A DNA stretch of 64,000 nucleotides from Polycladomyces abyssicola (GTDB lineage: Bacteria; Bacillota; Bacilli; Thermoactinomycetales; JIR-001), in assembly GCF_018326425.1 (NCBI RefSeq), contig NZ_AP024601.1, forward strand, positions 1,538,001 to 1,602,000, in the 5' to 3' direction. A model generated the notes under the pieces. The model was not told where the DNA came from. It saw only the letters and a program-made list of their open reading frames with translations, and ran no database searches. Positions 1-64,000 of the stretch are shown here, in pieces. Each line of letters starts with the position of its first letter. Position 1 is the stretch's first letter. Both the position numbers and the translations under genes were made by a program.

Positions 1-482
1 TGCACGAACTGTTCAACGACATGATGGAACAGGCGTATCAAGAGCTGGGGTTCGAGATTTCGGGGCCTGTGGCGGTAGAAGTGTTTGCCCTTCCGACGCA
101 GGGGATGGTGGTTGTCGTCACCCGCGGTCGTACCCCTGAGACAGATGACGATCTCGATGTGGACGACATGTATGAGTTAGAAGTGACGCTGGAGGAAAGT
201 GAGCAGATCATTTTCCGCTTTTCCGATTTCGAAGACCTCGTTCAGGCGGCGATCCGCTTGAAGTCTTTGATCCGCGGGGGCGGCAAGGTGTACGCTTACC
301 AGAATCAATACTTCCTCGTATTTGACGAAGAAATCCAAACGGATGATCTGCAAGCCGTCATCGCTATTCTGACCGAATTCGGAGAGCCTTCTACAGTGAC
401 CGAACATATGTTGGCTGAATACGGAAAACCGGTGATGATGGAACATGCAATCGAGCAATTGAACCGCTATTTTGGTAAATAG
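1..482 (+). CDS. ypbH: MecA/YpbH-family adaptor protein (5' end outside window)
   Basis: C-terminal part of a MecA-family adaptor, about 159 residues visible in frame from base 3; the start lies upstream of the window. Members of this family bind substrates such as ComK and deliver them to the ClpC/ClpP protease. The visible part holds the typical segment with VEVFALPTQGM followed by VVVVTR, an acidic linker (ETDDDLDVDD) and the C-terminal ClpC-binding fold with RFSDFEDLVQAA. Position directly upstream of gudB and ypdA matches B. subtilis ypbH (mecB) rather than mecA. A strong hairpin terminator follows. Confidence 0.88.
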   Translation, partial: HELFNDMMEQAYQELGFEISGPVAVEVFALPTQGMVVVVTRGRTPETDDDLDVDDMYELEVTLEESEQIIFRFSDFEDLVQAAIRLKSLIRGGGKVYAYQNQYFLVFDEEIQTDDLQAVIAILTEFGEPSTVTEHMLAEYGKPVMMEHAIEQLNRYFGK

Positions 483-526
483 ACGTACGCATCGGTCCGG
501 TGCGTATGTTTGAAGTTTATACAAGT

Positions 527-570
527 AAGAGGGGCCGACTCCTGATGTGAAAGGGAAGTTGGCCCCTCTT
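527..570. terminator. Bidirectional terminator between ypbH and the deacetylase gene
   Basis: Inverted repeat: AAGAGGGGCCGACT (527-540) pairs with AGTTGGCCCCTCTT (557-570), one G-U wobble, 16-base loop. It lies between two convergent genes and is flanked by T-rich sequence on the + side, so it can serve both strands. Confidence 0.75.
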
Positions 571-597
571 GTTTATTCAGGTTGGTTTTCGAGAAAC

Positions 598-1326
598 TCA
601 TCCCCACCAATCTGTTTCCGTCAAATCCGGTCGTAACAGCCAGCGACCGTTTTGCATTGCCAGTTGATAATATTCCGTCGTGCGCAGACGTTGCCAATCC
701 CCGGCCAACACGCCCGGAAACACGCGTTCGATGGATAAATGCTGGGTGCGGTGTTGGCGCAATGCTTCCATTATCGCTGGCCGTTGGGCCGTCACATCGA
801 CAGATGTGGTGATGGCATCGTCAGGTGTGGTGTAAATGGATCCTCCTTCAGGTACTGCTGATTGAGGGATGACTATATAGTACAATTTGAAATTCAGGCG
901 GTTTTTTGCCTGATTACAGGCTTGCACGACAGCTTGGTGCAATGCGCGGTGGTCGGCATGGCCCGAGATGCCTTCAGGCGGGAAAGTGACGATGACGTCA
1001 GGGTGAACTTTCTCCATCACTTGCAAAATGTCCTTGACCAACACATCATCGGGCAATTGTGATAGCTTCCCGTCGCCGAAATCTCGCTGGATGACTGTAT
1101 CGATACCGAGAATTTCCGCTGCACGTGCCAATTCGCTTTCGCGCACATTGCCCAACTCTTCAGGACGGCACAAGGGAGGATCTCCCACCTTGCCGGCTTC
1201 GCCCCGCGTGGCGCAATACAGTACGATTCGCACCCCGGGATCTTTGGCGTATTTGGCGATGGTCCCGCCACACGTAAACGTTTCATCATCGGGATGGGCG
1301 AAAACAAGTAAAGCTGTTCGCGTCAT
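598..1326 (-). CDS. bshB2: PIG-L family deacetylase, BshB2-like
   Basis: Zn-dependent LmbE/PIG-L deacetylase of 242 residues. AHPDDE (residues 10-15) and HADH (123-126) are the metal-binding motifs of the family. BshB enzymes remove the acetyl group from GlcNAc-malate in bacillithiol synthesis, and related enzymes hydrolyse bacillithiol S-conjugates. The window also encodes BshB1 (60689-61396), BshA and YpdA, which supports a bacillithiol role here. The assignment to BshB2 rather than a conjugate amidase is inference. Start ATG at 1326 follows an AAAGGA ribosome site nine bases upstream. It converges on ypbH and diverges from gudB. Confidence 0.72.
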
Positions 1327-1584
1327 GTGGTTCGATCCTTTCTTCCGGCCGGCACGATCCCAAGGGGATACGGATGCCGGCGATGTTCTTTCACTATTTT
1401 CTCTGTTTCCAGTAAGCGTTCCCTAAAATCGATTTTGATTCCTTTCATGGATTCGTCAAGACAAATGGTGTTCCTTCCATGGAGGATGTGTTGTATACTG
1501 TGTAAGGACGCCCCATGTTTTTTCGAAAAAAAGTGTATACTGAGCATTGAACTGATGGGAACTTTTTTTTTGAGGTGGTTAGGG

Positions 1585-2868
1585 ATGGGACAACAGTCTG
1601 AGAGGACCAACGAATCCGTGGAATCGAAAGAAAACCTCGACGTACTCGCATCCACGCAGGTCGTGATCAAACAGGCGCTGGAAAAGCTGGGTTATCCGGA
1701 GCATGTCTACGAACTGTTGAAGGAGCCCTTGCGCGTGTTGACGGTCCGGATTCCGGTACGGATGGACGATGGTTCCGTCAAGGTGTTTACCGGCTACCGC
1801 GCACAGCACAACGACGCGGTCGGTCCAACCAAAGGAGGCGTGCGTTTTCACCCGGATGTAACGGAAAATGAAGTGAAAGCGCTTTCGATTTGGATGAGTT
1901 TGAAAGCGGGAATTGTGGATCTGCCGTACGGTGGTGGGAAAGGCGGTATCGTCTGCGATCCGCGGCAGATGTCCTTCCGTGAATTGGAACGGCTTTCACG
2001 CGGCTATGTTCGTGCAATCAGCCAAATTGTAGGTCCAACCAAAGATATTCCCGCGCCGGATGTGTTTACCAACTCACAAATCATGGCGTGGATGATGGAT
2101 GAATACAGCCGAATCCGCGAATTTGACTCTCCCGGATTCATCACCGGCAAACCGCTGGTGCTGGGAGGATCTCGAGGCAGGGAGACGGCGACGGCCAAAG
2201 GCGTGACGATCATGATCCGCGAAGCGGCCAAGAAGCGCAACCTGGACATCAAAAACGCCAGGGTCGTGATCCAAGGGTTCGGCAATGCCGGCAGCTTCCT
2301 CGCGAAGTTCATGAGTGATGCGGGGGCCAAGATTATCGGTATTTCTGATGCCTACGGCGGTTTGTATGATGAAAACGGCTTGGATATCGACTATCTTCTC
2401 GATCGACGTGATTCGTTCGGCACGGTAACCAAGCTGTTTAAAGATACAATCACCAACCAGGAATTGCTGGAGTTGGATTGTGACATCTTGGTACCGGCTG
2501 CGGTGGAAAACCAAATCACCGCGTCCAATGCGCATCGCATACGTGCCGACATTGTCGTCGAAGCGGCCAACGGCCCGACCACCTTGGAAGCGACACGCAT
2601 CCTGCACGAGCGGGGGATTTTGCTTGTACCTGACGTGTTGGCCAGTGCAGGCGGCGTGACGGTTTCGTATTTCGAATGGGTACAGAACAATCAGGGCTAT
2701 TACTGGTCCGAAGAAGAAGTGGAGCGGAAACTGGAAGAAATCATGGTCAAAGCGTTTGAAAACGTCTACCATACAGCGCAATCCCGCAACGTGGACATGC
2801 GCCTTGCCGCATACATGGTGGGCGTTCGAAAAATGGCCGAAGCCTCCCGTTTCCGTGGTTGGGTATAA
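1585..2868 (+). CDS. gudB: NAD-specific glutamate dehydrogenase
   Basis: Catabolic glutamate dehydrogenase, 427 residues, interconverting glutamate and 2-oxoglutarate plus ammonium. PYGGGKGG at 114-121 carries the catalytic lysine (K119), and GFGNAG at 231-236 is the dinucleotide-binding Rossmann motif. The open frame runs upstream to 1327, but GAGGTGG at 1572-1578 and homology place the start at ATG 1585. The segment [12 protein letters not shown] has no in-frame three-residue duplication of the kind that inactivates GudB in laboratory B. subtilis, so the enzyme should be active. Two TATACT boxes (near 1494 and 1536) lie upstream without convincing -35 partners. A hairpin terminator follows. 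Confidence 0.95.
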
Positions 2869-2893
2869 TATAATAATAAAGAAATGCTGAACA

Positions 2894-2920
2894 GAAAACA
2901 CCCTGTCTCAGGGTGTTTTC
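2894..2920 (+). terminator. Intrinsic terminator after gudB
   Basis: Perfect 12-bp stem GAAAACACCCTG (2894-2905) with CAGGGTGTTTTC (2909-2920), three-base loop, with T-rich 3' arm. It lies between gudB and ypdA, so ypdA probably has its own promoter or depends on read-through. Confidence 0.85.
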
Positions 2921-2941
2921 ATTATCAGGGGTGGTGAAACG

Positions 2942-3922
2942 ATGGAAGACCTGATCATCATCGGAGCGGGACCGTGCGGATTGTCCGTTGCGGTGGAAGC
3001 CAAAAACCGGGGGCTTTCCCCGTTGGTGATTGAAAAAGGATGCTTGGTCAATTCGATTTATCATTTTCCCACACACATGACCTTTTTCAGCACGCCGGAA
3101 TTGCTGGAAATCGGGGATGTACCGTTCGTGACCGCGCGTGAAAAGCCGACCCGTCATGAGGCGTTGGTCTATTATCGCACGGTAGCGGAGAAATTTGATT
3201 TACGCATTCATACGTACGAAAAAGTGGTACGCGTGGATAAAAGCGACGATGGCATTTTTGAGGTGCTGACGGAGAAAAACGGTCAATCCCTTCGTTATCG
3301 AACCCGTCATGTCGTCATTGCCACCGGTTATTACGACAATCCCAACCTGATGGGCATTCCCGGAGAAGATCTGCCCAAAGTGCACCATTATTTTGAGGAA
3401 GGACATCCGTTTTCCGGATTGGAAGTGTTGGTGGTCGGAGGGAAAAACTCGGCGGTGATCGCCGCGTTGGAGCTCCATCGGGCCGGGGCAAAAGTGACGA
3501 TGTCCTATCGCCGCTCGGCGTTTACCGACAGTGTCAAAGCGTGGTTGAAGCCGGTAATCGAAAGTGCGATCCGCAAAGGCTGGATCACTATGTATTGGAA
3601 CAGCGAAGTACGGGAAATCAAACCAGATTCAGTCGTTCTGGAACAGGATGGCCGGCGATTGGAAATTGCCAATGACGCGGTATTTGCGATGACGGGATAC
3701 CGACCGGACCGTTCCCTGATGGAAAGATTGGGTGTGACGTTCGATCCGGAAACGGGAGAGCCAACCCATAATCCCGACACCATGGAGACCAACGTACCGG
3801 GTCTTTATATCGCGGGAGTAATCGCGGCAGGACATGATGCCAACAAGATTTTCATCGAAAATGGGCGCTTCCATGGGGAAAAAATTGCCGAACACATATC
3901 GGGTAAAGTATCTGTATCGTAG
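2942..3922 (+). CDS. ypdA: YpdA family bacillithiol disulfide reductase
   Basis: FAD/NADPH-dependent flavoprotein of 326 residues, the family that reduces oxidised bacillithiol (BSSB). GAGPCG at 8-13 binds FAD and carries C12, which corresponds to the single active-site cysteine of YpdA; the thioredoxin-reductase CxxC pair is absent. GGKNSA at 166-171 is the NADPH site, and a C-terminal GLYIAGV segment closes the FAD domain. GGGGTGG seven bases before ATG 2942 is the ribosome site. It is next to gudB as in B. subtilis. BshA and BshB homologues in the same window fit this role. Confidence 0.9.
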   Translation: MEDLIIIGAGPCGLSVAVEAKNRGLSPLVIEKGCLVNSIYHFPTHMTFFSTPELLEIGDVPFVTAREKPTRHEALVYYRTVAEKFDLRIHTYEKVVRVDKSDDGIFEVLTEKNGQSLRYRTRHVVIATGYYDNPNLMGIPGEDLPKVHHYFEEGHPFSGLEVLVVGGKNSAVIAALELHRAGAKVTMSYRRSAFTDSVKAWLKPVIESAIRKGWITMYWNSEVREIKPDSVVLEQDGRRLEIANDAVFAMTGYRPDRSLMERLGVTFDPETGEPTHNPDTMETNVPGLYIAGVIAAGHDANKIFIENGRFHGEKIAEHISGKVSVS

Positions 3923-3981
3923 GTTGTGAATTTGGGTAATAATGATGATACACGATGGGAACGGAGCAGGGTGAACGGATT

Positions 3982-4140
3982 ATGAGCAAAGACAAATACT
4001 GGGTACGGATTCGTTGCAAACGGTGTGGAGAACGGTTCATACTCAAAGGTCGCATGAGAAAGGGACAAATCGAAACAGGTTTTAAGCAATGTTTGTGTGA
4101 TAATCAAACCGACTTTGATATCCACACCGAGCGATGCTGA
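3982..4140 (+). CDS. Small zinc-ribbon-like protein, unknown function
   Basis: Unrecognised protein of 52 residues (61 if it starts at the in-frame ATG 3955). Cysteines at 12 and 15 (CKRC), 37 and 39 (CLC) and 52 suggest a small metal-binding knuckle; the rest is basic (KGRMRKGQIE). ATG 3982 is preferred because of an AGGGTG element about 9 bases upstream. It lies 59 bases after ypdA and before two hairpins that separate it from sleB. Function cannot be told from sequence. Confidence 0.5.
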   Translation: MSKDKYWVRIRCKRCGERFILKGRMRKGQIETGFKQCLCDNQTDFDIHTERC

Positions 4141-4173
4141 CAAACTACATGCTTCACTTGAATGTTTCTCAGA

Positions 4174-4232
4174 GACGGTGTCTCACAAGACACTGTCAAC
4201 TAGTTACAGCCGGTTGCAACCGGCTTTTTTTT
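4174..4232 (+). terminator. Tandem hairpins and intrinsic terminator upstream of sleB
   Basis: First hairpin: GACGGTGTCT (4174-4183) with AGACACTGTC (4188-4197), one G-U pair. Second: AGCCGGTT (4208-4215) with AACCGGCT (4218-4225) followed by a run of T to 4232, a clear intrinsic terminator. They isolate the sleB-ypeB unit from ypdA. Confidence 0.8.
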
Positions 4233-4235
4233 GTT

Positions 4236-4265
4236 GCATAAAGGGGGAATCATCGGTTCAGACTA
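4236..4265 (+). promoter_or_regulatory. Candidate sigma-G promoter for sleB-ypeB
   Basis: GCATA (4236-4240), 18-base spacer, CAGACTA (4259-4265). This resembles the forespore sigma-G pattern (GHATR, 17-18 bases, CATWMTA). The predicted start near 4272 leaves about 30 bases before the sleB ATG. Known sigma-G control of sleB in Bacillus supports it; the match at -10 is imperfect. Confidence 0.5.
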
Positions 4266-4303
4266 CCTCCAAAGGAAATTTCAGTCGGCATGGAGGGGAA
4301 ATC

Positions 4304-4777
4304 ATGAAGCGGAAGTTTCCGGTGCGCGTATTACTCTTGGTCGGTTGTTTCACTCTAATTTTCTGTATCACCGGTTCCCTTGACACTTCCGCCGCCCATG
4401 TAGGTAAATACAGCGGAAAGTATTCTGTAAACGATATCCAGTTGCTCGCCAATGCCATTTACGGGGAAGCAAGAGGAGAGCCGTATATCGGGCAGGTCGC
4501 CATCGGCGCCGTCATTCTGAATCGAGTGGCGTCACCCAGGTTTCCCAACAGTATCCCGGGTGTCATCTTCCAGCCCGGAGCGTTTACGGCGGTATCGGAC
4601 GGTCAAATTTGGTTGACCCCTAATGCCACCGCCAAAAAAGCAGCGATGGACGCGATCAACGGATGGAATCCGGTGCCAGGATGTTTGTACTATTTCAATC
4701 CGGCTACAGCCACATCCGGATGGATCTGGAATCGTCCGCAGGTCAAACGGATCGGCAAACATATTTTCTGCCGTTAA
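4304..4777 (+). CDS. sleB: Spore cortex-lytic enzyme SleB, short form
   Basis: Exported hydrolase_2-family lytic transglycosylase of 157 residues that breaks down cortex peptidoglycan during germination. Residues 1-31 form a signal peptide. The catalytic domain follows at once, with NAIYGEARGEP carrying the likely catalytic E55 and AIGAVILNRV after it. B. subtilis SleB (about 305 residues) has a peptidoglycan-binding domain between signal and catalytic domain; none is present here. CwlJ is similarly short but has no signal peptide, and ypeB follows 18 bases downstream, so SleB fits better. TGGAGGGG at 4291-4298 precedes ATG 4304; the frame is open further upstream only across the terminator. 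Confidence 0.85.
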   Translation: MKRKFPVRVLLLVGCFTLIFCITGSLDTSAAHVGKYSGKYSVNDIQLLANAIYGEARGEPYIGQVAIGAVILNRVASPRFPNSIPGVIFQPGAFTAVSDGQIWLTPNATAKKAAMDAINGWNPVPGCLYYFNPATATSGWIWNRPQVKRIGKHIFCR

Positions 4778-4795
4778 AGAGGGAGGAGTCATGAC

Positions 4796-6145
4796 GTGTA
4801 CAGACGCATAGCTGCGATATTGTTTCCCATCGCCGTGATCGCGCTGATCGGTACGGTGGTGTGGGGTTATCAAGAGAACCAGGATAAGAATGCAGTACTG
4901 ATCAAAGCGGAAAACCAGTATCAGCGGGCTTTTCACGAGCTTAATTTTCACATGGATCAATTGCAGGATGAATTGGGCAAAACATTGGTTCTGCAAACGC
5001 GACCGTCCATGGCAAACTGCTTGACCAATGTCTGGCGGCTCACTTATGCCGCGCAGAGTGATCTCGCACAACTGCCGCTCACATTGATGCCATTTAACAA
5101 GACGGAAGATTTTCTGTCCAAGGTGGGCAATTTCACATTTCACATCGGATTAAGGGATCTTGATAAACAACCGTTGACGGATAAAGAGTGGGGAACACTC
5201 CGGGCATTGTACGAACGGGCCAGTCAAGTGCAGACGGATTTGCAAAAAGTGCAGTCCCAGGTGTTGTCGCGCAATTTGCGTTGGATGGACGTGGAATTGG
5301 CGCAGGCCACGGAAGGGAAGAAGATGGATACGACCATCATTGATGGGTTCCGCAAAGTGGACAATACGATGGATGCTTATTCCGAAGTGGATTGGGGACC
5401 CACCATCCACAACCAGGAAGCCAGGAAAAAACAACAATATGTACGGCTTCCCGGAAAGCCGGCAACGGTGCAGGAGGTGAAAAACAAACTGGCGTTTGTG
5501 CTGGGTCGACCGACGACGCGGGGCATTGTCGTGACGGAAAACCGCAAAGGGGACTTTCAAACGTACTCCGCCCGTTTGAAGCGGGAGGATGGTCACATGG
5601 TCTATGCGGACTTCACCAAAAAGGGCGGTTATTTGGTGTGGTTGATGTTCGACAGACCGGTGGAGCGGCAACGGTTGTCAATCGGGGAAGCACAGCAGCG
5701 TGCAATGCGGTTTTTAAACCGGCTGGGCTATCCAACGATGCGAGCCATTTCGTATGATTCCTCGCAACGGACGGCTACATTTACGTTTGTCCACCAAGAA
5801 CGGGGAGCGTTGATTTACCCGGAATCCGTCACGGTGAAGGTAGCGTTGGACAATGGAGAGATCATGGCGCTGCAAGCCAATGATTACGTGTTCAATCATC
5901 CTGTGATGAAACAAGTTTACCGTCCCCGTCTGTCTGCGAAGCAGGCGGAAAAGGCGGTCAATCCCCGGCTCAATCTGGAGAAGAGCAATCTTGCGGTCAT
6001 CTATGGCGAAGACGGCAATCCCGTCCTGTGCTACGAGTTTGTCGGATGGTTGGGAGACGACCAGTACCGCATTTTTATCAATGCGGACAACGGACGGGAA
6101 GAATTCGTTGATAAAGTGAAAAAGGCTGATACGACAACGCTGTGA
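4796..6145 (+). CDS. ypeB: Germination protein YpeB
   Basis: Protein of 449 residues with an N-terminal membrane anchor (about 5-24), a helical middle and C-terminal PepSY-like repeats (about 220-445). YpeB is made with SleB in the forespore and is needed for its placement and stability in the dormant spore. Start is GTG 4796, seven bases after GGAGGAG. An ATG at 4791 is out of frame and opens only a six-codon frame, so it is not the start. The gene shares an operon with sleB. The ypfA/ypfB genes that follow in B. subtilis are absent here. Confidence 0.9.
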   Translation: MYRRIAAILFPIAVIALIGTVVWGYQENQDKNAVLIKAENQYQRAFHELNFHMDQLQDELGKTLVLQTRPSMANCLTNVWRLTYAAQSDLAQLPLTLMPFNKTEDFLSKVGNFTFHIGLRDLDKQPLTDKEWGTLRALYERASQVQTDLQKVQSQVLSRNLRWMDVELAQATEGKKMDTTIIDGFRKVDNTMDAYSEVDWGPTIHNQEARKKQQYVRLPGKPATVQEVKNKLAFVLGRPTTRGIVVTENRKGDFQTYSARLKREDGHMVYADFTKKGGYLVWLMFDRPVERQRLSIGEAQQRAMRFLNRLGYPTMRAISYDSSQRTATFTFVHQERGALIYPESVTVKVALDNGEIMALQANDYVFNHPVMKQVYRPRLSAKQAEKAVNPRLNLEKSNLAVIYGEDGNPVLCYEFVGWLGDDQYRIFINADNGREEFVDKVKKADTTTL

Positions 6146-6453
6146 CGATCCATTCCATTACGTAAGCGAAATATGAAATGGGACCGTTGATCCCGGGAAT
6201 TCTCCAGGGATTCGGTCCCTGTCCTTTGTTCTATTTTGGACGTGGACAAAGATACTACTTAACCCATGGGGAAAATGACAGAAAAAAATGGAGAAGGTCA
6301 TTGCGCGGGATTGGGTTTTGTGGTAACCTAAAATCAGAGTTGACAACAAAGGAATACATAGCGGATTGCGAAATCGCTGTCTGTCTCACGGTCGGAGTTT
6401 TTCGATAGGGGATCACTTGAAATCGAGTTGAATCGAATAAAGTTATCCACAAT

Positions 6454-6480
6454 CGAGCAGGCTCGACCTGCTCGTTTTCA
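6454..6480 (+). terminator. Intrinsic terminator
   Basis: CGAGCAGG (6454-6461) pairs with CCTGCTCG (6467-6474), five-base loop, followed by TTTTCATTT. Confidence 0.65.
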
Positions 6481-6511
6481 TTTCATCCCGCTTATCCAGG
6501 CTTGGACGGAA

Positions 6512-6568
6512 GCCATCGTGGATGGAAGTGGGTTGCCACGTCAGATGAAGCGAGAAGCCCACGATGGC
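6512..6568 (+). promoter_or_regulatory. Alternative hairpins in the cmk leader
   Basis: GCCATCGTGG (6512-6521) can pair perfectly with CCACGATGGC (6559-6568). Its CGTGG (6517-6521) can instead pair with CCACG (6536-6540). The two structures exclude each other, as in a regulated 5' leader. I do not recognise a known riboswitch class. Confidence 0.35.
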
Positions 6569-6618
6569 GCCTCTGGTGCTTTAGTCGTTTGGAGCAAGTC
6601 ACGGGAGGAATCATGTGC

Positions 6619-7287
6619 ATGAAGTCTTTTTCAGTCGCGATCGACGGCCCGGCAGGTGCCGGGAAGAGTACGGTCGCCCGACAAGTAGCGGAACGACTGG
6701 GACTCACATACGTCGATACCGGTGCCATGTATCGGGCGATCACTTGGAAAGTCCTGCGCGAGCAGGTGGATCCGTCGGATGAATTGGCCGTGACGCGTTT
6801 GGCGCAGCGGACCAAAATCGATATTCAGCCGACAGACATTTGGGTGGACGGTGTCCGTGTAACCGAAGAGATCCGCTCCCCCGAGGTGACAGCCCACGTG
6901 TCGGCAGTGGCCCGAATCCCCGGTGTCCGGGAGGCATTAGTGGAGAAACAACGGGCCATTGCACAAACGACCGGCGTCGTCATGGATGGCCGGGACATTG
7001 GCACCTACGTGTTGCCCGATGCCGATGTGAAAGTGTTTTTGACCGCTTCCATCGAGGAGCGGGCCCGTCGGCGTTATTTGGAAATGATGCGTCGCGGTTT
7101 TACCGCGGATTTGGAGGAATTGAAAGAGGCGATCCAACGACGGGACGAAGCAGACACCACTCGGGAACACGCCCCCTTGCGCAAAGCGGATGATGCAGTG
7201 GAAATCGACACCACGTCCCATTCCATCAACGATGTGGTGGAGCGAATTTTGGAACTCTGTCGAACCAAAGTGGGCGGTGGAGAGTAA
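6619..7287 (+). CDS. cmk: Cytidylate kinase
   Basis: Phosphorylates CMP/dCMP using ATP, in pyrimidine nucleotide recycling. 222 residues, usual for the family. IDGPAGAGKST near residues 8-18 is the P-loop, DTGAMYR and MDGRDIGT are CMP-binding signatures, and the LID region (ERARRRYLEM) follows. ATG 6619 is ten bases and ATG 6613 four bases from GGAGG (6604-6608); I take 6619, but 6613 (two residues longer) is possible. plsC follows one base after the stop codon, so the two are probably co-transcribed. Confidence 0.92.
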   Translation: MKSFSVAIDGPAGAGKSTVARQVAERLGLTYVDTGAMYRAITWKVLREQVDPSDELAVTRLAQRTKIDIQPTDIWVDGVRVTEEIRSPEVTAHVSAVARIPGVREALVEKQRAIAQTTGVVMDGRDIGTYVLPDADVKVFLTASIEERARRRYLEMMRRGFTADLEELKEAIQRRDEADTTREHAPLRKADDAVEIDTTSHSINDVVERILELCRTKVGGGE

Positions 7288-7288
7288 G

Positions 7289-7882
7289 ATGTTATATCTA
7301 TTTGCGCGTTGGGTGTGCCGTTGTTTTTTCACCTTGGTGTACCGTTGGAAAGTTGATGGGGCGCATCACATCCCTTCTAACGGCCCTGTTATCGTCTGTT
7401 GCAATCATATCGGAAATCTCGATCCTCCGTTGGTCGGTTCGGCACTTCAGCGCAAGGTGCATTTCATGGCCAAAGAGGAGTTGTTTCGCGTACCGCTGCT
7501 CGGGCGGCTGATACAAGCTTTGGGAGCGTTTCCCGTCAAACGGGGAGCATCCGATAAACGTGCAATCAAACAGGCTCTGACACTGTTGGAACAGAATCGG
7601 GTTTTGGTCATTTTTCCGGAAGGGACACGTTCAAAAACCGGGAAATTGGGTGATGGCAGACCTGGTGCGGCATTCCTCGCTTTAAAAAGCAATGCGACCG
7701 TCGTACCGGCAGCGATCATCGGCCCGTACCGATTGTTTCGTCCCATCCGTGTCCGTTTCGGTGCCCCCGTTGATCTGACACCGTGGTTAAAGGCCAAGGT
7801 GAGCACAGAGACGACCAAGGAAGCGACCAAACGGATCATGCAGGAAATCCGCCATCTGATTGAGGAAGGAAGCAAACAATGA
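7289..7882 (+). CDS. plsC: 1-acyl-sn-glycerol-3-phosphate acyltransferase
   Basis: Membrane-associated acyltransferase of 197 residues in phospholipid synthesis, making phosphatidic acid from lysophosphatidic acid. It has the HX4D catalytic motif (H40-D45 in NHIGNLD) and FPEGTRS (109-115), which binds the glycerophosphate. A hydrophobic N-terminus (about 3-18) gives membrane contact. GGTGGAGAG within the end of cmk is the ribosome site. The next gene overlaps its stop codon (ATGA). plsY and gpsA, also in phospholipid synthesis, lie 6-7 kb downstream. Confidence 0.88.
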   Translation: MLYLFARWVCRCFFTLVYRWKVDGAHHIPSNGPVIVCCNHIGNLDPPLVGSALQRKVHFMAKEELFRVPLLGRLIQALGAFPVKRGASDKRAIKQALTLLEQNRVLVIFPEGTRSKTGKLGDGRPGAAFLALKSNATVVPAAIIGPYRLFRPIRVRFGAPVDLTPWLKAKVSTETTKEATKRIMQEIRHLIEEGSKQ

Positions 7883-8127
7883 AAGTGATGATAGGGGCGG
7901 TTCTGGTTATATGGCTCCTGTTGTCACTCCGTTTGCGGCAGCAACCGCTGACGGTCGTCAAACGGCTTCCGCGAATGATACCCCTCGTTTTAGTCGGTTT
8001 CTTCCTGCTCTCTGTTGCTTGGCGATTGGGAAAAATAGGTGCAGTCGTCGGAATGATCGGTGTAGTGGTCATTCTGATCCCGATGGTGTTGGGTATCCTG
8101 AAAGGAAGAAAGCGCATTTCTTCTTAA
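7879..8127 (+). CDS. Small membrane protein, unknown
   Basis: 82-residue hydrophobic protein with about three predicted membrane segments (1-15, 31-48, 52-73), a basic loop (RLRQQ ... KRLPR) and a basic C-terminus (KGRKRISS). It begins inside the plsC stop codon (ATGA overlap), which implies translational coupling. I recognise no family. Its frame is intact and its codon use matches its neighbours. Confidence 0.6.
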   Translation: MKVMIGAVLVIWLLLSLRLRQQPLTVVKRLPRMIPLVLVGFFLLSVAWRLGKIGAVVGMIGVVVILIPMVLGILKGRKRISS

Positions 8128-8172
8128 AAAATCCGGGAGTGGGCATTTCCCCATTCTTGTGAATCAGTGAGA

Positions 8173-8263
8173 ATCACCCGTTTGTTTTCGATCAAATGCC
8201 GGATCGTAAGGGGTTGTGATGGGGAAGGAACAGCCATCACGTAAAACGATCCCTGTCATCGGG
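8173..8263 (+). other. Leader upstream of ypfD with small hairpins
   Basis: The 250-base space before ypfD has no gene. It holds two short inverted repeats: GTGATGG with CCATCAC (near 8216-8240) and GATCCC with GGGATC (near 8249-8267). Either could act in mRNA stability or autogenous control; no known motif is recognised. Confidence 0.25.
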
Positions 8264-8377
8264 ATCAGCTCGTCGAATGCCGATTGGCGAGCGGGTCGTT
8301 CGTATTCATTCGCTCTCTAATTTTTGGAGAGGATAGATTGACTGATCAGCTTGCAGGGAAATGAGGAGGTTGTCGTC

Positions 8378-9532
8378 ATGGTGGAAGAAATGAAATCCGA
8401 AATGGCAGAAGTGACTCCGTTGAAGCGTGGAGATGTGGTCAAGGGCAAAGTGACCAAGGTGGAGGACAACCAGGCATTGGTGGACGTCGGATACAAATTT
8501 GACGGTGTGATCCCGATTTCAGAGTTGTCCAGCCTCCATGTGGATCGAGTGTCCGACGTTTTGCAGGAAGGACAGGAAGTGGAGGTCAAAGTGCTGCGCG
8601 TCAACGACGAGGAAGATAAATTGATCCTGTCCAAACGTGCGGTGGATGCCGAACGCGCTTGGGCGGAACTGCAACGGAAATTTGAATCCGGTGAAACGCT
8701 GGAAGCGACCGTGGCTGACATCGTCAAAGGCGGTCTGGTCGTAGATGTCGGCGTTCGTGGCTTTATCCCGGCCTCCTTGGTGGAGCGTCATTTTGTGGAA
8801 GATTTCTCCGATTACAAAGGACGCACCTTGCCGCTGAAAGTCATCGAAATCGATCCTTCCAAAAACAAGCTGATCCTGTCCCATAAAGCGGTTTTGGAAG
8901 AGGAAGCAGAGAAGAAGAAACAAGCCACCCTCGAGAGCTTGCAGGAAGGTCAAGTGATCGAAGGAACCGTTCAACGGATTACCGACTTCGGCGCTTTCGT
9001 GGATATCGGGGGCGTGGATGGTCTGGTTCATGTGTCCGAGTTGGCTTGGAACCGGGTGGAACATCCGTCCGACGTGCTGACCGAAGGTGACAAAGTACAG
9101 GTGAAAGTACTTAAAGTGGACCGCGACAACGAGCGGATCAGCCTGAGCATCAAGGAAACGCAACCGGGTCCGTGGGAAAAAGTGGGGGATGAGATCAAAA
9201 CCGGCGATGTGGTTACCGGTACCGTAAAACGTCTGGTCTCCTTCGGCGCCTTTGTCGAAGTGTATCCGGGCGTGGAAGGCTTGGTTCACATCTCGCAAAT
9301 TTCCCGTAAGCATATCGCTACACCGGCGGAAGTATTGGAAGAAGGGCAAGAAGTGCGCGTTAAGGTGCTGGATATGATGCCGGAACAAAAACGGATCAGC
9401 CTCAGCATCAAAGATGCCGAACAGGAAGAAGCGCGCAAAGAATTGCAAAACATCGATCGAAACAACAATAACGGCGGATTGAATGTCACGTTGGGCGATG
9501 TGTTTGGTGACCAACTCCGCCGCTTGAAATAA
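8378..9532 (+). CDS. ypfD: S1 RNA-binding domain protein (30S ribosomal protein S1 homologue)
   Basis: 384-residue protein with four S1 domains (about 17-85, 100-170, 187-257, 272-342). The repeated [18 protein letters not shown] and RISLSIK signatures are clear. It is shorter than the six-domain E. coli S1 and matches B. subtilis YpfD end to end, including the C-terminal [13 protein letters not shown]. It probably takes part in mRNA binding and translation. The frame is open from TTG 8351, but GAGGAGG eight bases before ATG 8378 sets the start. A strong terminator follows. Confidence 0.92.
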
Positions 9533-9551
9533 GTCTTCCGGCCAAGGCCCG

Positions 9552-9584
9552 AAAACCGGCGAGCTTTCACTCGCCGGTTTTTTT
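9552..9584 (+). terminator. Intrinsic terminator after ypfD
   Basis: AAAACCGGCGAG (9552-9563) pairs with CTCGCCGGTTTT (9570-9581), six-base loop, followed by T. Confidence 0.9.
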
Positions 9585-9660
9585 CATGCTAAAAAACGGA
9601 TCAAGGCGCATACTACATGATACGGTGAGATGGAATCATTTTTTCATTTAAAGGAGCGTT

Positions 9661-10284
9661 TTGACATTGGCACCGGGTATTCCGGCGCAACTTTGCGTCT
9701 GGACCGTATGGATTTTATCAGTCACCGGTTGGTTGCCGCAGATCCATCAAGCATTTCACGTGGAAGATGCAAAACGATTCCGAAGATGGTTGTTATCATG
9801 GGGATTGGTATTTCCGTTGGAAGTGCAAATCACGCCGGATGTGCATGTTCAATTATCCTGGTTGTGGTTGGCGGCGGGATTTTTGGTATTGTTGACCAAA
9901 AGTGATCTTCATGAATGGGGAAAGCTGTTGGTAAGTATAGCAATGACCGGTGTGGTTTTCTTTCTGATCAGGGAATGGTCCTGGACTCGTCCGTCATTTA
10001 CGGGCATCTGGGTCCATGGGGTCATGTTGGGTTTGCTATGGTTGCTTTTGTGGACAGGGCACAAAAACTGGATTGATCGAACAGTCGCCGTTCTGGGTGG
10101 ACTGTTAATAGCAGACGGAATATGGTTGATGCTTCATCGCCAGATGTTTCGGCCGCTTCAAATCGGACACGGGGCATGGATGGATATGGTGATGCTCTTC
10201 CTGGCGGGATGGTTGACCGTGCATGTGTGTGGGAAATCTGCGGTCGATTGGGTTCGTGTACGGCTGTTTCGAACAACGCGTTGA
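9661..10284 (+). CDS. yphA: YphA-family integral membrane protein
   Basis: 207 residues with about six to seven predicted membrane segments; length and position between ypfD and the YIEGIA gene match B. subtilis YphA. Function is unknown. Start is a TTG: AAGGAG (9651-9656) lies four bases before TTG 9661 and ten before TTG 9667, so either could be used. The next gene begins 24 bases downstream, which makes this the first gene of a cluster (yphA, YIEGIA, capping subunit, two DUF3189-type genes) that ends before der. Confidence 0.7.
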   Translation: MTLAPGIPAQLCVWTVWILSVTGWLPQIHQAFHVEDAKRFRRWLLSWGLVFPLEVQITPDVHVQLSWLWLAAGFLVLLTKSDLHEWGKLLVSIAMTGVVFFLIREWSWTRPSFTGIWVHGVMLGLLWLLLWTGHKNWIDRTVAVLGGLLIADGIWLMLHRQMFRPLQIGHGAWMDMVMLFLAGWLTVHVCGKSAVDWVRVRLFRTTR

Positions 10285-10308
10285 TCAGGATGGGGAGGTT
10301 TTGATTGG

Positions 10309-11232
10309 ATGATGCAAGGGCTGATGCGTTTGGATCTGTATACGTGGGCGGTGATCATCGGTGTGTTGGCCGGTTTTGTGACACGACTCCTCATGTTGCG
10401 GACGGATTATCGACACTACCCCACATACCCGCACGGGCACGTGATGCATTTGTCGTTGGGGCTGATCGCCGCTGGTATGGGTGCAGTTGCTGTCCCCGCA
10501 TTGTTGGACCGCAACTATACGGCCATCACGTTTTTGGCCCTGGCAGCACAACAATTTCGCGAAGTACGCAACATGGAACGTGAAACAATGTCCAAACTGG
10601 ATCATATGGAACTGGTGCCTCGTGGTGCTTCTTATATCGAGGGAATCGCCATGGTATTTGAGGGGCGAAACTATTTAGTCATTTTTTCTTCGTTTATCAC
10701 TTCCCTTGCCGTGGTGATCAGCCATCGCTGGTACGGTGGCGTAATCACGGGATTGGTCATGATCCTCGCGGCAGCCCGACTGCGCACGGGGAAAGTCCTG
10801 CGGGAAATTGCTGAAATCCGCCTCGGAAACTTGCGTTGGGAGGGGGCTAACCTGTTTGTGGACGACATTCATTTGATGAACGTGGGACTGAAAAAGGATC
10901 GGGAAAGGATTGAACAACACGGGGTGGGTGTGGTGGTTCGGCCGTTGGATGGCGTTAGTGTGGTTACCTTGGCCAACCTGGGACAACGACAGGCGATTCT
11001 ACACGATGTTTCGGCCAGACTGGGGGTCTACCGCGATACCGGGGATGCCGGATTGGTACCGATCGCCAAACGAAAGCTGGATGACGGACGATTAGGAATT
11101 TTGGTGTTACCGCATGAAAAGGATGAGCAAAAAATCCTCGAGGCCGTGGCTCGTGTACCCGTACTGGAAAGTGCCATCCGTATGCCGGCAGAGACCCAGC
11201 ATCGCAACACTTCGTCGGTCAGGAGGGGATAG
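10309..11232 (+). CDS. YIEGIA family membrane protein
   Basis: 307-residue protein carrying the family name motif YIEGIA at about residues 108-113. Hydrophobic segments lie at about 11-28, 45-65, 120-138 and 142-158; the C-terminal half is soluble (LFVDDIHLMNVG onward). Related proteins occur in spore-forming Firmicutes with an adjacent capping subunit, as here. I believe this corresponds to the B. subtilis gene between yphA and der, but I leave the symbol blank. GGGGAGG precedes ATG 10309. No catalytic motif is seen, so a structural or channel-like role in a spore membrane is inference. Confidence 0.72.
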   Translation: MMQGLMRLDLYTWAVIIGVLAGFVTRLLMLRTDYRHYPTYPHGHVMHLSLGLIAAGMGAVAVPALLDRNYTAITFLALAAQQFREVRNMERETMSKLDHMELVPRGASYIEGIAMVFEGRNYLVIFSSFITSLAVVISHRWYGGVITGLVMILAAARLRTGKVLREIAEIRLGNLRWEGANLFVDDIHLMNVGLKKDRERIEQHGVGVVVRPLDGVSVVTLANLGQRQAILHDVSARLGVYRDTGDAGLVPIAKRKLDDGRLGILVLPHEKDEQKILEAVARVPVLESAIRMPAETQHRNTSSVRRG

Positions 11233-11234
11233 TC

Positions 11235-11435
11235 ATGATCGATATCACCATTGCGCAATCGATATTGGCTGTTGTTTCCTGTAAACCTAACCGTATAGGC
11301 AATGGCGCGGTTCCCGTATTTTTGGCACAATCAACAGAAGAGGTGCAGAAGTTGGGTGCGACTCTGGGCCAAATATTGGACGGGATGGTACATGAACTGG
11401 AGCCGGAGACCATCATCGTCGTGAAGCATTCGTGA
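11235..11435 (+). CDS. Capping complex subunit for YIEGIA
   Basis: 66-residue soluble alpha/beta protein starting two bases after the YIEGIA stop codon, with AGGAGGGG seven bases before ATG 11238 is not needed: ATG 11235 has AGGAGGGG at 11221-11228. Family members are annotated as the small partner of YIEGIA proteins. The sequence ILAVVSCKPNRIGNGAVPVF followed by a glutamate-rich helix is typical. Its stop overlaps the GTG of the next gene, which implies coupled translation. Confidence 0.68.
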   Translation: MIDITIAQSILAVVSCKPNRIGNGAVPVFLAQSTEEVQKLGATLGQILDGMVHELEPETIIVVKHS

Positions 11436-11821
11436 AAAGAAGGATTTATCTCAGTGAGGATGACGGAGCTGCTGCGTTGGTGGCGGCTTATGGGGATTCC
11501 CATCGCTGGCAGAAAGATGGGGTACCGGCGGACGTCGTAACATGGGGACGAAAAACAGGCATGGATTGGGCACAGGTGGGCCGGTTGTGGCCCGCCGGTT
11601 CGAGTGAGGATGGTCATGCTTTGTTTTTCGGGGGTGTCAGACAAAACGGAAAGATCGTGGAGAGGGCACTCCATTATTTCCTGCCGCTGGTCGGATCTTC
11701 TCCGCTTGACTGGGAAATGATCCTTTTGACATCCCGCAGTCCACGTGTGCGGTCATGGCGGGAGCTGGAAAAACAAGTGCAGCGCCTGTTTCCGCAAGTG
11801 GCAAAGGAGCTGAAACGGTGA
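11432..11821 (+). CDS. Divergent DUF3189-like protein
   Basis: 129-residue protein starting at GTG 11432 inside the stop of the capping subunit gene. The segment LFFGGVRQNGKIVERAL resembles the central strand-helix of DUF3189 proteins, but the N-terminal HCYG motif of that family is missing. It looks like a diverged or shortened paralogue of the next gene. Its own stop overlaps the GTG of that gene. Function is unknown; the family link is weak and rests on this segment and on position. Confidence 0.5.
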   Translation: MKRRIYLSEDDGAAALVAAYGDSHRWQKDGVPADVVTWGRKTGMDWAQVGRLWPAGSSEDGHALFFGGVRQNGKIVERALHYFLPLVGSSPLDWEMILLTSRSPRVRSWRELEKQVQRLFPQVAKELKR

Positions 11822-12330
11822 ACATCATCTACCATTGTTACGGCAGTGCCCATTCTTCCGTGATCGCCGCCGCCATTCATTTGGGGAAACTGCCGGATTC
11901 ACGGATTCCCGGGGTGCACGAGATTATGGCACTACCCGATTTCGATCGATCCGACGACCGATATCTCGGGTCTCTTTTTTACAAAGGAAAGGACGAAAAA
12001 GGGTTTTGCGTATATACATTGGGCTTGGGTGGCCAGTCCGCGGCAGCGCTTCAAACGATCAAGTCGATGTTGGCGTTGGAGGGAGCCGATCCCGAGTCTT
12101 TTCACTTTGTTGGCGCGTTGCACTGTATCACGTTCATGACCAAAGTGGGAGGAGCTTTGTCTCGGCGTTATGGTCTTAGTTTCATCGGCCGCCCGATCGC
12201 AGCTTGGGGTATCACACGCAGTTACCCGACATTGGTCGCTTTGGTGAAACAGGTAAAACAGCAGTTACATGGGGCAGGAGAAGCCATGGATTTGTCAAGG
12301 GTGTGTCCGGTCATTCACAGATCCGAATAA
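11818..12330 (+). CDS. DUF3189 family protein
   Basis: 170-residue protein with the DUF3189 hallmarks: N-terminal IIYHCYGSAHSSVIAAAIHL, the GFCVYTLGLGG strand, and the C-terminal GALSRRYGLSFIGRPIAAWG. Function is unknown; the conserved Cys and His near the N-terminus might bind a ligand. Start GTG 11818 lies about 11 bases after AAGGAG within the upstream gene. The frame is open upstream to 11755, but homology begins at residue 2 of this start. It is the last gene of the yphA-YIEGIA cluster. Confidence 0.68.
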   Translation: MNIIYHCYGSAHSSVIAAAIHLGKLPDSRIPGVHEIMALPDFDRSDDRYLGSLFYKGKDEKGFCVYTLGLGGQSAAALQTIKSMLALEGADPESFHFVGALHCITFMTKVGGALSRRYGLSFIGRPIAAWGITRSYPTLVALVKQVKQQLHGAGEAMDLSRVCPVIHRSE

Positions 12331-12415
12331 CGAGGGCGGACGGTTTCCCACAAGTGTATCCAGGATGGGAAAACATCCCCCAGGGTTGGAGAAAGCAGTT
12401 GAGGCCGGTTTCTGG

Positions 12416-12444
12416 TTGATTAATCGTGTTTTTACGGATAAGAT
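12416..12444 (+). promoter_or_regulatory. Candidate sigma-A promoter for der
   Basis: TTGATT (12416-12421), 17-base spacer, TAAGAT (12439-12444), about 55 bases before the der start. Hexamers match 5/6 and 4/6. It separates der-plsY-gpsA from the YIEGIA cluster. Confidence 0.5.
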
Positions 12445-12498
12445 AAGGTATGTCTGGCTGACAGGTTCGGATTTGTACGATCTGAGGAGAGGTAGCAG

Positions 12499-13815
12499 AT
12501 GAGTTTGCCAGTAGTAGCCATTGTAGGTCGACCCAATGTGGGGAAATCGACCATTTTCAACCGAATAGCAGGGGAAAGAATCGCGATCGTGGAAGATAAA
12601 CCAGGGATCACCCGGGATCGGATCTATTGCCGAGGTGAATGGAACGGGCGCTCCTTCCATCTGATTGACACTGGTGGATTGGAGTTTGGCGGCGATGACG
12701 AGATGTTGGAGCATATCCGACATCAGGCCGAGTTGGCGATCGAAGAGGCACACGTCATTCTGTTTCTCGTCGACGGTCAGGCAGGGATGACCGCGACCGA
12801 CGAAGAAGTGGCGCGTCTGCTTCATCGTTCCAACAAACCGGTGGTCGTCGGGGTGAACAAGGTGGATCATCCCAGCCATCGGGAAGTAATTTATGATTTT
12901 TACCAAATGGGATTTGGAGATGTGTTTCCGATCTCTGCCTTGCATGGTACGGGGACGGGTGATTTGCTGGACCGCATCGTCGAGTTGTTCCCCGATCTGG
13001 AAGAGGAAGAATACGACGAGGATACGATTCGTGTCTGTTTGATCGGACGGCCCAACGTCGGCAAATCGTCGTTGGTGAATGCGATCTTGGGAGAAGAACG
13101 CGTGATTGTCAGTCCGGTGGCGGGTACAACCCGGGACGCGATCGACACGCCGTTTGAGCGGGACGGACAAAAGTATGTACTGATCGATACTGCAGGTATG
13201 CGTAAAAAAGGACGGGTGTACGAAACCACCGAGAAGTACAGCGTGCTCCGTGCGCTCAAAGCAATTGAACGTTCCGATGTCGTCTTGGTGGTGTTGGACG
13301 GGGAACGTGGAATTGCCGAGCAGGACAAGCGGATTGCCGGTTATGCGCATGAAGCCGGACGGGCATCCATTTTTGTGGTGAATAAGTGGGACGCGGTCGA
13401 AAAAGATGACAAGACGATGGACCGTTTTCGCCGGGAGATTCGGGACGAGTTCCACTTCATGGATTATGCGCCCAGCCTGTTCGTCTCGGCAAAAACGAAG
13501 CGGCGGGTGCATACAATTTTGCCGATGGTGAATGAGGTAGCCGAACAGCATGCGATGCGCGTGTCCACTTCTGTGCTGAACGAAGTGTTGACCGATGCCG
13601 TACTGACGACACCACCACCTTCGGACAAAGGGAAACGTCTGCGGATTTTGTATGGCACCCAGGTGTCCGTGAAACCGCCGACATTCGTGTTGTTTGTCAA
13701 TGATCCCGAGCTGGCGCATTTCAGTTATCAACGGTATCTGGAAAATCGGCTGCGCGAAGCGTTCGGTTTCCACGGAACGCCCATACGGTTGTTGTTGCGT
13801 AAACGAAACGAATAG
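12499..13815 (+). CDS. der: Ribosome-associated GTPase Der (EngA)
   Basis: Double GTPase needed for 50S ribosome assembly, 438 residues. Two Era-like G domains carry P-loops GRPNVGKS at 10-17 and 183-190, with NKVD at 120-123 and NKWD in the second domain, followed by a C-terminal KH-like domain from about 350. ATG 12499 follows AGGAGAGG. It is followed 36 bases later by plsY and then gpsA, the same order as in many Bacillales, and is probably read from the promoter at 12416. Confidence 0.97.
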
Positions 13816-13851
13816 AACAAGAGGAAACACGTGGTTTGAGGGGAGACGATT

Positions 13852-14442
13852 ATGATTGGCCTAGCAGTATTGTTGTCTTATCTCATCGGTTCCATCAGTT
13901 TCAGCTATGTAATCGTACGGTTGGCCAGGGGGATCGATATCCGGCAATATGGCAGCGGCAATGCGGGAGCCACCAATACATTGCGTGTAGTGGGAAAAGG
14001 GCCGGCTGCCTTGGTTTTTCTGTTGGACGGCGTCAAGGGAATGCTGGCAGTCGGTTTGGGGTACTGGTTGGACGGCTCCCCTGCTGCCATGATCTTGTGC
14101 GGCTTGGCGGCGATTGTGGGGCATAATTGGCCGATATTCCTGGGCTTTCGCGGAGGAAAGGGTATTGCCACCACTATCGGTGTGATGGCGGTTCTGACTT
14201 TTCAGGCAGCACTGATTGCCGGGATTTTCGCTATCGCCTCCATCATCTTGACGCGTTATGTTTCGCTTGGCTCGTTGATCTTCGTTGTCGGTTTGCCGAT
14301 CATGATTGGCTGGATCGGCTATCCTTCACCGTATTTTTCGGTGAGTCTGGTGATCGCACTGCTGGCCGTCATCCGTCATTCCCGCAACATTCGCGCGTTG
14401 CTTGCTGGAACTGAACGCCGGTTGGAATCGAAGGATCGATGA
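13852..14442 (+). CDS. plsY: Acyl-phosphate:glycerol-3-phosphate acyltransferase
   Basis: Integral membrane enzyme of 196 residues that adds the first acyl chain to glycerol-3-phosphate using acyl-phosphate. GSGNAGATN (34-42) and the FRGGKGIAT motif near 100 are the conserved cytoplasmic loops; five to seven membrane helices are predicted. GAGGGGAG precedes ATG 13852. gpsA, which makes its glycerol-3-phosphate substrate, begins 27 bases downstream. Confidence 0.95.
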   Translation: MIGLAVLLSYLIGSISFSYVIVRLARGIDIRQYGSGNAGATNTLRVVGKGPAALVFLLDGVKGMLAVGLGYWLDGSPAAMILCGLAAIVGHNWPIFLGFRGGKGIATTIGVMAVLTFQAALIAGIFAIASIILTRYVSLGSLIFVVGLPIMIGWIGYPSPYFSVSLVIALLAVIRHSRNIRALLAGTERRLESKDR

Positions 14443-14469
14443 TAGGAATGATCGGATGGAGGGAAGTCC

Positions 14470-15498
14470 ATGGGAAAGAAAACGGCCGCCGTGCTGGGAG
14501 CGGGCAGTTGGGGAACTGTCTTGGCGACGGTATTGGCGGACAATGGTTTTGAAGTGATCATGTGGGCACGACGGGAATCTACGGTGCAGGAAATCAATGA
14601 GCATCACCGCAATTCCCGATACATACCCGATGTCCATTTGCCCCGGTCCATTCGTGCCACGACATCAATAGAAGGAGCGATACGCGACCGGGAGATGGTG
14701 CTTTTCGTGGTTCCGTCGCAGTCGATGCGTGAAGTGGCGCGTGCGGCGGCACCCCATTTGCGGAAGGACGCCTTGATTATCCATGCGTCAAAAGGATTTG
14801 AACTGGATTCACTCAAACGGATGTCGGAAGTGTTGAAGGAAGAACTGCCAACCGGGCTTCGGGAGAAGATAGCGGTATTGTCAGGACCGAGCCATGCGGA
14901 AGAAGTGGCGAAAAAATCACCCACGACTGTTGTGGTTTCATCCGAGCGGCAACAAACGGCAGAGCTGGCTCAGTCCTACCTGATCAATCCGTATTTCCGC
15001 GTCTACACCAATCCCGATATGGTGGGAGTGGAAATCGGGGGATCACTCAAAAATATCATCGCATTGGGTGCGGGTTTATCTGACGGACTGGGCTTCGGAG
15101 ACAATGCCAAAGCCGCCTTGGTCACACGCGGGTTGGCTGAGATTACCCGATTGGGCATGGCGATGGGGGCCCGTCCGATCACATTTGCCGGACTGGCTGG
15201 TGTGGGGGACCTGGTGGTCACGTGCACCAGTCGTCACAGCCGTAACTGGCGTGCGGGTCACATGCTCAGCCAGGGCATGAGCTTAGATGAGGTACTCGAA
15301 CGTATGGGGATGGTGGTCGAGGGTGTGAAAACGACCCGGGCCGCTTACCGTTTGGCCCAGCAATATCAGGTGGAGATGCCCATCACCAACGAATTGCACG
15401 CAGTGCTGTTCGACCGGAAAGATCCTCGCCAAGCGGTCGAGGATTTGATGTGTCGCGGCAAGACAAATGAGATGGAGGAAATTGTACAGGGATGGTAG
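14470..15498 (+). CDS. gpsA: NAD(P)H-dependent glycerol-3-phosphate dehydrogenase
   Basis: Reduces dihydroxyacetone phosphate to sn-glycerol-3-phosphate for phospholipid synthesis. 342 residues; GAGSWG (10-15) is the nucleotide-binding loop, SKGFE and LSGPSHAEEV are substrate-domain signatures, and EIGGSLKNIIALGAG carries the conserved catalytic lysine region. ATG 14470 follows GGAGGGAAG. It is the last gene of the der-plsY-gpsA unit; a convergent terminator follows at 15642. Confidence 0.96.
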   Translation: MGKKTAAVLGAGSWGTVLATVLADNGFEVIMWARRESTVQEINEHHRNSRYIPDVHLPRSIRATTSIEGAIRDREMVLFVVPSQSMREVARAAAPHLRKDALIIHASKGFELDSLKRMSEVLKEELPTGLREKIAVLSGPSHAEEVAKKSPTTVVVSSERQQTAELAQSYLINPYFRVYTNPDMVGVEIGGSLKNIIALGAGLSDGLGFGDNAKAALVTRGLAEITRLGMAMGARPITFAGLAGVGDLVVTCTSRHSRNWRAGHMLSQGMSLDEVLERMGMVVEGVKTTRAAYRLAQQYQVEMPITNELHAVLFDRKDPRQAVEDLMCRGKTNEMEEIVQGW

Positions 15499-15641
15499 GA
15501 TTGGGCGATTGGTTGGGTGCCAGGATTGTGGAGAACGTCATATCCTGAAAGTACAGCTCACCATTACCGATCCAAATCAGCTCTTAGAATTCGGGTTAGG
15601 GACCAGACTCAGTTGGCTGAAGCGGTAATGGGGTAAATGAA

Positions 15642-15676
15642 AGGGGTAACGCAACTAGCGTTACCCCTGTTTTTGC
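15642..15676. terminator. Terminator between gpsA and the convergent gene
   Basis: Perfect 11-bp stem AGGGGTAACGC (15642-15652) with GCGTTACCCCT (15658-15668), then GTTTTT. The right arm overlaps the stop of the minus-strand gene, so it may serve both. Confidence 0.85.
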
Positions 15677-16206
15677 TGTCGCTCATCTTCGGGTCCGGGC
15701 AATTCGCTCACTTTGGCAAACGATCTCAGAAGGCTTTGCAATATCGGGGATTGCAGCAGATTCCACAGTTGACTCAAATCGAGATTGCCCGATAATCCCG
15801 GCGGAGAAAAAGGACCGGGATTATCGCGGTTGTCGTCTGAAAACGGCAGAGACGGTGGACGGTTTCGGAAGCCTCCGGGCGGACCAAAGGGAAAGAGAGG
15901 GCGGCGTGGCCCATTTCTGTTGCCCATATAGGTTTGAGCCAGTTCAAACATTCGAAACGCCGAATCCATGATGCGTTCGATCCGCTGGATTGATTGACTT
16001 AAGTCTTGGATGGTCGAACGGACATTGGCAAACCCGGAAATGATGCTGGCGAGATTGAGAGAAGAGAGCGGTTCGGCTTGAACCGGTTTGGTCGGGGATT
16101 GTCGGGGCTTGCGAGTTTGCGCGCGACGACGGGGACTCGGTTTTGCTTTTTTGATACGCGTATTTTTCGGTTTCAACGAAATTTCCTCCACTCGGGCTTT
16201 TGTCAT
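15661..16206 (-). CDS. Basic, proline-rich protein of unknown function
   Basis: 181 residues if started at ATG 16206, or 171 from TTG 16176, which has a better ribosome site (GGAGGA seven bases upstream). The N-terminal 45 residues are Lys/Arg/Pro-rich (KKAKPSPRRRAQTRKPRQ). A heptad-like helical segment follows (about 50-95, FANVRSTIQDLSQSIQRIER), then a Gly/Pro/Phe-rich linker and a C-terminal helix (about 143-170). This layout recalls spore coat or nucleoid-associated proteins, but I recognise no family. It converges on gpsA and is divergent from the yphE-yphF pair. Confidence 0.6.
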   Translation of the reverse strand: MTKARVEEISLKPKNTRIKKAKPSPRRRAQTRKPRQSPTKPVQAEPLSSLNLASIISGFANVRSTIQDLSQSIQRIERIMDSAFRMFELAQTYMGNRNGPRRPLFPFGPPGGFRNRPPSLPFSDDNRDNPGPFSPPGLSGNLDLSQLWNLLQSPILQSLLRSFAKVSELPGPEDERQQKQG

Positions 16207-16257
16207 CCTATCCTATGCGTTTGCACCAGAGAAGAGTAAGGACAGTCGCCCGTTTCG

Positions 16258-16286
16258 TTGGTAGGCATCCGTGGATTTGCTATACT
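16258..16286 (+). promoter_or_regulatory. Candidate promoter for yphE-yphF
   Basis: TTGGTA (16258-16263), 17-base spacer, TATACT (16281-16286), about 30 bases before the GTG at 16315. Confidence 0.45.
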
Positions 16287-16314
16287 GTAGGAGAAACGGG
16301 GAGGGAACGATATC

Positions 16315-16473
16315 GTGGATGTGATGATGGCGCTGTTTTTGTTGGTGTTGGCCAATTTTCTGATCGCACTGTCCAGATTGAGCCAGAGGAGAATCTGGCA
16401 GGGGTTCTGGAAAATTTTTGCCTTCTTGGCCTTCATATTGGCTTTTTTGTTCGGGTTGCGCTCGTTTTTGTAA
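16315..16473 (+). CDS. yphE: DUF2768 (YphE-like) small membrane protein
   Basis: 52-residue protein, GTG start at 16315 with GGGGAGGG upstream; ATG codons at the fourth and fifth positions are alternatives. Two hydrophobic helices flank a short basic loop (SRLSQRRIWQGFWK), the pattern of B. subtilis YphE. Position between gpsA and yphF agrees. It overlaps in another frame with a longer open frame that is not coding there. Role unknown; probably sporulation- or envelope-related. Confidence 0.62.
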   Translation: MDVMMALFLLVLANFLIALSRLSQRRIWQGFWKIFAFLAFILAFLFGLRSFL

Positions 16474-16487
16474 GAGGAGGATGGACG

Positions 16488-17204
16488 ATGAAACGGTGGA
16501 TCGGGTGGATCAGTGTATTCGTCAGCTTTCTGATGATGACGGGGTGCATGTATCCCCAGAATCTGCGTCAGGACGTCGCACATCTCCCTCAGCATGTGTC
16601 GACGGTACAGGCAGCGGTGGATGCGTATCGAAAAAATGAGAGGAATCGGTTGCCCATCAAGGAAAGGGCGCCGCAAGCACCATTTTTGTATGGGAAATAC
16701 ATCATCGATTTTTCCAAACTGCAAGGTTATATCAGCCAGATTCCGCCCAGTGCGTTTGAGGAGGGTGGGGATTTCCTCTATGTGCTGACGGTGGTGGACA
16801 AGCAGTTGGCGGTCCGTCTGTATGATTTGCGGGTGACGGAAAAGCTGCGGGAGCTTCAGCCGGCCATACAGGTTTATCGTGAGAAAAACGGAAAATGGCC
16901 ATTCGCCTCCGTGGTAGGCAATGGGTTCTATACGATCGACTACCGGGTGTTGCAGACGGACCCGGTGACGATTCCCAGTCCATACCATCCTCATTTGCAG
17001 CTTCCTCTGTTGATTGACGACAAAGGGCGGCTGTACGTGGATTACCGAATGGATGTCATGCAATACCTGCAGCAGTCTTCGAAGCGTCTCCCCGAAGGGA
17101 CCGACATGGTAGGGTGGTTGGAAAAACAGTCGTTGTACCTTCCGGCGCATACACCACCGATGCGGTTGAAAAAAGGGGAGCCGGTCTTGGAACGTGTCCG
17201 GTAA
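16488..17204 (+). CDS. yphF: YphF-like lipoprotein
   Basis: 238-residue predicted lipoprotein. The N-terminal signal ends in the lipobox MMTGC, with Cys at residue 20, so the mature protein is anchored on the outer face of the membrane. The rest is soluble with a conserved-looking repeat (FLYGKYIIDFSKLQ). Length and place between yphE and spoIVA fit B. subtilis YphF, whose function is unknown. AGAGGAGG seven bases before ATG 16488 fixes the start, and it follows yphE by 14 bases. Confidence 0.72.
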   Translation: MKRWIGWISVFVSFLMMTGCMYPQNLRQDVAHLPQHVSTVQAAVDAYRKNERNRLPIKERAPQAPFLYGKYIIDFSKLQGYISQIPPSAFEEGGDFLYVLTVVDKQLAVRLYDLRVTEKLRELQPAIQVYREKNGKWPFASVVGNGFYTIDYRVLQTDPVTIPSPYHPHLQLPLLIDDKGRLYVDYRMDVMQYLQQSSKRLPEGTDMVGWLEKQSLYLPAHTPPMRLKKGEPVLERVR

Positions 17205-17295
17205 ATCCGTTGGCTAAGTTGTGTGATCAGTCAGGCGGTAACGGTTTCCGATGCGGATGATATTCACTGGGCAAGTCACGGGGTGATCACGCTAA

Positions 17296-17324
17296 GCATA
17301 TTTGTCTCCTGGTATTCATACATG
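17296..17324 (+). promoter_or_regulatory. Sigma-E-like promoter
   Basis: GCATATT (17296-17302), 14-base spacer, CATACATG (17317-17324). This closely fits the mother-cell sigma-E pattern (GHATATT, 14 bases, CATAYAHT-like). The start point would fall near 17331, 38 bases before the small membrane gene at 17369. Confidence 0.6.
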
Positions 17325-17368
17325 TGAAAGCAAACGGATCTGATTTTAAACGCAAAGGATTGAGGCGG

Positions 17369-17512
17369 ATGGAGACAAATGCATTGACCGTGGTGTTGGT
17401 ATTGGCCGCTTTTCTGCTTGGAAGGCTGTCAGCATCGGTGAAAGTCGTCGGGTTTCGCACCAAACTACAAGAAAAAGATGATCAAACTCCCCAATCGCCG
17501 TTTCGTTGGTGA
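17369..17512 (+). CDS. Small single-pass membrane protein, probably sporulation-linked
   Basis: 47 residues: a short N-terminus, one membrane helix (about 6-22, ALTVVLVLAAFLLGRL) and a charged tail (RTKLQEKDDQTPQ). The open frame reaches back to GTG 17324, but that lies inside the sigma-E-like -10 element, so ATG 17369 (AAAGGA and GAGGCGG upstream) is the likely start. No family is recognised. The promoter and the next gene, spoIVA, suggest mother-cell expression. Confidence 0.55.
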   Translation: METNALTVVLVLAAFLLGRLSASVKVVGFRTKLQEKDDQTPQSPFRW

Positions 17513-17878
17513 TCAGCGGTAAAAGTCCAACGGGCTCCGATTTCCCGTCTGAAGCTCACAACGGGAAATTCGGACCCTCCTCTGCTAGAGCCTGTATGCT
17601 GAGTATTGTCCGAATGCTTTCCCGGGTTCGCTCCACCTGCGTCCTCACGGAATTACCAGATACACACTCGAAATCACGGGAGGTTTCAACCGCTTGTCCG
17701 ATTCTCAGCCGCAAAATGCGGCTCTTTTTTTTGACCGGTATCATAAAGGGGAAATGACCTCATATATTTATAGTGTCCAAAAATCGTACGGGAACAGCGG
17801 AGGGGAGGGGAGCGCCCTTTTCGCACCGGCGACATTTCCGTTGATCATGGTAACGGAACCATTGAAGGAGGGGTTCTC
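17513..17878. other. Gene-free stretch upstream of spoIVA
   Basis: 366 bases with no supportable gene. It contains a long imperfect inverted repeat (about 17536-17582), an intrinsic terminator at 17707, and an AT-rich block (17759-17775) where a sigma-E promoter for spoIVA would be expected; ATATATT there has only a poor -10 partner (TCGTACG). Confidence 0.5.
17707..17732 (+). terminator. Intrinsic terminator upstream of spoIVA
   Basis: AGCCGCA (17707-17713) pairs with TGCGGCT (17717-17723), three-base loop, followed by C and eight T. Confidence 0.85.
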
Positions 17879-19357
17879 GTGAAAAAAATCGATATCTTCA
17901 AAGATATTGCGGAACGAACGGGAGGGGATATTTACCTCGGGGTGGTCGGTGCGGTGCGCACCGGGAAGTCGACGTTTATCAAGCGGTTTATGGAACAAGT
18001 AGTGATACCCAACATCAGCGAAGAATCCGAACGCATTCGGGCAACTGATGAGCTGCCGCATAGTGGGGCGGGCAAGACGATCACGACGATCGAGCCCAAA
18101 TTCGTTCCCAATCAGGCGGTCAACATTCATGTCAGCGAAGGATTGGACATCAATGTCCGTTTAGTGGACTGCGTCGGCTACGCGATCGAAGGGGCCAAAG
18201 GTTATGAGGATGATAACGGCCCACGTATGATCAACACCCCTTGGTTTGACGATCCCGTTCCTTTCCAGGAAGCGGCCGAAGTCGGCACGCGCAAGGTGAT
18301 TCAGGAGCATTCCACGTTGGGTGTGGTGGTGACGACGGACGGCAGCATTACCGACATCCCCCGCTATGCGTATGAAGAAGTGGAGGAGCGGGTGGTCGAG
18401 GAGCTGAAAGAAGTCGGCAAGCCGTTCATCATGGTACTCAATTCAAACCGTCCCTATTCGGAGAAAACGCAGGCACTCCGACAGGAGCTGACCGAGAAAT
18501 ACGACATCCCCGTGATGGCGCTGTCAGTGGCCAATATGGGTGAAGAAGAGATCCTGCAAGTGATGAAAGAAGTGCTCTTCGAGTTTCCGGTTCATGAAGT
18601 GAACGTCAATCTGCCGAGCTGGGTGATGGTGCTGGATGAGGACCACTGGCTGCGCCAGGAATTTGAGAACTCCGTCCGTGAAACGGTGAAGGATATCCGT
18701 CGTCTGCGCGATGTCGATGCTGTGGTGGAACAATTCGCGCACTACGACTTTATCGACCGGGCCGCTCTTTCCGGCATGGACATGGGTCAAGGGATTGCCG
18801 AGATCGATCTTTACGCGCCGGATGAGTTGTACGATCGAATTCTGACTGAGGTGGTCGGAGTTGAAATTCGCGGTAAGGATCACCTATTGGAGTTGATGGT
18901 GGAGTTCACGCGGGCCAAAAAGGAATATGACAAGGTAGCCGAAGCGCTGAAGATGGTCCGGACAACTGGTTACGGGGTAGCCGCGCCTACGCTGGACGAA
19001 ATGACGCTGGATGAGCCGGAACTGATCAAACAGGGTTCCCGATTTGGGGTCCGGCTCAAGGCGACAGCACCGTCGATTCATATGATCAAGGTGAACGTGC
19101 ATTCCGAGTTTGCCCCCATCATCGGATCGGAAAGGCAGAGCGAAGAACTGGTCAACTACCTGATGCGCGACTTTGAACAGGATCCTCTGAAAATTTGGGA
19201 ATCGGACATTTTCGGCAGGTCGCTCAATTCAATCGTAAGGGAAGGCATTCAAGCCAAATTGTCGATGATGCCGGAAAATGCCCGGTACAAACTACAAGAG
19301 ACATTGGAGCGGATCATCAATGAAGGTTCGGGCGGACTGATCGCCATCATCTTATAA
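17879..19357 (+). CDS. spoIVA: Stage IV sporulation protein A
   Basis: Coat morphogenetic ATPase of 492 residues that polymerises on the forespore surface and anchors the coat basement layer. GAVRTGKS at 24-31 is the Walker A motif; the middle domain and the C-terminal segment ending GGLIAIIL, used for membrane targeting through SpoVM, are intact and align with B. subtilis SpoIVA throughout. GTG 17879 follows GAAGGAGG by seven bases. Expected to be made in the mother cell under sigma-E. Confidence 0.98.
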   Translation: MKKIDIFKDIAERTGGDIYLGVVGAVRTGKSTFIKRFMEQVVIPNISEESERIRATDELPHSGAGKTITTIEPKFVPNQAVNIHVSEGLDINVRLVDCVGYAIEGAKGYEDDNGPRMINTPWFDDPVPFQEAAEVGTRKVIQEHSTLGVVVTTDGSITDIPRYAYEEVEERVVEELKEVGKPFIMVLNSNRPYSEKTQALRQELTEKYDIPVMALSVANMGEEEILQVMKEVLFEFPVHEVNVNLPSWVMVLDEDHWLRQEFENSVRETVKDIRRLRDVDAVVEQFAHYDFIDRAALSGMDMGQGIAEIDLYAPDELYDRILTEVVGVEIRGKDHLLELMVEFTRAKKEYDKVAEALKMVRTTGYGVAAPTLDEMTLDEPELIKQGSRFGVRLKATAPSIHMIKVNVHSEFAPIIGSERQSEELVNYLMRDFEQDPLKIWESDIFGRSLNSIVREGIQAKLSMMPENARYKLQETLERIINEGSGGLIAIIL

Positions 19358-19374
19358 AAATGGATTCATTTTCA

Positions 19375-19402
19375 AAAAGCGCTCATTCGGAGTGCTTTTT
19401 TT
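19375..19402 (+). terminator. Intrinsic terminator after spoIVA
   Basis: AAAAGCGCTC (19375-19384) pairs with GAGTGCTTTT (19390-19399), one G-U pair, T-run to 19402. Confidence 0.85.
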
Positions 19403-19495
19403 GCTTTGTTTTTCGCAAAGAAACACGCGAATCCCCTTGAATTCTCCCCACTGTCTGTATTACTATAGGTTTGTCCCTCACGACCGCCTTAGGAT

Positions 19496-19530
19496 CGCCT
19501 ACTTTCCAGATTTGGAAGGTGCGGTAGGCG
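19496..19530 (+). promoter_or_regulatory. Hairpin in the hup leader
   Basis: CGCCTAC (19496-19502) pairs with GTAGGCG (19524-19530), with inner TTCC/GGAA pairing. It ends about 27 bases before the HU ribosome site and may stabilise the mRNA or affect translation. Confidence 0.35.
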
Positions 19531-19569
19531 GTGAAAGAAGGGGGTCTCGTGAGAGAGGAGGTGAGGGTT

Positions 19570-19845
19570 GTGAACAAGACGGAATTGATTGCCAAAGTGG
19601 CGGAAAAAACCCAAATGACGAAGAAAGATGCCACCCAATCCGTTGAGGCCGTGTTGGAAGCCATCACCGAAGCGCTGAAAAACGGTGAGAAAGTGCAACT
19701 GATCGGGTTTGGCAACTTTGAAGTCCGTGAACGCGCTGCCCGTAAAGGGCGCAACCCGCAAACCGGAAAAGAAATCACCATTCCGGCCAGCAAGGTTCCG
19801 GCTTTCAAACCGGGCAAAGCGCTGAAGGACGAAGTGAACAAGTAA
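19570..19845 (+). CDS. hup: DNA-binding protein HU
   Basis: 91-residue nucleoid protein of the HU/IHF family. The dimer binds DNA non-specifically through the [21 protein letters not shown] arm (about 46-66). GTG 19570 is six bases after GGAGGTG (19557-19563); the frame is open to 19531 but the extra residues do not match the family. It follows spoIVA, as in B. subtilis (hbs). Confidence 0.96.
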
Positions 19846-19896
19846 TGAAAAGTACTAATCACAGGTATTCGGCCTGTGGGGGTACATATGAACGTC

Positions 19897-19922
19897 AAGG
19901 CCCGTATCCCGGGCCTTTTTAT
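19897..19922 (+). terminator. Intrinsic terminator after hup
   Basis: AAGGCCCG (19897-19904) pairs with CGGGCCTT (19910-19917), followed by T. A smaller hairpin (CACAGG/CCTGTG, 19860-19878) precedes it. Confidence 0.85.
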
Positions 19923-19926
19923 TTTA

Positions 19927-19935
19927 TGGTATAAT
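19927..19935 (+). promoter_or_regulatory. Extended -10 promoter for folE
   Basis: TGGTATAAT: an exact TATAAT (19930-19935) with the upstream TGn extension; no good -35. It lies directly after the hup terminator and 90 bases before folE. Confidence 0.55.
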
Positions 19936-20024
19936 GGCGGGGACGTTTCGATGATTTGCGCCAGCGGACAGTCGGGATAGGAATCAGGCTCAAACGGACA
20001 GACTATGTGGAGGCGAAATAAAAT

Positions 20025-20591
20025 ATGCGAGTGGATCACGAAAAGATTCAGACCGCGGTGCGGATGATCTTGGAGGCGATCGGAGAGGATCCGGATCGGG
20101 AAGGTCTGAGGGATACGCCAGCTCGTGTGGCACGAATGTATGAGGAAGTGTTTGCCGGATTGGATCAGGATCCCGGCGAATATTTTTCGGTCATATTCAG
20201 CGAAGACCATGAAGAATTGGTATTGGTGAAGGACATTCCGTTTTTCTCCATGTGCGAACACCATTTGGTTCCGTTTTACGGAAAAGCACATGTCGGATAC
20301 ATTCCACGTGGCGGTCGTGTGACCGGTCTCAGCAAATTGGCTCGGGCGGTGGAGGCTGTTGCACGACGTCCGCAACTGCAGGAGCGCATCACTGCCACCG
20401 TGGCGGATGCAATCATGGAAAAACTGGATCCTCACGGCGTGATTGTCGTGGTGGAGGCCGAACATATGTGCATGACGATGCGGGGCGTGAAAAAGCCGGG
20501 CTCCAAAACCGTCACATCGGCCGTTCGTGGCATATTCGCCGAAAATGCAGCAGCCCGTGCGGAGGCGCTCAGCCTGATCGGGATTCGCTAA
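20025..20591 (+). CDS. folE: GTP cyclohydrolase I
   Basis: First enzyme of tetrahydrofolate synthesis, converting GTP to dihydroneopterin triphosphate. 188 residues; the zinc ligands are C77 and H80 in FSMCEHHL and C149 in EHMCMTMRG. In B. subtilis folE is mtrA and forms an operon with mtrB; here a tRNA gene with its own promoter and terminator lies between them. GTGGAGG lies about 12 bases before ATG 20025. Confidence 0.97.
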
Positions 20592-20611
20592 AAAAATTTG
20601 CCCGACATCTC

Positions 20612-20640
20612 TTGACAGAAACACAGTTCCGAGATATATT
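20612..20640 (+). promoter_or_regulatory. Sigma-A promoter for tRNA-Pro
   Basis: Consensus TTGACA (20612-20617), 17-base spacer, TATATT (20635-20640). The start near 20647 leaves a 37-base leader before the tRNA. Confidence 0.8.
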
Positions 20641-20683
20641 TATAAACGTCGCTTCTGTATCAGAATATATCTTGGAACGATGT

Positions 20684-20760
20684 CGGGCTATGGCGCAGCT
20701 TGGTAGCGCGCTTGCATGGGGCGCAAGAGGTCGTCGGTTCAAATCCGGCTAGCCCGACCA
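20684..20760 (+). tRNA. tRNA-Pro (anticodon GGG)
   Basis: Complete cloverleaf. Acceptor CGGGCTA (20684-20690) pairs with TAGCCCG (20750-20756), and the CCA end is encoded (ACCA to 20760). The D stem is GCGC/GCGC, the anticodon stem CTTGC/GCAAG encloses the loop ATGGGGC, giving anticodon GGG, and the T arm contains GGTTCAAATCC. It should read CCC and CCU codons. It has its own promoter and terminator. Confidence 0.95.
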
Positions 20761-20764
20761 AACC

Positions 20765-20800
20765 AGACTCTCCGAAACGGTCGGAGGGTCTTTTCTTTTA
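20765..20800 (+). terminator. Intrinsic terminator after tRNA-Pro
   Basis: AGACTCTCCGA (20765-20775) pairs with TCGGAGGGTCT (20781-20791) with one wobble, followed by T-rich sequence. Confidence 0.85.
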
Positions 20801-20814
20801 TTGTCGATTCTCCA

Positions 20815-20844
20815 TTGACAAGGTGTCGGCGATTAAGGCATAGT
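20815..20844 (+). promoter_or_regulatory. Candidate promoter for mtrB
   Basis: TTGACA (20815-20820), 18-base spacer, CATAGT (20839-20844), 30 bases before mtrB. The -35 is perfect, the -10 weaker. Confidence 0.5.
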
Positions 20845-20873
20845 GTGATTGATCAATAGAGGAGGCGATGGGG

Positions 20874-21095
20874 ATGGAACCGATTACAAGCGATTATATC
20901 GTGATCAAGGCGAAAGAAAACGGGGTCAACGTGATCGGGTTGACACGGGGTAAGGATACGCGGTTTCATCACTCGGAAAAGCTGGACAAAGGAGAAGTGA
21001 TGATCGCGCAATTTACGGAACACACTTCGGCGATCAAGGTTCGCGGCAAAGCGACCATTTTGACGCGATATGGAACGATCGATACGGAAGAGTGA
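20874..21095 (+). CDS. mtrB: trp RNA-binding attenuation protein TRAP
   Basis: 73-residue subunit of the 11-mer ring that, when loaded with tryptophan, wraps RNA with (G/U)AG repeats and favours termination of trp transcripts. The match to B. subtilis MtrB is strong across [20 protein letters not shown] and [19 protein letters not shown]; the RNA-contacting Lys/Lys/Arg correspond to K36, K55 and R57. ATG 20874 has GAGGAGG eight bases upstream; ATG 20868 is too close. Its likely target is the repeat array at 32465-32527 in this window. Confidence 0.96.
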
Positions 21096-21164
21096 ACACC
21101 GGGAGGCATGATTTCCCCACCGTTCCGATACAATGATCTCAGGACGGGAAAAGGGGGATGGGCA

Positions 21165-21650
21165 TTGAAGCGCTTGGCCCGGGCGTTGTTTGCGTCGGTG
21201 TTTTTGTCCGTGATGTTGGCGGCATTGTTGTCATTGGCACCGGTGTTATCAAAGCATGGGAGCGGTTCTCTTCCCGTTTTTCGGGTGGAACAGCCGATGC
21301 ATTTGACGGAAGGAACGTTGGTCGATTTTCTATCCCGTCAATCGATGAATATGCGGCTTCACCACGTAGAGTGGGAGCGCAACAGTTTAACACTGGATTT
21401 GTCGACCACCCGTTTGACGAATGAGCGGTATCGGGAAATGTACCTTTTGATACAACGTACACTTACACAGACGGACAATGTGGAATCGGTTCGTCTGACG
21501 GTATATGATGCATCGCCGGCCACTCCCGCACCACTGATGACAGTGCGGGCGACACGGGGGGATTTGCGTAAGAGTCCCGCGGTGCAACAGGAGTCCGAAC
21601 GGTCGTACCAGCAATATCTGGAACGGTTCTTTGAGGTGAAACGATACTGA
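21165..21650 (+). CDS. Membrane-anchored hypothetical protein
   Basis: 161 residues from TTG 21165 (GGGGG about 7 bases upstream), or 180 from ATG 21108, whose GGGAGG is only one base away. An N-terminal hydrophobic stretch (KRLARALFASVFLSVMLAAL) is a membrane anchor or signal. The C-terminal domain (LTLDLSTTRLTNERYREM, then a VRLTVYD strand) resembles a small alpha/beta extracytoplasmic fold, but I recognise no family. It is not present between mtrB and hepS in B. subtilis. Confidence 0.55.
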   Translation: MKRLARALFASVFLSVMLAALLSLAPVLSKHGSGSLPVFRVEQPMHLTEGTLVDFLSRQSMNMRLHHVEWERNSLTLDLSTTRLTNERYREMYLLIQRTLTQTDNVESVRLTVYDASPATPAPLMTVRATRGDLRKSPAVQQESERSYQQYLERFFEVKRY

Positions 21651-21695
21651 TGATCCCTTCAGGAAGAGGTGATTCGTGTCGCTTCGTCAAAATTA

Positions 21696-21704
21696 TGGTA
21701 TACT
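21696..21704 (+). promoter_or_regulatory. Extended -10 promoter for the hepS-menG cluster
   Basis: TGGTATACT (TATACT at 21699-21704), about 50 bases before hepS, with no clear -35. Confidence 0.45.
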
Positions 21705-21752
21705 GGACAAGAAGAACATGTCATCGATTTGTCTGTAGGTGGGGGGCGCGAC

Positions 21753-22505
21753 ATGACGTCCGTACATACCGAATGGGAATCCATCGTGGAAGAGATCGCT
21801 CAATATGCAGAAAACCCGTTTGTCAAGCGCTGTCTCGGCCGACCTCATGTGCCATCTTTTTTTGTACAGGTACTTTATATGATGTTGAAGTCGCATGAAC
21901 TGCCCATTTCGCGGATTCGCCGGTTGTGTACGGCGACTGCTTTATTGCAAATGGCCTTGGACATTCACGAAACGGTCTCGCTGGACAAGCCGAAAACGGA
22001 AGAGCAAATGCGCATACGTCAACTCACCGTCTTGGCCGGTGATTATTATTCCAGTCAGTTTTACCGTTTATTGAGCGAGCAGGGAGAAGTGGAAGCCGTA
22101 GCATGTTTGGCCCAGGCAACCTGCCGCATCAACGAAGCGAAAATGCGTTTGTATGCGTTGCGCGACGATACACGAACGTCATCCTCGGTGTGGCTTCCAT
22201 TGATTCGGCGAATCCGGGGCGAATTGCTTGCGGCGTTGGCCGATTTTTTTCATGCAGAAAACCGGTGGGACCATTCATGGCGCCCGCTGGCGGAGCGTTT
22301 GATGGCGCTCGATTACCTCGTCTCGCCCCGCGTGAAAGAGACATTTCCGTGGTTGTCCGACGATTCGGTTCCGGCCGTTTTGTTGGAGGAAATCCAATCT
22401 TGGCTGGAAGGAATGAAGCTGTCGGAAGAGCGCCAAGAATGGGCGGAGGCGATCCAGCGTAGATTTGCTCCGGTATTGGGAGAGCCGCTACTCCGGGAAG
22501 GGTGA
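21753..22505 (+). CDS. hepS: Heptaprenyl diphosphate synthase component 1
   Basis: 250-residue small subunit of the two-part long-chain prenyl diphosphate synthase that makes the menaquinone side chain. It has no Asp-rich motif of its own; the catalytic subunit is HepT (25595-26566). The sequence IRRLCTATALLQMALDIHE and the LAGDYYSSQFYRLL motif are typical. ATG 21753 follows GGTGGGG; the frame upstream has no family match. menG starts five bases after its stop. Confidence 0.9.
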   Translation: MTSVHTEWESIVEEIAQYAENPFVKRCLGRPHVPSFFVQVLYMMLKSHELPISRIRRLCTATALLQMALDIHETVSLDKPKTEEQMRIRQLTVLAGDYYSSQFYRLLSEQGEVEAVACLAQATCRINEAKMRLYALRDDTRTSSSVWLPLIRRIRGELLAALADFFHAENRWDHSWRPLAERLMALDYLVSPRVKETFPWLSDDSVPAVLLEEIQSWLEGMKLSEERQEWAEAIQRRFAPVLGEPLLREG

Positions 22506-22509
22506 AATC

Positions 22510-23247
22510 ATGTCGGTGGATCAGGATCAAATGTCTCGGTCGAAAGAACAGTTTGTCCACAGTGTCTTTGAAAGTATCGCACATCGATATGACCGGATGA
22601 ACACGATCCTCAGTTTCAGGCGTCACAAGGCATGGCGCAAGTTCACCATGAAGGTGATGGCGGTCAAGCCGGGCGATACCGCCATTGACGTCTGTTGCGG
22701 GACGGGCGACTGGGCGATCGCGCTGGCGGAGGCGTCGGGAACGGGAGAGATCGTGGGGCTGGATTTCAGCCAAAACATGCTGAAAGTGGCGGAAAGAAAA
22801 ATTGGCGAAAGGGGACTTGACCAGCAAATCCGTTTGATTCACGGCAACGCGATGGCATTGCCTTTTGCAGACAACACCTTCGACCATGCGACGATCGGCT
22901 TCGCCTTGCGCAACGTGCCGGATTATCGTCACGTGTTGCGCGAAATGGCCCGTGTGGTCAAGCCGGGCGGTCAGGTCGTTTCCCTGGAATTGTCCAAGCC
23001 GACCTGGGCGCCGTTTCGCGCGGTGTACTATCTGTACTTTCGACGGATTCTGCCCTTGCTGGGCAAATGGTTGGCAGGACGGTACGAGCAATACCGTTGG
23101 TTGCCGGAATCATTGGCTCAATTTCCCGATTACAAGGAATTGGCGCGCATCATGGAAGAAGAAGGTGTATTTGAATCGGTGCGGGTCTTTCCGTTGACCG
23201 GCGGGATTGCGGCTGTGCACATCGGCATCAAGAAACGGGATGTATGA
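22510..23247 (+). CDS. menG: Demethylmenaquinone methyltransferase
   Basis: SAM-dependent C-methyltransferase of 245 residues, the last step of menaquinone synthesis. DVCCGTGDWAIALAE (about 48-62) is the SAM-binding motif I, and the UbiE signatures near DFSQNMLKVA and FALRNVPDYRHVLREM are present. Start ATG 22510, with GGGAAGGGTG upstream, five bases after hepS. In B. subtilis hepT comes next; here three futalosine-type genes intervene. Confidence 0.95.
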   Translation: MSVDQDQMSRSKEQFVHSVFESIAHRYDRMNTILSFRRHKAWRKFTMKVMAVKPGDTAIDVCCGTGDWAIALAEASGTGEIVGLDFSQNMLKVAERKIGERGLDQQIRLIHGNAMALPFADNTFDHATIGFALRNVPDYRHVLREMARVVKPGGQVVSLELSKPTWAPFRAVYYLYFRRILPLLGKWLAGRYEQYRWLPESLAQFPDYKELARIMEEEGVFESVRVFPLTGGIAAVHIGIKKRDV

Positions 23248-23269
23248 GAGATAGAAAGGTCGATGCAGG

Positions 23270-24142
23270 ATGAGATGGTGGCAAAAGCTCAGGATCATTC
23301 TCAATATGATCAAGTTTGAACATACCGTGTTTGCTTTGCCATTCGCCTATCTGGGTGCCGTATTGGGGAATGTGATGGTGGAGGGAGGTTTGCCCACCTG
23401 GCGAGAAGTCGGTTGGATCACCGTGGCCATGGTGGGTGCGCGCAGTGCGGCGATGGCGCTCAACCGGCTGATCGACCGCCATATCGACGCGAAAAACCCG
23501 CGAACGACACAGCGGGAGATTCCGGCGGGAAAAATTTCCGTTCCGGCCGTTTGGGTCTTTGTGCTTGTCTCGTTCCTATTGCTGTTTGTGGCCGCCTGGC
23601 AACTGAACCCATTGGCCGTCCAGCTGATGCCAATCGCTGTGTTGGTGTTGACCGTTTACTCCTATACCAAGCGGTTTACCTGGGCTTGTCATTTGGTGCT
23701 GGGTGCGGCGATCGGTTTGGCCCCCATGGGCGGGTGGGTGGCAGCCACCGGGCAACTGGATGGGACGGCTTGGCTGTTGTTTGTGACGGTGGCGTTGTGG
23801 ACGGCAGGGTTTGATGTCATCTATGCGTGTCAAGACATCGATTTCGATCGCCAGGAAGGGTTATATTCCATTCCTGCACGATTCGGTCTGGCCCGTGCAC
23901 TCCGTTATTCGGCATGGATGCATGTCGGAACCGCCATCGGCCTGATTTTGCTGATCCAGATCACACCGCTCAGTGCGTGGTACGGTGCCGGCGTCTTGAT
24001 CGCATTAGCGATTCTGTATTATGAGCACCGAATCGTGTCACCCGACGATTTATCCCGTCTGAACACAGCCTTTTTCACGATGAACGGCGTATTGAGCGTG
24101 ATTGTGTTTCTCTTTGCGATGGCGGATGTGATATTGAGATGA
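23270..24142 (+). CDS. UbiA-family prenyltransferase (MqnP-type)
   Basis: Integral membrane prenyltransferase of 290 residues with about eight to nine helices. The two Asp-rich motifs are NRLIDRHIDAKN (about 64-75) and DIDFDRQEGLYS (about 188-199). The 4-hydroxybenzoate octaprenyltransferase-like family includes MqnP, which prenylates 1,4-dihydroxy-6-naphthoate in the futalosine route; the adjacent ubiX and mqnA support that reading. AAAGG precedes ATG 23270 by about ten bases. Its stop overlaps the next start (ATGA). Confidence 0.85.
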   Translation: MRWWQKLRIILNMIKFEHTVFALPFAYLGAVLGNVMVEGGLPTWREVGWITVAMVGARSAAMALNRLIDRHIDAKNPRTTQREIPAGKISVPAVWVFVLVSFLLLFVAAWQLNPLAVQLMPIAVLVLTVYSYTKRFTWACHLVLGAAIGLAPMGGWVAATGQLDGTAWLLFVTVALWTAGFDVIYACQDIDFDRQEGLYSIPARFGLARALRYSAWMHVGTAIGLILLIQITPLSAWYGAGVLIALAILYYEHRIVSPDDLSRLNTAFFTMNGVLSVIVFLFAMADVILR

Positions 24143-24738
24143 GTGCCAAACGGTTTGTGGTGGGCATGACGGGGGCGAGCGGCGCCCCCTATGCATTGTG
24201 TTTGTTGGAAGAACTGCTTCGTCAGGGACACGAAGTTCATCTGGTGGTGACCGAAGCCGCCTGGCGGGTACTGAAGGAAGAGCACGATTGGGACGTGTCC
24301 GCCCGGGAGGGGGCTTTTCGTGATCGGTGGCGGAATCTGCCCGGACGGCTGGTCCATCATCCGATCAAGGATATCGGGGCTTCGATCGCCTCGGGTTCTT
24401 ATCCGGTGGACGGGATGGTGGTGATCCCCTGTTCGATGGGGACATTGGCGAAGCTGGCTGCGGGATTGTCCACCAATCTCTTGGAGCGGGCAGCGGACGT
24501 GATGATCAAGGAAGGGCGTCCGCTCGTATTGGTACCGCGCGAGACGCCGTTGTCTTCTATCCACTTGGAAAACATGTTACGTCTCTCCAGAATCGGCGTC
24601 AAAATCGTTCCGGCAATGCCGGCTTTCTACCACCGTCCCGAAACACTGGACGACATCGTGAGGTTCGTGGCCGGTAAGGCGCTTGATCAGATGTCGGTTC
24701 CGCATCAATTGTATCGACGATGGGAGGGAAGGCGATGA
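24139..24738 (+). CDS. ubiX: UbiX-family flavin prenyltransferase
   Basis: 199-residue enzyme that attaches a dimethylallyl unit to FMN, making the prenylated FMN cofactor for UbiD-type decarboxylases. VGMTGASGAPYAL (about 8-20) binds FMN, and the PCSMGTLAKLAAG and LVLVPRETPLSSIHLENM motifs are family signatures. UbiX/UbiD pairs are used in the futalosine menaquinone route; no UbiD is in the window. Start ATG overlaps the stop of the prenyltransferase, and mqnA begins within its own stop, so the genes are coupled. Confidence 0.92.
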   Translation: MSAKRFVVGMTGASGAPYALCLLEELLRQGHEVHLVVTEAAWRVLKEEHDWDVSAREGAFRDRWRNLPGRLVHHPIKDIGASIASGSYPVDGMVVIPCSMGTLAKLAAGLSTNLLERAADVMIKEGRPLVLVPRETPLSSIHLENMLRLSRIGVKIVPAMPAFYHRPETLDDIVRFVAGKALDQMSVPHQLYRRWEGRR

Positions 24739-25589
24739 GACCCCTGCGGATCGGTCGAATCGCGTTTACGAATGTTTTACCACTGTATCATTATTTTGAT
24801 TCAGATGGGCTACCTGTGGAGCTGGTGCCCATGGTGCCGTCCCAACTGAACCGGCTCATGGCCGCCGGGGAGATCGACATGGGGCCCATTTCTTCTTTCG
24901 CTTATGCCGATCAGTATCCGAACTACGTCCTTTTGCCGGATTTATCAGTCAGTGCCAGGGGACGGGTCGGTTCCATTTTTTTGTTTACGCGTGATGCGGC
25001 TTTGTCCGATCTTCGTTCGGCCAAAATCGCGCTTACCAACACCTCGGCTTCGTCAGTGGCGTTGCTCAAGGTACTGCTCAATGGATTTGAGCGGGGAAAT
25101 CCCGAATACGTCACCATGCCGCCTTCGCTCGGCGACATGATGGAGCAGGCGGATGCAGCCTTGTTGATCGGTGACGATGCCATTCGGGCTCAGTGGGACA
25201 ATCCGGGATACCGCGTGTTGGATCTGGGGTGGGAATGGTACCAACGGACCGGATTGGACATGGTGTTTGCGGTTTGGGCGGTGCGCAGAGAAGTAGTGGA
25301 AGAGCGGCCTGATCTGTTGTATGCCGTATATGAACGGTTCTTTGCCAGCAAAGAACAGAGCCGCCTCGATCCCACACCGGTTATCCGCGAGGCGCAGCGT
25401 CAATTGGGTGGTGATGAGGCGTTCTGGCGGAATTATTACAATGGATTGTGTTATGATTTGCGCCAGCCTCAACTGGAAGGGCTGGAAGCATACTATCGGC
25501 GTGCCGCCGAGATCGGGCTGTTATCCCCGAATGTGCGGATTGAGGTGTTGGATTTGCCTGCGGGCACAAGTACGGGCGAACCAAGGTGA
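24735..25589 (+). CDS. mqnA: Chorismate dehydratase MqnA
   Basis: First enzyme of the futalosine pathway, turning chorismate into 3-[(1-carboxyvinyl)oxy]benzoate. 284 residues with a periplasmic-binding-protein-like fold; RIGRIAFTNVLPLYHYF and GEIDMGPISSFAYA are typical. GGGAGGGAAGG precedes ATG 24735, which overlaps the ubiX stop. Its presence says this organism makes menaquinone by the futalosine route, although mqnB, C, D and E are not in this window. Confidence 0.92.
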   Translation: MRPLRIGRIAFTNVLPLYHYFDSDGLPVELVPMVPSQLNRLMAAGEIDMGPISSFAYADQYPNYVLLPDLSVSARGRVGSIFLFTRDAALSDLRSAKIALTNTSASSVALLKVLLNGFERGNPEYVTMPPSLGDMMEQADAALLIGDDAIRAQWDNPGYRVLDLGWEWYQRTGLDMVFAVWAVRREVVEERPDLLYAVYERFFASKEQSRLDPTPVIREAQRQLGGDEAFWRNYYNGLCYDLRQPQLEGLEAYYRRAAEIGLLSPNVRIEVLDLPAGTSTGEPR

Positions 25590-25594
25590 ATGTC

Positions 25595-26566
25595 ATGAGA
25601 CTCCATGAAATTTATGAGGATCTGAAAAATGACTTAGAATCGATTGAGCAGGAACTGTCGGCAACGGTCGCATCCCGGGACAGCCAGCTGGCGGCGTCGG
25701 CCGGCCACTTGCTCCATGCTGGTGGGAAACGGCTCCGACCTGTTTTTGTATTGTTGTCAGGGCGGTTCGGCAAGTATGATCTGGAGCGTTTGAAAAGGAT
25801 CGCCGTCCCTCTGGAGCTGATTCACATGGCCACACTGGTGCATGATGATGTGATCGACGATGCGGAGACCCGACGGGGGAGAAAAACGGTGAAGGCTCAA
25901 TGGGACAACCGTGTAGCCATGTACACCGGGGATTTCATATTTGCCCGCGCCTTGGAAGTGGTTGCCCAGATCGGTCAGCCGCGGATTCACCATATATTGT
26001 CCCGTGCGATCGTGCAGATGTGCCGGGGGGAAATCGAACAGATCCGCGATTTTTACAACCCCGGTCAGCATTTGCTGCGTTATCTGCACCGAATCAAGCG
26101 GAAAACGGCGCTCCTGATGGCGATCAGCTGCCAATTGGGAGCACTGGCAAGCAACGCATCCGAGGAGATTGTGCGGGTATTATACCGATACGGATATTAT
26201 GTGGGCATGGCGTTTCAGATTACTGACGACGTGTTGGATCTGACCGGTAACGAACAGCAACTCGGCAAGCCAGCCGGGAGTGATTTGCGTCAGGGAAACG
26301 TGACATTGCCGGTCATTCATACTTTGCAGTTCGGGAAAAGGGAGGATCGTGAACGGATTTTGGCGTTTTTGCGTTCACGTGGTGAAGAAGTGTCGTTGGA
26401 CGAAGTGTTGGCACGCGTCCGTCATGCTGAGGGGATACCGTTTTCGCTCAACCTGGCCGAACGGTATTTGGAGAAGGCGCTGTCGATGGTGGACGTCTTG
26501 CCGCCGTGCACTGCGCGAGAATCGTTGCGTATGATTGCCAGGTTTGTCGGTACACGCACGTATTAG
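25595..26566 (+). CDS. hepT: Heptaprenyl diphosphate synthase component 2
   Basis: Catalytic trans-prenyltransferase subunit, 323 residues, elongating farnesyl diphosphate with isopentenyl diphosphate. First Asp-rich motif LVHDDVIDDAE with the GRKTV segment after it, second motif ITDDVLD, both intact. It acts with HepS. ATG 25595 has AAGGTG seven bases upstream; GTG 25586 is a less likely alternative overlapping the mqnA stop. Confidence 0.94.
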   Translation: MRLHEIYEDLKNDLESIEQELSATVASRDSQLAASAGHLLHAGGKRLRPVFVLLSGRFGKYDLERLKRIAVPLELIHMATLVHDDVIDDAETRRGRKTVKAQWDNRVAMYTGDFIFARALEVVAQIGQPRIHHILSRAIVQMCRGEIEQIRDFYNPGQHLLRYLHRIKRKTALLMAISCQLGALASNASEEIVRVLYRYGYYVGMAFQITDDVLDLTGNEQQLGKPAGSDLRQGNVTLPVIHTLQFGKREDRERILAFLRSRGEEVSLDEVLARVRHAEGIPFSLNLAERYLEKALSMVDVLPPCTARESLRMIARFVGTRTY

Positions 26567-26644
26567 GATGTGTGCTCACTTTCGCTACAAAGGAACTTGT
26601 CCGTTAAGTTTCTGATAACATGTTTGCTTTTGACCAGCTGAATC

Positions 26645-26679
26645 TGGTACAATTCCGTTGGGCTACCGCATGGTAGCCC
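26645..26679 (+). promoter_or_regulatory. Extended -10 promoter and 5' hairpin upstream of ndk
   Basis: TGGTACAAT (26645-26653) with TTGCTT 18 bases before TACAAT. Directly after lies a hairpin, GGGCTACC (26660-26667) with GGTAGCCC (26672-26679) and a short T tract. It could stabilise the ndk mRNA at its 5' end or terminate read-through from hepT. Confidence 0.5.
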
Positions 26680-26715
26680 TTTCAATGGCGATTTACATAG
26701 CATGGAGGCGAAACC

Positions 26716-27162
26716 ATGGAAAAGACGTTTGTGATGGTGAAGCCGGATGGGGTACAACGCGGACTCATCGGCGAAATTGTGTCGCGCTTCGAGAAAAAAG
26801 GGTATCAGCTCGTGGCGGCCAAATTGATGACGGTTTCCCGGGAGCTGGCTGAAAAGCATTATGCCGAGCACAAAGAGAAGCCGTTCTTCGGTGAATTGGT
26901 GGATTTCATCACGTCAGGTCCGGTGTTCGCCATGGTGTGGCAAGGACAAAACGTGATCGCTGGAGCCCGGCAAATGATGGGCAAAACCAATCCCGCTGAT
27001 GCCGCACCGGGTACGATTCGCGGTGATTTCGGCATCAGTGTGGGGATGAACATCATCCACGGCTCTGATTCCCCGGAAAGCGCGGAACGGGAAATCAATC
27101 TCTGGTTTGGTGAGCAGGAACTGATCACCTACGACAAAACGATCAACAAATGGATCGGATAA
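26716..27162 (+). CDS. ndk: Nucleoside diphosphate kinase
   Basis: 148-residue enzyme balancing NTP and dNTP pools by phosphate transfer through a phospho-histidine. H115 in [13 protein letters not shown] is the catalytic residue; the N-terminal [16 protein letters not shown] is intact. ATG 26716 follows TGGAGG. Same position after hepT as in B. subtilis. Confidence 0.97.
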
Positions 27163-27197
27163 ACAACAGCCCGGAAATCACTCCGGGCTGAAATTGT
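27163..27197. terminator. Terminator between ndk and the convergent regulator
   Basis: AGCCCGGA (27168-27175) pairs with TCCGGGCT (27182-27189); flanking AACAA/TTGTT extends the stem on both sides. Confidence 0.8.
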
Positions 27198-27241
27198 TAT
27201 CCGACCGCTGTCCTCGCAGATGGTTGACCTCCTCCGAATCC

Positions 27242-27568
27242 TCATTTTTCCCCTTCCGAATCCACCCATTCTTCGGCCCATGCTTGAACGGCATCCATCA
27301 CCGGTCGCAGTGCTTTTCCCTTTTCGGTAAGCGCATATTCGATCCGCACGGGCTTTTCCGGATAAATGTTGCGTTTTAACACCCCGGCGGCTTCCAATTC
27401 CTTGAAACGTTCGGACAGCATTTTATCGCTCATTTGAGGAATGCTGTCGGAGATGTCACGAAACCGTCGGGGACCGTCCATCAGTACCCGGATGATCAAT
27501 CCGGTCCACCGCTTCCCCAGTAGTTCAAAAGCAGCTTCGAATTTGGGACAAAGAGGATGTGGGTGCAT
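27242..27568 (-). CDS. HxlR/YodB-family redox-sensing repressor
   Basis: 108-residue winged-helix regulator. CPKFEAAFELLGKRWTGLII near the N-terminus closely resembles B. subtilis YodB and CatR, whose single conserved N-terminal cysteine senses quinones and other electrophiles; it is C7 here. It diverges from a DoxX-dioxygenase-pirin unit, the same gene types that YodB/CatR control (catDE, mhq genes). AGGAGG eight bases before ATG 27568 fixes the start; longer starts at 27571 and 27577 are possible. Confidence 0.85.
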   Translation of the reverse strand: MHPHPLCPKFEAAFELLGKRWTGLIIRVLMDGPRRFRDISDSIPQMSDKMLSERFKELEAAGVLKRNIYPEKPVRIEYALTEKGKALRPVMDAVQAWAEEWVDSEGEK

Positions 27569-27601
27569 CACCATCACCTCCTGGATTTTATTTTAACATA
27601 G

Positions 27602-27635
27602 TTACTTGACAAAAGTAAGTTATCATCGTATGATA
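27602..27635 (+). promoter_or_regulatory. Promoter and palindromic operator of the doxX operon
   Basis: TTGACA (27606-27611), 17-base spacer, TATGAT (27629-27634): a good sigma-A promoter. A palindrome TTACTT-N5-AAGTAA (27602-27618) covers the -35 and a second, TATCAT-N3-ATGATA (27621-27635), covers the -10. Both are fitting sites for the divergent HxlR-type repressor. Confidence 0.65.
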
Positions 27636-27695
27636 CAGATGCAAAGTAAATAACTGATAAAAATATAGCAATAAACAAAAGGAGAGTGATGGGGC

Positions 27696-28085
27696 ATGAT
27701 GAATCTGGGATTGTTGATTATTCGATTGGTGGTAGGCTTGACGTTTATGGGTCATGGTGCGCAAAAGCTGTTCGGTTGGTTCGGCGGCCATGGGTTGAAA
27801 GGAACGGCCGGGTGGATGGAATCGATCGGATTGCGTCCCGGTTGGTGGATGGCGTTGCTGGCCGGTTTGTCTGAGTTGATCGGTGGGGCATTGTTTGCGG
27901 CTGGTGTAGGAACGAGTTTAGGAGCGGCGCTGATCGTACTGACCATGTTGGTTGCTATCTTCAAAGTGCACGGGAAAAACGGTTACTGGATCACTGCCGG
28001 AGGAATCGAATACAATGTGGTTCTGATTGCGGTGGCAATTGGAGTGGCCTTGATCGGACCCGGTTCCCACGTTTTGATCGGTTAA
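27696..28085 (+). CDS. DoxX family membrane protein
   Basis: 129 residues, four membrane helices, with the family signatures LLIIRLVVGLTFMGHGAQKLFGWFGG at the start split over residues 6-31 and GLSELIGGALFAAG in the middle. CatD and MhqP in B. subtilis belong to this family and are induced by quinones and catechols. AAAGGAGAG about nine bases upstream; ATG 27699 is an alternative. The dioxygenase gene follows 13 bases later. Confidence 0.85.
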   Translation: MMNLGLLIIRLVVGLTFMGHGAQKLFGWFGGHGLKGTAGWMESIGLRPGWWMALLAGLSELIGGALFAAGVGTSLGAALIVLTMLVAIFKVHGKNGYWITAGGIEYNVVLIAVAIGVALIGPGSHVLIG

Positions 28086-28098
28086 GGAGGAAAGTAAA

Positions 28099-28875
28099 TT
28101 GACCTCTTCTTTGTTCATCGCTCACGGGTCACCGCTCCTTGCCGTGCAGGACATCGAATACACCCGGGACTTGCGACGGTTGGGGGAACAACTGGATCAA
28201 CCCGAGGCGATCCTCGTATTCACCGCCCATTGGGTAAGCGAGACGCTGACATTGACGGCCACAGATGAGGCCCAGGATACCATCCACGATTTTGGTGGTT
28301 TTCCAAAAGAATTGTACGAGATTACTTATCCTGCAAAAGGATCGGTCAATGTCGCCAAAGAAGTGCAGAAGCTGCTACGGGATCACGAGATTGAGGCGAT
28401 GCTGAATGCACATCGGGGGCTGGATCACGGGGTGTGGGTGATATTGCGCCATATGTACCCGGCGGCCGACATCCCGGTGATTGCGGCTTCCGTCAATCCC
28501 TCTCTATCACCTGAGGAGCAGTACCGGATCGGGGCAGCCCTTTCCTCCTTGAAAAGGCGTAACATCCTGATTATCGCCAGTGGCGCCACGGTTCACAATT
28601 TCCGTTATATGAACTTTTATGATCAGGGTCAAACCGATGAATGGGCGAAGGAATTTGATGATTGGCTGATCGACCGTATCCGGGAATGGGACACCGTTTC
28701 GCTTTTCGATTATCAACACTTGGTACCGCATGCCCTCCGTGCCACATCGGATGCCGAACACTTTTTGCCGCTGTTTATCGCGATGGGAGCCGGTGTTGAC
28801 AACCGTACGGCTCGGGTGTGCCATCAAAGTTATCAGTACGGTTCATTAAGCCATTTGATTCTGCAGTTTGATTGA
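28099..28875 (+). CDS. Class III extradiol dioxygenase (DODA/LigB type)
   Basis: 258-residue metal-dependent ring-opening dioxygenase. SLFIAHGSPLLAV (H9) and FTAHWVSETLT (near 55) give the metal-binding histidines, with GLDHGVWVILRHMYP (near 113) and ASGATVHNF later, all typical of the DODA/YgiD-like family. It may open catechol-type rings. Start TTG 28099, eight bases after AAGGAGG. It sits between doxX and pirin under a YodB-like regulator, which suggests detoxification of quinols. Its real substrate is not known. Confidence 0.85.
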   Translation: MTSSLFIAHGSPLLAVQDIEYTRDLRRLGEQLDQPEAILVFTAHWVSETLTLTATDEAQDTIHDFGGFPKELYEITYPAKGSVNVAKEVQKLLRDHEIEAMLNAHRGLDHGVWVILRHMYPAADIPVIAASVNPSLSPEEQYRIGAALSSLKRRNILIIASGATVHNFRYMNFYDQGQTDEWAKEFDDWLIDRIREWDTVSLFDYQHLVPHALRATSDAEHFLPLFIAMGAGVDNRTARVCHQSYQYGSLSHLILQFD

Positions 28876-28886
28876 GGTGAGGAGCC

Positions 28887-29597
28887 ATGATTCGCATTAT
28901 TCCATCTGAAGAAAGATATACGGCCGACCATGGTTGGTTAAAGACACGGCACAGTTTCTCGTTTGCGGAGTATTATGACCCAAACAATCTCAATTTCGGG
29001 CCGCTCCGTGTGTTTAACGACGACATCGTGCAGCCGGGAAAAGGTTTCGGTATGCATCCCCACGCGGACATGGAAATCATCAGCTATGTGATCGACGGTG
29101 TGTTGGAGCACCGGGACAGTATGGGTAACCAAGGTTTGCTCCGCGCCGGTGAGGTACAACGGATGACGGCGGGAACCGGCATTTTTCATTCGGAGTACAA
29201 TCACTCGCAAGACCGACCGGTCCATTTTCTGCAAATCTGGTTTTATCCTGAACGCAGGGGACTGACTCCTTCCTGGGAACAAGCATCATTTCCTAAAGAA
29301 GCGCAACACAACCGGTTACTGCCGGTTGTCTCCGGCACGCCCCGGGAAGGCGCACTGTCGATTCATCAGGATGTCACAGTGTATCTGTCGCAGTTGGATG
29401 CGGGGCGTTCATTGACGCATGAACAGGAAGACGGACGCTTGATGTATCTGTTTCTGATCGAAGGTCGGATAAAGTTGAGCGGGGAACATACGTTAAAAAC
29501 GGGAGATACTGCCCGTATAACTGATCTCTCCAGCATCGAGATCGCTGCTGAGGAAGATGCGCATTTCATGCTGATGGATTTGGCGTCCTTGGATTAA
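28887..29597 (+). CDS. Pirin family protein (quercetinase-like)
   Basis: 236-residue bicupin. GMHPHADMEIISYVIDG carries the metal-binding HPHxDxE motif (near 53-58) and GIFHSEYNHS a further histidine. Some family members have quercetin 2,3-dioxygenase activity; others are redox sensors. GAGGTGAGGAG precedes ATG 28887, 11 bases after the dioxygenase stop, so it belongs to the same operon. A terminator follows. Confidence 0.88.
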   Translation: MIRIIPSEERYTADHGWLKTRHSFSFAEYYDPNNLNFGPLRVFNDDIVQPGKGFGMHPHADMEIISYVIDGVLEHRDSMGNQGLLRAGEVQRMTAGTGIFHSEYNHSQDRPVHFLQIWFYPERRGLTPSWEQASFPKEAQHNRLLPVVSGTPREGALSIHQDVTVYLSQLDAGRSLTHEQEDGRLMYLFLIEGRIKLSGEHTLKTGDTARITDLSSIEIAAEEDAHFMLMDLASLD

Positions 29598-29627
29598 GAG
29601 TTCGGTGTGGAGACGAATTTTCCGTTC

Positions 29628-29655
29628 ACCGGTGTCAAAAAGACACCGGTTTTTT
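29628..29655 (+). terminator. Intrinsic terminator after pirin gene
   Basis: ACCGGTGTC (29628-29636) pairs with GACACCGGT (29642-29650), five-base A loop, T-run to 29655. Confidence 0.9.
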
Positions 29656-29709
29656 GTGTATTGAGAGCATGCCGTCTTCTCTTGTACAATGATGGGAACA
29701 GGTAAGGCG

Positions 29710-29738
29710 TTTTCAGGTGGTTCATCGTATGGTATCAT
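29710..29738 (+). promoter_or_regulatory. Candidate promoter of the aromatic supraoperon
   Basis: TTTTCA (29710-29715), 17-base spacer, TATCAT (29733-29738) with a TGG extension before the -10; 67 bases upstream of aroC. No T-box or other leader element is seen. Confidence 0.5.
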
Positions 29739-29804
29739 TACAAGCAACCAACATACTTTAGCAATTAGAAGCTAAAAAGCGCGAAAGTGGAGAGGAAGAT
29801 CACG

Positions 29805-30965
29805 ATGAGGTATTTGACGGCGGGGGAATCGCATGGCCCCCAATTGACGGTGATTATTGAAGGATTGCCGAGCCGTATGCCGTTCTCCAAAGAAAAGGTG
29901 GACGAACAGCTGGCCCGGCGCCAAAAAGGATACGGACGCGGACGCCGGATGCAGATCGAGTCCGACCAAGTCCAGGTTCTCTCGGGTGTACGGTTCGGAC
30001 AAACGACCGGAGCGCCGGTCACGTTAGTGATCGAAAACAAGGACTTCCAGCATTGGCGCAAAATCATGAGCTTGGATCCTGTACCGGAAGAAGCGGAAAA
30101 ACGGCGAATCTCCCGGCCGCGCCCCGGTCATGCGGATCTCAACGGTGCGATCAAATACAATCATCGGGACATGCGTGATGTGTTGGAACGTTCCAGTGCG
30201 AGGGAAACGGCAGCCCGGGTGGCCGCGGGAGCGGTGGCGCGCCAGCTGTTGGAGACGTGCGGCATTCGCATCGCCGGTCATGTGGTGAGCATTGGGGGAG
30301 TGACGGCTCAACCGGTGGACTTGCCGCTGGAAGAATGTGTGGCGCGTGCTGAGGCTTCCCCGGTTCGTTGTCTGGACCCGGAGGCTGAAAAGGAAATGAT
30401 CCGTTTGATCGATGAAGCAAAAAAAGAAGGGGATACCCTGGGCGGCATCGTGGAAGTGATCGTCGAGGGCGTGCCGGTCGGGTTGGGATCGCACGTGCAT
30501 TGGGATCGGAAGCTGGATGCACGGATCGCCCAGGCAATCGTCAGCATCCAGGCGTTCAAAGGCGTGGAGATCGGTATCGGGTTTGAAGCGGCCCGGTTGA
30601 AAGGATCTCAAGTTCATGACGAGATCATGTGGGATGAATCCCGCGGGTATTACCGTCGTACCAACCGTCTCGGCGGATTTGAGGGCGGAATGACGACGGG
30701 CGAGCCGATTGTGGTACGCGGTGTGATGAAACCGATCCCTACGCTGTACAAACCACTCAGGAGTGTGGACATCGACAGCAAGGAACCCTTTTTGGCCAGT
30801 ATCGAGCGCTCGGACAGCTGTGCCGTGCCCGCCGCCTGTGTCGTCGCGGAAAATGTGGTGGCATGGGAAGTGGCCCGGGCGTTGACCGAGAAATTTTCCA
30901 GCGACACGATGGATGAATTGCTGGATGAACTGAAGCGGTACAGGGAAAGGGCGGCGAGATTTTGA
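29805..30965 (+). CDS. aroC: Chorismate synthase
   Basis: Last step of the shikimate pathway, 386 residues, FMN-dependent. [21 protein letters not shown] at the N-terminus, [20 protein letters not shown] (near 105-125) and [16 protein letters not shown] are family signatures. ATG 29805 follows GAGAGGA by eight bases. First gene of the aro-trp supraoperon (aroF in B. subtilis naming); aroB overlaps or abuts its stop. Confidence 0.97.
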
Positions 30966-30967
30966 TC

Positions 30968-32059
30968 ATGCGCACGTTGGAAGTGGCGTTGGGCGATCGG
31001 TCCTATCCCATCGTGGTTGGTTCCGGTTTGTATGCGGATTTACCCCGTTGGCTTCAACTGCGTCACATCACGCCTGCACATTCTCTGTTGGTCGTGACCG
31101 ATTCCAGTGTGGCGCCGCATTACGGCAAACGCGTGCTGACACCGTTGGAGTCGGCCGGTTACCGGGTTCAAATGAGCGTGGTGCCGGCGGGAGAGGCTTC
31201 CAAAAGTCTGGATCAGTTGTCCCGGCTAGTGGAAGAAGCGATTCGCTTCGGTATGGATCGGGACAGCGCGGTGTTGGCGCTCGGCGGCGGGGTGGTCGGG
31301 GATTTGGCCGGGTTTTTAGCGGCTGTTTACATGCGCGGCATCCGGTTTGTGCAACTCCCCACGACGCTGTTGGCGCACGACAGCAGTGTAGGCGGGAAAA
31401 CCGGGGTCAACCATCCGCTGGGAAAAAATATGATCGGTGCGTTTCATCAGCCTGAATTGGTGTTGTTCGACGTGGATACGCTCGCCACACTGCCAGAACG
31501 GGAGCTGGCTTCCGGCTTCGCCGAGGTGATCAAACACGCACTGATCGCTGACGCGGATTTCGCGATGTGGCTGGAGCAACACCATGAAGCGCTGTTGCGG
31601 AGGGACCCGACGCTGCTGACGGAAGCGATCGTACGCGGATGCGCCATTAAAGCACAGGTAGTAGCCCGGGACGAACGGGAATCCGGTCTGCGCGCCATTT
31701 TGAACTACGGTCACACCATTGGCCATGCGTTGGAGGCGGCGACAGGCTACCGCCGTTGGACGCATGGCGAGGCAGTGGCAATTGGAATGGTGGGGGAAGC
31801 GATTTTGGGTGAGCTGGTGGGGACGGCACGGGACGTGTCCGGTTTCACCCGGCGTTTGCTCGCGTTGTACGGTTTGCCCGTCACCTTGGATGAGCCGCTC
31901 TCCGATGAGGAATTGCTCACCCTGATGCGCAGGGACAAAAAAGCGCGGCAAGGGGAATACGTGTTTGTTCTACCCAAAGGCATCGGCACGGTGGAAGTGA
32001 AAAAAGGTGTCGAGGAGCGTGTGATTCGCGAAGCGTTGCGGCGATTGAAGGAGGAATAA
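30968..32059 (+). CDS. aroB: 3-dehydroquinate synthase
   Basis: Second step of the shikimate pathway, NAD- and zinc-dependent, 363 residues. The glycine-rich LALGGGVVGDLAGFLAA, the DSSVGGKTGVNHPLGKN motif and the GHTIGHALEAATGY zinc-binding stretch are all present. ATG 30968 lies two bases after the aroC stop; TTG 30962 is a possible alternative overlapping it. aroH follows after one base. Confidence 0.96.
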   Translation: MRTLEVALGDRSYPIVVGSGLYADLPRWLQLRHITPAHSLLVVTDSSVAPHYGKRVLTPLESAGYRVQMSVVPAGEASKSLDQLSRLVEEAIRFGMDRDSAVLALGGGVVGDLAGFLAAVYMRGIRFVQLPTTLLAHDSSVGGKTGVNHPLGKNMIGAFHQPELVLFDVDTLATLPERELASGFAEVIKHALIADADFAMWLEQHHEALLRRDPTLLTEAIVRGCAIKAQVVARDERESGLRAILNYGHTIGHALEAATGYRRWTHGEAVAIGMVGEAILGELVGTARDVSGFTRRLLALYGLPVTLDEPLSDEELLTLMRRDKKARQGEYVFVLPKGIGTVEVKKGVEERVIREALRRLKEE

Positions 32060-32060
32060 A

Positions 32061-32480
32061 ATGAAGGTGCGAGGCATTCGCGGCGCAACCACGGTGGAAA
32101 AAAATGAAGCGGAATCGATTTTGTCCGCGACGGAGGAACTGTTGCGGGAGATGATCCGGCGCAATCAGGCGACACCGGAGGATATTGCCTGCGTGTTCTT
32201 CACAGTGACGACCGATTTGAACGCGACGTTTCCGGCGCAGGCGATCCGGTCCATGCCGGGATGGGAGATGGTGCCCTTGCTTTGTGCCAACGAAATTCCA
32301 GTGCCGGGAAGTCTGCCGCGCTGCATCCGACTCTTGATGCTGATCAATACGAATCGGGGTCAAGAGGAGATCGAACACGTATATTTGCGCGATGCCCGGG
32401 TGCTGCGGCCGGATTTGACGAAAAATGAGTCATTGACACCCGACGGATTCTCCGATACAGTGATGAGTAAGCCGAGTTGA
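32061..32480 (+). CDS. aroH: Chorismate mutase, AroH type
   Basis: 139-residue monofunctional chorismate mutase of the trimeric AroH class, making prephenate for Phe and Tyr. VRGIRGATTVEKNE at the N-terminus and VFFTVTTDLNATFPAQAIR are typical, with the active-site R7 and a CANEIPVPGSLPRCIR segment. AAGGAGG precedes ATG 32061. The last codons run into the TRAP-binding array, so its 3' end doubles as part of the trp leader. Confidence 0.95.
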   Translation: MKVRGIRGATTVEKNEAESILSATEELLREMIRRNQATPEDIACVFFTVTTDLNATFPAQAIRSMPGWEMVPLLCANEIPVPGSLPRCIRLLMLINTNRGQEEIEHVYLRDARVLRPDLTKNESLTPDGFSDTVMSKPS

Positions 32481-32527
32481 GCCGAGATGGAGACGAGACG
32501 GGAAGAGCATAGCAGAGCGGAGCGGAG
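32465..32527 (+). promoter_or_regulatory. TRAP-binding (G/U)AG repeat array
   Basis: Eleven GAG or TAG triplets start at 32465, 32474, 32479, 32484, 32490, 32495, 32505, 32510, 32515, 32520 and 32525, most spaced five or six bases apart, as in B. subtilis trp leaders. The first ones lie within aroH. GCGGAG at its 3' end (32517-32522 and 32522-32527) is complementary to CTCCGC (32562-32567) in the terminator, which provides the antiterminator that bound TRAP would block. Confidence 0.88.
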
Positions 32528-32549
32528 TGAAAACGAAAACGGACAACTC

Positions 32550-32582
32550 CGACCAAAGCGCCTCCGCTTTGGTCGTTTTTAT
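32550..32582 (+). terminator. trp attenuator terminator
   Basis: CGACCAAAGCG (32550-32560) pairs perfectly with CGCTTTGGTCG (32565-32575), loop CCTC, followed by a T-run. Formed when TRAP covers the upstream GAG repeats; the competing antiterminator uses CTCCGC from the loop and 3' arm. Confidence 0.9.
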
Positions 32583-32624
32583 TTTCCTCATTGATCCTCC
32601 TGTTGCTCCTCTGTTCTCTTCCTG

Positions 32625-32663
32625 CCGGTCGTCTCGTCAGTTCGCACATCATCGACCGGGGGG
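32625..32663 (+). promoter_or_regulatory. Hairpin next to the trpD ribosome site
   Basis: CCGGTCG (32625-32631) pairs with CGACCGG (32653-32659), which overlaps the first bases of the trpD ribosome site GGGGGGA (32658-32664). CGTCTCGTC just after the left arm (32630-32638) is the exact complement of GACGAGACG in the TRAP array (32492-32500). So TRAP binding could free this segment to form the blocking hairpin, comparable to control of trpE translation in B. subtilis. Confidence 0.5.
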
Positions 32664-32669
32664 ATACAG

Positions 32670-33695
32670 ATGCCTGCATTATTGACCCGCGTTGTGGAAG
32701 GAAATGATTTGTCACGTGACGAAGCTCGTCATGTGATGGATGAATTGATGAGCGGTCTGTGGGAGCCGGAGCAAGTGGCCGGTTTGCTGACCGCTATGCG
32801 CATGAAGGGGGAAACGGCCGAAGAGTTGGCCGGAATGGCAGAAAGTCTTCGCACTCGGGCACTGCGTTGGGAAAAACCTGCTACCGACGCTGTGGACACA
32901 TGCGGAACGGGCGGCGATGGTGGTCGTACGTTCAACATTTCCACCGCCGCCGCGATTCTCGCCTCCGCTTGCGGGGTGAAGGTGGCCAAACACGGCAACC
33001 GGGCCGTCTCATCCAAAAGCGGCAGTGCCGATGTGCTGGAAGCTTTGGGAGTACAGATTTCCACCACACCCGATGCTGCACGCGCCATGTTGGAACAGAC
33101 GGGGATCTGTTTTCTGTACGCGCCGCTGTATCATCAGGCTATGAGACATGTGATGCCGGCGAGAAAAGCCCTCGGATTTCGCACTTGTTTCAATCTGCTG
33201 GGACCGCTGGCCAATCCGGCCGGGGTTCGTCGCCAGTTGGTCGGCGTGTACGACCCTGATTTGACGGAAACGGTCGCTCGCGTATTGCTGATGTTGGGTA
33301 TTAAAAGGGCCATGGTGGTGGCCGGGATGGACGGCTTGGACGAAATCTCCGTATCCGGCCCGACACGGGTGAGCGAAGTGCGAAACGGTCATGTCCGCAC
33401 GTATACGATAACACCTGAGGAAATGGGTTTGACCTCTGCACCGCTAGTAGAGGTGGCTGGCGGCGATGCACAAACCAGCGCTGCCTTGATCCGTCGGGTG
33501 TTCGCCGGCGAACGGGGGGCGCCACGGGACATCGTCTTGGCCAATGCCGGAGCGGTGCTGTGGGTGGGGGATCAGGTGGGCAGTTTGGACGAAGGTGTGC
33601 GGGTGGCCGCCCGGGCGATCGACGAAGGAGCGGCGCTGCGTCAGTTGGAGGAGATGGTTCGGTTTTCGGTGGAGGTGTGCACGCGTGTTTCTTGA
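32670..33695 (+). CDS. trpD: Anthranilate phosphoribosyltransferase
   Basis: Transfers phosphoribose to anthranilate, 341 residues. VDTCGTGGDGGRTFNIST (about 71-88) binds PRPP, KHGNRAVSSKSGSADVLEALG follows, and RKALGFRTCFNLLGPLANPA is the anthranilate-side signature. GGGGGGA five bases before ATG 32670. It takes the place that trpE holds in B. subtilis, directly after the TRAP attenuator. trpC begins inside its 3' end. Confidence 0.96.
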   Translation: MPALLTRVVEGNDLSRDEARHVMDELMSGLWEPEQVAGLLTAMRMKGETAEELAGMAESLRTRALRWEKPATDAVDTCGTGGDGGRTFNISTAAAILASACGVKVAKHGNRAVSSKSGSADVLEALGVQISTTPDAARAMLEQTGICFLYAPLYHQAMRHVMPARKALGFRTCFNLLGPLANPAGVRRQLVGVYDPDLTETVARVLLMLGIKRAMVVAGMDGLDEISVSGPTRVSEVRNGHVRTYTITPEEMGLTSAPLVEVAGGDAQTSAALIRRVFAGERGAPRDIVLANAGAVLWVGDQVGSLDEGVRVAARAIDEGAALRQLEEMVRFSVEVCTRVS

Positions 33696-34482
33696 CAAAA
33701 TCGTATCAGTGAAACGGGAAGAAGTACAGCGGCTGAAAAACCGCCTGACATCGGAAGATGCGAAACGGGCCGAACGCATGCTGCCCGTTCGATCATTGGC
33801 GAAGGCAATGAAGCGGACGGGGGGTGTCCCGGCTTTGATCGCAGAGGTGAAACCGGCTTCGCCTTCGAAGGGTACGATCCGGGAAACGGTCGATCCTGTT
33901 CAAATCGCAGCAGGTTATGAACGAGGAGGCGCCGCCGCGATCTCGGTGCTGACCGATGAGACGTTTTTCCGTGGCCGGGCGGATTACCTTACAGCGGTAA
34001 AGCAAACGGTCAACATCCCGGTGCTGCGAAAAGATTTCTTGCTGGATGAAAGTCAAGTGGTGGAAAGCCGGCTGATCGGGGCGGATGCGATTCTCCTGAT
34101 CGCGGCCATTTTGGATGAGGAGCGTTTGGTCTCGTTGTCCCGCAGGGCTCACGAACTGGGTTTGGAAGTGTTGATAGAGGTACACCGGGAAGAGGAATTG
34201 GACCGGGCGTTGGCGGCAAGGCCGGACGTATTGGGGGTCAACAACCGAGATCTGCAGACGTTTGTGACGGATTTGGCCACCACGGAACGGTTACGTCCCT
34301 TGTTGCCCGACTCGATTCCTGTCATCACCGAAAGTGGCATCGCTTCACCGGAAGATGTGGCACGGGCGGCGGCTTACGGCGTGGACGGCATGCTGGTGGG
34401 GGAATCCCTGATGCGGCAGGATGATCCGGAATCAGCGGTACGTGCATTGCTGACGGGGGCGATCTCGTGCGAACATCGGTGA
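33685..34482 (+). CDS. trpC: Indole-3-glycerol phosphate synthase
   Basis: TIM-barrel enzyme of 265 residues closing the indole ring. IAEVKPASPSKG (about 50-61) carries the catalytic lysine, and LRKDFLLDE, LGVNNRDLQTF and ITESGIASPEDV are conserved. GTG 33685 overlaps the trpD stop by 11 bases, eight bases after GGAGGTG. The gene is a separate frame, not fused to trpF. Confidence 0.95.
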   Translation: MFLDKIVSVKREEVQRLKNRLTSEDAKRAERMLPVRSLAKAMKRTGGVPALIAEVKPASPSKGTIRETVDPVQIAAGYERGGAAAISVLTDETFFRGRADYLTAVKQTVNIPVLRKDFLLDESQVVESRLIGADAILLIAAILDEERLVSLSRRAHELGLEVLIEVHREEELDRALAARPDVLGVNNRDLQTFVTDLATTERLRPLLPDSIPVITESGIASPEDVARAAAYGVDGMLVGESLMRQDDPESAVRALLTGAISCEHR

Positions 34483-35129
34483 AAATTTGCGGCTTGCAAA
34501 CGGAAGCGGATGCCGAGACGCTTTACGGCTTGGATGTGGATACGGCAGGTGTCATCCTGGTTCCGGGGCGTAGGCGTACTGTACCGGAAACGCGGTTGCC
34601 CCGTTTGTTGGCTGCGCTTCCTCCGTCTGTCAAAGCGGTGGCTGTGTTGCAAAACGCGTCACTTACAGAAGCCGAACGATGGTTGAAGCGGTATCCGTTT
34701 TCCGCCGTTCAGTTGCACGGTGACGAATCTCCGGCATATTGCCGCCTGATCAAGGAAACATGCGGTGTGGACGTGATCAAGGCGTTCTCCGTCGATTCGG
34801 ATGGTCCCTTGCCTGACCCGGATGCCTATGCACAGTGGATTGATACCGCATTGTTCGACTCCGCCGGCGGCGGGTCAGGGCAGTCGTTTTCCTGGGAACG
34901 GATTCCCGAGATCCGACGGATTTGGCGGGAAACGCCGTGTGCCGTATGGGTGGCGGGCGGTTTGACGGCGGACAATGTTGAACGACTGGTCACCGAGTAT
35001 CGTCCCGACGGGGTGGACGTATCCAGCGGTGTGGAGACGAACGGAAGAAAAGACCCCGAAAAAATCCAGGCGTTTGTGGAAAGGGTGAAAGCCGGTGAAA
35101 ACCGAACTCCCATTGGCAACCCAAGTTGA
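34467..35129 (+). CDS. trpF: Phosphoribosylanthranilate isomerase
   Basis: 220-residue TIM-barrel isomerase. The N-terminal [13 protein letters not shown] holds the catalytic cysteine, [12 protein letters not shown] and the [15 protein letters not shown] segment (the catalytic Asp) are present, then [13 protein letters not shown] 34467 overlaps trpC by 16 bases with GGGGGCG upstream. trpB begins 35 bases before its stop. Confidence 0.94.
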
Positions 35130-36306
35130 TCAAAACGGCAGATACGGCAGGTTTGGCGGTCGTTTTGTTCCTGAGACATTGATGTACGCGTTAAACGAGT
35201 TGGAATCGGCATTTCGGGAAGCGATCGCCGATCCCTCATTTCACGAGGAGTTGCGGACGCTGCTGGAAGAATACTCCGGCCGTCCCACACCACTGACGTA
35301 TGCCCAGCGGTTGACGGAATATATGGGCGGCGCCCGGCTTTTTTTGAAACGGGAAGATTTGAACCACACGGGTGCACATAAGATCAACAACACGTTGGGT
35401 CAGGCGCTCTTGGCCAAACGGATGGGGAAGAGGAAACTGATCGCCGAGACCGGAGCCGGTCAACATGGTGTGGCATCAGCGACGGTTGCCGCCCTGTTGG
35501 GGATGGAATGCAAGGTATTCATGGGAGAAGAAGATGTTCGCCGACAACAGTTAAACGTGTTCCGCATGGAGTTGTTGGGGGCGGAAGTGGTACCGGTTCG
35601 TTCAGGGACCCGGACGCTCAAGGATGCTACCAGTGAAGCGATCCGTCATTGGGTGACACACGTGGAAGACACGTTTTATATGATCGGTTCGGTAGTGGGG
35701 CCGCATCCTTATCCGGAGATGGTGCGCACATTCCAACGGGTCATCGGTGATGAAGCACGGGCGCAGTTTTTGTACCGCGAACACCGACTTCCCGATCATG
35801 TGGTGGCCTGCGTCGGTGGCGGAAGCAACGCGATTGGCATGTTTGCCGCGTTTTTGGCGGATCAGGAGGTGCAACTGCACGGAGTGGAAGCGGCCGGTCA
35901 CGGCCTGTCCACCGGTCGGCATGCGGCGACGCTGTCCCAGGGGAAACCGGGTGTGTTACATGGTTCGTTCAGCTATTTGTTGCAGGATGAACATGGTCAA
36001 GTGATACCGGCTCACTCGATCTCCGCCGGGCTGGATTATCCCGGCGTGGGACCGGAACACGCCCATCTGAAGGAGTCCGGACGGGTTCGTTACACTTCGG
36101 TCACTGACGAAGAAGCGTTGGATGCGGTTCGCCTGCTCTGCCGGACGGAAGGCATCCTGCCCGCGCTGGAGTCGGCACATGCGGTGGCGGAGGCAGTTCG
36201 CCTGGCCCGTACGTTGCCGCGGGAGCAGTCGGTGTTGATCTGCCTGTCGGGACGCGGAGATAAGGACGTGGAGACGATTCGGGCGGAGGAGGCGAAACGG
36301 CGATGA
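35095..36306 (+). CDS. trpB: Tryptophan synthase beta chain
   Basis: 403-residue PLP enzyme joining indole and serine. [19 protein letters not shown] has the PLP lysine (in HTGAHKIN, near 87-94), [12 protein letters not shown] binds the PLP phosphate. GTG 35095 with AAAGGGTG upstream overlaps trpF. Works as alpha2-beta2 with TrpA. Confidence 0.97.
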
Positions 36307-37103
36307 CGGCCATTGAACAAGCGTTGCGGAAACCGTCAGAGGTCAGATTGATTCCGTTTTTGGTGGCGGGAGATCCCGACCCGGAAACGTCCCTGGATTT
36401 GCTCCGCATATTGGACGAAGAAGGGGTGGCTGTGGTCGAATTGGGTGTCCCGTACTCCGATCCGTTGGCCGATGGTCCGGTGATTCAGGAAGCGGCCACC
36501 CGGGCGTTGTCCCACGGGATGAATTTGTCTCGAGTGTTGGAATTGGCCAAAACGGCACGCGAGTCGGGTGTGCGTATTCCATTGGTTTTGTTCTCTTATG
36601 TGAATCCCTTGATACAGTTGGGTTTTGACCGGTTTGCGAAAAGGGCACGCGAATCAGGAATCGATGGGGTGATCGTTCCAGACCTTCCGGTGGAGGAAAA
36701 CGAAGCATTGCGTACTGCCTGCGCCGATCAAGGATTGGATGTGATCCCGTTGGTGGCGCCGACGTCGCGGGAACGGGTCCGTATGATCGCCGAGCAGGCG
36801 CAGGGATTCGTCTATTGTGTTTCCTCTCTGGGAACGACGGGGATACGGGACGGATTTTCCAAGGACGTTGACGCGTTTTTGGAAGAAGTCCGGCGTGTGA
36901 GTCCGGTTCCCACTGCGATCGGATTCGGGATTTCGCGTCCAGAACACGTCCGCCGTTTCTCCCGCCACGCTGATGCCGTCGTGGTGGGCAGCGCGTTGGT
37001 GCGCTTGATCGGTGAACGCCGGGAAGCCTTGCAAAATCATGCCACACGGGAACAAGCCCTCGCTGAGATCCGTGAATTTGTCAGGGAGCTCAAAACAGAG
37101 TAA
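36303..37103 (+). CDS. trpA: Tryptophan synthase alpha chain
   Basis: 266-residue TIM-barrel protein that releases indole from indole-3-glycerol phosphate. [18 protein letters not shown] (about 44-61) carries the catalytic Glu and Asp, and [12 protein letters not shown] and [10 protein letters not shown] the phosphate site. Start ATG 36303 overlaps the trpB stop by four bases. It ends the trp part; hisC follows after 35 bases. Confidence 0.96.
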
Positions 37104-37138
37104 GATAGAGAGAAAAACGGCGGGGAGGAAACCATGGT

Positions 37139-38242
37139 ATGAAACCGAAAGCAGCTATCCGCGGTTTGCCTGTGTACCAGCCGGGAAAACCGCTTGAAGA
37201 AGTAAAACGGGAACTGGGATTAAAAGAAGTGATCAAGCTGGCATCCAATGAAAATCCGTTCGGTTGCTCGCCGGCGGTGTGGGAATCGCTGGCCGCCGAA
37301 CGGGAATTTTTTGCCATGTACCCCGAGGGGACGGCGCCTGATTTGCGTCGGGAGCTGGCCCGTCATCTCGGTGTGGACGAAGCCCGTTTGATTTTCGGTA
37401 ACGGTTCGGACGAAGTCGTCCAGATGTTGGCCCGTGCTTACCTCGAGCCGGGGTGCGAGTCGGTGATGGCGGATCGGACGTTTCCGCGTTACGAGACATT
37501 GACGCGGATGGAGGGCGCCACACCGGTGGAAGTGCCGTTGGTTGACGGTACGCATGATCTGGAGGCGATGGCATCGGCTGTGAACGAACGGACACGTATC
37601 GTGTGGATTTGCAATCCCAACAATCCGACGGGCACGATTGTGGCTCGGGACGCATTGGTCCGTTTTCTCGACCGGATGCCGGAGCATGTGCTGGTCGTTG
37701 TGGATGAGGCTTATTATGAATATGTGACCGATCCTGCGTACCCGGATACGGTATCACTTTTGGATCGCTATCCGCAGTTGTTTATTTTGCGCACGTTTTC
37801 CAAGATTTACGGGTTGGCCGCTTTCCGCATCGGTTACGGCATCGGTCACCCGGATGTGGTGACGGAGCTGAACCGCGTTCGCGAACCGTTCAACGTCAAC
37901 CGTCTGGCGCAACGGGCTGCCCGTGCTGCATTGGCAGACCAGGCGTTCGTGGAGCGCTGCCGCCGTCTCAACCGCGAAGGGGTGGAGACGATCAGCCGCC
38001 AGTTGCACGAATGGGGATTGCATCATTTCCCTTCACACGGGAATTTCGTGTTGCTGGATACGGGTAAGCCGGCGGACGAAGTGTTTCAATCGCTTTTGAA
38101 ACAAGGTATCATCGTCCGTTCCGGAGAGGCGCTCGGCTATCCGACGTACATCCGGGTCACAGTCGGCTCACCTGAACAAAACGCCCGCTTCTTGGACGCA
38201 TTGGCAGTCTGTCTGGGAAGGCAAAGGAACGAAGTCCGTTGA
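37139..38242 (+). CDS. hisC: Histidinol-phosphate / aromatic aminotransferase
   Basis: 367-residue class I/II aminotransferase. In Bacillus HisC serves both histidine and Phe/Tyr synthesis, which explains its place here. IKLASNENPFGCSP at the N-terminus, CNPNNPTGT, VVDEAYYEY and FSKIYGLAAFRIGYG with the PLP lysine are intact. ATG 37139 has GGGGAGG about ten bases upstream; an ATG at 37135 is followed at once by an out-of-frame stop. tyrA overlaps its stop. Confidence 0.94.
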   Translation: MKPKAAIRGLPVYQPGKPLEEVKRELGLKEVIKLASNENPFGCSPAVWESLAAEREFFAMYPEGTAPDLRRELARHLGVDEARLIFGNGSDEVVQMLARAYLEPGCESVMADRTFPRYETLTRMEGATPVEVPLVDGTHDLEAMASAVNERTRIVWICNPNNPTGTIVARDALVRFLDRMPEHVLVVVDEAYYEYVTDPAYPDTVSLLDRYPQLFILRTFSKIYGLAAFRIGYGIGHPDVVTELNRVREPFNVNRLAQRAARAALADQAFVERCRRLNREGVETISRQLHEWGLHHFPSHGNFVLLDTGKPADEVFQSLLKQGIIVRSGEALGYPTYIRVTVGSPEQNARFLDALAVCLGRQRNEVR

Positions 38243-39339
38243 ATCAAGGGAAAGTGACGGTCATCGGGATCGGTCTGATCGGCGGGTCCCTTGCTTTGTG
38301 TATCAAGGAGCGGACGGAGTACACGGTTTGCGGCTGTGATGTTTCCGAAAGGTCCTTGGAATTGGCCCGCGCCTCCGGAGTCATTGATGAAGGAACCACG
38401 GATTTGGCGGAAGCGGTCAAAGACGCCGATTATCTGTTTTTGGCCGTTCCCGTCGGGCTGATTTCCCGTCTGATGGCACAATTGCGAGAGATGCCGCTTA
38501 AACCGGGGTGCATCATTTCGGATGTCGGCAGTACCAAAGGGGAGATCGTCCGGCACGGTCGGGAGCTGAGCCGGGTCGGTGTCACTTTCATCGGCGGGCA
38601 TCCGATGGCCGGTTCTCACCGCTCAGGCGTTGAAGCGGCTGATCCGTTGCTGTTTGAAAATGCGTATTACATATTGACGCCAACACCGGAAACATCGTTG
38701 GTGGATATGCAACGGTTGAGCCGTTTGTTGCAGGTGGCCACACGTGCACAATTGGTCATCATGGATCCGGATCATCATGACCGGGTGGTAGGGGCGATCA
38801 GCCATTTGCCGCACGTGATCGCGGCCGGTTTGGTTAACCAGGTGGGGCGCTACAATGAGGAAAACGAGTGGTTCCACCGGTTGGCGGCGGGAGGTTTCCG
38901 GGATTTGACGCGCATTGCCGCCAGTCATCCCGTGATGTGGCGGGATATTTTGATGAGCAACCGCCATACGGTGTTGTCGTTAATGGACGACTGGTTGAAG
39001 GAGATGCAGCGATTTCGCCAGGCGATTGAAGCGGGTGACGCGCAGGAAGTGGAGGCGTTGTTCGACCGGGCAAGACGCCTGAGAGAGCAGTTGCCCGACA
39101 GGAAAAAAGGCATCCTGCTGCGCCCCTATGAATGCTACGTCAATGTCCCCGACCGTCCGGGAATGATCGGAGAAGTGGCGACACTGCTGGGGAAAAACGG
39201 CATCAACTTGAGTAACATCGGTGTGATGGAAAACCGTGAGGAAGAAGTCGGTGTGCTCCGATTGTCGTTCCGCACCGAAGAAGATTTGACACAAGCGGTG
39301 GCGGTGCTCAAACAGGCCAATTATATAGTGATCGAATAA
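38239..39339 (+). CDS. tyrA: Prephenate dehydrogenase
   Basis: 366-residue NAD-dependent enzyme that turns prephenate into 4-hydroxyphenylpyruvate. [13 protein letters not shown] is the NAD-binding loop, [16 protein letters not shown] the substrate motif with the catalytic His, and a C-terminal ACT domain (about 295-366, [19 protein letters not shown]) probably gives feedback control by tyrosine. Start TTG 38239 overlaps the hisC stop by four bases, with AAAGGA upstream. Confidence 0.95.
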
Positions 39340-39358
39340 GTGCGGGAGGGAGAGAACC

Positions 39359-40648
39359 ATGGACATCATCCGATCCACCCCCAAACGGCCGTTTCACCAA
39401 TCGGTCCGGGTGCCGGGGGATAAGTCCATCAGCCATCGCGGGGTGATGTTTGGAGCCATCGCGCAGGGGACTACGCGGGTGGAAGGTTTTTTGCCTGGAG
39501 CAGACTGTCTCAGTACCATCGCGTGTTTCCGTCGGTTGGGCGTGGAGATCGAACGGGAGACCCCCACGACGGTACTGATCAAAGGGAAGGGATGGGAAGG
39601 CTTGCGCGAGCCGGCCCAATGGTTGGATGTGGGCAATTCCGGTACGACCATCCGCCTCATGCTCGGTATTTTGGCTGGACGCCCGTTTTTCTCCGCTGTG
39701 GCCGGGGATGATTCCATTGCGCGCCGTCCGATGGGACGTGTAGTGCAACCGTTGCGGGAGATGGGAGCGTTCATTGACGGCCGGGAGGGTGGTTCGTTTA
39801 CGCCGCTCGCTGTTCGCGGAGGGCATTTGAAGGGAATTGAGCACGTGAGCCGGGTAGCCAGCGCTCAAGTGAAATCGTGTCTCCTGCTGGCCGGTCTACA
39901 GGCGGAAGGAACGACGGTGGTGCGGGAACCGGCTGTTTCCAGGGATCATACGGAGCGGATGCTCCAGGCTTTCGGTGTGGATCTGGAAGCCGAGCCCGGT
40001 CGGGTGGCCGTCAAGGGAGGTCAATCGTTGACAGGTCAATACGTCCGGGTACCCGGTGATGTTTCGTCGGCGGCGTTCATTTGGTCGGCAGCGCTGATGG
40101 TGCCGGGCAGTCGTGTGAAGGTGCGGGATGTGGGACTCAACCCGACCCGAACCGGCATCTTGGATGTGTTCCGCATGATGGGTGCCGAAGTGTTGGTGGA
40201 GCCGAAAGGGAAATGGTGCGGTGAACCAGTCGGGGATGTGACGGTGTCAGCGGACGGTCTTCGTGCCGTTGAAGTGGGAGGCGATCTCATCCCGCGCTTG
40301 ATTGACGAAATCCCGGTATTGGCCGTAGTGGCTACTCAGGCGGAAGGGACGACGATCATCAAGGATGCAGCCGAACTGAAGGTGAAGGAGACGAACCGTA
40401 TCGCCACCACGACGACGGAGTTGCGCAAATTGGGCGCCCAAGTGGAGGAGACGGACGATGGTTTGATCATCTACGGTCCAACCCGTTTAAAAGGCGGCGT
40501 CTGCGACAGCCACGGCGACCACCGTATCGGGATGGCGATGGCGATCGCCGGTCTGGCGGCCTCGGATGAAGTGACCGTGCGAAATGCGACTGCCATCGAT
40601 GTGTCTTTCCCTGGTTTCGCCGAACTTCTGGAACAATTGGGAGCATAA
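39359..40648 (+). CDS. aroA: 5-enolpyruvylshikimate-3-phosphate synthase
   Basis: 429-residue EPSP synthase, the sixth shikimate-pathway step (aroE in B. subtilis). [16 protein letters not shown] with the substrate lysine, [15 protein letters not shown], and the C-terminal [19 protein letters not shown] and [11 protein letters not shown] are conserved. The first signature, with GNSGTTIR, suggests a class II-type glyphosate-tolerance pattern only loosely, so I do not claim it. GGGAGGGAG precedes ATG 39359. Last gene of the supraoperon. Confidence 0.96.
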
Positions 40649-40688
40649 CGGGCAAAGCTTGGGATTGATTCGGGAACTCAGCTGATTC

Positions 40689-40755
40689 GGGTGCACCTTT
40701 TTCCTCTCGATCTATTTCGCCAGCTCAAAGGTCTCTCATGGGAAAAAGGTCACCC
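40689..40755 (+). repeat. Long-loop inverted repeat after aroA
   Basis: Left arm GGGTGCACCTTTTTCC (40689-40704) matches right arm GGGAAAAAGGTCACCC (40740-40755) with a one-base bulge; 35-base loop; T-rich sequence follows. It may end the supraoperon transcript. Confidence 0.5.
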
Positions 40756-40918
40756 TTCTTTTTCCCGACCCCTGAAGTGCCAGTTCGAACAGCCGGCTGG
40801 GAGCGCATCCCCATACTTCCTGTGGGATGATATCCCGCCCCGAATCTCTCCGTTGGTTGTGGCAGTTTTGTATGATTGACTCTCTCGTTTTAGAAAACAG
40901 AAAATTAGGAATTACCTG

Positions 40919-40946
40919 TTGACCTTCCTATATGGTATGCTATAAT
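40919..40946 (+). promoter_or_regulatory. Strong sigma-A promoter
   Basis: TTGACC (40919-40924), 16-base spacer, exact TATAAT (40941-40946). The start would be near 40953, about 50 bases before the terminator at 41003. Confidence 0.75.
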
Positions 40947-41002
40947 GAAAGTACAGTATGGTTTCTCTCCACTCCTATCCATTGGTGCACGTTCTGTGCC
41001 TG

Positions 41003-41026
41003 CCGCCGTAAGGCGGTTCTTTTTTT
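41003..41026 (+). terminator. Terminator between promoter and membrane gene
   Basis: CCGCC (41003-41007) pairs with GGCGG (41012-41016), GTAA loop, then TTC and seven T. Being downstream of a strong promoter and upstream of the gene, it may be an attenuator or the 3' end of a small RNA of about 70 bases. Confidence 0.7.
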
Positions 41027-41066
41027 GTCCCATTTTTCATACATCTGTGGCAGGGGAGGGAGTCGG

Positions 41067-41594
41067 ATGAAAGAGAAACCGCATATGTGGGTGATGGAAG
41101 CGGTCTTTGCCATCGGTATGCTGCTTTTGTTGAAAAAATGGGTGTTTCCCTTTCTCATATGGCAGTGGTTCGGTTCGGGTGATTCGGCCTCCAATATGCT
41201 GATCGGTACGCATATTGCTGTCGCCGTGGTAACCGTGATGGTGTATGTGGGGTTGGGCTCCGTTTCCAACCAGGTATATGGTTTGTCGTTGGCTTCGGTA
41301 TTGGCGATGGATACGCTGTTGCATGCCGTCTTTTTTGTCCCCTTATTGCCTTGGACGGCCACCATCCGTGAAAGCTGGACTGGCTTGTTGGGGGATGGTG
41401 TGCACCTGTTCCTGCCGGATATCCGTCTTTCCTCCCTGGCAACGTGGATGGTGTGTACAGGCTTGATGACGATCGGGCGGGTGTTGCGTGTGCGTGAAAC
41501 GGAAGAGGTGGAAAAACACCATAAAAGGTTCCAAATTGCTATCGACTCTTTACCAGCGAATGAAGAGAACCGTTTCTGGTCGAAGCGTATGTAG
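41067..41594 (+). CDS. Membrane protein, unknown
   Basis: 175 residues with about four membrane helices (8-30, 42-64, 66-88, 110-140 roughly) and a charged C-terminal tail (RVRETEEVEKHHKRFQIA). I recognise no family. GGGGAGGG precedes ATG 41067. It occupies, with the next gene, the place of ypiA in the B. subtilis order. Confidence 0.6.
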   Translation: MKEKPHMWVMEAVFAIGMLLLLKKWVFPFLIWQWFGSGDSASNMLIGTHIAVAVVTVMVYVGLGSVSNQVYGLSLASVLAMDTLLHAVFFVPLLPWTATIRESWTGLLGDGVHLFLPDIRLSSLATWMVCTGLMTIGRVLRVRETEEVEKHHKRFQIAIDSLPANEENRFWSKRM

Positions 41595-41741
41595 TAGAAG
41601 GAGGGGCAATACCGGCAGGCTGTAATCAATCGCTCCACCTGTACCTTGTAGGGAAGCGGGTCTTGGCCGCTCCGAACCAGGTAGCGCAGGACACGGCCTC
41701 GATATATTTTGTTCCGATCGATTAACCGGCACGGAGACAAG

Positions 41742-41768
41742 ATCGCACGAAGAATCGTGCGATTTTTT
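41742..41768 (+). terminator. Intrinsic terminator
   Basis: ATCGCACGA (41742-41750) pairs perfectly with TCGTGCGAT (41755-41763), AGAA loop, T-run. Confidence 0.9.
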
Positions 41769-41789
41769 TATCTCCGAAATTCATAAACA

Positions 41790-41805
41790 AGTTTGCTTCA
41801 CAAAC
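41790..41805. repeat. Palindromic motif, copy 1
   Basis: AGTTTGCTTCACAAAC; the same 16 bases recur at 55782-55797, and a related form at 53188-53204. GTTTG and CAAAC form a 5-bp stem around CTTCA. Confidence 0.5.
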
Positions 41806-41942
41806 CGACTCCCACTCTATATCAACCTCACGCTAACCAGGCGTGACGAAACACAGCATTTATAAAGAATGGTCGGACGTGTAAGGTTCACCGATTTCGT
41901 CCATGATAAGGAGTAGGAAAAAGTTGGGATGGAGGGATCGTG

Positions 41943-43073
41943 GTGAACCTGGCGGATTTGCTGACTTACGCGGATATCGAACAATTACGGCGTATGCAGG
42001 AGCATTATGGGGTGGATGGCGATGCTCATTCCAAACATCATCTGATCTGTTCGTTGCTTCGCTATTTGGGGAGTTCTTCCGTTTTGATCGCGTTGGTGCG
42101 CGGGATGGAAGAGGAGGAGCGGCGTTTTTTGCAGTTGCTCTGCCTTGATTCCCGGGAAGTGTACAGCATGGAAGACTTGCTGAGCAAAGAGCGGATGGCG
42201 TGGGGAAAAACCGAGGGGAAACCGCGCGAATTGGTGGGCAAAGGATTGCGGTCAGGTTGGCTGTTTCCCGGAGTTACGTCCGATTCCCGCCAATTGTATC
42301 GGGTGCCTCTCGATTTTCGGCAACGTGTGATGCGCGTAATGGCGGAACTGAAACGGCAGTCGCTATCCAGTGATCAACCTGAACCGACGGTCTACCGGGA
42401 TGAACAAGGATTGATCCAACAGGATCTGAACCGGTTTTTGTCTTTTGTTTCTCAACATATCGTCCAATTGACATCTGATGGTGCGATCTACCGGCAACAG
42501 CAACGCCAGTTGTTGGCACAATTTGCGGTTCGCGAAGAACCGATTATGAAAAAGGGATACCGGTTCGGTTTTGGGCGTCGCTATCATCAATATCCGGACC
42601 GTTTTTCCCTGATTTACGATTATGCGTATTATCAGGGATATATCGCGGAAGAATTGGACGGATACCTTCGTTTAACGGAACTGGGTGCGGGGAAAATAGT
42701 AACTGAATGTACCGATGAAGTAACTGAGATGATCCGCTTCTGGATTCGTCTGTATCGACACCCGTTACCCTATTTGCCGGTGTTGATCCGGTGGGTCGAT
42801 TTACTGGCAGGTGACCGTTGGATGTCATCGTCCGATCTCCTTCTCGCTCTGGAAGGGTGGGTACACGATTACTACTATGAGACGAGAGAACAATTATTTC
42901 ACCGTCTGTTGAAAATGATGCTTTATTTGGGGCTGGTGCGCTTGGGTGAAGGCTCCGGTGGTGGTTGGCTGGTTCGTACGACACCGTTGGGACGTCGCTT
43001 TTTGGAACAAGGTTCCGGCTTGGGTGAACAGGAGATTGAAGAAGATTTTTTTCGTCCTTCTCACTCTCGGTAA
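41943..43073 (+). CDS. Helicase-associated (XPB/Ssl2-like) domain protein
   Basis: 376-residue protein built of winged-helix-like segments. The N-terminal part (LICSLLRYLGSSSVLIALVRG and the EEEERRFLQLLCLDSREVYSMEDLL stretch) resembles the N-terminal domain of bacterial XPB/Ssl2-type helicase-associated proteins, but no helicase motor motifs (no Walker A or DEAD box) are present. A DNA-binding role is inference. GGAGGG precedes GTG 41943; GTG 41940 is an alternative. Confidence 0.5.
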   Translation: MNLADLLTYADIEQLRRMQEHYGVDGDAHSKHHLICSLLRYLGSSSVLIALVRGMEEEERRFLQLLCLDSREVYSMEDLLSKERMAWGKTEGKPRELVGKGLRSGWLFPGVTSDSRQLYRVPLDFRQRVMRVMAELKRQSLSSDQPEPTVYRDEQGLIQQDLNRFLSFVSQHIVQLTSDGAIYRQQQRQLLAQFAVREEPIMKKGYRFGFGRRYHQYPDRFSLIYDYAYYQGYIAEELDGYLRLTELGAGKIVTECTDEVTEMIRFWIRLYRHPLPYLPVLIRWVDLLAGDRWMSSSDLLLALEGWVHDYYYETREQLFHRLLKMMLYLGLVRLGEGSGGGWLVRTTPLGRRFLEQGSGLGEQEIEEDFFRPSHSR

Positions 43074-43167
43074 TTTTCGCTTGTCGGAAGGAAACTTACC
43101 GGTTCCCATGGAATAAATAAAATAACAAGATATCTCAATTTTCAATCGCGGGATGGGGGGATGAACG

Positions 43168-43719
43168 ATGAGCGACTGCGTGACGGCATCCGAGAAAAAA
43201 GAGTTCATCGAGTGGTTTTTGACCCACTATGAGCTCCAGAAACGGGAGGCTTCCTGGTTGCTTTGCTATCTTTCCTCGGAAGAGCGATTGCTCCAACGGG
43301 TTCATTTTGTCGACAATTTACGCGGTTTGCCCAAGACTTTGTTGATCTCCACAAGATGTTCCCAAATGCCCGCGTTTCGGTTCCAAAAGAATCGGAGGGT
43401 GCATACCGACGTCGAAACGGCGTTTTATGATATCCGTTCCTATCCCGATGAAGAAATCTACATCGGACTGAGCTTCAAAGGCAGGGCAACCTGTCCCGAA
43501 TATGCCGCTGTATTGGAGGGAAATCCCATGGAAAAACCAGACTTGGTTCAAGAGCCCATGTTGAGTCTGATGGCGGAGATGATCCTCGATAAAGCGGTGC
43601 AGGAATTTCAAAAGAAACACCTTTATCGTCAAATTGATCAGGCGTTGGCCGAAGGAAATAAAGCGGCGTTTTTACAGCTGACAGAAGAATGGAAGAACCT
43701 GCTGGAATTCAATCGCTAA
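43168..43719 (+). CDS. ypiB: YpiB family protein (UPF0302)
   Basis: 183-residue cytoplasmic protein, conserved in Bacillales upstream of ypiF and qcrA. The N-terminal FIEWFLTHYELQKREASWLL and RVHFVDNLRGLPKTL segments are the family signature; the C-terminal helix (LYRQIDQALAEGNKAAF) is charged. Exact function is not settled. GGGGGG lies upstream of ATG 43168. A terminator follows. Confidence 0.88.
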   Translation: MSDCVTASEKKEFIEWFLTHYELQKREASWLLCYLSSEERLLQRVHFVDNLRGLPKTLLISTRCSQMPAFRFQKNRRVHTDVETAFYDIRSYPDEEIYIGLSFKGRATCPEYAAVLEGNPMEKPDLVQEPMLSLMAEMILDKAVQEFQKKHLYRQIDQALAEGNKAAFLQLTEEWKNLLEFNR

Positions 43720-43730
43720 CTTCGATATAA

Positions 43731-43757
43731 TGCTCGGCGGAAGCCGAGCAATTTTTT
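43731..43757 (+). terminator. Intrinsic terminator between ypiB and ypiF
   Basis: TGCTCGGC (43731-43738) pairs with GCCGAGCA (43743-43750), GGAA loop, then A and six T. Confidence 0.8.
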
Positions 43758-43772
43758 GTTGGAGGGAAATCG

Positions 43773-44234
43773 ATGAAGTGGAGTCAATTGGATGCGACCG
43801 AATGGAGGCGGTATGCTCCTTTTTTGGATACGCTGCTTCTGCCGGTCTTCCGGCTGCGGTTAGAGGAGAAACAACCGAAGCTGGAAGAGGCATTGGGGAT
43901 CAGTGCGGTGGCGGACCATCTGGAGCAGTCGTTGACGGGGCGGGTGCTGCTTTTGCCGCCGATTCCGTACAGCGGCACCAGTCCGAAGACATTACAAGCT
44001 TATGTGGAGAGTGTTCTGACACAATTGGGAGATTCCCTGTTTCACCATCTGATTCTGATCGTACCGGAGGATCTGGCAGAAGAGTGGGAAGAGATTCAAA
44101 GTCCTGATCCCATCACGATGTTGCTGGCCGGAGTAGCCGTGCACAAGTTGGTGTCGGATCAAGACATTCAAGCGGAAACGAAACATTTGCAGGATCGCAT
44201 CGTCCGGCTTTGGCAAACGGGATCAACTGAATGA
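43773..44234 (+). CDS. ypiF: YpiF family protein (DUF2487)
   Basis: 153-residue protein that in B. subtilis lies just before qcrABC. MKWSQLDATEWRRYAPFLDT at the start and LLLPPIPYSGT are typical. Function is unknown; its place suggests a link to cytochrome bc assembly, as inference. TTGGAGGG precedes ATG 43773. qcrA follows after 200 bases with its own promoter. Confidence 0.82.
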   Translation: MKWSQLDATEWRRYAPFLDTLLLPVFRLRLEEKQPKLEEALGISAVADHLEQSLTGRVLLLPPIPYSGTSPKTLQAYVESVLTQLGDSLFHHLILIVPEDLAEEWEEIQSPDPITMLLAGVAVHKLVSDQDIQAETKHLQDRIVRLWQTGSTE

Positions 44235-44332
44235 AGAGAGCGAATCAGGGAAACAGTATAGAAAGAAAGCATGGAAAACGTTACACCTTTTTAACGATTC
44301 GGTCATCAAGCGATACGGAAGACTCCGAATTC

Positions 44333-44362
44333 TTGACATTCAATGAGACGGTTGGCTATCAT
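44333..44362 (+). promoter_or_regulatory. Sigma-A promoter of qcrABC
   Basis: TTGACA (44333-44338), 18-base spacer, TATCAT (44357-44362), 75 bases before qcrA. Confidence 0.65.
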
Positions 44363-44436
44363 GGATATGTCCTAGTAAGCTAGATGGTTCCGGTCCGGTG
44401 GACGTTTAACCCGCATAGAGGGAGGTCGGACGAGTC

Positions 44437-44964
44437 GTGAGCAAAGAACAGGGACGGCAGAAATCCGGTGTGTCCCGCCGTCAGTTTCTTACATACACGT
44501 TGGCGGGTACAGCCGGTTTTCTTGCCTCAGGCGTGTTGTTCCCGATGGTGCGCTTTGCCATCGATCCCATGCTGAAAAAGGGAGAAGGCAGTCAGTTCGT
44601 AGAAGTCGGTGACTTGAATGAGTTTAGCGAAGAACCTCGGGCTGTCACATTCAAGGTCCACCGGAAGGATGGTTGGTACGAACCCAAAGAAGGGGAAACG
44701 CTTACCGCGTGGATTCGGAAATCACCGAACGGCGAAATTCTGGCGCTTTCTCCGATTTGCAAGCACTTGGGATGCACCGTGATGTGGAACGGGAACCCGC
44801 AATTTAAGAATCAGTATTTCTGCCCCTGTCACTTCGGGCGCTACGACGAGAACGGGGTCAACATCCCAGGAACACCGCCGCCGGCGCCGTTGGACACCTA
44901 TGAAACCAAGGTGGAAAACGGCAAGTTGTATCTCGGCAAGATTAAACCGCGAAGCGGGGTGTAG
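44437..44964 (+). CDS. qcrA: Menaquinol:cytochrome c reductase Rieske subunit
   Basis: 175-residue iron-sulfur subunit. SRRQFL at 13-18 is a twin-arginine signal followed by a membrane helix (about 18-42). CKHLGC (108-113) and CPCH (129-132) bind the 2Fe-2S cluster, and PPPAPLDTYETKV closes the domain. It passes electrons from menaquinol to cytochrome c. GTG 44437 has GAGGGAGG about 11 bases upstream. First gene of qcrABC. Confidence 0.96.
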   Translation: MSKEQGRQKSGVSRRQFLTYTLAGTAGFLASGVLFPMVRFAIDPMLKKGEGSQFVEVGDLNEFSEEPRAVTFKVHRKDGWYEPKEGETLTAWIRKSPNGEILALSPICKHLGCTVMWNGNPQFKNQYFCPCHFGRYDENGVNIPGTPPPAPLDTYETKVENGKLYLGKIKPRSGV

Positions 44965-44970
44965 GCAAGA

Positions 44971-45642
44971 ATGTTGCGAAGCATGTACGAATGGTTGGAC
45001 CGTCGGCTGGACATCACTCCGCTGTGGCGTGACGTGGCCGACCACGAGGTTCCGGAGCATGTGAACCCGGCTCACCATTTCTCAGCTTTTATTTATTGCT
45101 TTGGTGGGTTAACCTTTTTTATTGTCGTGATTCAGATTTTGTCCGGTATGTTCTTGGCCCTCTATTACGTGCCGGATATTGTGAACGCTCACGCGAGTGT
45201 GAAATATTTGCAGACCGAAGTGGCCTTCGGGTCCATCGTCCGGGGAATGCATCACTGGGGAGCCAGTGTGGCGATCGTGATGCTGTTCCTTCACACCCTG
45301 CGCGTCTTTTTTACCGGAGCGTACAAAAATCCCCGTGAGTTCAACTGGGTGATCGGGATGCTGATCTTCTTCGTGATGTTGGGGCTCGGCTTTACCGGTT
45401 ACCTGTTGCCTTGGGACAATAAGGCGTATTTCGCCACCAAAGTAGGGGTGCAAATCGCGGCATCGGTTCCTTTTATCGGCCCGTACATCGCCACGTTCCT
45501 GCAAGGGGGAGACATCGTCGGAGCGCAAACGCTCGCTCGATTCTTCGCACTGCACGTATTCTTCCTCCCTGCGGTCCTGCTGGCTCTCTTGGGTGCTCAC
45601 TTCCTGCTGATCCGGAGACAAGGAATTTCCGGGCCGCTATAA
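44971..45642 (+). CDS. qcrB: Menaquinol:cytochrome c reductase cytochrome b subunit
   Basis: 223-residue b6-type cytochrome with four membrane helices. RGMHHWGASVAIVMLFLHTLRV and the later FFALHVFFLPAVLLALLGAHF carry the paired haem-ligating histidines; GYLLPWDNKAYFATKVG is the quinol-site signature. Starts six bases after qcrA; the ribosome site is weak, so coupling is likely. Confidence 0.96.
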   Translation: MLRSMYEWLDRRLDITPLWRDVADHEVPEHVNPAHHFSAFIYCFGGLTFFIVVIQILSGMFLALYYVPDIVNAHASVKYLQTEVAFGSIVRGMHHWGASVAIVMLFLHTLRVFFTGAYKNPREFNWVIGMLIFFVMLGLGFTGYLLPWDNKAYFATKVGVQIAASVPFIGPYIATFLQGGDIVGAQTLARFFALHVFFLPAVLLALLGAHFLLIRRQGISGPL

Positions 45643-45668
45643 TGCTCACGCGTTAGGGGGGAAAATCA

Positions 45669-46460
45669 TTGGCACATCAACATGGTGAGGGCGACAAAGA
45701 AATCATCTATGTAGGCGATTCGCGCATTCGTGCCAATCGCCCGAAGATGTATCCGAAAGATTACTCCGAGTACCCCGGGAAAACAGAACCGTTTTTTCCA
45801 AACTTTTTGTTGAAGGAATGGATGGTTGCGGTTGTCGTCCTCGTGGGATTTATGTCGGCTGTCATGGCTGAAGAGCCACCGCTTGGTGATCTAGCTGATC
45901 CGACCAATACCAGCTTTATCCCGGTGCCGGATTGGTACTTCCTGTTCTTGTACCAACTGCTGAAGTTTAAATGGGCAGGCGGACCTTACGTTGTCATCGG
46001 TACCGTGATTTTGCCCGGTATCGCGTTTACCGCACTGCTTTTGGCTCCGTGGCTGGATCGCAGTCCGGAACGTCGTCCGTTGCGTCGACCAGTCGCGACG
46101 GGGCTCATGTTGCTCGCACTGGTCGCCACCGTCGTTCTGACCTGGGCGGCATATGATGAGCACGAGAAACAGCTCGCCACCCAGCCGCCGCCGGTTCAAT
46201 TGGGTGGTCCGAAAGGTTCCATCGTGGCTCCCAATGATCCCGGTTACGAAATTTACAAGCGGCAGGCCTGCGTGCAGTGTCACGGAGAAAAACTACAGGG
46301 GGTAAACGGTCCGACCCTAATCGGTGTGGGAAAACGTCACAACAAGGAAGAGATTATCAAAATCATGAACGAAGGTCTTGGGCCGATGCCGCCCGGCATG
46401 TTCCAAGGAACGGAAGCCGAAAAGGAAAAGCTGGCCGAATGGCTGGCGAAACAGAAATAA
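45669..46460 (+). CDS. qcrC: Menaquinol:cytochrome c reductase subunit IV/cytochrome c fusion
   Basis: 263 residues. The first part (about 50-165) is a subunit-IV-like membrane domain with PDWYFLFLYQLLKF; the last part is a cytochrome c domain with CVQCH (201-205) for covalent haem and a methionine ligand in GPMPPGMFQG. This fusion is typical of Bacillus QcrC. TTG 45669 follows AGGGGGG. A strong terminator follows. Confidence 0.95.
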   Translation: MAHQHGEGDKEIIYVGDSRIRANRPKMYPKDYSEYPGKTEPFFPNFLLKEWMVAVVVLVGFMSAVMAEEPPLGDLADPTNTSFIPVPDWYFLFLYQLLKFKWAGGPYVVIGTVILPGIAFTALLLAPWLDRSPERRPLRRPVATGLMLLALVATVVLTWAAYDEHEKQLATQPPPVQLGGPKGSIVAPNDPGYEIYKRQACVQCHGEKLQGVNGPTLIGVGKRHNKEEIIKIMNEGLGPMPPGMFQGTEAEKEKLAEWLAKQK

Positions 46461-46474
46461 TAAGGGAAGAGTCT

Positions 46475-46506
46475 AAAAAGGTGGTCGTCATGATCACCTT
46501 TTTTGC
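46475..46506 (+). terminator. Intrinsic terminator after qcrC
   Basis: AAAAAGGTGGTC (46475-46486) pairs with GATCACCTTTTT (46492-46503), one G-U pair, GTCAT loop. Confidence 0.88.
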
Positions 46507-46541
46507 TACTTAACACGATGAAACAGACAGGGTGAAACGGT

Positions 46542-47189
46542 ATGAAGGTTTGGTGGCGTTTTTGGATGGAGCAAATGGATCGACGGTGGTTTTTGTGGAG
46601 CATGCTGGTGATCAATGCGCTTGGCTCCGTATACGGCTTTTATTGGTACCATTTGCAGTTGGAGATGACAGAGGGCTGGCTGAAGTTGTTCGTACCGGAC
46701 AGTCCCACAGCCAGCACACTGTTCACATTGGTGCTGCTGTTGTATATCATGGGGCGTCGCAGTCCGCTTTTGGAAGCATTAGCGGCAGTGACGCTGTTTA
46801 AATACGGAATTTGGGCGGTGGCGATGATTCTCTTGAGCGCATGGGTGGCGCCGGCTCCTTTCTTTCAGGCGTTGCACTGGACGGACTGGATGCTGATGAC
46901 GTCTCATTTGGGAATGGCGGCGGAAGCGGTGTTGTACAGCCGATTTTTTACATACCGACTGTTTCATCTGGTTCTGGCTGGAGTTTGGGTGTTACTCAAC
47001 GATGTGCTTGATTACGGGTTGGATATCCATCCTTGGTTACCGCCCTGGCTGCAACATTGGGATCACCCGATCGCTGTTTTTACGGTAGGATTGAGCGTGA
47101 TCAGCCTGGTGTTGTTCGCTCGTCTGGGTCTGAGCGAACGACAGGAGCGCAAATGGGATTTGGTCCGGTTGTTTGATCGTCGACAGTGA
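46542..47189 (+). CDS. ypjA: YpjA family membrane protein (DUF1405)
   Basis: 215 residues, about six membrane helices. The N-terminal WFLWSMLVINALGSVYGFYWY and the LFVPDSPTASTLF segment are family signatures; conserved WTDWMLMTSHLGMAAEA follows. Function unknown. Same position after qcrC as in B. subtilis, somewhat longer than YpjA there. ATG 46542 follows CAGGGTGAAA. Confidence 0.85.
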   Translation: MKVWWRFWMEQMDRRWFLWSMLVINALGSVYGFYWYHLQLEMTEGWLKLFVPDSPTASTLFTLVLLLYIMGRRSPLLEALAAVTLFKYGIWAVAMILLSAWVAPAPFFQALHWTDWMLMTSHLGMAAEAVLYSRFFTYRLFHLVLAGVWVLLNDVLDYGLDIHPWLPPWLQHWDHPIAVFTVGLSVISLVLFARLGLSERQERKWDLVRLFDRRQ

Positions 47190-47233
47190 ACGCGCCCAAA
47201 CGAAAACTTAACGAAGCGGCCATGGATTGATCA

Positions 47234-47262
47234 TTGACATTCGGTTGGTTTCCATGTATATT
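47234..47262 (+). promoter_or_regulatory. Sigma-A promoter of the mgtE leader
   Basis: TTGACA (47234-47239), 17-base spacer, TATATT (47257-47262); start near 47269, just before the M-box. Confidence 0.8.
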
Positions 47263-47292
47263 AACGCTGGGTTTTGACAAAATCGAATAGCG

Positions 47293-47460
47293 GACTCCTC
47301 TGTTAGGTGAGGCTCCTATACGGAGACAGGCTACTGCCCAAAAATGTCGAGAGACGCCAATGGGTCAACAAAAAAGATCGGATTAAGGTCTTTTTTAATG
47401 TAGCTGGGAGGCATCACTGGCCGACCTATGCCGTATAGTGCTAAAACTCAACGAGGGAGT
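47293..47460 (+). ncRNA. M-box (ykoK) magnesium riboswitch
   Basis: Carries the conserved M-box blocks in order: CTCCTCTGTTAGGTGAGGCT (from 47296), CGGAGACAGGCTACTGCCCA (47321-47340), GTCGAGAGACGCCAATGGGT (near 47347-47366), GCTGGGAGGC (47403-47412) and CTAAAACTCAACGAGGGAG (47441-47459). At high Mg2+ it folds and lets the terminator at 47511 form, shutting off mgtE. Its final CAACGAGGG is complementary to CCCTCTCGTTG of the terminator, which gives the antiterminator. Confidence 0.95.
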
Positions 47461-47510
47461 GGTTGCAACCGAATGTCGCGTTGATGCGGTATTCGGGTAG
47501 ATGTTTTTTG

Positions 47511-47543
47511 CAAAAAACCCTCTCGTTGACGAGGGGTTTTTTG
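47511..47543 (+). terminator. Riboswitch-controlled terminator before mgtE
   Basis: CAAAAAACCCTC (47511-47522) pairs with GAGGGGTTTTTTG (47531-47543), ending in a T-run. Its left arm can also pair with the M-box 3' end. Confidence 0.88.
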
Positions 47544-47625
47544 TTTGGACTGAAAAAGTTGTTCCTTTCTTGGACACAGGAGGGAATGATAAATGAACGA
47601 ACGGTAGCCAAGGAGGGTGAGAGGG

Positions 47626-48969
47626 ATGAAAACAGAAGCGTTGGAAGAAATCCGAGCCGTTCTTGCGATAGAGGACAAAGAAGCGTTGGCCGAACGCGTC
47701 AGTTCGTTGCAACCGTATGACCTGTCTGAGATGCTTCGTGAGATGGACCACCAAGAGCAGCTTCGGTTGATCTCGAAGTTGCCGTTGTCCGTTGCGGCGG
47801 AGACGTTGGAGTATATTGAACCCGAATTGCAATATCGCATTTTGCACCATTTGGAGGATGAGATCACTTCTCCTTTGTTGAAGCGGATGTCCTCCGACAC
47901 GGTTGTGGACATGTTGCTGGCCATTCATCCCTTGCAGGCGGCTCGGCTGTTGGACCTGCTCCCTGAAGATTATCGAAAAAAGATCGACACGTTGATGACG
48001 TTCCCCGAAGATACGGCGGGAAGTTTGGCAACGGTCGACTATATTTCTGCTCGCGAAGGCTGGACGGTGGAACAAACGCTGAATCACGTTCGAAAAGTAG
48101 GACATGAGGCGGAAATCATTTCCTATATCTACGTAACCAATGTTCGTGGCGAATTAGTGGGTGTCGTCTCTTTGAAGGAGATCATTCTGGCCCCACCCGG
48201 GACACGGTTGTCCGAAATTGTGACGGAAGACGTGATTGCCGTCACTGCTGACACGGAACAAGAAGAAGCTGCAGAGCTGTTGTTCCGCTACGATTTTGTG
48301 GCGTTGCCCGTGATCGATGCGCAAAAGCGGATGATTGGGATTATCGCGGTCGATGACTTAATCGATGTGATCCAGGAAGTGACAACGGAGGATTTTCAAA
48401 AGCTGGGGGGAAGCCAACCCCTGACCGAACCGTATTTCAAAACATCGGTGTGGGGATTGTTTCGCAAACGGATCGGATGGCTGTTGTTTCTGTTTGTGGG
48501 CGGTGCCTATACGGCCAATGTGTTGAGCCATTATAACGAAGCCATGTCCAAGATCATCGCTCTGTCCTTTTTCGTACCGTTGTTGATCGGGACAGGCGGT
48601 AACACCGGTTCCCAAATTGTCAGTATGTTGGTACGGGCATTAGGGATGGGAGAAGTGCAGTTTTCGGATCTGTTTCGGGTGGTTAGAAAAGAATTGATGG
48701 TCGGTGTCTTTTTGGGTGTTGCCATGGGATTGGTCGGTTTTTTGCGCGCCTATCTGTTGGGTGTTTCTTATGACATCGGCATGGTGGTGGCTTTGTCGGC
48801 TCTGGCCATCGTGATCTGGGCCTCTTTCGTGGCGGCCATCCTGCCGTTGGTACTGCACCGGCTGCGCATTGATCCCGCCGTGGTTTCCGGACCGTTTATC
48901 AGTACGTTGGTGGACGGTACGGGATTGATCATCTATTTTACGATCGCACAATTGTTGTTGCATGTTTGA
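47626..48969 (+). CDS. mgtE: Magnesium transporter MgtE
   Basis: 447 residues: an N-terminal superhelical domain (about 1-125), two CBS domains (about 130-250, with IAVDDLIDVIQE), and five membrane helices (from about 280) with the pore-forming PLLIGTGGNTGSQ segment. Imports Mg2+ and is gated by cytosolic Mg2+. AAGGAGGG precedes ATG 47626; GTG 47617 is less likely. The M-box upstream gives Mg2+-dependent transcription control. Confidence 0.96.
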   Translation: MKTEALEEIRAVLAIEDKEALAERVSSLQPYDLSEMLREMDHQEQLRLISKLPLSVAAETLEYIEPELQYRILHHLEDEITSPLLKRMSSDTVVDMLLAIHPLQAARLLDLLPEDYRKKIDTLMTFPEDTAGSLATVDYISAREGWTVEQTLNHVRKVGHEAEIISYIYVTNVRGELVGVVSLKEIILAPPGTRLSEIVTEDVIAVTADTEQEEAAELLFRYDFVALPVIDAQKRMIGIIAVDDLIDVIQEVTTEDFQKLGGSQPLTEPYFKTSVWGLFRKRIGWLLFLFVGGAYTANVLSHYNEAMSKIIALSFFVPLLIGTGGNTGSQIVSMLVRALGMGEVQFSDLFRVVRKELMVGVFLGVAMGLVGFLRAYLLGVSYDIGMVVALSALAIVIWASFVAAILPLVLHRLRIDPAVVSGPFISTLVDGTGLIIYFTIAQLLLHV

Positions 48970-49007
48970 ACCCCGTCCGCATCATTCCTCTCACCAGAAA
49001 ACAAAAA

Positions 49008-49068
49008 CCCCCCTGCTCATGCAGGGAAGGTTCCAGTTGCCCCTGCACCCAACGGGTGCAGGGGTTTT
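49008..49068. terminator. Back-to-back terminators between mgtE and the permease
   Basis: CCCTGC/GCAGGG (49011-49016, 49021-49026) with a run of A to its left is a terminator for the minus strand. CCCCTGCACCC (49040-49050) with GGGTGCAGGGG (49054-49064) and TTTT serves the plus strand. Confidence 0.82.
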
Positions 49069-49069
49069 G

Positions 49070-50353
49070 TCATTCCCAAATTCGCAAGAGAAAACTGAGC
49101 AGAAAAAGTCCTGCGATCAAGTACAGTGGTATCGGCACACTCTTGGCTTGACCTTTGGCGGCTTTCAACACCGGATAGGCGATAAACCCGAAAGCCATGC
49201 CATCCGCAATACTGTAAGTCAGCGGAATGGCGGCGACGATCAGATAAGCGGGGAACCATTCACTCATATCATCCCACGGGATCCGGCGAACGTTGCCCAA
49301 CATCAGTCCTCCGAGCACGATCAGAACGGGGGCGACCGCACTTGGGGGGATCAATTTCATCCAAGGCAGGAAAAGCAGGGACACCAAAAACAGCACACCG
49401 GCGGTGATCGCCGTGATTCCTGTCCGTCCGCCCGCCGCGATTCCGGCAGCGCTCTCCACGGTGGATACGGTGGAGCTGGTGCCCAGCAATCCGGCTGTCA
49501 TGGCTGATACTGCATTGGCCTGAAAAGAACGGCCAAATTGTTCTTTCCGAGGTAACATGCTGTGAAGCAGTCCCATGTTTTCAAACACGATGATCAGCGT
49601 CAATGAGAAGGTGGCGATCCAGAACGGCAGGCGATCCCATCCCTCAGTGGTGAGCGATCCCGCCACTTTCCAATAGGTTTGCAGTGCCACTTCCGTCCCG
49701 CCGGATCGCTCGATTAACCCCCAACCGGCTGCCAACGCGCTACCGGACAGAATGCCGATCAGGAAGTTGCCGCGTACACCGCGAATCATCAAAATGACGA
49801 TCAGCAGCAATGTGATCAGCGTCACGATGACACGCGGCTCGGCCAAGCTGCCCATGGCGATCATGGAGTAATCGTTGGCGGTTACGATGCCGCCTTTTTG
49901 CAGCCCGATCAATGTCAAAAATAATCCGATCCCCACACTGATGCCGGCGTTGAGGGAGGACGGTACTGCTTGACTCAGCCAGTCGACAAGCGGGGAAAAC
50001 GAGACGACAGTGAACAACAAGCCGGACAGGAAGACAACAGTGAGCGCTTCCTGCCAAGTCAGATGCATAGATTGTACGACGGTGTAGGAGAAAAAAGCGT
50101 TGACGCCCATACCGGGAACCAACACGATCGGCGCGTTGGCCCACCATCCCATCAGCATGCATCCCACAAACGCGGTCAGTGCGGTGGCGATGATCCCCGC
50201 CTGCATCGGAATGCCCGCATCAGCCAAAATGGCCGCATTGATCACGATGATGTAAGCAACTGTGAAGAATGAAGTCAAACCGGCCAGTATTTCCTGTTTC
50301 CACGTGGTTTGGTGTTTGTGAAGAGCAAATCGTTCCCACAATCTTTTCCGCAA
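49070..50353 (-). CDS. NCS2 family purine permease (AzgA/PbuG type)
   Basis: 427-residue transporter with 12-14 membrane segments, probably for guanine/hypoxanthine or adenine. EILAGLTSFFTVAYIIVINAAILADAG is split over the first helix, VPGMGVNAFFSYTVV holds the substrate-binding motif, and LTLIIVFENMGLLHSML and GTSSTVSTVESAAGIAAGGRTG are further signatures of the AzgA branch. Start TTG 50353 has GAAGG/TAGGAGA just upstream; GTG 50389 is an alternative. A minus-strand promoter (TTGGTC, 18 bases, TATATT, between 50442 and 50413) precedes it; no purine riboswitch is seen. Confidence 0.88.
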   Translation of the reverse strand: MRKRLWERFALHKHQTTWKQEILAGLTSFFTVAYIIVINAAILADAGIPMQAGIIATALTAFVGCMLMGWWANAPIVLVPGMGVNAFFSYTVVQSMHLTWQEALTVVFLSGLLFTVVSFSPLVDWLSQAVPSSLNAGISVGIGLFLTLIGLQKGGIVTANDYSMIAMGSLAEPRVIVTLITLLLIVILMIRGVRGNFLIGILSGSALAAGWGLIERSGGTEVALQTYWKVAGSLTTEGWDRLPFWIATFSLTLIIVFENMGLLHSMLPRKEQFGRSFQANAVSAMTAGLLGTSSTVSTVESAAGIAAGGRTGITAITAGVLFLVSLLFLPWMKLIPPSAVAPVLIVLGGLMLGNVRRIPWDDMSEWFPAYLIVAAIPLTYSIADGMAFGFIAYPVLKAAKGQAKSVPIPLYLIAGLFLLSFLLRIWE

Positions 50354-50468
50354 TCTCCTACCTTCTTTCCTTGATAGACCCTCTCCCACCCGTGACCGAT
50401 GTCACCATCAATAATATAGCAGATCCATCCGTAAGGGACCAATTGTTGTCTCGACCCCTTTAATCAGG

Positions 50469-51380
50469 TTACACTTCCAGTTCAGCGTGTCGCATGTGCG
50501 ATGTTTCTACCTGGATCGTGGTGTGACGAATCTGAAACCGATCTTCGATGATTCGTACGGCTTGCTGCAGAATCCGCTGACTGTCGCCGTCATCCTCGAT
50601 CACCAAATGACAGCTAAGGGAGTCCAGCCCTGATGTGATCGTCCATACGTGCAGGTCATGCACATTGATCACCTTGTCGATCCCCATCAACGTCCGCTTC
50701 AATTCATCCTGATCAATGGTCACGGGCGCCCCTTCCATCAGAACGTGGGTAGTATCCCGGATGACGCCCCAGGCGCTTTTGAGAATCAACAGCACGACGA
50801 ACACGCTAATGATCGGGTCGGCTATGTACCATGAAAAAAAGGTGACCAGAAGTCCAGCGACAATGGTGCCTACCGACCCCAGGGCGTCTCCCAAGATATG
50901 GAGGTAGGCACTGCGGACGTTGAGGTTTTCCTTGATGTCGCTCGTTTTGATGAGGACCGCCGCAGAGACCAGATTGGCGATCAACCCAATGAAGGCAACG
51001 ATCAGAACGGTATTTCCAGCGACTTGCGGAGGGTTTAAGAAGCGTTGGTATGCTTCCCACAAAATTATGCCAGCAACAACAAACAGGGCGATCCCGTTGA
51101 TCAAAGCGGCAAGAATCTCTAACCGGTAAAAACCGTAAGTTTTGCGGGGAGAAGGGGGTTTGACGGCAAACCAAATGGCCAACAGACTCAAGGCAAGAGA
51201 AGCGGTGTCGCTGAACATGTGTCCGGCATCGGAAAGCAGCGCCAAGCTGTTGGAGAGAATCCCCCCTGCAATTTCCATAAACATGATGGCGGCCGTTATC
51301 ACCAAGGCGACGGACAATCCTTTTTTGTTTTGGATCCGTTGTTCGAACGGGTCGTGATGTCCATGATGATGGTGGTGCAT
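50469..51380 (-). CDS. czcD: Cation diffusion facilitator, CzcD type
   Basis: 303-residue CDF transporter exporting Zn2+, Co2+ or Cd2+ in exchange for H+/K+. A His-rich N-terminus (HHHHHGHH), six membrane helices with LLSDAGHMFSDTASL (the intramembrane HxxxD pair) and ILGDALGSVG, and a C-terminal cytoplasmic domain with VHDLHVWTITSG. Ten bases after czrA, which should repress it. Confidence 0.93.
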   Translation of the reverse strand: MHHHHHGHHDPFEQRIQNKKGLSVALVITAAIMFMEIAGGILSNSLALLSDAGHMFSDTASLALSLLAIWFAVKPPSPRKTYGFYRLEILAALINGIALFVVAGIILWEAYQRFLNPPQVAGNTVLIVAFIGLIANLVSAAVLIKTSDIKENLNVRSAYLHILGDALGSVGTIVAGLLVTFFSWYIADPIISVFVVLLILKSAWGVIRDTTHVLMEGAPVTIDQDELKRTLMGIDKVINVHDLHVWTITSGLDSLSCHLVIEDDGDSQRILQQAVRIIEDRFQIRHTTIQVETSHMRHAELEV

Positions 51381-51390
51381 TGTTAACCCC

Positions 51391-51708
51391 CTATTTCGAT
51401 GTATGTGTCACATGCTCAACCGTTTGTCTCAGCAATGTCAGCACGTGATCGTCATCGCAGCTGTAATAAATAGTGTGTCCTTCCCTGCGATGTCTGACGA
51501 GGCGCAAGGTGCGAAGGTAGGCCAGTTGATGGGAGATGGCCGATGAAGTCAGTCCCAGCTGTTCGGCGATCCGACTGACGGAGCATTCTTCGATCGACAA
51601 CAGATGCAAAATCTTCAGTCGGGTTGGGTCGGATAATGCCTTGAACGTTTGCGAGGCCGCCTCGACGATATGTGGGTCCAGTGGTGGCAATGCTTTGATT
51701 TGGTTCAT
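51391..51708 (-). CDS. czrA: ArsR-family metal-sensing repressor (CzrA-like)
   Basis: 105-residue winged-helix repressor. The DNA-reading helix is in LGLTSSAISHQLAYLRTLRLV. The C-terminal helix holds DDDHV ... EHVTH, matching the Asp/His ... His-x-x-His alpha5 zinc site of CzrA. GAGGAGA precedes ATG 51708. Forms an operon with czcD and has a candidate operator at 51735-51754. Confidence 0.9.
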   Translation of the reverse strand: MNQIKALPPLDPHIVEAASQTFKALSDPTRLKILHLLSIEECSVSRIAEQLGLTSSAISHQLAYLRTLRLVRHRREGHTIYYSCDDDHVLTLLRQTVEHVTHTSK

Positions 51709-51734
51709 GTTGTCTCCTCACTTCATTTCTTATT

Positions 51735-51754
51735 ATTTGATCACATATTCAAAT
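51735..51754 (-). promoter_or_regulatory. Candidate CzrA operator
   Basis: ATTTGA-N8-TCAAAT (51735-51740, 51749-51754) with CACATATT in the centre, close to the ArsR/SmtB operator pattern (ATATGAACA-like half sites). It lies 27-46 bases upstream of the czrA start. Confidence 0.6.
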
Positions 51755-51798
51755 ACTATTTTATCCGATCCCTCAAGGTGACGGCAATCATGATCGCG

Positions 51799-51828
51799 TG
51801 ATATACTTATTTTTCGATAATCGAAAAA
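51799..51828 (+). promoter_or_regulatory. Extended -10 promoter with palindrome
   Basis: TGATATACT (51799-51807) followed at once by TTTTTCGA-TAA-TCGAAAAA (51810-51828), an 8-3-8 perfect inverted repeat at the expected transcription start. It looks like an operator for the permease gene downstream. Confidence 0.5.
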
Positions 51829-51845
51829 AGAGTGAGGCGAACCGG

Positions 51846-53144
51846 ATGCGCAAGGCGTTCAGCATGTGGGATACGTTGATGGAATCGTTGCAATGGCTGG
51901 TATTTCTATTGGCCAATGCGTTGGCCCTACCGGTCATCATCGGTCAGATTTACCGCTTATCTCCGGTGGAGGTGGCCGATCTGATGCAGCGCACGTTGTT
52001 CGTGGTGGGTCTGACATCGTTCTTGCAAGGCCGGTGGGGTCATCGTCTGCCTGTGGCGGATGGACCGGCAGGGCTGTGGTTGGGAATCTTCGTCATCCTC
52101 GGTCTCTCTTCTGTTCAGGCCGGTGCATCGGCCTCCACGACGTTGCAAGCGTTGGAGGGAGCCATGTTGGTGACGGGAGCGGCCCTGTTTTGGCTGGGGA
52201 TATCGGGATGGACGGGCCGGATCTTGTCCCTGTTTTCTCCCTTGGTGATCGGTACGAATTTGTTGTTGCTGGCCATCCAATTGAGCGGGACGTTTTTAAA
52301 AGGGATGCTGGGCATTGGTGACCGGGTACACCCTATGTCTGTCGGAATGGCGTTAACGGCTTTTGGCGTGTTCCTTTCAGTGCTCGGATTGTCAATCTGG
52401 GGAAAGGGATTTGTTAAAAGTTACGCAGTATTGATCGGGATTGCTGCGGGTTGGCTGGTATTCGTCCTGCTTGGGTGGCATGAACGAACGAATGTGACAG
52501 CTCCGTTCCGGCTCCCTACACTTTTTGCATGGGGCTTGCCACGGTGGGATTTCGGATTGATAGTGACGGGAGTGATGATGGCACTGGTGTTGCTGTCCAA
52601 TGTGGTGGCCAGTGTGTCCGCTGTCCGACAAGTAGTGGGATTCAAGGGTGAAGAAATCCAAACGTTTAATCGCAGCAGTTGGGTCGGCGGTCTGTCCAAT
52701 GCGGTGTCCGCATTGTTTTCCACTGTCGGTATGGTCCCATTGTCCATATCCGCCGGTTTTATTCAGATGACGGGCCAGAAACGGCTCTTGCCGTTCATGA
52801 TGGCTTGCGCCTCTTTGGTGATCGTTTCGTTTTTCCCCATCCTGACATCGTTTCTTGCGATGTTGCCGGGGCCAGTGGCGTATGCAGCGATGCTGGCCTC
52901 GTTCACCCAAATGGTCGGCATCGGTCTGCGCGCCTTGTGGAGTCGGGAACCGGACCAGAGACGGTTGACGATCATCGGTGTCTCCATTTCGTTGGGTACA
53001 GGTGTCATGTTTCTGCCCCCCGAAGTATTTGTGCACATGCCGTCAGTTCTCCAAAATGTAACGGGCAACGGTTTGATGGTGGGAACGCTGATCGCACTCA
53101 TTCTGGAGCAGGTGTGGCGGGAACGTCCGGAAAATGCGCAGTGA
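51846..53144 (+). CDS. NCS2 family uracil/xanthine permease-like protein
   Basis: 432 residues, about 12-14 membrane segments, of the uracil/xanthine branch of NCS2. VLLANALALPVIIGQIYRLSP is split across the first helix region, and a LPVADGPAGLWLGIF and GGLSNAVSALFSTVGMVPLS segment match the substrate-binding loops. The substrate cannot be told. ATG 51846 has GAGTGAGGCG upstream; the frame is open from GTG 51798, which lies within the promoter. Confidence 0.8.
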   Translation: MRKAFSMWDTLMESLQWLVFLLANALALPVIIGQIYRLSPVEVADLMQRTLFVVGLTSFLQGRWGHRLPVADGPAGLWLGIFVILGLSSVQAGASASTTLQALEGAMLVTGAALFWLGISGWTGRILSLFSPLVIGTNLLLLAIQLSGTFLKGMLGIGDRVHPMSVGMALTAFGVFLSVLGLSIWGKGFVKSYAVLIGIAAGWLVFVLLGWHERTNVTAPFRLPTLFAWGLPRWDFGLIVTGVMMALVLLSNVVASVSAVRQVVGFKGEEIQTFNRSSWVGGLSNAVSALFSTVGMVPLSISAGFIQMTGQKRLLPFMMACASLVIVSFFPILTSFLAMLPGPVAYAAMLASFTQMVGIGLRALWSREPDQRRLTIIGVSISLGTGVMFLPPEVFVHMPSVLQNVTGNGLMVGTLIALILEQVWRERPENAQ

Positions 53145-53187
53145 AATGCCCAAATGTCAGATGTCTCTCAATTGAAAAACAAAAACT

Positions 53188-53204
53188 AGTTTGTATCACA
53201 GACT
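53188..53204. repeat. Palindromic motif, variant copy
   Basis: AGTTTG-TATCA-CAGACT: same layout as the copies at 41790 and 55782, with a different loop and one wobble in the stem. Confidence 0.4.
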
Positions 53205-53242
53205 TAATGTATCCTTATTTTCATCCCACAAGTGGAACGAAA

Positions 53243-53271
53243 CCCGGCGGCAATCCCGTTTGTCCGCCGGG
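53243..53271. terminator. Terminator between the NCS2 permease and azlD
   Basis: CCCGGCGG (53243-53250) pairs with CCGCCGGG (53264-53271), 13-base loop. On the minus strand it is followed by GTTTCGTTCC; it sits between convergent genes. Confidence 0.65.
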
Positions 53272-53276
53272 TGATC

Positions 53277-53582
53277 TTAGATCGCTTTCGCCACCATCAC
53301 GGCCAATATCGACCCCAAAACGACATACATAATATGCAGTCGCCAATACGCCAGGATTGCGGCAACGATCCCCCCAGTCAGACCGATCCACGGTTCTCCT
53401 TCGGCGACGGACATAATTCCGGGAAAGATCAATGCTCCCAAGGCCGCATACGGGATACTGTCGAGCCATTCCCGTGCCCATTCAGGCCATGTGATACGAT
53501 CCATGATCCATACGGGAAGCCATCGGGGGATCAGTGTCACCACCGACATGCCCAAAATGATGAGCAGTAGATGGTCTGTCAT
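53277..53582 (-). CDS. azlD: AzlD family branched-chain amino acid export subunit
   Basis: 101-residue membrane protein, the small partner of AzlC, with three to four helices; LLLIILGMSVVTLIPRWLPVWI and IPYAALGALIFPGIM are typical. GAGGAGG precedes ATG 53582, which overlaps the azlC stop (ATGA). Together they export branched-chain amino acids or analogues. Confidence 0.88.
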   Translation of the reverse strand: MTDHLLLIILGMSVVTLIPRWLPVWIMDRITWPEWAREWLDSIPYAALGALIFPGIMSVAEGEPWIGLTGGIVAAILAYWRLHIMYVVLGSILAVMVAKAI

Positions 53583-54298
53583 CCCTTTTTCCTCCTCATC
53601 AACCAAACTCCGGCCAATCCTCCCAGTACGGTGGACAACACGATCGACCAACCGCTGCTGAGAAACAAGCCCAACACCGTATTGAGCCCCATGCTGACCA
53701 AGGCGATCAACCCCCATTTTCCGTTGTCCCTGACCGCCGGGATCAGCAATCCGATAAACATGGCGTACAGCGCTATAGACATGCTTTCACTGATACTCGG
53801 GGGAATGACCTGAGATAACAATCCACCGATCAGGGTACCGATCACCCAAGTGGTATAGGAAGTGAGGATCAGTCCCGCGAGAAACCACTTGCCGATCGTT
53901 TCTTTTTGCAAGGAAGCGACAGCGAAGGTTTCGTCCGTGATACCGCTGGAGACGGCCATTTTCCATGCAGCGGGCATCTTTTTCAGCTTGTTCATCAGGG
54001 ATAATCCCATCACAAAATGGCGGAAATTCAATACGAACGTCGCCAGCACGATTTCCAACGATCCAGCTCCCGTCGATAGCATATTGACGGCCATAAACTG
54101 GCTGGCGCCGGCATAAACCAAGCCCGACATACAGACGGACAAAAGGGGCGGGATTCCGGCCTGCTGGGCGATCATGCCAAACGCAACAGCGATGGGAAGG
54201 TATCCCACCACGATGGGAATGGCCGACAATACCCCTGCGGTAAATTCCGATCTCGCCGAGATTGATTGGGTGTGTGTTTTTTCTGCTATGGGTATCAC
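53579..54298 (-). CDS. azlC: AzlC family branched-chain amino acid exporter
   Basis: About 239 residues with seven to eight helices. AGVLSAIPIVVGYLPIAVAFG, GLVYAGASQFMAVNML and NFRHFVMGLSL are family signatures. Start is uncertain: GTG 54298 gives the usual N-terminus but overlaps its own AAAAAGGG ribosome site and a GGGT-GAT-ACCC hairpin; the frame is open to TTG 54355, which lies within the likely promoter (TATAAT on both strands near 54344). Divergent from the XRE-cupin regulator. Confidence 0.82.
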   Translation of the reverse strand: MIPIAEKTHTQSISARSEFTAGVLSAIPIVVGYLPIAVAFGMIAQQAGIPPLLSVCMSGLVYAGASQFMAVNMLSTGAGSLEIVLATFVLNFRHFVMGLSLMNKLKKMPAAWKMAVSSGITDETFAVASLQKETIGKWFLAGLILTSYTTWVIGTLIGGLLSQVIPPSISESMSIALYAMFIGLLIPAVRDNGKWGLIALVSMGLNTVLGLFLSSGWSIVLSTVLGGLAGVWLMRRKKG

Positions 54299-54408
54299 CC
54301 CTTTTTGATCGTGTCGGTATACTTTATTTATCTTTTGGATCATTATAATATACAAACTGATCGAAAGAAAACGTCATTTTGCTGTGTACTTGGAGGGAAT
54401 ACAACAAG

Positions 54409-55017
54409 ATGGAAAATCCATGGGAAGAGAAGCATATCGGAAAACGGGTGGGAGCCAATCTCCGCAAAATCCGTGTTCATCGTGGTTTGAGTATGGAAGC
54501 GTTAGCCAGGCAAATCGGGATCAGTAAAGTGACGCTACTCAAAATTGAAAACGGTGAAGCCAATCCGACTCTCTCGGTGATTTGGAAAATCGCCAATGGT
54601 TTATCCGTTCCCGTAACTGCCTTGTTATCGGTGGAGACGGATGTGGCCGTCTCCAGAAAGAGAGAGGGGATTGTCTTGTCGGATCCCGATGAAATGTTTG
54701 TCGTTGAGCCTGTTTTCCGTTCGCATCAACCGCATGTGTTTGAGTTGTACCGGGGATACTTGCAGCCACACGGCACCTACCGATCGGAGGCACATCCGCA
54801 TGGTGTGGTGGAATTTGTCACGGTGATGTCTGGCCGGCTGGACGTGGAAATCGACGGTGAGCGGTATCAACTTTACGAACATGATGTCATCCGCTTCAAT
54901 GGTGACATACCCCACCAATACATCAATCCGTCATCGTCTCCGACAGTTTTGCATTTCGTCATCACCTATGATCAACCTGTTACCGGAAAATCCGTATGGT
55001 TTGAAGGTTCGGTCTGA
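54409..55017 (+). CDS. XRE-family regulator with cupin sensor domain
   Basis: 202 residues. N-terminal helix-turn-helix (about 15-65, with LARQIGISKVTLLKIENGEANP), C-terminal cupin (about 120-195, HPHGVVEFVTVMSGRLDVEIDG). Such proteins often control a divergent amino-acid exporter, so azlCD is the likely target. GGAGGG lies about 11 bases before ATG 54409. The cupin ligand is unknown. Confidence 0.85.
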   Translation: MENPWEEKHIGKRVGANLRKIRVHRGLSMEALARQIGISKVTLLKIENGEANPTLSVIWKIANGLSVPVTALLSVETDVAVSRKREGIVLSDPDEMFVVEPVFRSHQPHVFELYRGYLQPHGTYRSEAHPHGVVEFVTVMSGRLDVEIDGERYQLYEHDVIRFNGDIPHQYINPSSSPTVLHFVITYDQPVTGKSVWFEGSV

Positions 55018-55078
55018 TTGAAATCTCATCAGTATGATATATTGAATAAAAATTCTCGTTCAGATAAGGGGGATCGGT

Positions 55079-55645
55079 ATGGGAATGCTTTTTTCGGCTT
55101 TACTTCCGGAGCATGAAGCGTTCATTAAGAAACAGCGCATATTTTTTGTGGGTTCCGCTCCTTTAAGTGAAGAGGGACACATCAATATCTCTCCGAAAGG
55201 ATATGATGTGCTGCGCATATTTTCGCCAACAGAAGTGGGTTATCTGGACCTGACAGGTAGTGGAAACGAAACAAGTGCCCACCTGAAGGAGAATGGAAGG
55301 ATCACGTTGATGTTTGTTTCGTTTGAAGGTCCTCCCATGATTCTGCGCTTGTATGGAAGGGGGCGTGTGATATTACCTGATTCATCTGAATGGAATCAAT
55401 TGATTCATCACTTTGATCTCCTTCCGGGAGCACGCCAAATCATGTATGTAAACGTACAGGAAGTGAAAACGTCATGCGGCTATAGCGTTCCTGTCTTCTC
55501 CTATTCAGGTGAACGTGAGACTCTCCGACGGTGGGCCAGTCAAAAGGGGGAGAAAGGTCTTCAAAGTTACCATCAAGAAAAAAATTCGATGAGCATGGAT
55601 GGGATCGTCACCCCGTTGGGTCTTTCAAAGAGTGAGATTAGCTAA
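55079..55645 (+). CDS. Pyridoxamine 5'-phosphate oxidase-like flavin-binding protein
   Basis: 188 residues with a split-barrel PNPOx-like fold. QRIFFVGSAPLSEEGHINISPKG is the start of the barrel, and GRITLMFVSFEGPPMILRLYG the central strands. Probably FMN- or F420-type redox or general-stress protein; substrate unknown. GGGGGA precedes ATG 55079. The gene and its flanks look more AT-rich than the neighbourhood, which may mean later acquisition. Confidence 0.8.
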   Translation: MGMLFSALLPEHEAFIKKQRIFFVGSAPLSEEGHINISPKGYDVLRIFSPTEVGYLDLTGSGNETSAHLKENGRITLMFVSFEGPPMILRLYGRGRVILPDSSEWNQLIHHFDLLPGARQIMYVNVQEVKTSCGYSVPVFSYSGERETLRRWASQKGEKGLQSYHQEKNSMSMDGIVTPLGLSKSEIS

Positions 55646-55932
55646 TCCAGCATGCCTGACCGGCGGAACACAAATATTGAAACAACACACTCAAATTCTC
55701 CTCACTCTTAAAAAGCATGGAAGCCGATTCCGATGGATTTTGCGGGAAACGGCTTATTTATTTGGGTACATAATTAAAACCAGTTTGCTTCACAAACTAC
55801 ATTCGTTTCTTTTTCAATTCCCCCAAAGGAAATGAAACCGACCCTGTTCCGAAAAAATACATACATATCTCGTCCATTTCTCCGAATAGACTGTATGGAC
55901 AAGGAATTTTCCTTAAATCGGGAGAGGTTCAC
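55646..55932. other. AT-rich intergenic region before ypjB
   Basis: No gene is supported. It contains the palindrome copy at 55782-55797 and a weak sigma-E-like element (ACATATC at 55863, AATAGACT at 55885) that would suit ypjB. Confidence 0.45.
55782..55798. repeat. Palindromic motif, copy 2
   Basis: AGTTTGCTTCACAAACT; its first 16 bases are identical to 41790-41805. Confidence 0.5.
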
Positions 55933-56736
55933 ATGTGGAAGAGATGGATCGGCTTGTTGGTCATATTGTGGAGCAGTTTCTTCATATTGCACAGCTATGG
56001 ATCAGAATCAGCATTCGCCATGGAGCAAACGCAACCGATGCAGTGGGCACGTCAGGCAGAGCGAGTGTATCAGTTGGTGCAGCGGGGGGATTTATTGGCC
56101 GCACGCGATGCGTTGACAGTGCTTTCGCGCAGTTTCTCCCGTGCAAATCTGTCTCCCCTCGGATTGTCGGTGGAGCAGATTCGCACGTTGTCGCAAACGT
56201 TGGTGGAAATGGAACAGGAGTTGAACCGAGTACGCCCCAACCCGACCACATTGATGGCGGCGGCGCTTCGTATGCGAATGGCATTTGATGCGTTGACGCA
56301 TCCCAATCAGCCACTGTGGAGACAGTATTACTCGGTTTTGCAACGGGATTTGACCGCTATCGACCGGGCGATCAACACAGGGAATCAAGTGCGTGCGCGC
56401 ATGGCGGTTGATGCCCTGCTCAATCATTATCGTCTGATACGCCCCGCCATCGTGATCTCACGTACCCCGACGACAGTGACCAAGGTGGATTCGGTTTTGG
56501 CCTTTCTGCGCAATCAATCGCGGCCGACGTGGAACCCCGCGTTGCTGCGCGATGGAGTGAGTCGTTTGCGCGAGATGCTGAATCCGCTGTTTTACGGACC
56601 GGAGGAACAGGTAACAGCTGTCTACGGTGAATGGGACATGCCGATCGTCTCGTTCATGTTGATGGTAGGCGGGGTGATCGTGTCCGTGCTGACTTATGTC
56701 GGTTGGAAGAAGTATCGGGCGGTGCATCTACCGTAA
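55933..56736 (+). CDS. ypjB: Sporulation protein YpjB
   Basis: 267 residues: an N-terminal signal/anchor (about 5-22, GLLVILWSSFFILHS), a helical extracytoplasmic domain rich in Arg/Gln, and a C-terminal membrane helix (about 238-256) with a short basic tail. YpjB is a mother-cell-expressed membrane protein needed for efficient sporulation in B. subtilis. GGGAGAGG precedes ATG 55933. It has the usual place next to ypjC-ypjD-dapB, though ypjC is on the opposite strand here, as is common. Confidence 0.82.
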   Translation: MWKRWIGLLVILWSSFFILHSYGSESAFAMEQTQPMQWARQAERVYQLVQRGDLLAARDALTVLSRSFSRANLSPLGLSVEQIRTLSQTLVEMEQELNRVRPNPTTLMAAALRMRMAFDALTHPNQPLWRQYYSVLQRDLTAIDRAINTGNQVRARMAVDALLNHYRLIRPAIVISRTPTTVTKVDSVLAFLRNQSRPTWNPALLRDGVSRLREMLNPLFYGPEEQVTAVYGEWDMPIVSFMLMVGGVIVSVLTYVGWKKYRAVHLP

Positions 56737-56825
56737 CGTAATACTATTGTGCTTCATTTTTCTTTTTTCGTTCCCAAAGAATCTCAATCCCAACAACCAT
56801 AACCGAAACCGGAATTGGGAACAAT

Positions 56826-56960
56826 CTATTTACCCAGTGGATCCAAACAAAGGGGCTCAAACGGAAAGTCCCATTTTACTAGGTAACACTTTAGATACTC
56901 AAAAATGACTGTCATGCTATAGACAAAAAGAAACATAAAAAGAAAGTGAATCTTATTCAT
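56826..56960 (-). CDS. Possible 44-residue membrane peptide
   Basis: Short frame on the minus strand with an excellent ribosome site, GGAGGAGG four bases before ATG 56960. The product begins NKIHFLFMFLFVYSMTVIF, a hydrophobic helix, then a charged tail ending FEPLCLDPLGK. No family is recognised. The good ribosome site and helix argue for coding; the short length and low-complexity AT-rich context argue for caution. Confidence 0.4.
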   Translation of the reverse strand: MNKIHFLFMFLFVYSMTVIFEYLKCYLVKWDFPFEPLCLDPLGK

Positions 56961-57034
56961 TTTTCCTCCTCCAAACAATCATGTCAGATGCACCTATCTA
57001 GAAATTCGTAAAACAGGCTGGATTTTGTGCTTCA

Positions 57035-57061
57035 ACAAAAAACCCCCGCTTTGGACGGGGG
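57035..57061 (-). terminator. Intrinsic terminator after ypjC
   Basis: On the minus strand CCCCCG (57061-57056) pairs with CGGGGG (57048-57043), followed by a run of T (57042-57037). Confidence 0.85.
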
Positions 57062-57916
57062 TCATTGCGTTTTGGCTTCCTCGGGGCTGTCGTAAGTAAA
57101 CCCTTCTCCCAAAACGTCCCGTACATCGTGGACGACCACGAACGCATACGGATCAACGGAGTGGACGATTTGTTTGAGCCGAGGCAGTTCGTTCCGGTTG
57201 ACGACCACGTAAAGGACTTCCTTGTCCACACCGGTATATCCGCCTCTCCCTTTTAACAAAGTGGCACCTCTGTCCATTTCTTTGGTGATCTTGTTGGAAA
57301 TAGCGACGGCGGAGTTGGAGATGATGGTCGCCGCTTTGGCAGCATTCAATCCTTCAACGACAAAGTCGACGACGCGTGCACCAACAAAGACGGCGACCAT
57401 GGTATACATCGCTTTTTCCCGGCCGATATACACATAGGACAGCGTCAATACGCCTAGGTCGAACAGAAAAAACGTGCGTCCGATGCTCCAGTCGAGATAC
57501 TTGTTCAACAGACGGGCGATGATATCGACACCACCGGTAGTCCCTCCAACCCGAAAGATCAGCCCCAATCCGACGCCCACCAGTACACCTGTATACAGGG
57601 CGGCCAACAGCAGGTCATCGAGCGGACTGCCCCATCCTTTGGTCAGTTCCAAAAACAAAGACGAGGCGTTGGTGCCGATCAGGGTGTAGATGAGCGTCTG
57701 TTTCCCGAACACTTTGTACCCGATGAAATAAAGCGGGATATTGAGGAGGAAAATAAAGAGCGCCGGTGAGATACCCAATTGATAGTGCGCCAACAGTGCC
57801 AAACCGGTGAAACCACCTTCGGCTAGTCGATTATTGACGGCAAAGTAATTGACGCCGACAGAATAGATAAAAGCACCCAACAAGATAAGTGCAATGTTTT
57901 TGACGTGTTTTTTCAT
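57062..57916 (-). CDS. ypjC: YitT family membrane protein YpjC
   Basis: 284 residues: five to six membrane helices (from about 7, with IALILLGAFIYSVGVNYF) and a C-terminal cytoplasmic DUF2179 domain (about 205-284, VDKEVLYVVVNRNELPRL). GGTTGGVDIIARLLNKY is a family signature. Function unknown. ATG 57916 has AAAGG nine bases upstream; the frame is open to 57982. Same neighbours as B. subtilis ypjC. Confidence 0.86.
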   Translation of the reverse strand: MKKHVKNIALILLGAFIYSVGVNYFAVNNRLAEGGFTGLALLAHYQLGISPALFIFLLNIPLYFIGYKVFGKQTLIYTLIGTNASSLFLELTKGWGSPLDDLLLAALYTGVLVGVGLGLIFRVGGTTGGVDIIARLLNKYLDWSIGRTFFLFDLGVLTLSYVYIGREKAMYTMVAVFVGARVVDFVVEGLNAAKAATIISNSAVAISNKITKEMDRGATLLKGRGGYTGVDKEVLYVVVNRNELPRLKQIVHSVDPYAFVVVHDVRDVLGEGFTYDSPEEAKTQ

Positions 57917-58088
57917 ACGATCCCGCCTTTGCTTTGTTTCCATATTTAAAATGCCCAGTTTCTCACCTGCTATATTATACAAGGGGGTTTATTGCGGCAT
58001 CAATGAGGATCTGTAAAGGGTGGATGAGGGATTTGTCTTCCCGTCTCAAAATGAGGTAACATGTAGGAGATTGAGGAGGGTTCTCAGA

Positions 58089-58430
58089 ATGGAACGTAAA
58101 ACAATGTACGATATGCAGCAAGAAGTGGACCGATATATTCGTCAGTTCAAGGAAGGGTATTTTCAACCGTTGTCCATGTTGGCCCGCATGACGGAGGAAG
58201 TGGGCGAGCTGGCGCGGGAAGTGAATCACCGCTACGGAGAAAAGCCGAAAAAAGAGGGTGAAGCAGAGAACAGCATCGATATGGAATTAGGTGATCTCCT
58301 GTTTATTATCATCTGTTTCGCCAATTCACTCGGAATTGATTTGGAAGAGGCGTTTGACCGCGTCATGCACAAATACAACACGCGAGACGCCAATCGCTGG
58401 ACCCGCATCGAATCGAAAAACGAAGCATGA
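58089..58430 (+). CDS. ypjD: MazG-like nucleotide pyrophosphohydrolase YpjD
   Basis: 113-residue MazG-type enzyme, hydrolysing non-canonical or excess nucleoside triphosphates. MTEEVGELAREV (about 34-45) and MELGDLLFIIICFAN (about 65-79) hold the E-x-x-E and E-x-x-D metal ligands. GAGGAGGG precedes ATG 58089 by about eight bases. dapB follows 25 bases later, as in B. subtilis. Confidence 0.9.
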   Translation: MERKTMYDMQQEVDRYIRQFKEGYFQPLSMLARMTEEVGELAREVNHRYGEKPKKEGEAENSIDMELGDLLFIIICFANSLGIDLEEAFDRVMHKYNTRDANRWTRIESKNEA

Positions 58431-58455
58431 GCGCATACATGGGAGGGAGCAATCG

Positions 58456-59259
58456 ATGAGCGAGATTCGTGTAGCGGTGGCCGGAGCGAGCGGCCGCATG
58501 GGACAAGAAGTGGTAAAGTTGTTGTATCGGGAAGAGGGAATGACGCTGGTCAGCGGCATTGCCCGTTCCGCAGTGGGACAAGATGTGGGAGAAGTGGCGG
58601 GCATCGGCAAATTGGGCGTGACATTTACCGGATCGGTGGAAGAAGCGATAGCCAAAGACCGTCCCGACGTGCTGGTGGATTTCACCACACCGGATGCGGT
58701 GCGGCGTCATGCGGAAATCGCGTTGGAAGCGGGAGTTCGCCCCGTGATCGGCACCAGCGGCCTGTCGCGGGAGGATTTGCGCGAATTGGATGCACGTTGT
58801 CGCGAAAAGGGCATCGGGGCGATCGTGGCGCCCAACTTCGCCATCGGCGCTGTGCTGATGATGGTGTTTGCGGCTAAGGCGAGCAAGTATCTGCCACATG
58901 TGGAGATCATCGAATTGCATCATGACAAAAAGCTGGACGCACCATCGGGTACAGCCGTCAAAACAGCGGAGTTGATCGCGGATGTCCGTGATGAGTTTCG
59001 CCAAGGACATCCTGAGGAAAAAGAGACGTTGGAAGGAGCGCGCGGCGCTTACTACGACGGCTTCCGCATACACAGTGTACGTCTTCCCGGCATCGTGGCA
59101 CATCAAGAGGTTCTATTCGGCGGGCCGGGACAGTTGTTGACGATCCGTCACGATTCGCTGAACCGGGAGTCGTTTATGCCGGGTGTAAAGCTGGCCATTG
59201 AGAAAGTGATGGAATTGGATCATCTGGTATACGGGCTGGAAAACATCTTGGATTTATAA
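58456..59259 (+). CDS. dapB: 4-hydroxy-tetrahydrodipicolinate reductase
   Basis: 267-residue NAD(P)H enzyme in the lysine/diaminopimelate path, which also supplies spore dipicolinate precursors. GASGRMG (10-16) binds NAD(P)H; ELHHDKKLDAPSGTA (about 154-168) has the catalytic His and Lys. GGGAGGGAG precedes ATG 58456. In B. subtilis mgsA follows directly; here another gene lies between. Confidence 0.96.
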   Translation: MSEIRVAVAGASGRMGQEVVKLLYREEGMTLVSGIARSAVGQDVGEVAGIGKLGVTFTGSVEEAIAKDRPDVLVDFTTPDAVRRHAEIALEAGVRPVIGTSGLSREDLRELDARCREKGIGAIVAPNFAIGAVLMMVFAAKASKYLPHVEIIELHHDKKLDAPSGTAVKTAELIADVRDEFRQGHPEEKETLEGARGAYYDGFRIHSVRLPGIVAHQEVLFGGPGQLLTIRHDSLNRESFMPGVKLAIEKVMELDHLVYGLENILDL

Positions 59260-59272
59260 AGGAAGTGACAAG

Positions 59273-60259
59273 GTGACTACACACTTGTCCCGCTATCCGC
59301 TGATGTGGGGAGAAACACCGCTGCACCGTTTGCACGGGTTGGAGCGGATGACCGGGCTGGAGGAATGCTGGGTCAAACGGGATGATCTGACCGGGATTGC
59401 GTTTGGCGGAAACAAGGTGCGCAAACTGGAGTATCTGCTTGGCGATGCATTGGCGAAGGGGTGCGACACGGTCATCACCGGTGGCAGCCCGCAGTCCAAC
59501 CACGCCCGGCTGACGGCGGCGTGTGCGCGACGTGCCGGACTGGAAGCATGGCTCTGTTTTGCCGGGAAGCACATGGGCATTCAGCAGGGGAACCTGTTGT
59601 TGGACCACATTTTGGGTGCGGAGATGAAGACGACCGGTGTGTACGGTTCTGAACCACTGCTCGAAGAAATGGAAAAATGGGCCGAAGAAGCACGGCAAAA
59701 AGGGAAAAAGCCGTATGTGATTCCGGTAGGTGGTTCCACGCCCATCGGGGATTACGGTTACAAGCGGGCGTGGGATGTTTTGCTGGATCAGCTGTCAGAA
59801 GTGGGAGCCCATCCGGAGTCGATCGTACTTGCTGTCGGCAGTGGCGGTACGTTGGCCGGTCTGTTGGCGGGGAAGGCGCTTCGCCCCGCCCCCATCAAGC
59901 TGATCGGGATCAGCGTATGGCTGAAGGCGGATGAGCTGACACGTGTGGTTGTGCGCATGGCGAACGATCTTCTGGCGTTTCTCGGCTCCGATCGACGTCT
60001 TTCGGCTGCGGAAGTGCATGTGGAAGACGCCTACATAGGGAAAAAATACGGGGTTCCATCGGATGCGGGTAATGAAGCGATCCGTCTTTTGGCCAGGTCG
60101 GAGGGGTTGTTCGCCGATCCCATCTATACCGGCAAGGCATTGGCAGGCCTGTTGGATCTGTTCCATCGCTGCAGAATCGGTTCCCGTGTCTTGTTTTGGC
60201 ACACCGGAGGAACACCGGCATTATTTACGCATGCCCATTCTTTTGCACGGGAGGGATGA
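59273..60259 (+). CDS. D-cysteine desulfhydrase / ACC deaminase family protein
   Basis: 328-residue fold-type II PLP enzyme. [12 protein letters not shown] carries the PLP lysine (K48), [14 protein letters not shown] and [14 protein letters not shown] bind the cofactor phosphate, and [10 protein letters not shown] is near the C-terminus. The family converts D-cysteine to pyruvate, H2S and ammonia or deaminates 1-aminocyclopropane-1-carboxylate; sequence alone does not separate the two with certainty, D-cysteine being likelier. GTG 59273 follows AAAGGAAG. It sits between dapB and mgsA, an addition to the usual order. Confidence 0.85.
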
Positions 60260-60263
60260 GCCG

Positions 60264-60692
60264 ATGCACATCGCATTGATCGCGCACGACCGAAAAAAAG
60301 AGCAAATGGTGAATTTTGCGATCGCCTATCGAGATATATTGAAGCAACATCATCTTTACGCAACAGGAACGACCGGTCAGAAGATCATGGAGGCGACGGG
60401 GCTCCAAGTCCACCGGTTTCAATCTGGACCGCTCGGTGGAGACCAACAAATCGGGGCATTGGTGGCGGAAAACAAATTGGACTGCATCATTTTTCTTCGC
60501 GATCCGCTGACGGCCCAGCCTCACGAGCCGGATATTTTGGCACTGCTCAGGTTGGCCGACGTGCACGGCATTCCCGTGGCCACCAACCTCGCGTCGGCGG
60601 AAGTGATGATCCGCTCGATCCAACAAGGGGATTTCGCTTGGCGGGAGATCGTGAATCAGGCCAACGCCAAAAAAGAGGAGGGGAATCAATGA
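60264..60692 (+). CDS. mgsA: Methylglyoxal synthase
   Basis: 142-residue enzyme turning dihydroxyacetone phosphate into methylglyoxal. [11 protein letters not shown] (about 32-41), [16 protein letters not shown] (about 54-69, phosphate loop) and [14 protein letters not shown] with the catalytic Asp are conserved. GGGAGGG precedes ATG 60264. bshB1 overlaps its stop (ATGA). Bacillithiol helps detoxify methylglyoxal, which may be why the two are linked. Confidence 0.95.
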
Positions 60693-61396
60693 CAGTCGGC
60701 CAACGTGTGGACATTTTGGCATTCGGCGCCCATCCGGATGATGTGGAAATCGGAGCGGGCGGCATTTTGGCCAAACATCAGGCCCAAGGGTTTTCGGTAG
60801 CGATCTGCGATCTGACGGCGGCAGAGCTTTCCTCCAACGGGACGGTGGAATTGCGCCGACAAGAGGCAAAAAGAGCGGCTTCCATACTTGGTCTGACCGA
60901 AAGGGTCAATCTCGGATTTCCAGATCGGGGGCTGAAAGGTACAGAAGAACAGATTCGACGCATGACTGAGGTGATCCGACGATTGCGCCCGCGCATTGTG
61001 TTGGCTCCGTACGAGAAGGATCGTCATCCCGACCATGTGGCTTGCAGTCGGATGGTGAAGGAAGCGGTGTTTGACGCCGGAATCCGCAACCGGAAAGTGG
61101 ACGGAGACTGGCCTGCTCATCGGGTGGAACAAGTGTTCCATTACTTTATCAACGATGTTGGACCCGCAGACGTAATCGTCAATATCACTGATGTTTACGA
61201 ACGAAAGATGGAGGCGATCCTGGCCTATGCCAGTCAGTTTGACCGCTCTCAGGGCGAAGTGGACACGCCACTCAATCATCCCAGTTATTTGGCAATGATT
61301 CGCGGGCGGGATCAACTTTGGGGCCATCAAATTCGCGCATTGTACGGGGAGGGTTTGGCAAAGACCCGTCCGTTGGCGATGGATCGGCTCCTGTGA
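60689..61396 (+). CDS. bshB1: Bacillithiol biosynthesis deacetylase BshB1
   Basis: 235-residue PIG-L deacetylase that removes acetyl from GlcNAc-malate. AHPDDVE (14-20) and the later [10 protein letters not shown] are the zinc-binding motifs; [18 protein letters not shown] is typical of BshB1. ATG 60689 overlaps the mgsA stop with AGGAGGGG upstream. bshA follows after 18 bases. Confidence 0.94.
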
Positions 61397-61414
61397 CAAG
61401 GAGGCCTCAGCAGT

Positions 61415-62536
61415 ATGAGAATCGGCATTTCATGTTACCCCACACACGGGGGTTCGGGCGTGGTGGCCACCGAACTGGGCAAGATGATGGCGGAGCGTGG
61501 CCACCAGGTTCATTTCATCACGTACAGCATGCCATTTCGTCTCGGACGATTTCATCATCATATCCATTATCACGAAGTAGAAGCGAACCGTTATGCGGTA
61601 TTCAAATATCCGCCCTATGATCTGGCATTGGCCAACCGAATGGCCCAAGTGGCCAAGATCCATCAATTGGACATTCTGCACGTTCACTACGCCGTTCCGC
61701 ACGCCATTTGTGCGTATCTGGCCAAACAGATGACCGGCGGGGCGTTTCGGGTGGTAACAACCCTGCACGGGACGGACATCACCGTATTGGGGGAAGATCC
61801 GTCTCTCAGGGATATCATCTGTTTCGGTATACGTGAGAGCGATGCGGTGACGGCGGTGTCGGATGATCTGGTGAAGCAGACGCGTGAGTCGTTTTGCGTG
61901 GATTCGTCCATCCAACGCATTTATAACTTTGTTGATCCGCGCGTTTACTATCCACGCGATGTCTCGCACATCCGGGCCCAGTACGCGAGGCCGGACGAAA
62001 AATTGCTGCTTCATATTTCCAACTTTCGCGCCGTTAAACGGGTGGATGACGTGGTCCGCGTGTTTGAAAAAGTACAGCGCCAAATCCCCGCCAGACTGTT
62101 GCTGGTGGGCGACGGGCCCGAATGGCCGCGGGTGGCGGAATTGGTGAATGAACTGAAGCTGGATCGGAAAGTGGTCTTTCTCGGGAAACAGGATGAAGTG
62201 GCGCAACTCATTTCTCTCGCCGATTTGCTGTTGTTGCCTTCCGCAAAGGAAAGTTTCGGACTGGTGGCGCTGGAAGCGATGGCCTGCGGCGTTCCGGCCG
62301 TTACATCCAACGCGGGCGGTTTGCCGGAGGTGGTAAAACACGGGGAAACCGGATACCTGGCGGAGATTGGGGATGTGGACCAGATGGCCGCGTATGCACT
62401 GGAGTTGTTGACAGACCCGGTCAAGCACCGTCGGTTCTCCGAAAACGGGTTGAAACGGGCGCGGGAACACTTCAGTGCGGAGAAAATCGCGGATGAATAC
62501 GAAGCGTTGTATCAGCGGGTATTGGCTGAGCCGTGA
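61415..62536 (+). CDS. bshA: N-acetyl-alpha-D-glucosaminyl L-malate synthase BshA
   Basis: 373-residue GT4 glycosyltransferase, first step of bacillithiol synthesis, joining UDP-GlcNAc and L-malate. CYPTHGGSGVVATELG at the N-terminus, LLHISNFRAVKRVDDVVRVF and ESFGLVALEAMACGVPAV (with the nucleotide-sugar EX7E motif) are present. ACAAGGAGG precedes ATG 61415. bshC, the last enzyme, is not in the window. Confidence 0.95.
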   Translation: MRIGISCYPTHGGSGVVATELGKMMAERGHQVHFITYSMPFRLGRFHHHIHYHEVEANRYAVFKYPPYDLALANRMAQVAKIHQLDILHVHYAVPHAICAYLAKQMTGGAFRVVTTLHGTDITVLGEDPSLRDIICFGIRESDAVTAVSDDLVKQTRESFCVDSSIQRIYNFVDPRVYYPRDVSHIRAQYARPDEKLLLHISNFRAVKRVDDVVRVFEKVQRQIPARLLLVGDGPEWPRVAELVNELKLDRKVVFLGKQDEVAQLISLADLLLLPSAKESFGLVALEAMACGVPAVTSNAGGLPEVVKHGETGYLAEIGDVDQMAAYALELLTDPVKHRRFSENGLKRAREHFSAEKIADEYEALYQRVLAEP

Positions 62537-62553
62537 GAGTAGGGAGGAAGAAG

Positions 62554-63780
62554 ATGGACCCACGAAAAGCGGCATTGTGGGTGATGGAACGTCTGGAGTC
62601 AGCAGGATATCAAGCATATCTGGTCGGAGGGTGCGTTCGTGACGAGTTGTTGGGCAAACAGCCGAAGGACTACGACGTCACAACGGATGCCCGACCGGAG
62701 ACGGTACAGGCGTTGTTTCCCCGTACCGCAGCAACAGGTCTGAAGCATGGAACCGTAACTGTGATTCACCGCGGGCAACCGGTGGAGGTGACCACTTTTC
62801 GGGTTGAGACAGGCTACTCGGATCATCGTCGACCCGACAAAGTGGTCTTTGTTTCCCGTTTAGAGGATGATCTGGCACGGCGGGATTTCACCGTCAATGC
62901 GATGGCGATGGACCGAGAGGGGCGCCTGTATGATCCGTTTGGCGGACAGAAAGACTTGAAGGAGAAGCGAATCCGAACGGTTGGAAACGCGGAAGAGCGA
63001 TTCGCAGAGGATGCGTTGCGCATGTTGCGGGCAGTTCGTTTCAGCGCTCAGCTGGGATTTCGGATCACTGACAAGACGGGCCGTGCCATCTGCCGGATGC
63101 GCCATACTCTGAGACATCTGGCCGTGGAACGGGTGACGGCGGAGTTGGAGAAAGTGTGGTCGGTGAAGTCTCCATCCATCGCGGTGCAGTATATACATGA
63201 GTGGGAGCTGTTACCTCATCTCCCGCCGTTTCACCGCTGGGACCAGATCCAAAAGGCGGAACTGCAACCGGCGGAACGGTTTGACCGTCTTACCACCCGC
63301 GAAGGCAGATGGGGGTTATTGTTACACGCCTGCCACGTTCCTCCGGAGCAAGCGGCGGGACATTTGCGGTTGTTGCGTTTGAAATCGGCGGATGTAAAAA
63401 CTATTAGCCGGATCTATCAGTTGGCGTTCGACTGTCGGGATTGGCACCCGATTACCCCGGTTGAGGGGAAACGGCTCCTTCTCCGACACGGGACGGAACC
63501 GGTGTTACAATCTCTACAGTGGAGTCGGGTGATGGGGCATATGGATACAGAGACTGCCGAACAACTGGAAATGATGTTTGAGAGATGGGCCAGGGAAATG
63601 CCTGTACGGCAACTGTCTGACCTGGCGATTGACGGAGGCCACCTGATCCAGGCGACGGGGCGTCCTCCCGGTCGATGGGTGGGACAGGCTTTGGCGTATC
63701 TGCTGGAGCAAGTAGCGTTGGGACGGTTGCCCAACGACCGTTCCCGATTGTTGGAGGAGGGAAGGCGATTTGGGAAGTGA
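62554..63780 (+). CDS. cca: CCA-adding tRNA nucleotidyltransferase
   Basis: 408-residue class II nucleotidyltransferase that adds or repairs the CCA end of tRNAs. AYLVGGCVRDELLG (21-34) and KDYDVTTDA (38-46, metal-binding DxD) form the head; RRDFTVNAMAMD and EDALRMLRAVRFSAQLGF are neck motifs. GGGAGGAAG precedes ATG 62554; GTG 62533 overlaps the bshA stop but is less likely. birA begins 11 bases before its end. Confidence 0.95.
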   Translation: MDPRKAALWVMERLESAGYQAYLVGGCVRDELLGKQPKDYDVTTDARPETVQALFPRTAATGLKHGTVTVIHRGQPVEVTTFRVETGYSDHRRPDKVVFVSRLEDDLARRDFTVNAMAMDREGRLYDPFGGQKDLKEKRIRTVGNAEERFAEDALRMLRAVRFSAQLGFRITDKTGRAICRMRHTLRHLAVERVTAELEKVWSVKSPSIAVQYIHEWELLPHLPPFHRWDQIQKAELQPAERFDRLTTREGRWGLLLHACHVPPEQAAGHLRLLRLKSADVKTISRIYQLAFDCRDWHPITPVEGKRLLLRHGTEPVLQSLQWSRVMGHMDTETAEQLEMMFERWAREMPVRQLSDLAIDGGHLIQATGRPPGRWVGQALAYLLEQVALGRLPNDRSRLLEEGRRFGK

Positions 63781-64000
63781 GATCCGTGAACACCTGTTGG
63801 CGTTACTGATCGAGCATGCCGATCAATTCGTATCCGGTGAGGAGATCAGCAGACAGCTGGGTTGTACCCGTACGGCGATCTGGAAGCATATCGACGAATT
63901 GAGGAAGGCAGGATATGAAATCGAAGCTAGACCGAAAGCGGGGTATTGTCTCCGGTATCAGCCGGATCGGATTGCGCCAGAGGAGATCAAGGCGTTGCTC
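63770..64000 (+). CDS. birA: Biotin operon repressor/biotin-protein ligase BirA (3' end outside window)
   Basis: First 77 codons, from TTG 63770, continue past the window end. They form the N-terminal winged-helix of BirA: VSGEEISRQLGCTRTAIWKH is the helix-turn-helix and RPKAGYCLRY the wing. The downstream ligase domain is not seen. GGAGGAGGGAAGG within cca supplies the ribosome site. Same cca-birA order as in B. subtilis. Confidence 0.88.
   Translation, partial: MGSEIREHLLALLIEHADQFVSGEEISRQLGCTRTAIWKHIDELRKAGYEIEARPKAGYCLRYQPDRIAPEEIKALL

Follow-up and report, generated by a model that had tools for sequence, protein, structure and literature searches.

The mechanism of TRAP attenuation is textbook knowledge, and aro genes lie upstream of the trp leader in Bacillus subtilis, as they do in the locus described here. 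According to two reports, the B. subtilis leader combines 11 triplets, spacers of 2–3 bases, and an antiterminator overlapping the terminator, with TRAP supplied in trans (PMC3913778, PMC11255114). The same reports state that TRAP of B. subtilis can bring about termination even when the attenuator hairpin is missing (PMC3913778) and that the Shine–Dalgarno (SD) sequence of trpE is sequestered by TRAP-linked refolding (PMC11255114). The closest published arrangement found is that of Exiguobacterium, in which trpEG and trpDCFBA are under T-boxes (PMC5399880). As in the present case, anthranilate is the point at which the pathway divides into two units that are unlinked yet co-regulated, but the regulators are T-box RNAs there and TRAP here.

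The trpD leader of Polycladomyces abyssicola lies in a window of 64,000 nucleotides, i.e., the whole stretch of DNA analyzed, and shares with the B. subtilis trp leader the 11 triplets, their spacing, the (predicted) antiterminator overlapping the terminator, and TRAP encoded in trans. It differs in that the first gene is trpD and not trpE, which is a matter of arrangement and no requirement of the mechanism, in that trpEG is located elsewhere with an array of its own, and in the absence of an anti-TRAP match above the cut-off. The locus is very probably a TRAP attenuator of the B. subtilis type that formerly served trpE and now serves trpD and the genes downstream, with trpEG carrying its own array. 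The mechanism is known; within the literature searched, the trpD-first arrangement, the second putative TRAP site at an unlinked trpEG, and their recurrence are new. The open-access titles and abstracts searched described neither a trpD-first operon nor a TrpE-TrpG fusion under the control of TRAP, and reviews beyond these may cover it.

Anatomy and Conservation of the trpD Leader

The coordinates of the leader and of the surrounding features are given in Table 1. Eleven GAG/TAG triplets at near five-base steps had been described here in an earlier note. The count holds (32465, 32474, 32479, 32484, 32490, 32495, 32505, 32510, 32515, 32520, and 32525 in the leader sequence), but the triplet at 32465 falls outside the register, and a GGG at 32500 fills the sixth position. 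From 32474 onward, the register reads five GAG, the GGG, GAG, TAG, and three GAG, with spacers of 2232222222. The array does overlap the end of aroH, taking in the final 7 bases of the frame; it is followed by a perfect terminator hairpin with a U run, and trpD is the first gene after the leader, all as had been proposed. The promoter-like site inside aroH would place the RNA start near 32468, so that the GAG at 32465 is probably ahead of the transcript. The array would then begin only ~6 bases past the likely start, leaving no room for a 5′ stem-loop such as that of the B. subtilis leader.

TABLE 1. Window positions of the trpD leader, its flanking genes, and the TRAP gene.
Feature	Position	Strand	Evidence or remark
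mtrB, TRAP protein (75 aa)	20868–21095	+	NF009724, 147.5 bits (cut-off 117); PF02081, 142.5 bits; solved TRAP chains match
aroH, chorismate mutase	32061–32480	+	TIGR01796, 166 bits; open frame; 3′ end overlaps array
Promoter-like TTGACA-17-TACAGT inside aroH	32433–32461	+	Hexamers unchanged in both sister species
Extra GAG	32465–32467	+	9 bases 5′ of array, off the regular register; read from leader sequence
TRAP-binding array (putative)	32474–32527	+	11 positions (10 GAG/TAG and 1 GGG); score 9.55; conserved in sister species
Antiterminator, 5′ part (predicted)	32513–32528	+	Last triplets of array; predicted fold
Antiterminator, 3′ parts (predicted)	32546–32551 and 32562–32571	+	Overlap terminator; predicted fold
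Terminator	32550–32580	+	Perfect 11-bp stem 32550–32575, loop of 4, then TTTTT
CTCTTCC and TCTCGTC	32616–32638	+	Complementary to array 32501–32507 and 32492–32498; modeled pairing with free array
Possible SD-masking 7-bp hairpin	32625–32664	+	CCGGTCG 32625–32631 with CGACCGG 32653–32659; reaches trpD SD; arms kept in sister species
trpD, first gene behind leader	32670–33695	+	TIGR01245, 429 bits

In an array scan of 11 triplets with spacers of 1–4 (score and thresholds as defined in this analysis), the array of the trpD leader was the top site of the window, the runners-up scoring 0.8 on the plus and 1.1 on the minus strand. Fifty simulated 64-kb sequences, scanned on one strand and generated as order-1 random sequence rather than exact shuffles, reached a maximum of 3.75, and Rfam at gathering score matched only an M-box and a tRNA in the window. 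In view of these results, purine-rich repeats that arose by chance in the last part of aroH, or an RNA element of another kind, are an extremely improbable explanation, for which no support was found. The terminator, the promoter, and the fold energy are each less exceptional than the array when taken singly. Counting both strands, the window holds five different stems of 11 bp that are perfect and followed by a T-run; within 3 kb, four terminator-like sites were found vs. 3.1 expected and one promoter-like match vs. 1.0 expected by chance; and 11 of 200 shuffles folded as well as the RNA 32466–32582 (z = −1.70).

The array score of 9.55 was also obtained in both sister species, i.e., the two other genomes of the genus. 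Alignment with the two sister species showed a single variable spacer base and no variable triplet in the array, and the stretch from the terminator to the SD was more variable than the array. The lone change in the terminator is a C to T in the 3′ arm, which converts a G-C into a G-U pair in terminator and antiterminator alike.

TRAP and Other Regulators

The TRAP gene had been placed in the same window, and it is indeed encoded there, 11.4 kb upstream of the leader, as the sole PF02081 match of the genome. Within the order, Thermoactinomycetales, a TRAP match was found in 39 of 42 genomes. Anti-TRAP (PF15777) exceeded the cut-off in none of the 42, with weak matches in three of them and none in the own genus. 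A search of the own genome for T-boxes (RF00230) gave 17 matches, 11 of them over the cut-off, and none at either trp leader. One T-box (136.8 bits; L018 9695–9917, minus strand) precedes a trpS-like gene, named by eye, at ~5 kb from trpEG. The M-box, a magnesium riboswitch, is located at 47292–47465 of the window (144.3 bits).

Predicted Antiterminator and Termination Switch

As had been pointed out, GCGGAG at the array end (32517–32522) is complementary to CTCCGC of the terminator (32562–32567), and the two are paired in the predicted free fold. In this fold of the RNA 32466–32582, a 10-bp helix (32513–32522 with 32562–32571) stands beside a 6-bp helix (32523–32528 with 32546–32551). TRAP occupancy was modeled by holding the array unpaired. 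The free RNA was predicted to be mostly in the antiterminator form, and the terminator returned with the array held unpaired. Pairing of the terminator 3′ arm in the downstream RNA at 37°C was 0.16, 0.01, and 0.16 in the three species with the array free and 0.99 with the array unpaired; at 55°C, the corresponding values were 0.20, 0.04, and 0.26, rising to 0.97–0.98. Equal disruption was seen in 17 of 500 random stems and in 24 of 500 shuffled upstream sequences, and the predicted fold switch of the trpD leader is not overwhelming.

The claim that the logic of the B. subtilis trp leader operates at trpD finds support in the array, the terminator, the predicted competing antiterminator, and the conservation in the sister species. 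From this anatomy and the predicted folds, we infer TRAP binding, a response to tryptophan, and termination. When tryptophan is plentiful, TRAP would wrap the array and block the antiterminator, so that the terminator hairpin would form and transcription would stop before trpD. When tryptophan is scarce, the last triplets would pair with the terminator arms, and the polymerase would read through.

The fold survey was extended to 33 of the 35 array-bearing leaders of the order (all except L084 and L165). Mean terminator probability was 0.52 with the array free, 0.95 with the array bound, and 0.82 with shuffled upstream sequence; it was below 0.5 in 16 of the 33 leaders when free and in none when bound. 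The remaining 17 showed no drop under 0.5 when free, including those of the trpD-first genomes G031 and G023, in whose predicted folds the thermodynamic switch is absent. These 17 leaders, together with the hairpin-independent termination reported for B. subtilis (PMC3913778), would suit a TRAP that acts mainly on translation or by stopping the polymerase directly, with the antiterminator playing a minor part. Such a mode of action is nevertheless very unlikely, since, in the predicted folds of all three congeneric species, the terminator gives way to the antiterminator and terminators are kept in 31 of the 35 order leaders.

Gene Orders and Origin of the Leader

Hits of aroB, aroH, trpE-like genes, trpD, and trpC were placed in the 42 genomes of the order. 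An array scoring 4.5 or more precedes trpE-trpD in 30 of them, and an array is followed by trpD with no trpE between in five, namely, the three genomes of the own genus (G000, G001, and G002), G031, and G023, the last being only 68% complete. The placement aroB-aroH-array-(trpE)-trpD is thus common to 35 genomes, 30 with trpE and five without. The other seven are G005 and G028, in which trpD was unmatched; G016, which has no TRAP match and a leader without an array; G030, with a divergent trpE-G-D set lacking an array; and G019–G021, in which searches for trpD at 1e-60 and for trpE at 1e-30 gave nothing. The latter three retain a TRAP match without a recognized trp operon.

Terminators that beat all 20 simulations were found behind the array in 5/5 trpD-first and 26/30 trpE-first leaders. 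The word CCAAAGC is shared by the stems of 17 of the 35. Owing to these gene orders, the terminators, and the recurrence of CCAAAGC across the order, the leader of the window appears, most simply, to be an ancestral trpE leader that became joined to trpD through the loss of trpE, an order of events that we infer from the comparison of genomes.

The absence from the locus of trpE, the usual target, and the GGG at one array position could also be read as signs of decay, with array and terminator persisting as relics after the loss of trpE, TRAP having ceased to control trpD effectively, and trpD transcribed chiefly from the aro promoter upstream. This is very unlikely, as the array triplets, the promoter hexamers, and the terminator stem have been preserved in two sister species, in contrast to the more variable stretch from terminator to SD; trpD is found in first place in other lineages too; and a working terminator before trpD would block read-through from aro as well. 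The attenuator now serving trpD would, rather, represent an RNA-protein attenuation circuit that has outlived its main target, which was lost and replaced: the leader is retained and takes control of the gene that follows, and the newcomer either brings a site for the same protein or acquires one.

At the trpE-trpD junction of six loci (L030, L033, L035, L037, L039, and L042), weak arrays (3.15–4.8) extend over the SD and start of trpD at ~1460–1525 on the trpD strand. All six belong to family f3 and perhaps represent an internal translational TRAP site.

A Putative TRAP Site at the Unlinked trpEG Gene

The anthranilate synthase of P. abyssicola is a 729-aa TrpE-TrpG fusion (PRK13566, 1056 bits; TIGR01815, 1000 bits) encoded 0.6 Mb from the trpD leader, between spoIIP and lepA (neighbors named by eye). 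The name TIGR01815, which is linked to alphaproteobacteria, suggests a direct alphaproteobacterial source of the gene. Such a source was set aside, as a tree made by a quick method and containing several long branches grouped the own TrpEG with those of Bacillota; given this position in the tree, the gene and its array may have arrived together.

A dense second array, a putative TRAP site, precedes trpEG in each of the three species (scores 8.75, 8.6, and 8.6) and ends ~125–129 bases ahead of the GTG start. A loose genome-wide pattern gave 10 matches (4 + 6) at three places; this count proves nothing because the reversed control gave 20 (10 + 10), and the trpD and trpEG sites are singled out by clustering and score only. 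A third candidate array (G000:C1:1971513–1971540), a two-mismatch match that overlaps the beginning of an FdhD-like gene next to one resembling formate dehydrogenase (both by eye), was rejected as it failed a score of 3 in the 11-position scan.

No terminator was recognized behind the trpEG array in any of the three species of the genus (0/3), and attenuation at this gene was therefore set aside in favor of translational control. The sequence contains a UCCUCC-loop-GGAGGA able to mask the SD, and trpEG is probably controlled through such masking. Modeled SD accessibility in 26 trpEG leaders (three own and 23 others; L088, whose array overlaps the SD, was set aside) averaged 0.24 for the free array and 0.09 for the occupied one, compared with 0.14 when the array was shuffled, so that the SD is mostly masked already in the free state. 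Accessibility fell by more than 0.1 on occupancy in 12 of the 26 leaders, which are related to one another, and rose by that much in none. In B. subtilis, trpG, trpP, and ycbK likewise carry TRAP sites on unlinked genes of the tryptophan regulon that act on translation, but their sites overlap the SD (PMC11255114), whereas the own trpEG array lies ~125 bases upstream and a separate hairpin would mask the SD. The unlinked fusion would have replaced trpE under its own TRAP array. With attenuation at trpD and a TRAP array at trpEG, TRAP would couple two parts of the pathway that are encoded far apart.

In G031, trpE and trpG form a pair of separate genes whose SD and start are covered by a looser, TRAP-like array (6.45; L171 1656–1711, minus strand), which is more akin to the sites of B. 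subtilis trpG, trpP, and ycbK that overlap the SD. This is apparently an independent answer to the loss of trpE before trpD. It was the only one to pass in a scan of TrpE-like loci (the own locus plus 19 elsewhere in the order, among them two from the sister species), in which looser sites may escape; none of the distant TrpE-like loci, pabB-like by similarity, had an array of at least 4 over 11 positions or at least 4.9 over eight.

Possible Translational Control at trpD

In the read-through RNA, a second TRAP-dependent refolding might, on weak indications, also mask the ribosome site of trpD. The 7-bp SD hairpin with its array-complementary flanks recalls the SD refolding of B. subtilis trpE (PMC11255114). 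Modeled accessibility of the trpD SD at 37°C was 0.23 with the array free and 0.23 with it bound in the own sequence, and 0.31/0.19 and 0.31/0.23 in the sister species. At 55°C, it was 0.29/0.23 in the own sequence and 0.43/0.21 and 0.45/0.24 in the sisters. In these models, TRAP-dependent masking of the trpD SD is suggestive in the sister species and lacks support in the own sequence at 37°C.

Recurrence Beyond the Order

For a wider sample, 594 confirmed TrpEG stretches were narrowed to the best 80. Among these 80, arrays of at least 4.7 precede trpEG at 24 of 33 Bacillota loci vs. none of 47 others (maximum 0.8), and the best score in 1,600 simulated upstream sequences was 3.7. PF02081 was found in 31 of the 33 sampled Bacillota genomes and in none of the seven non-Bacillota genomes searched.

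The trpD locus was surveyed in 30 of these 33 Bacillota genomes (L105, L109, and L159 were left out). In 16, trpD lies behind an array of at least 5 at a locus without a trpE-like match, a class read from only ~1.5 kb of upstream sequence, with array–trpD gaps of 1 to ~743 bases, and including L240, in which an open frame of ~175 codons lies between array and trpD. The TRAP match is absent from one of the 16, a Syntrophomonas MAG (G071). A trpE-like gene is retained beside trpD in seven genomes; six have weak or no trpD sites (1.05–3.85; five Saccharibacillus and one Sporolactobacillus), and L244 has no site at the trpD locus.

Arrays at both trpD and trpEG occur in 12 of the 16 trpD-first genomes of this best-80 sample, i.e., 12/30: three Paenibacillus, two each of Tumebacillus and Terrilactibacillus, and one each of Brevibacillus, Rossellomorea, Sporolactobacillus, Pseudalkalibacillus, and Shouchella. 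At trpEG, the remaining four scored 3.95, 3.1, 1.4, and −1.5. Terminators beating the simulations were found in 11 of the 16 trpD leaders vs. 3 of 22 trpEG leaders, which fits attenuation at trpD and translational control at trpEG. In this comparison, the best array per locus was used, leaders without any hairpin were entered as 20/20, and the trpEG set comprised 22 of the 24 array-bearing Bacillota leaders (L088 and L097 were left out); the trpD leader of L229 was scored on its SD-overlapping array, so that its terminator, visible by eye, went unscored.

With moderate confidence, we propose that in Bacillota in which trpE has given way to a TrpE-TrpG fusion or to trpE and trpG as a separate pair, TRAP has repeatedly come to coordinate the two unlinked parts of tryptophan synthesis, by termination before trpD and SD masking at trpEG, and in the order studied without a recognizable anti-TRAP. 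The set of TRAP targets would thereby be widened beyond those of B. subtilis, and these genomes offer natural cases for testing whether one TRAP can balance two unlinked units via two mechanisms.

The two Tumebacillus trpD leaders each contain two TRAP-like arrays (L226, 1284–1337 and 1448–1501; L229, minus strand, 1292–1347 and 1436–1491), one before a terminator hairpin and the other over the SD and start of trpD, a possible double lock.
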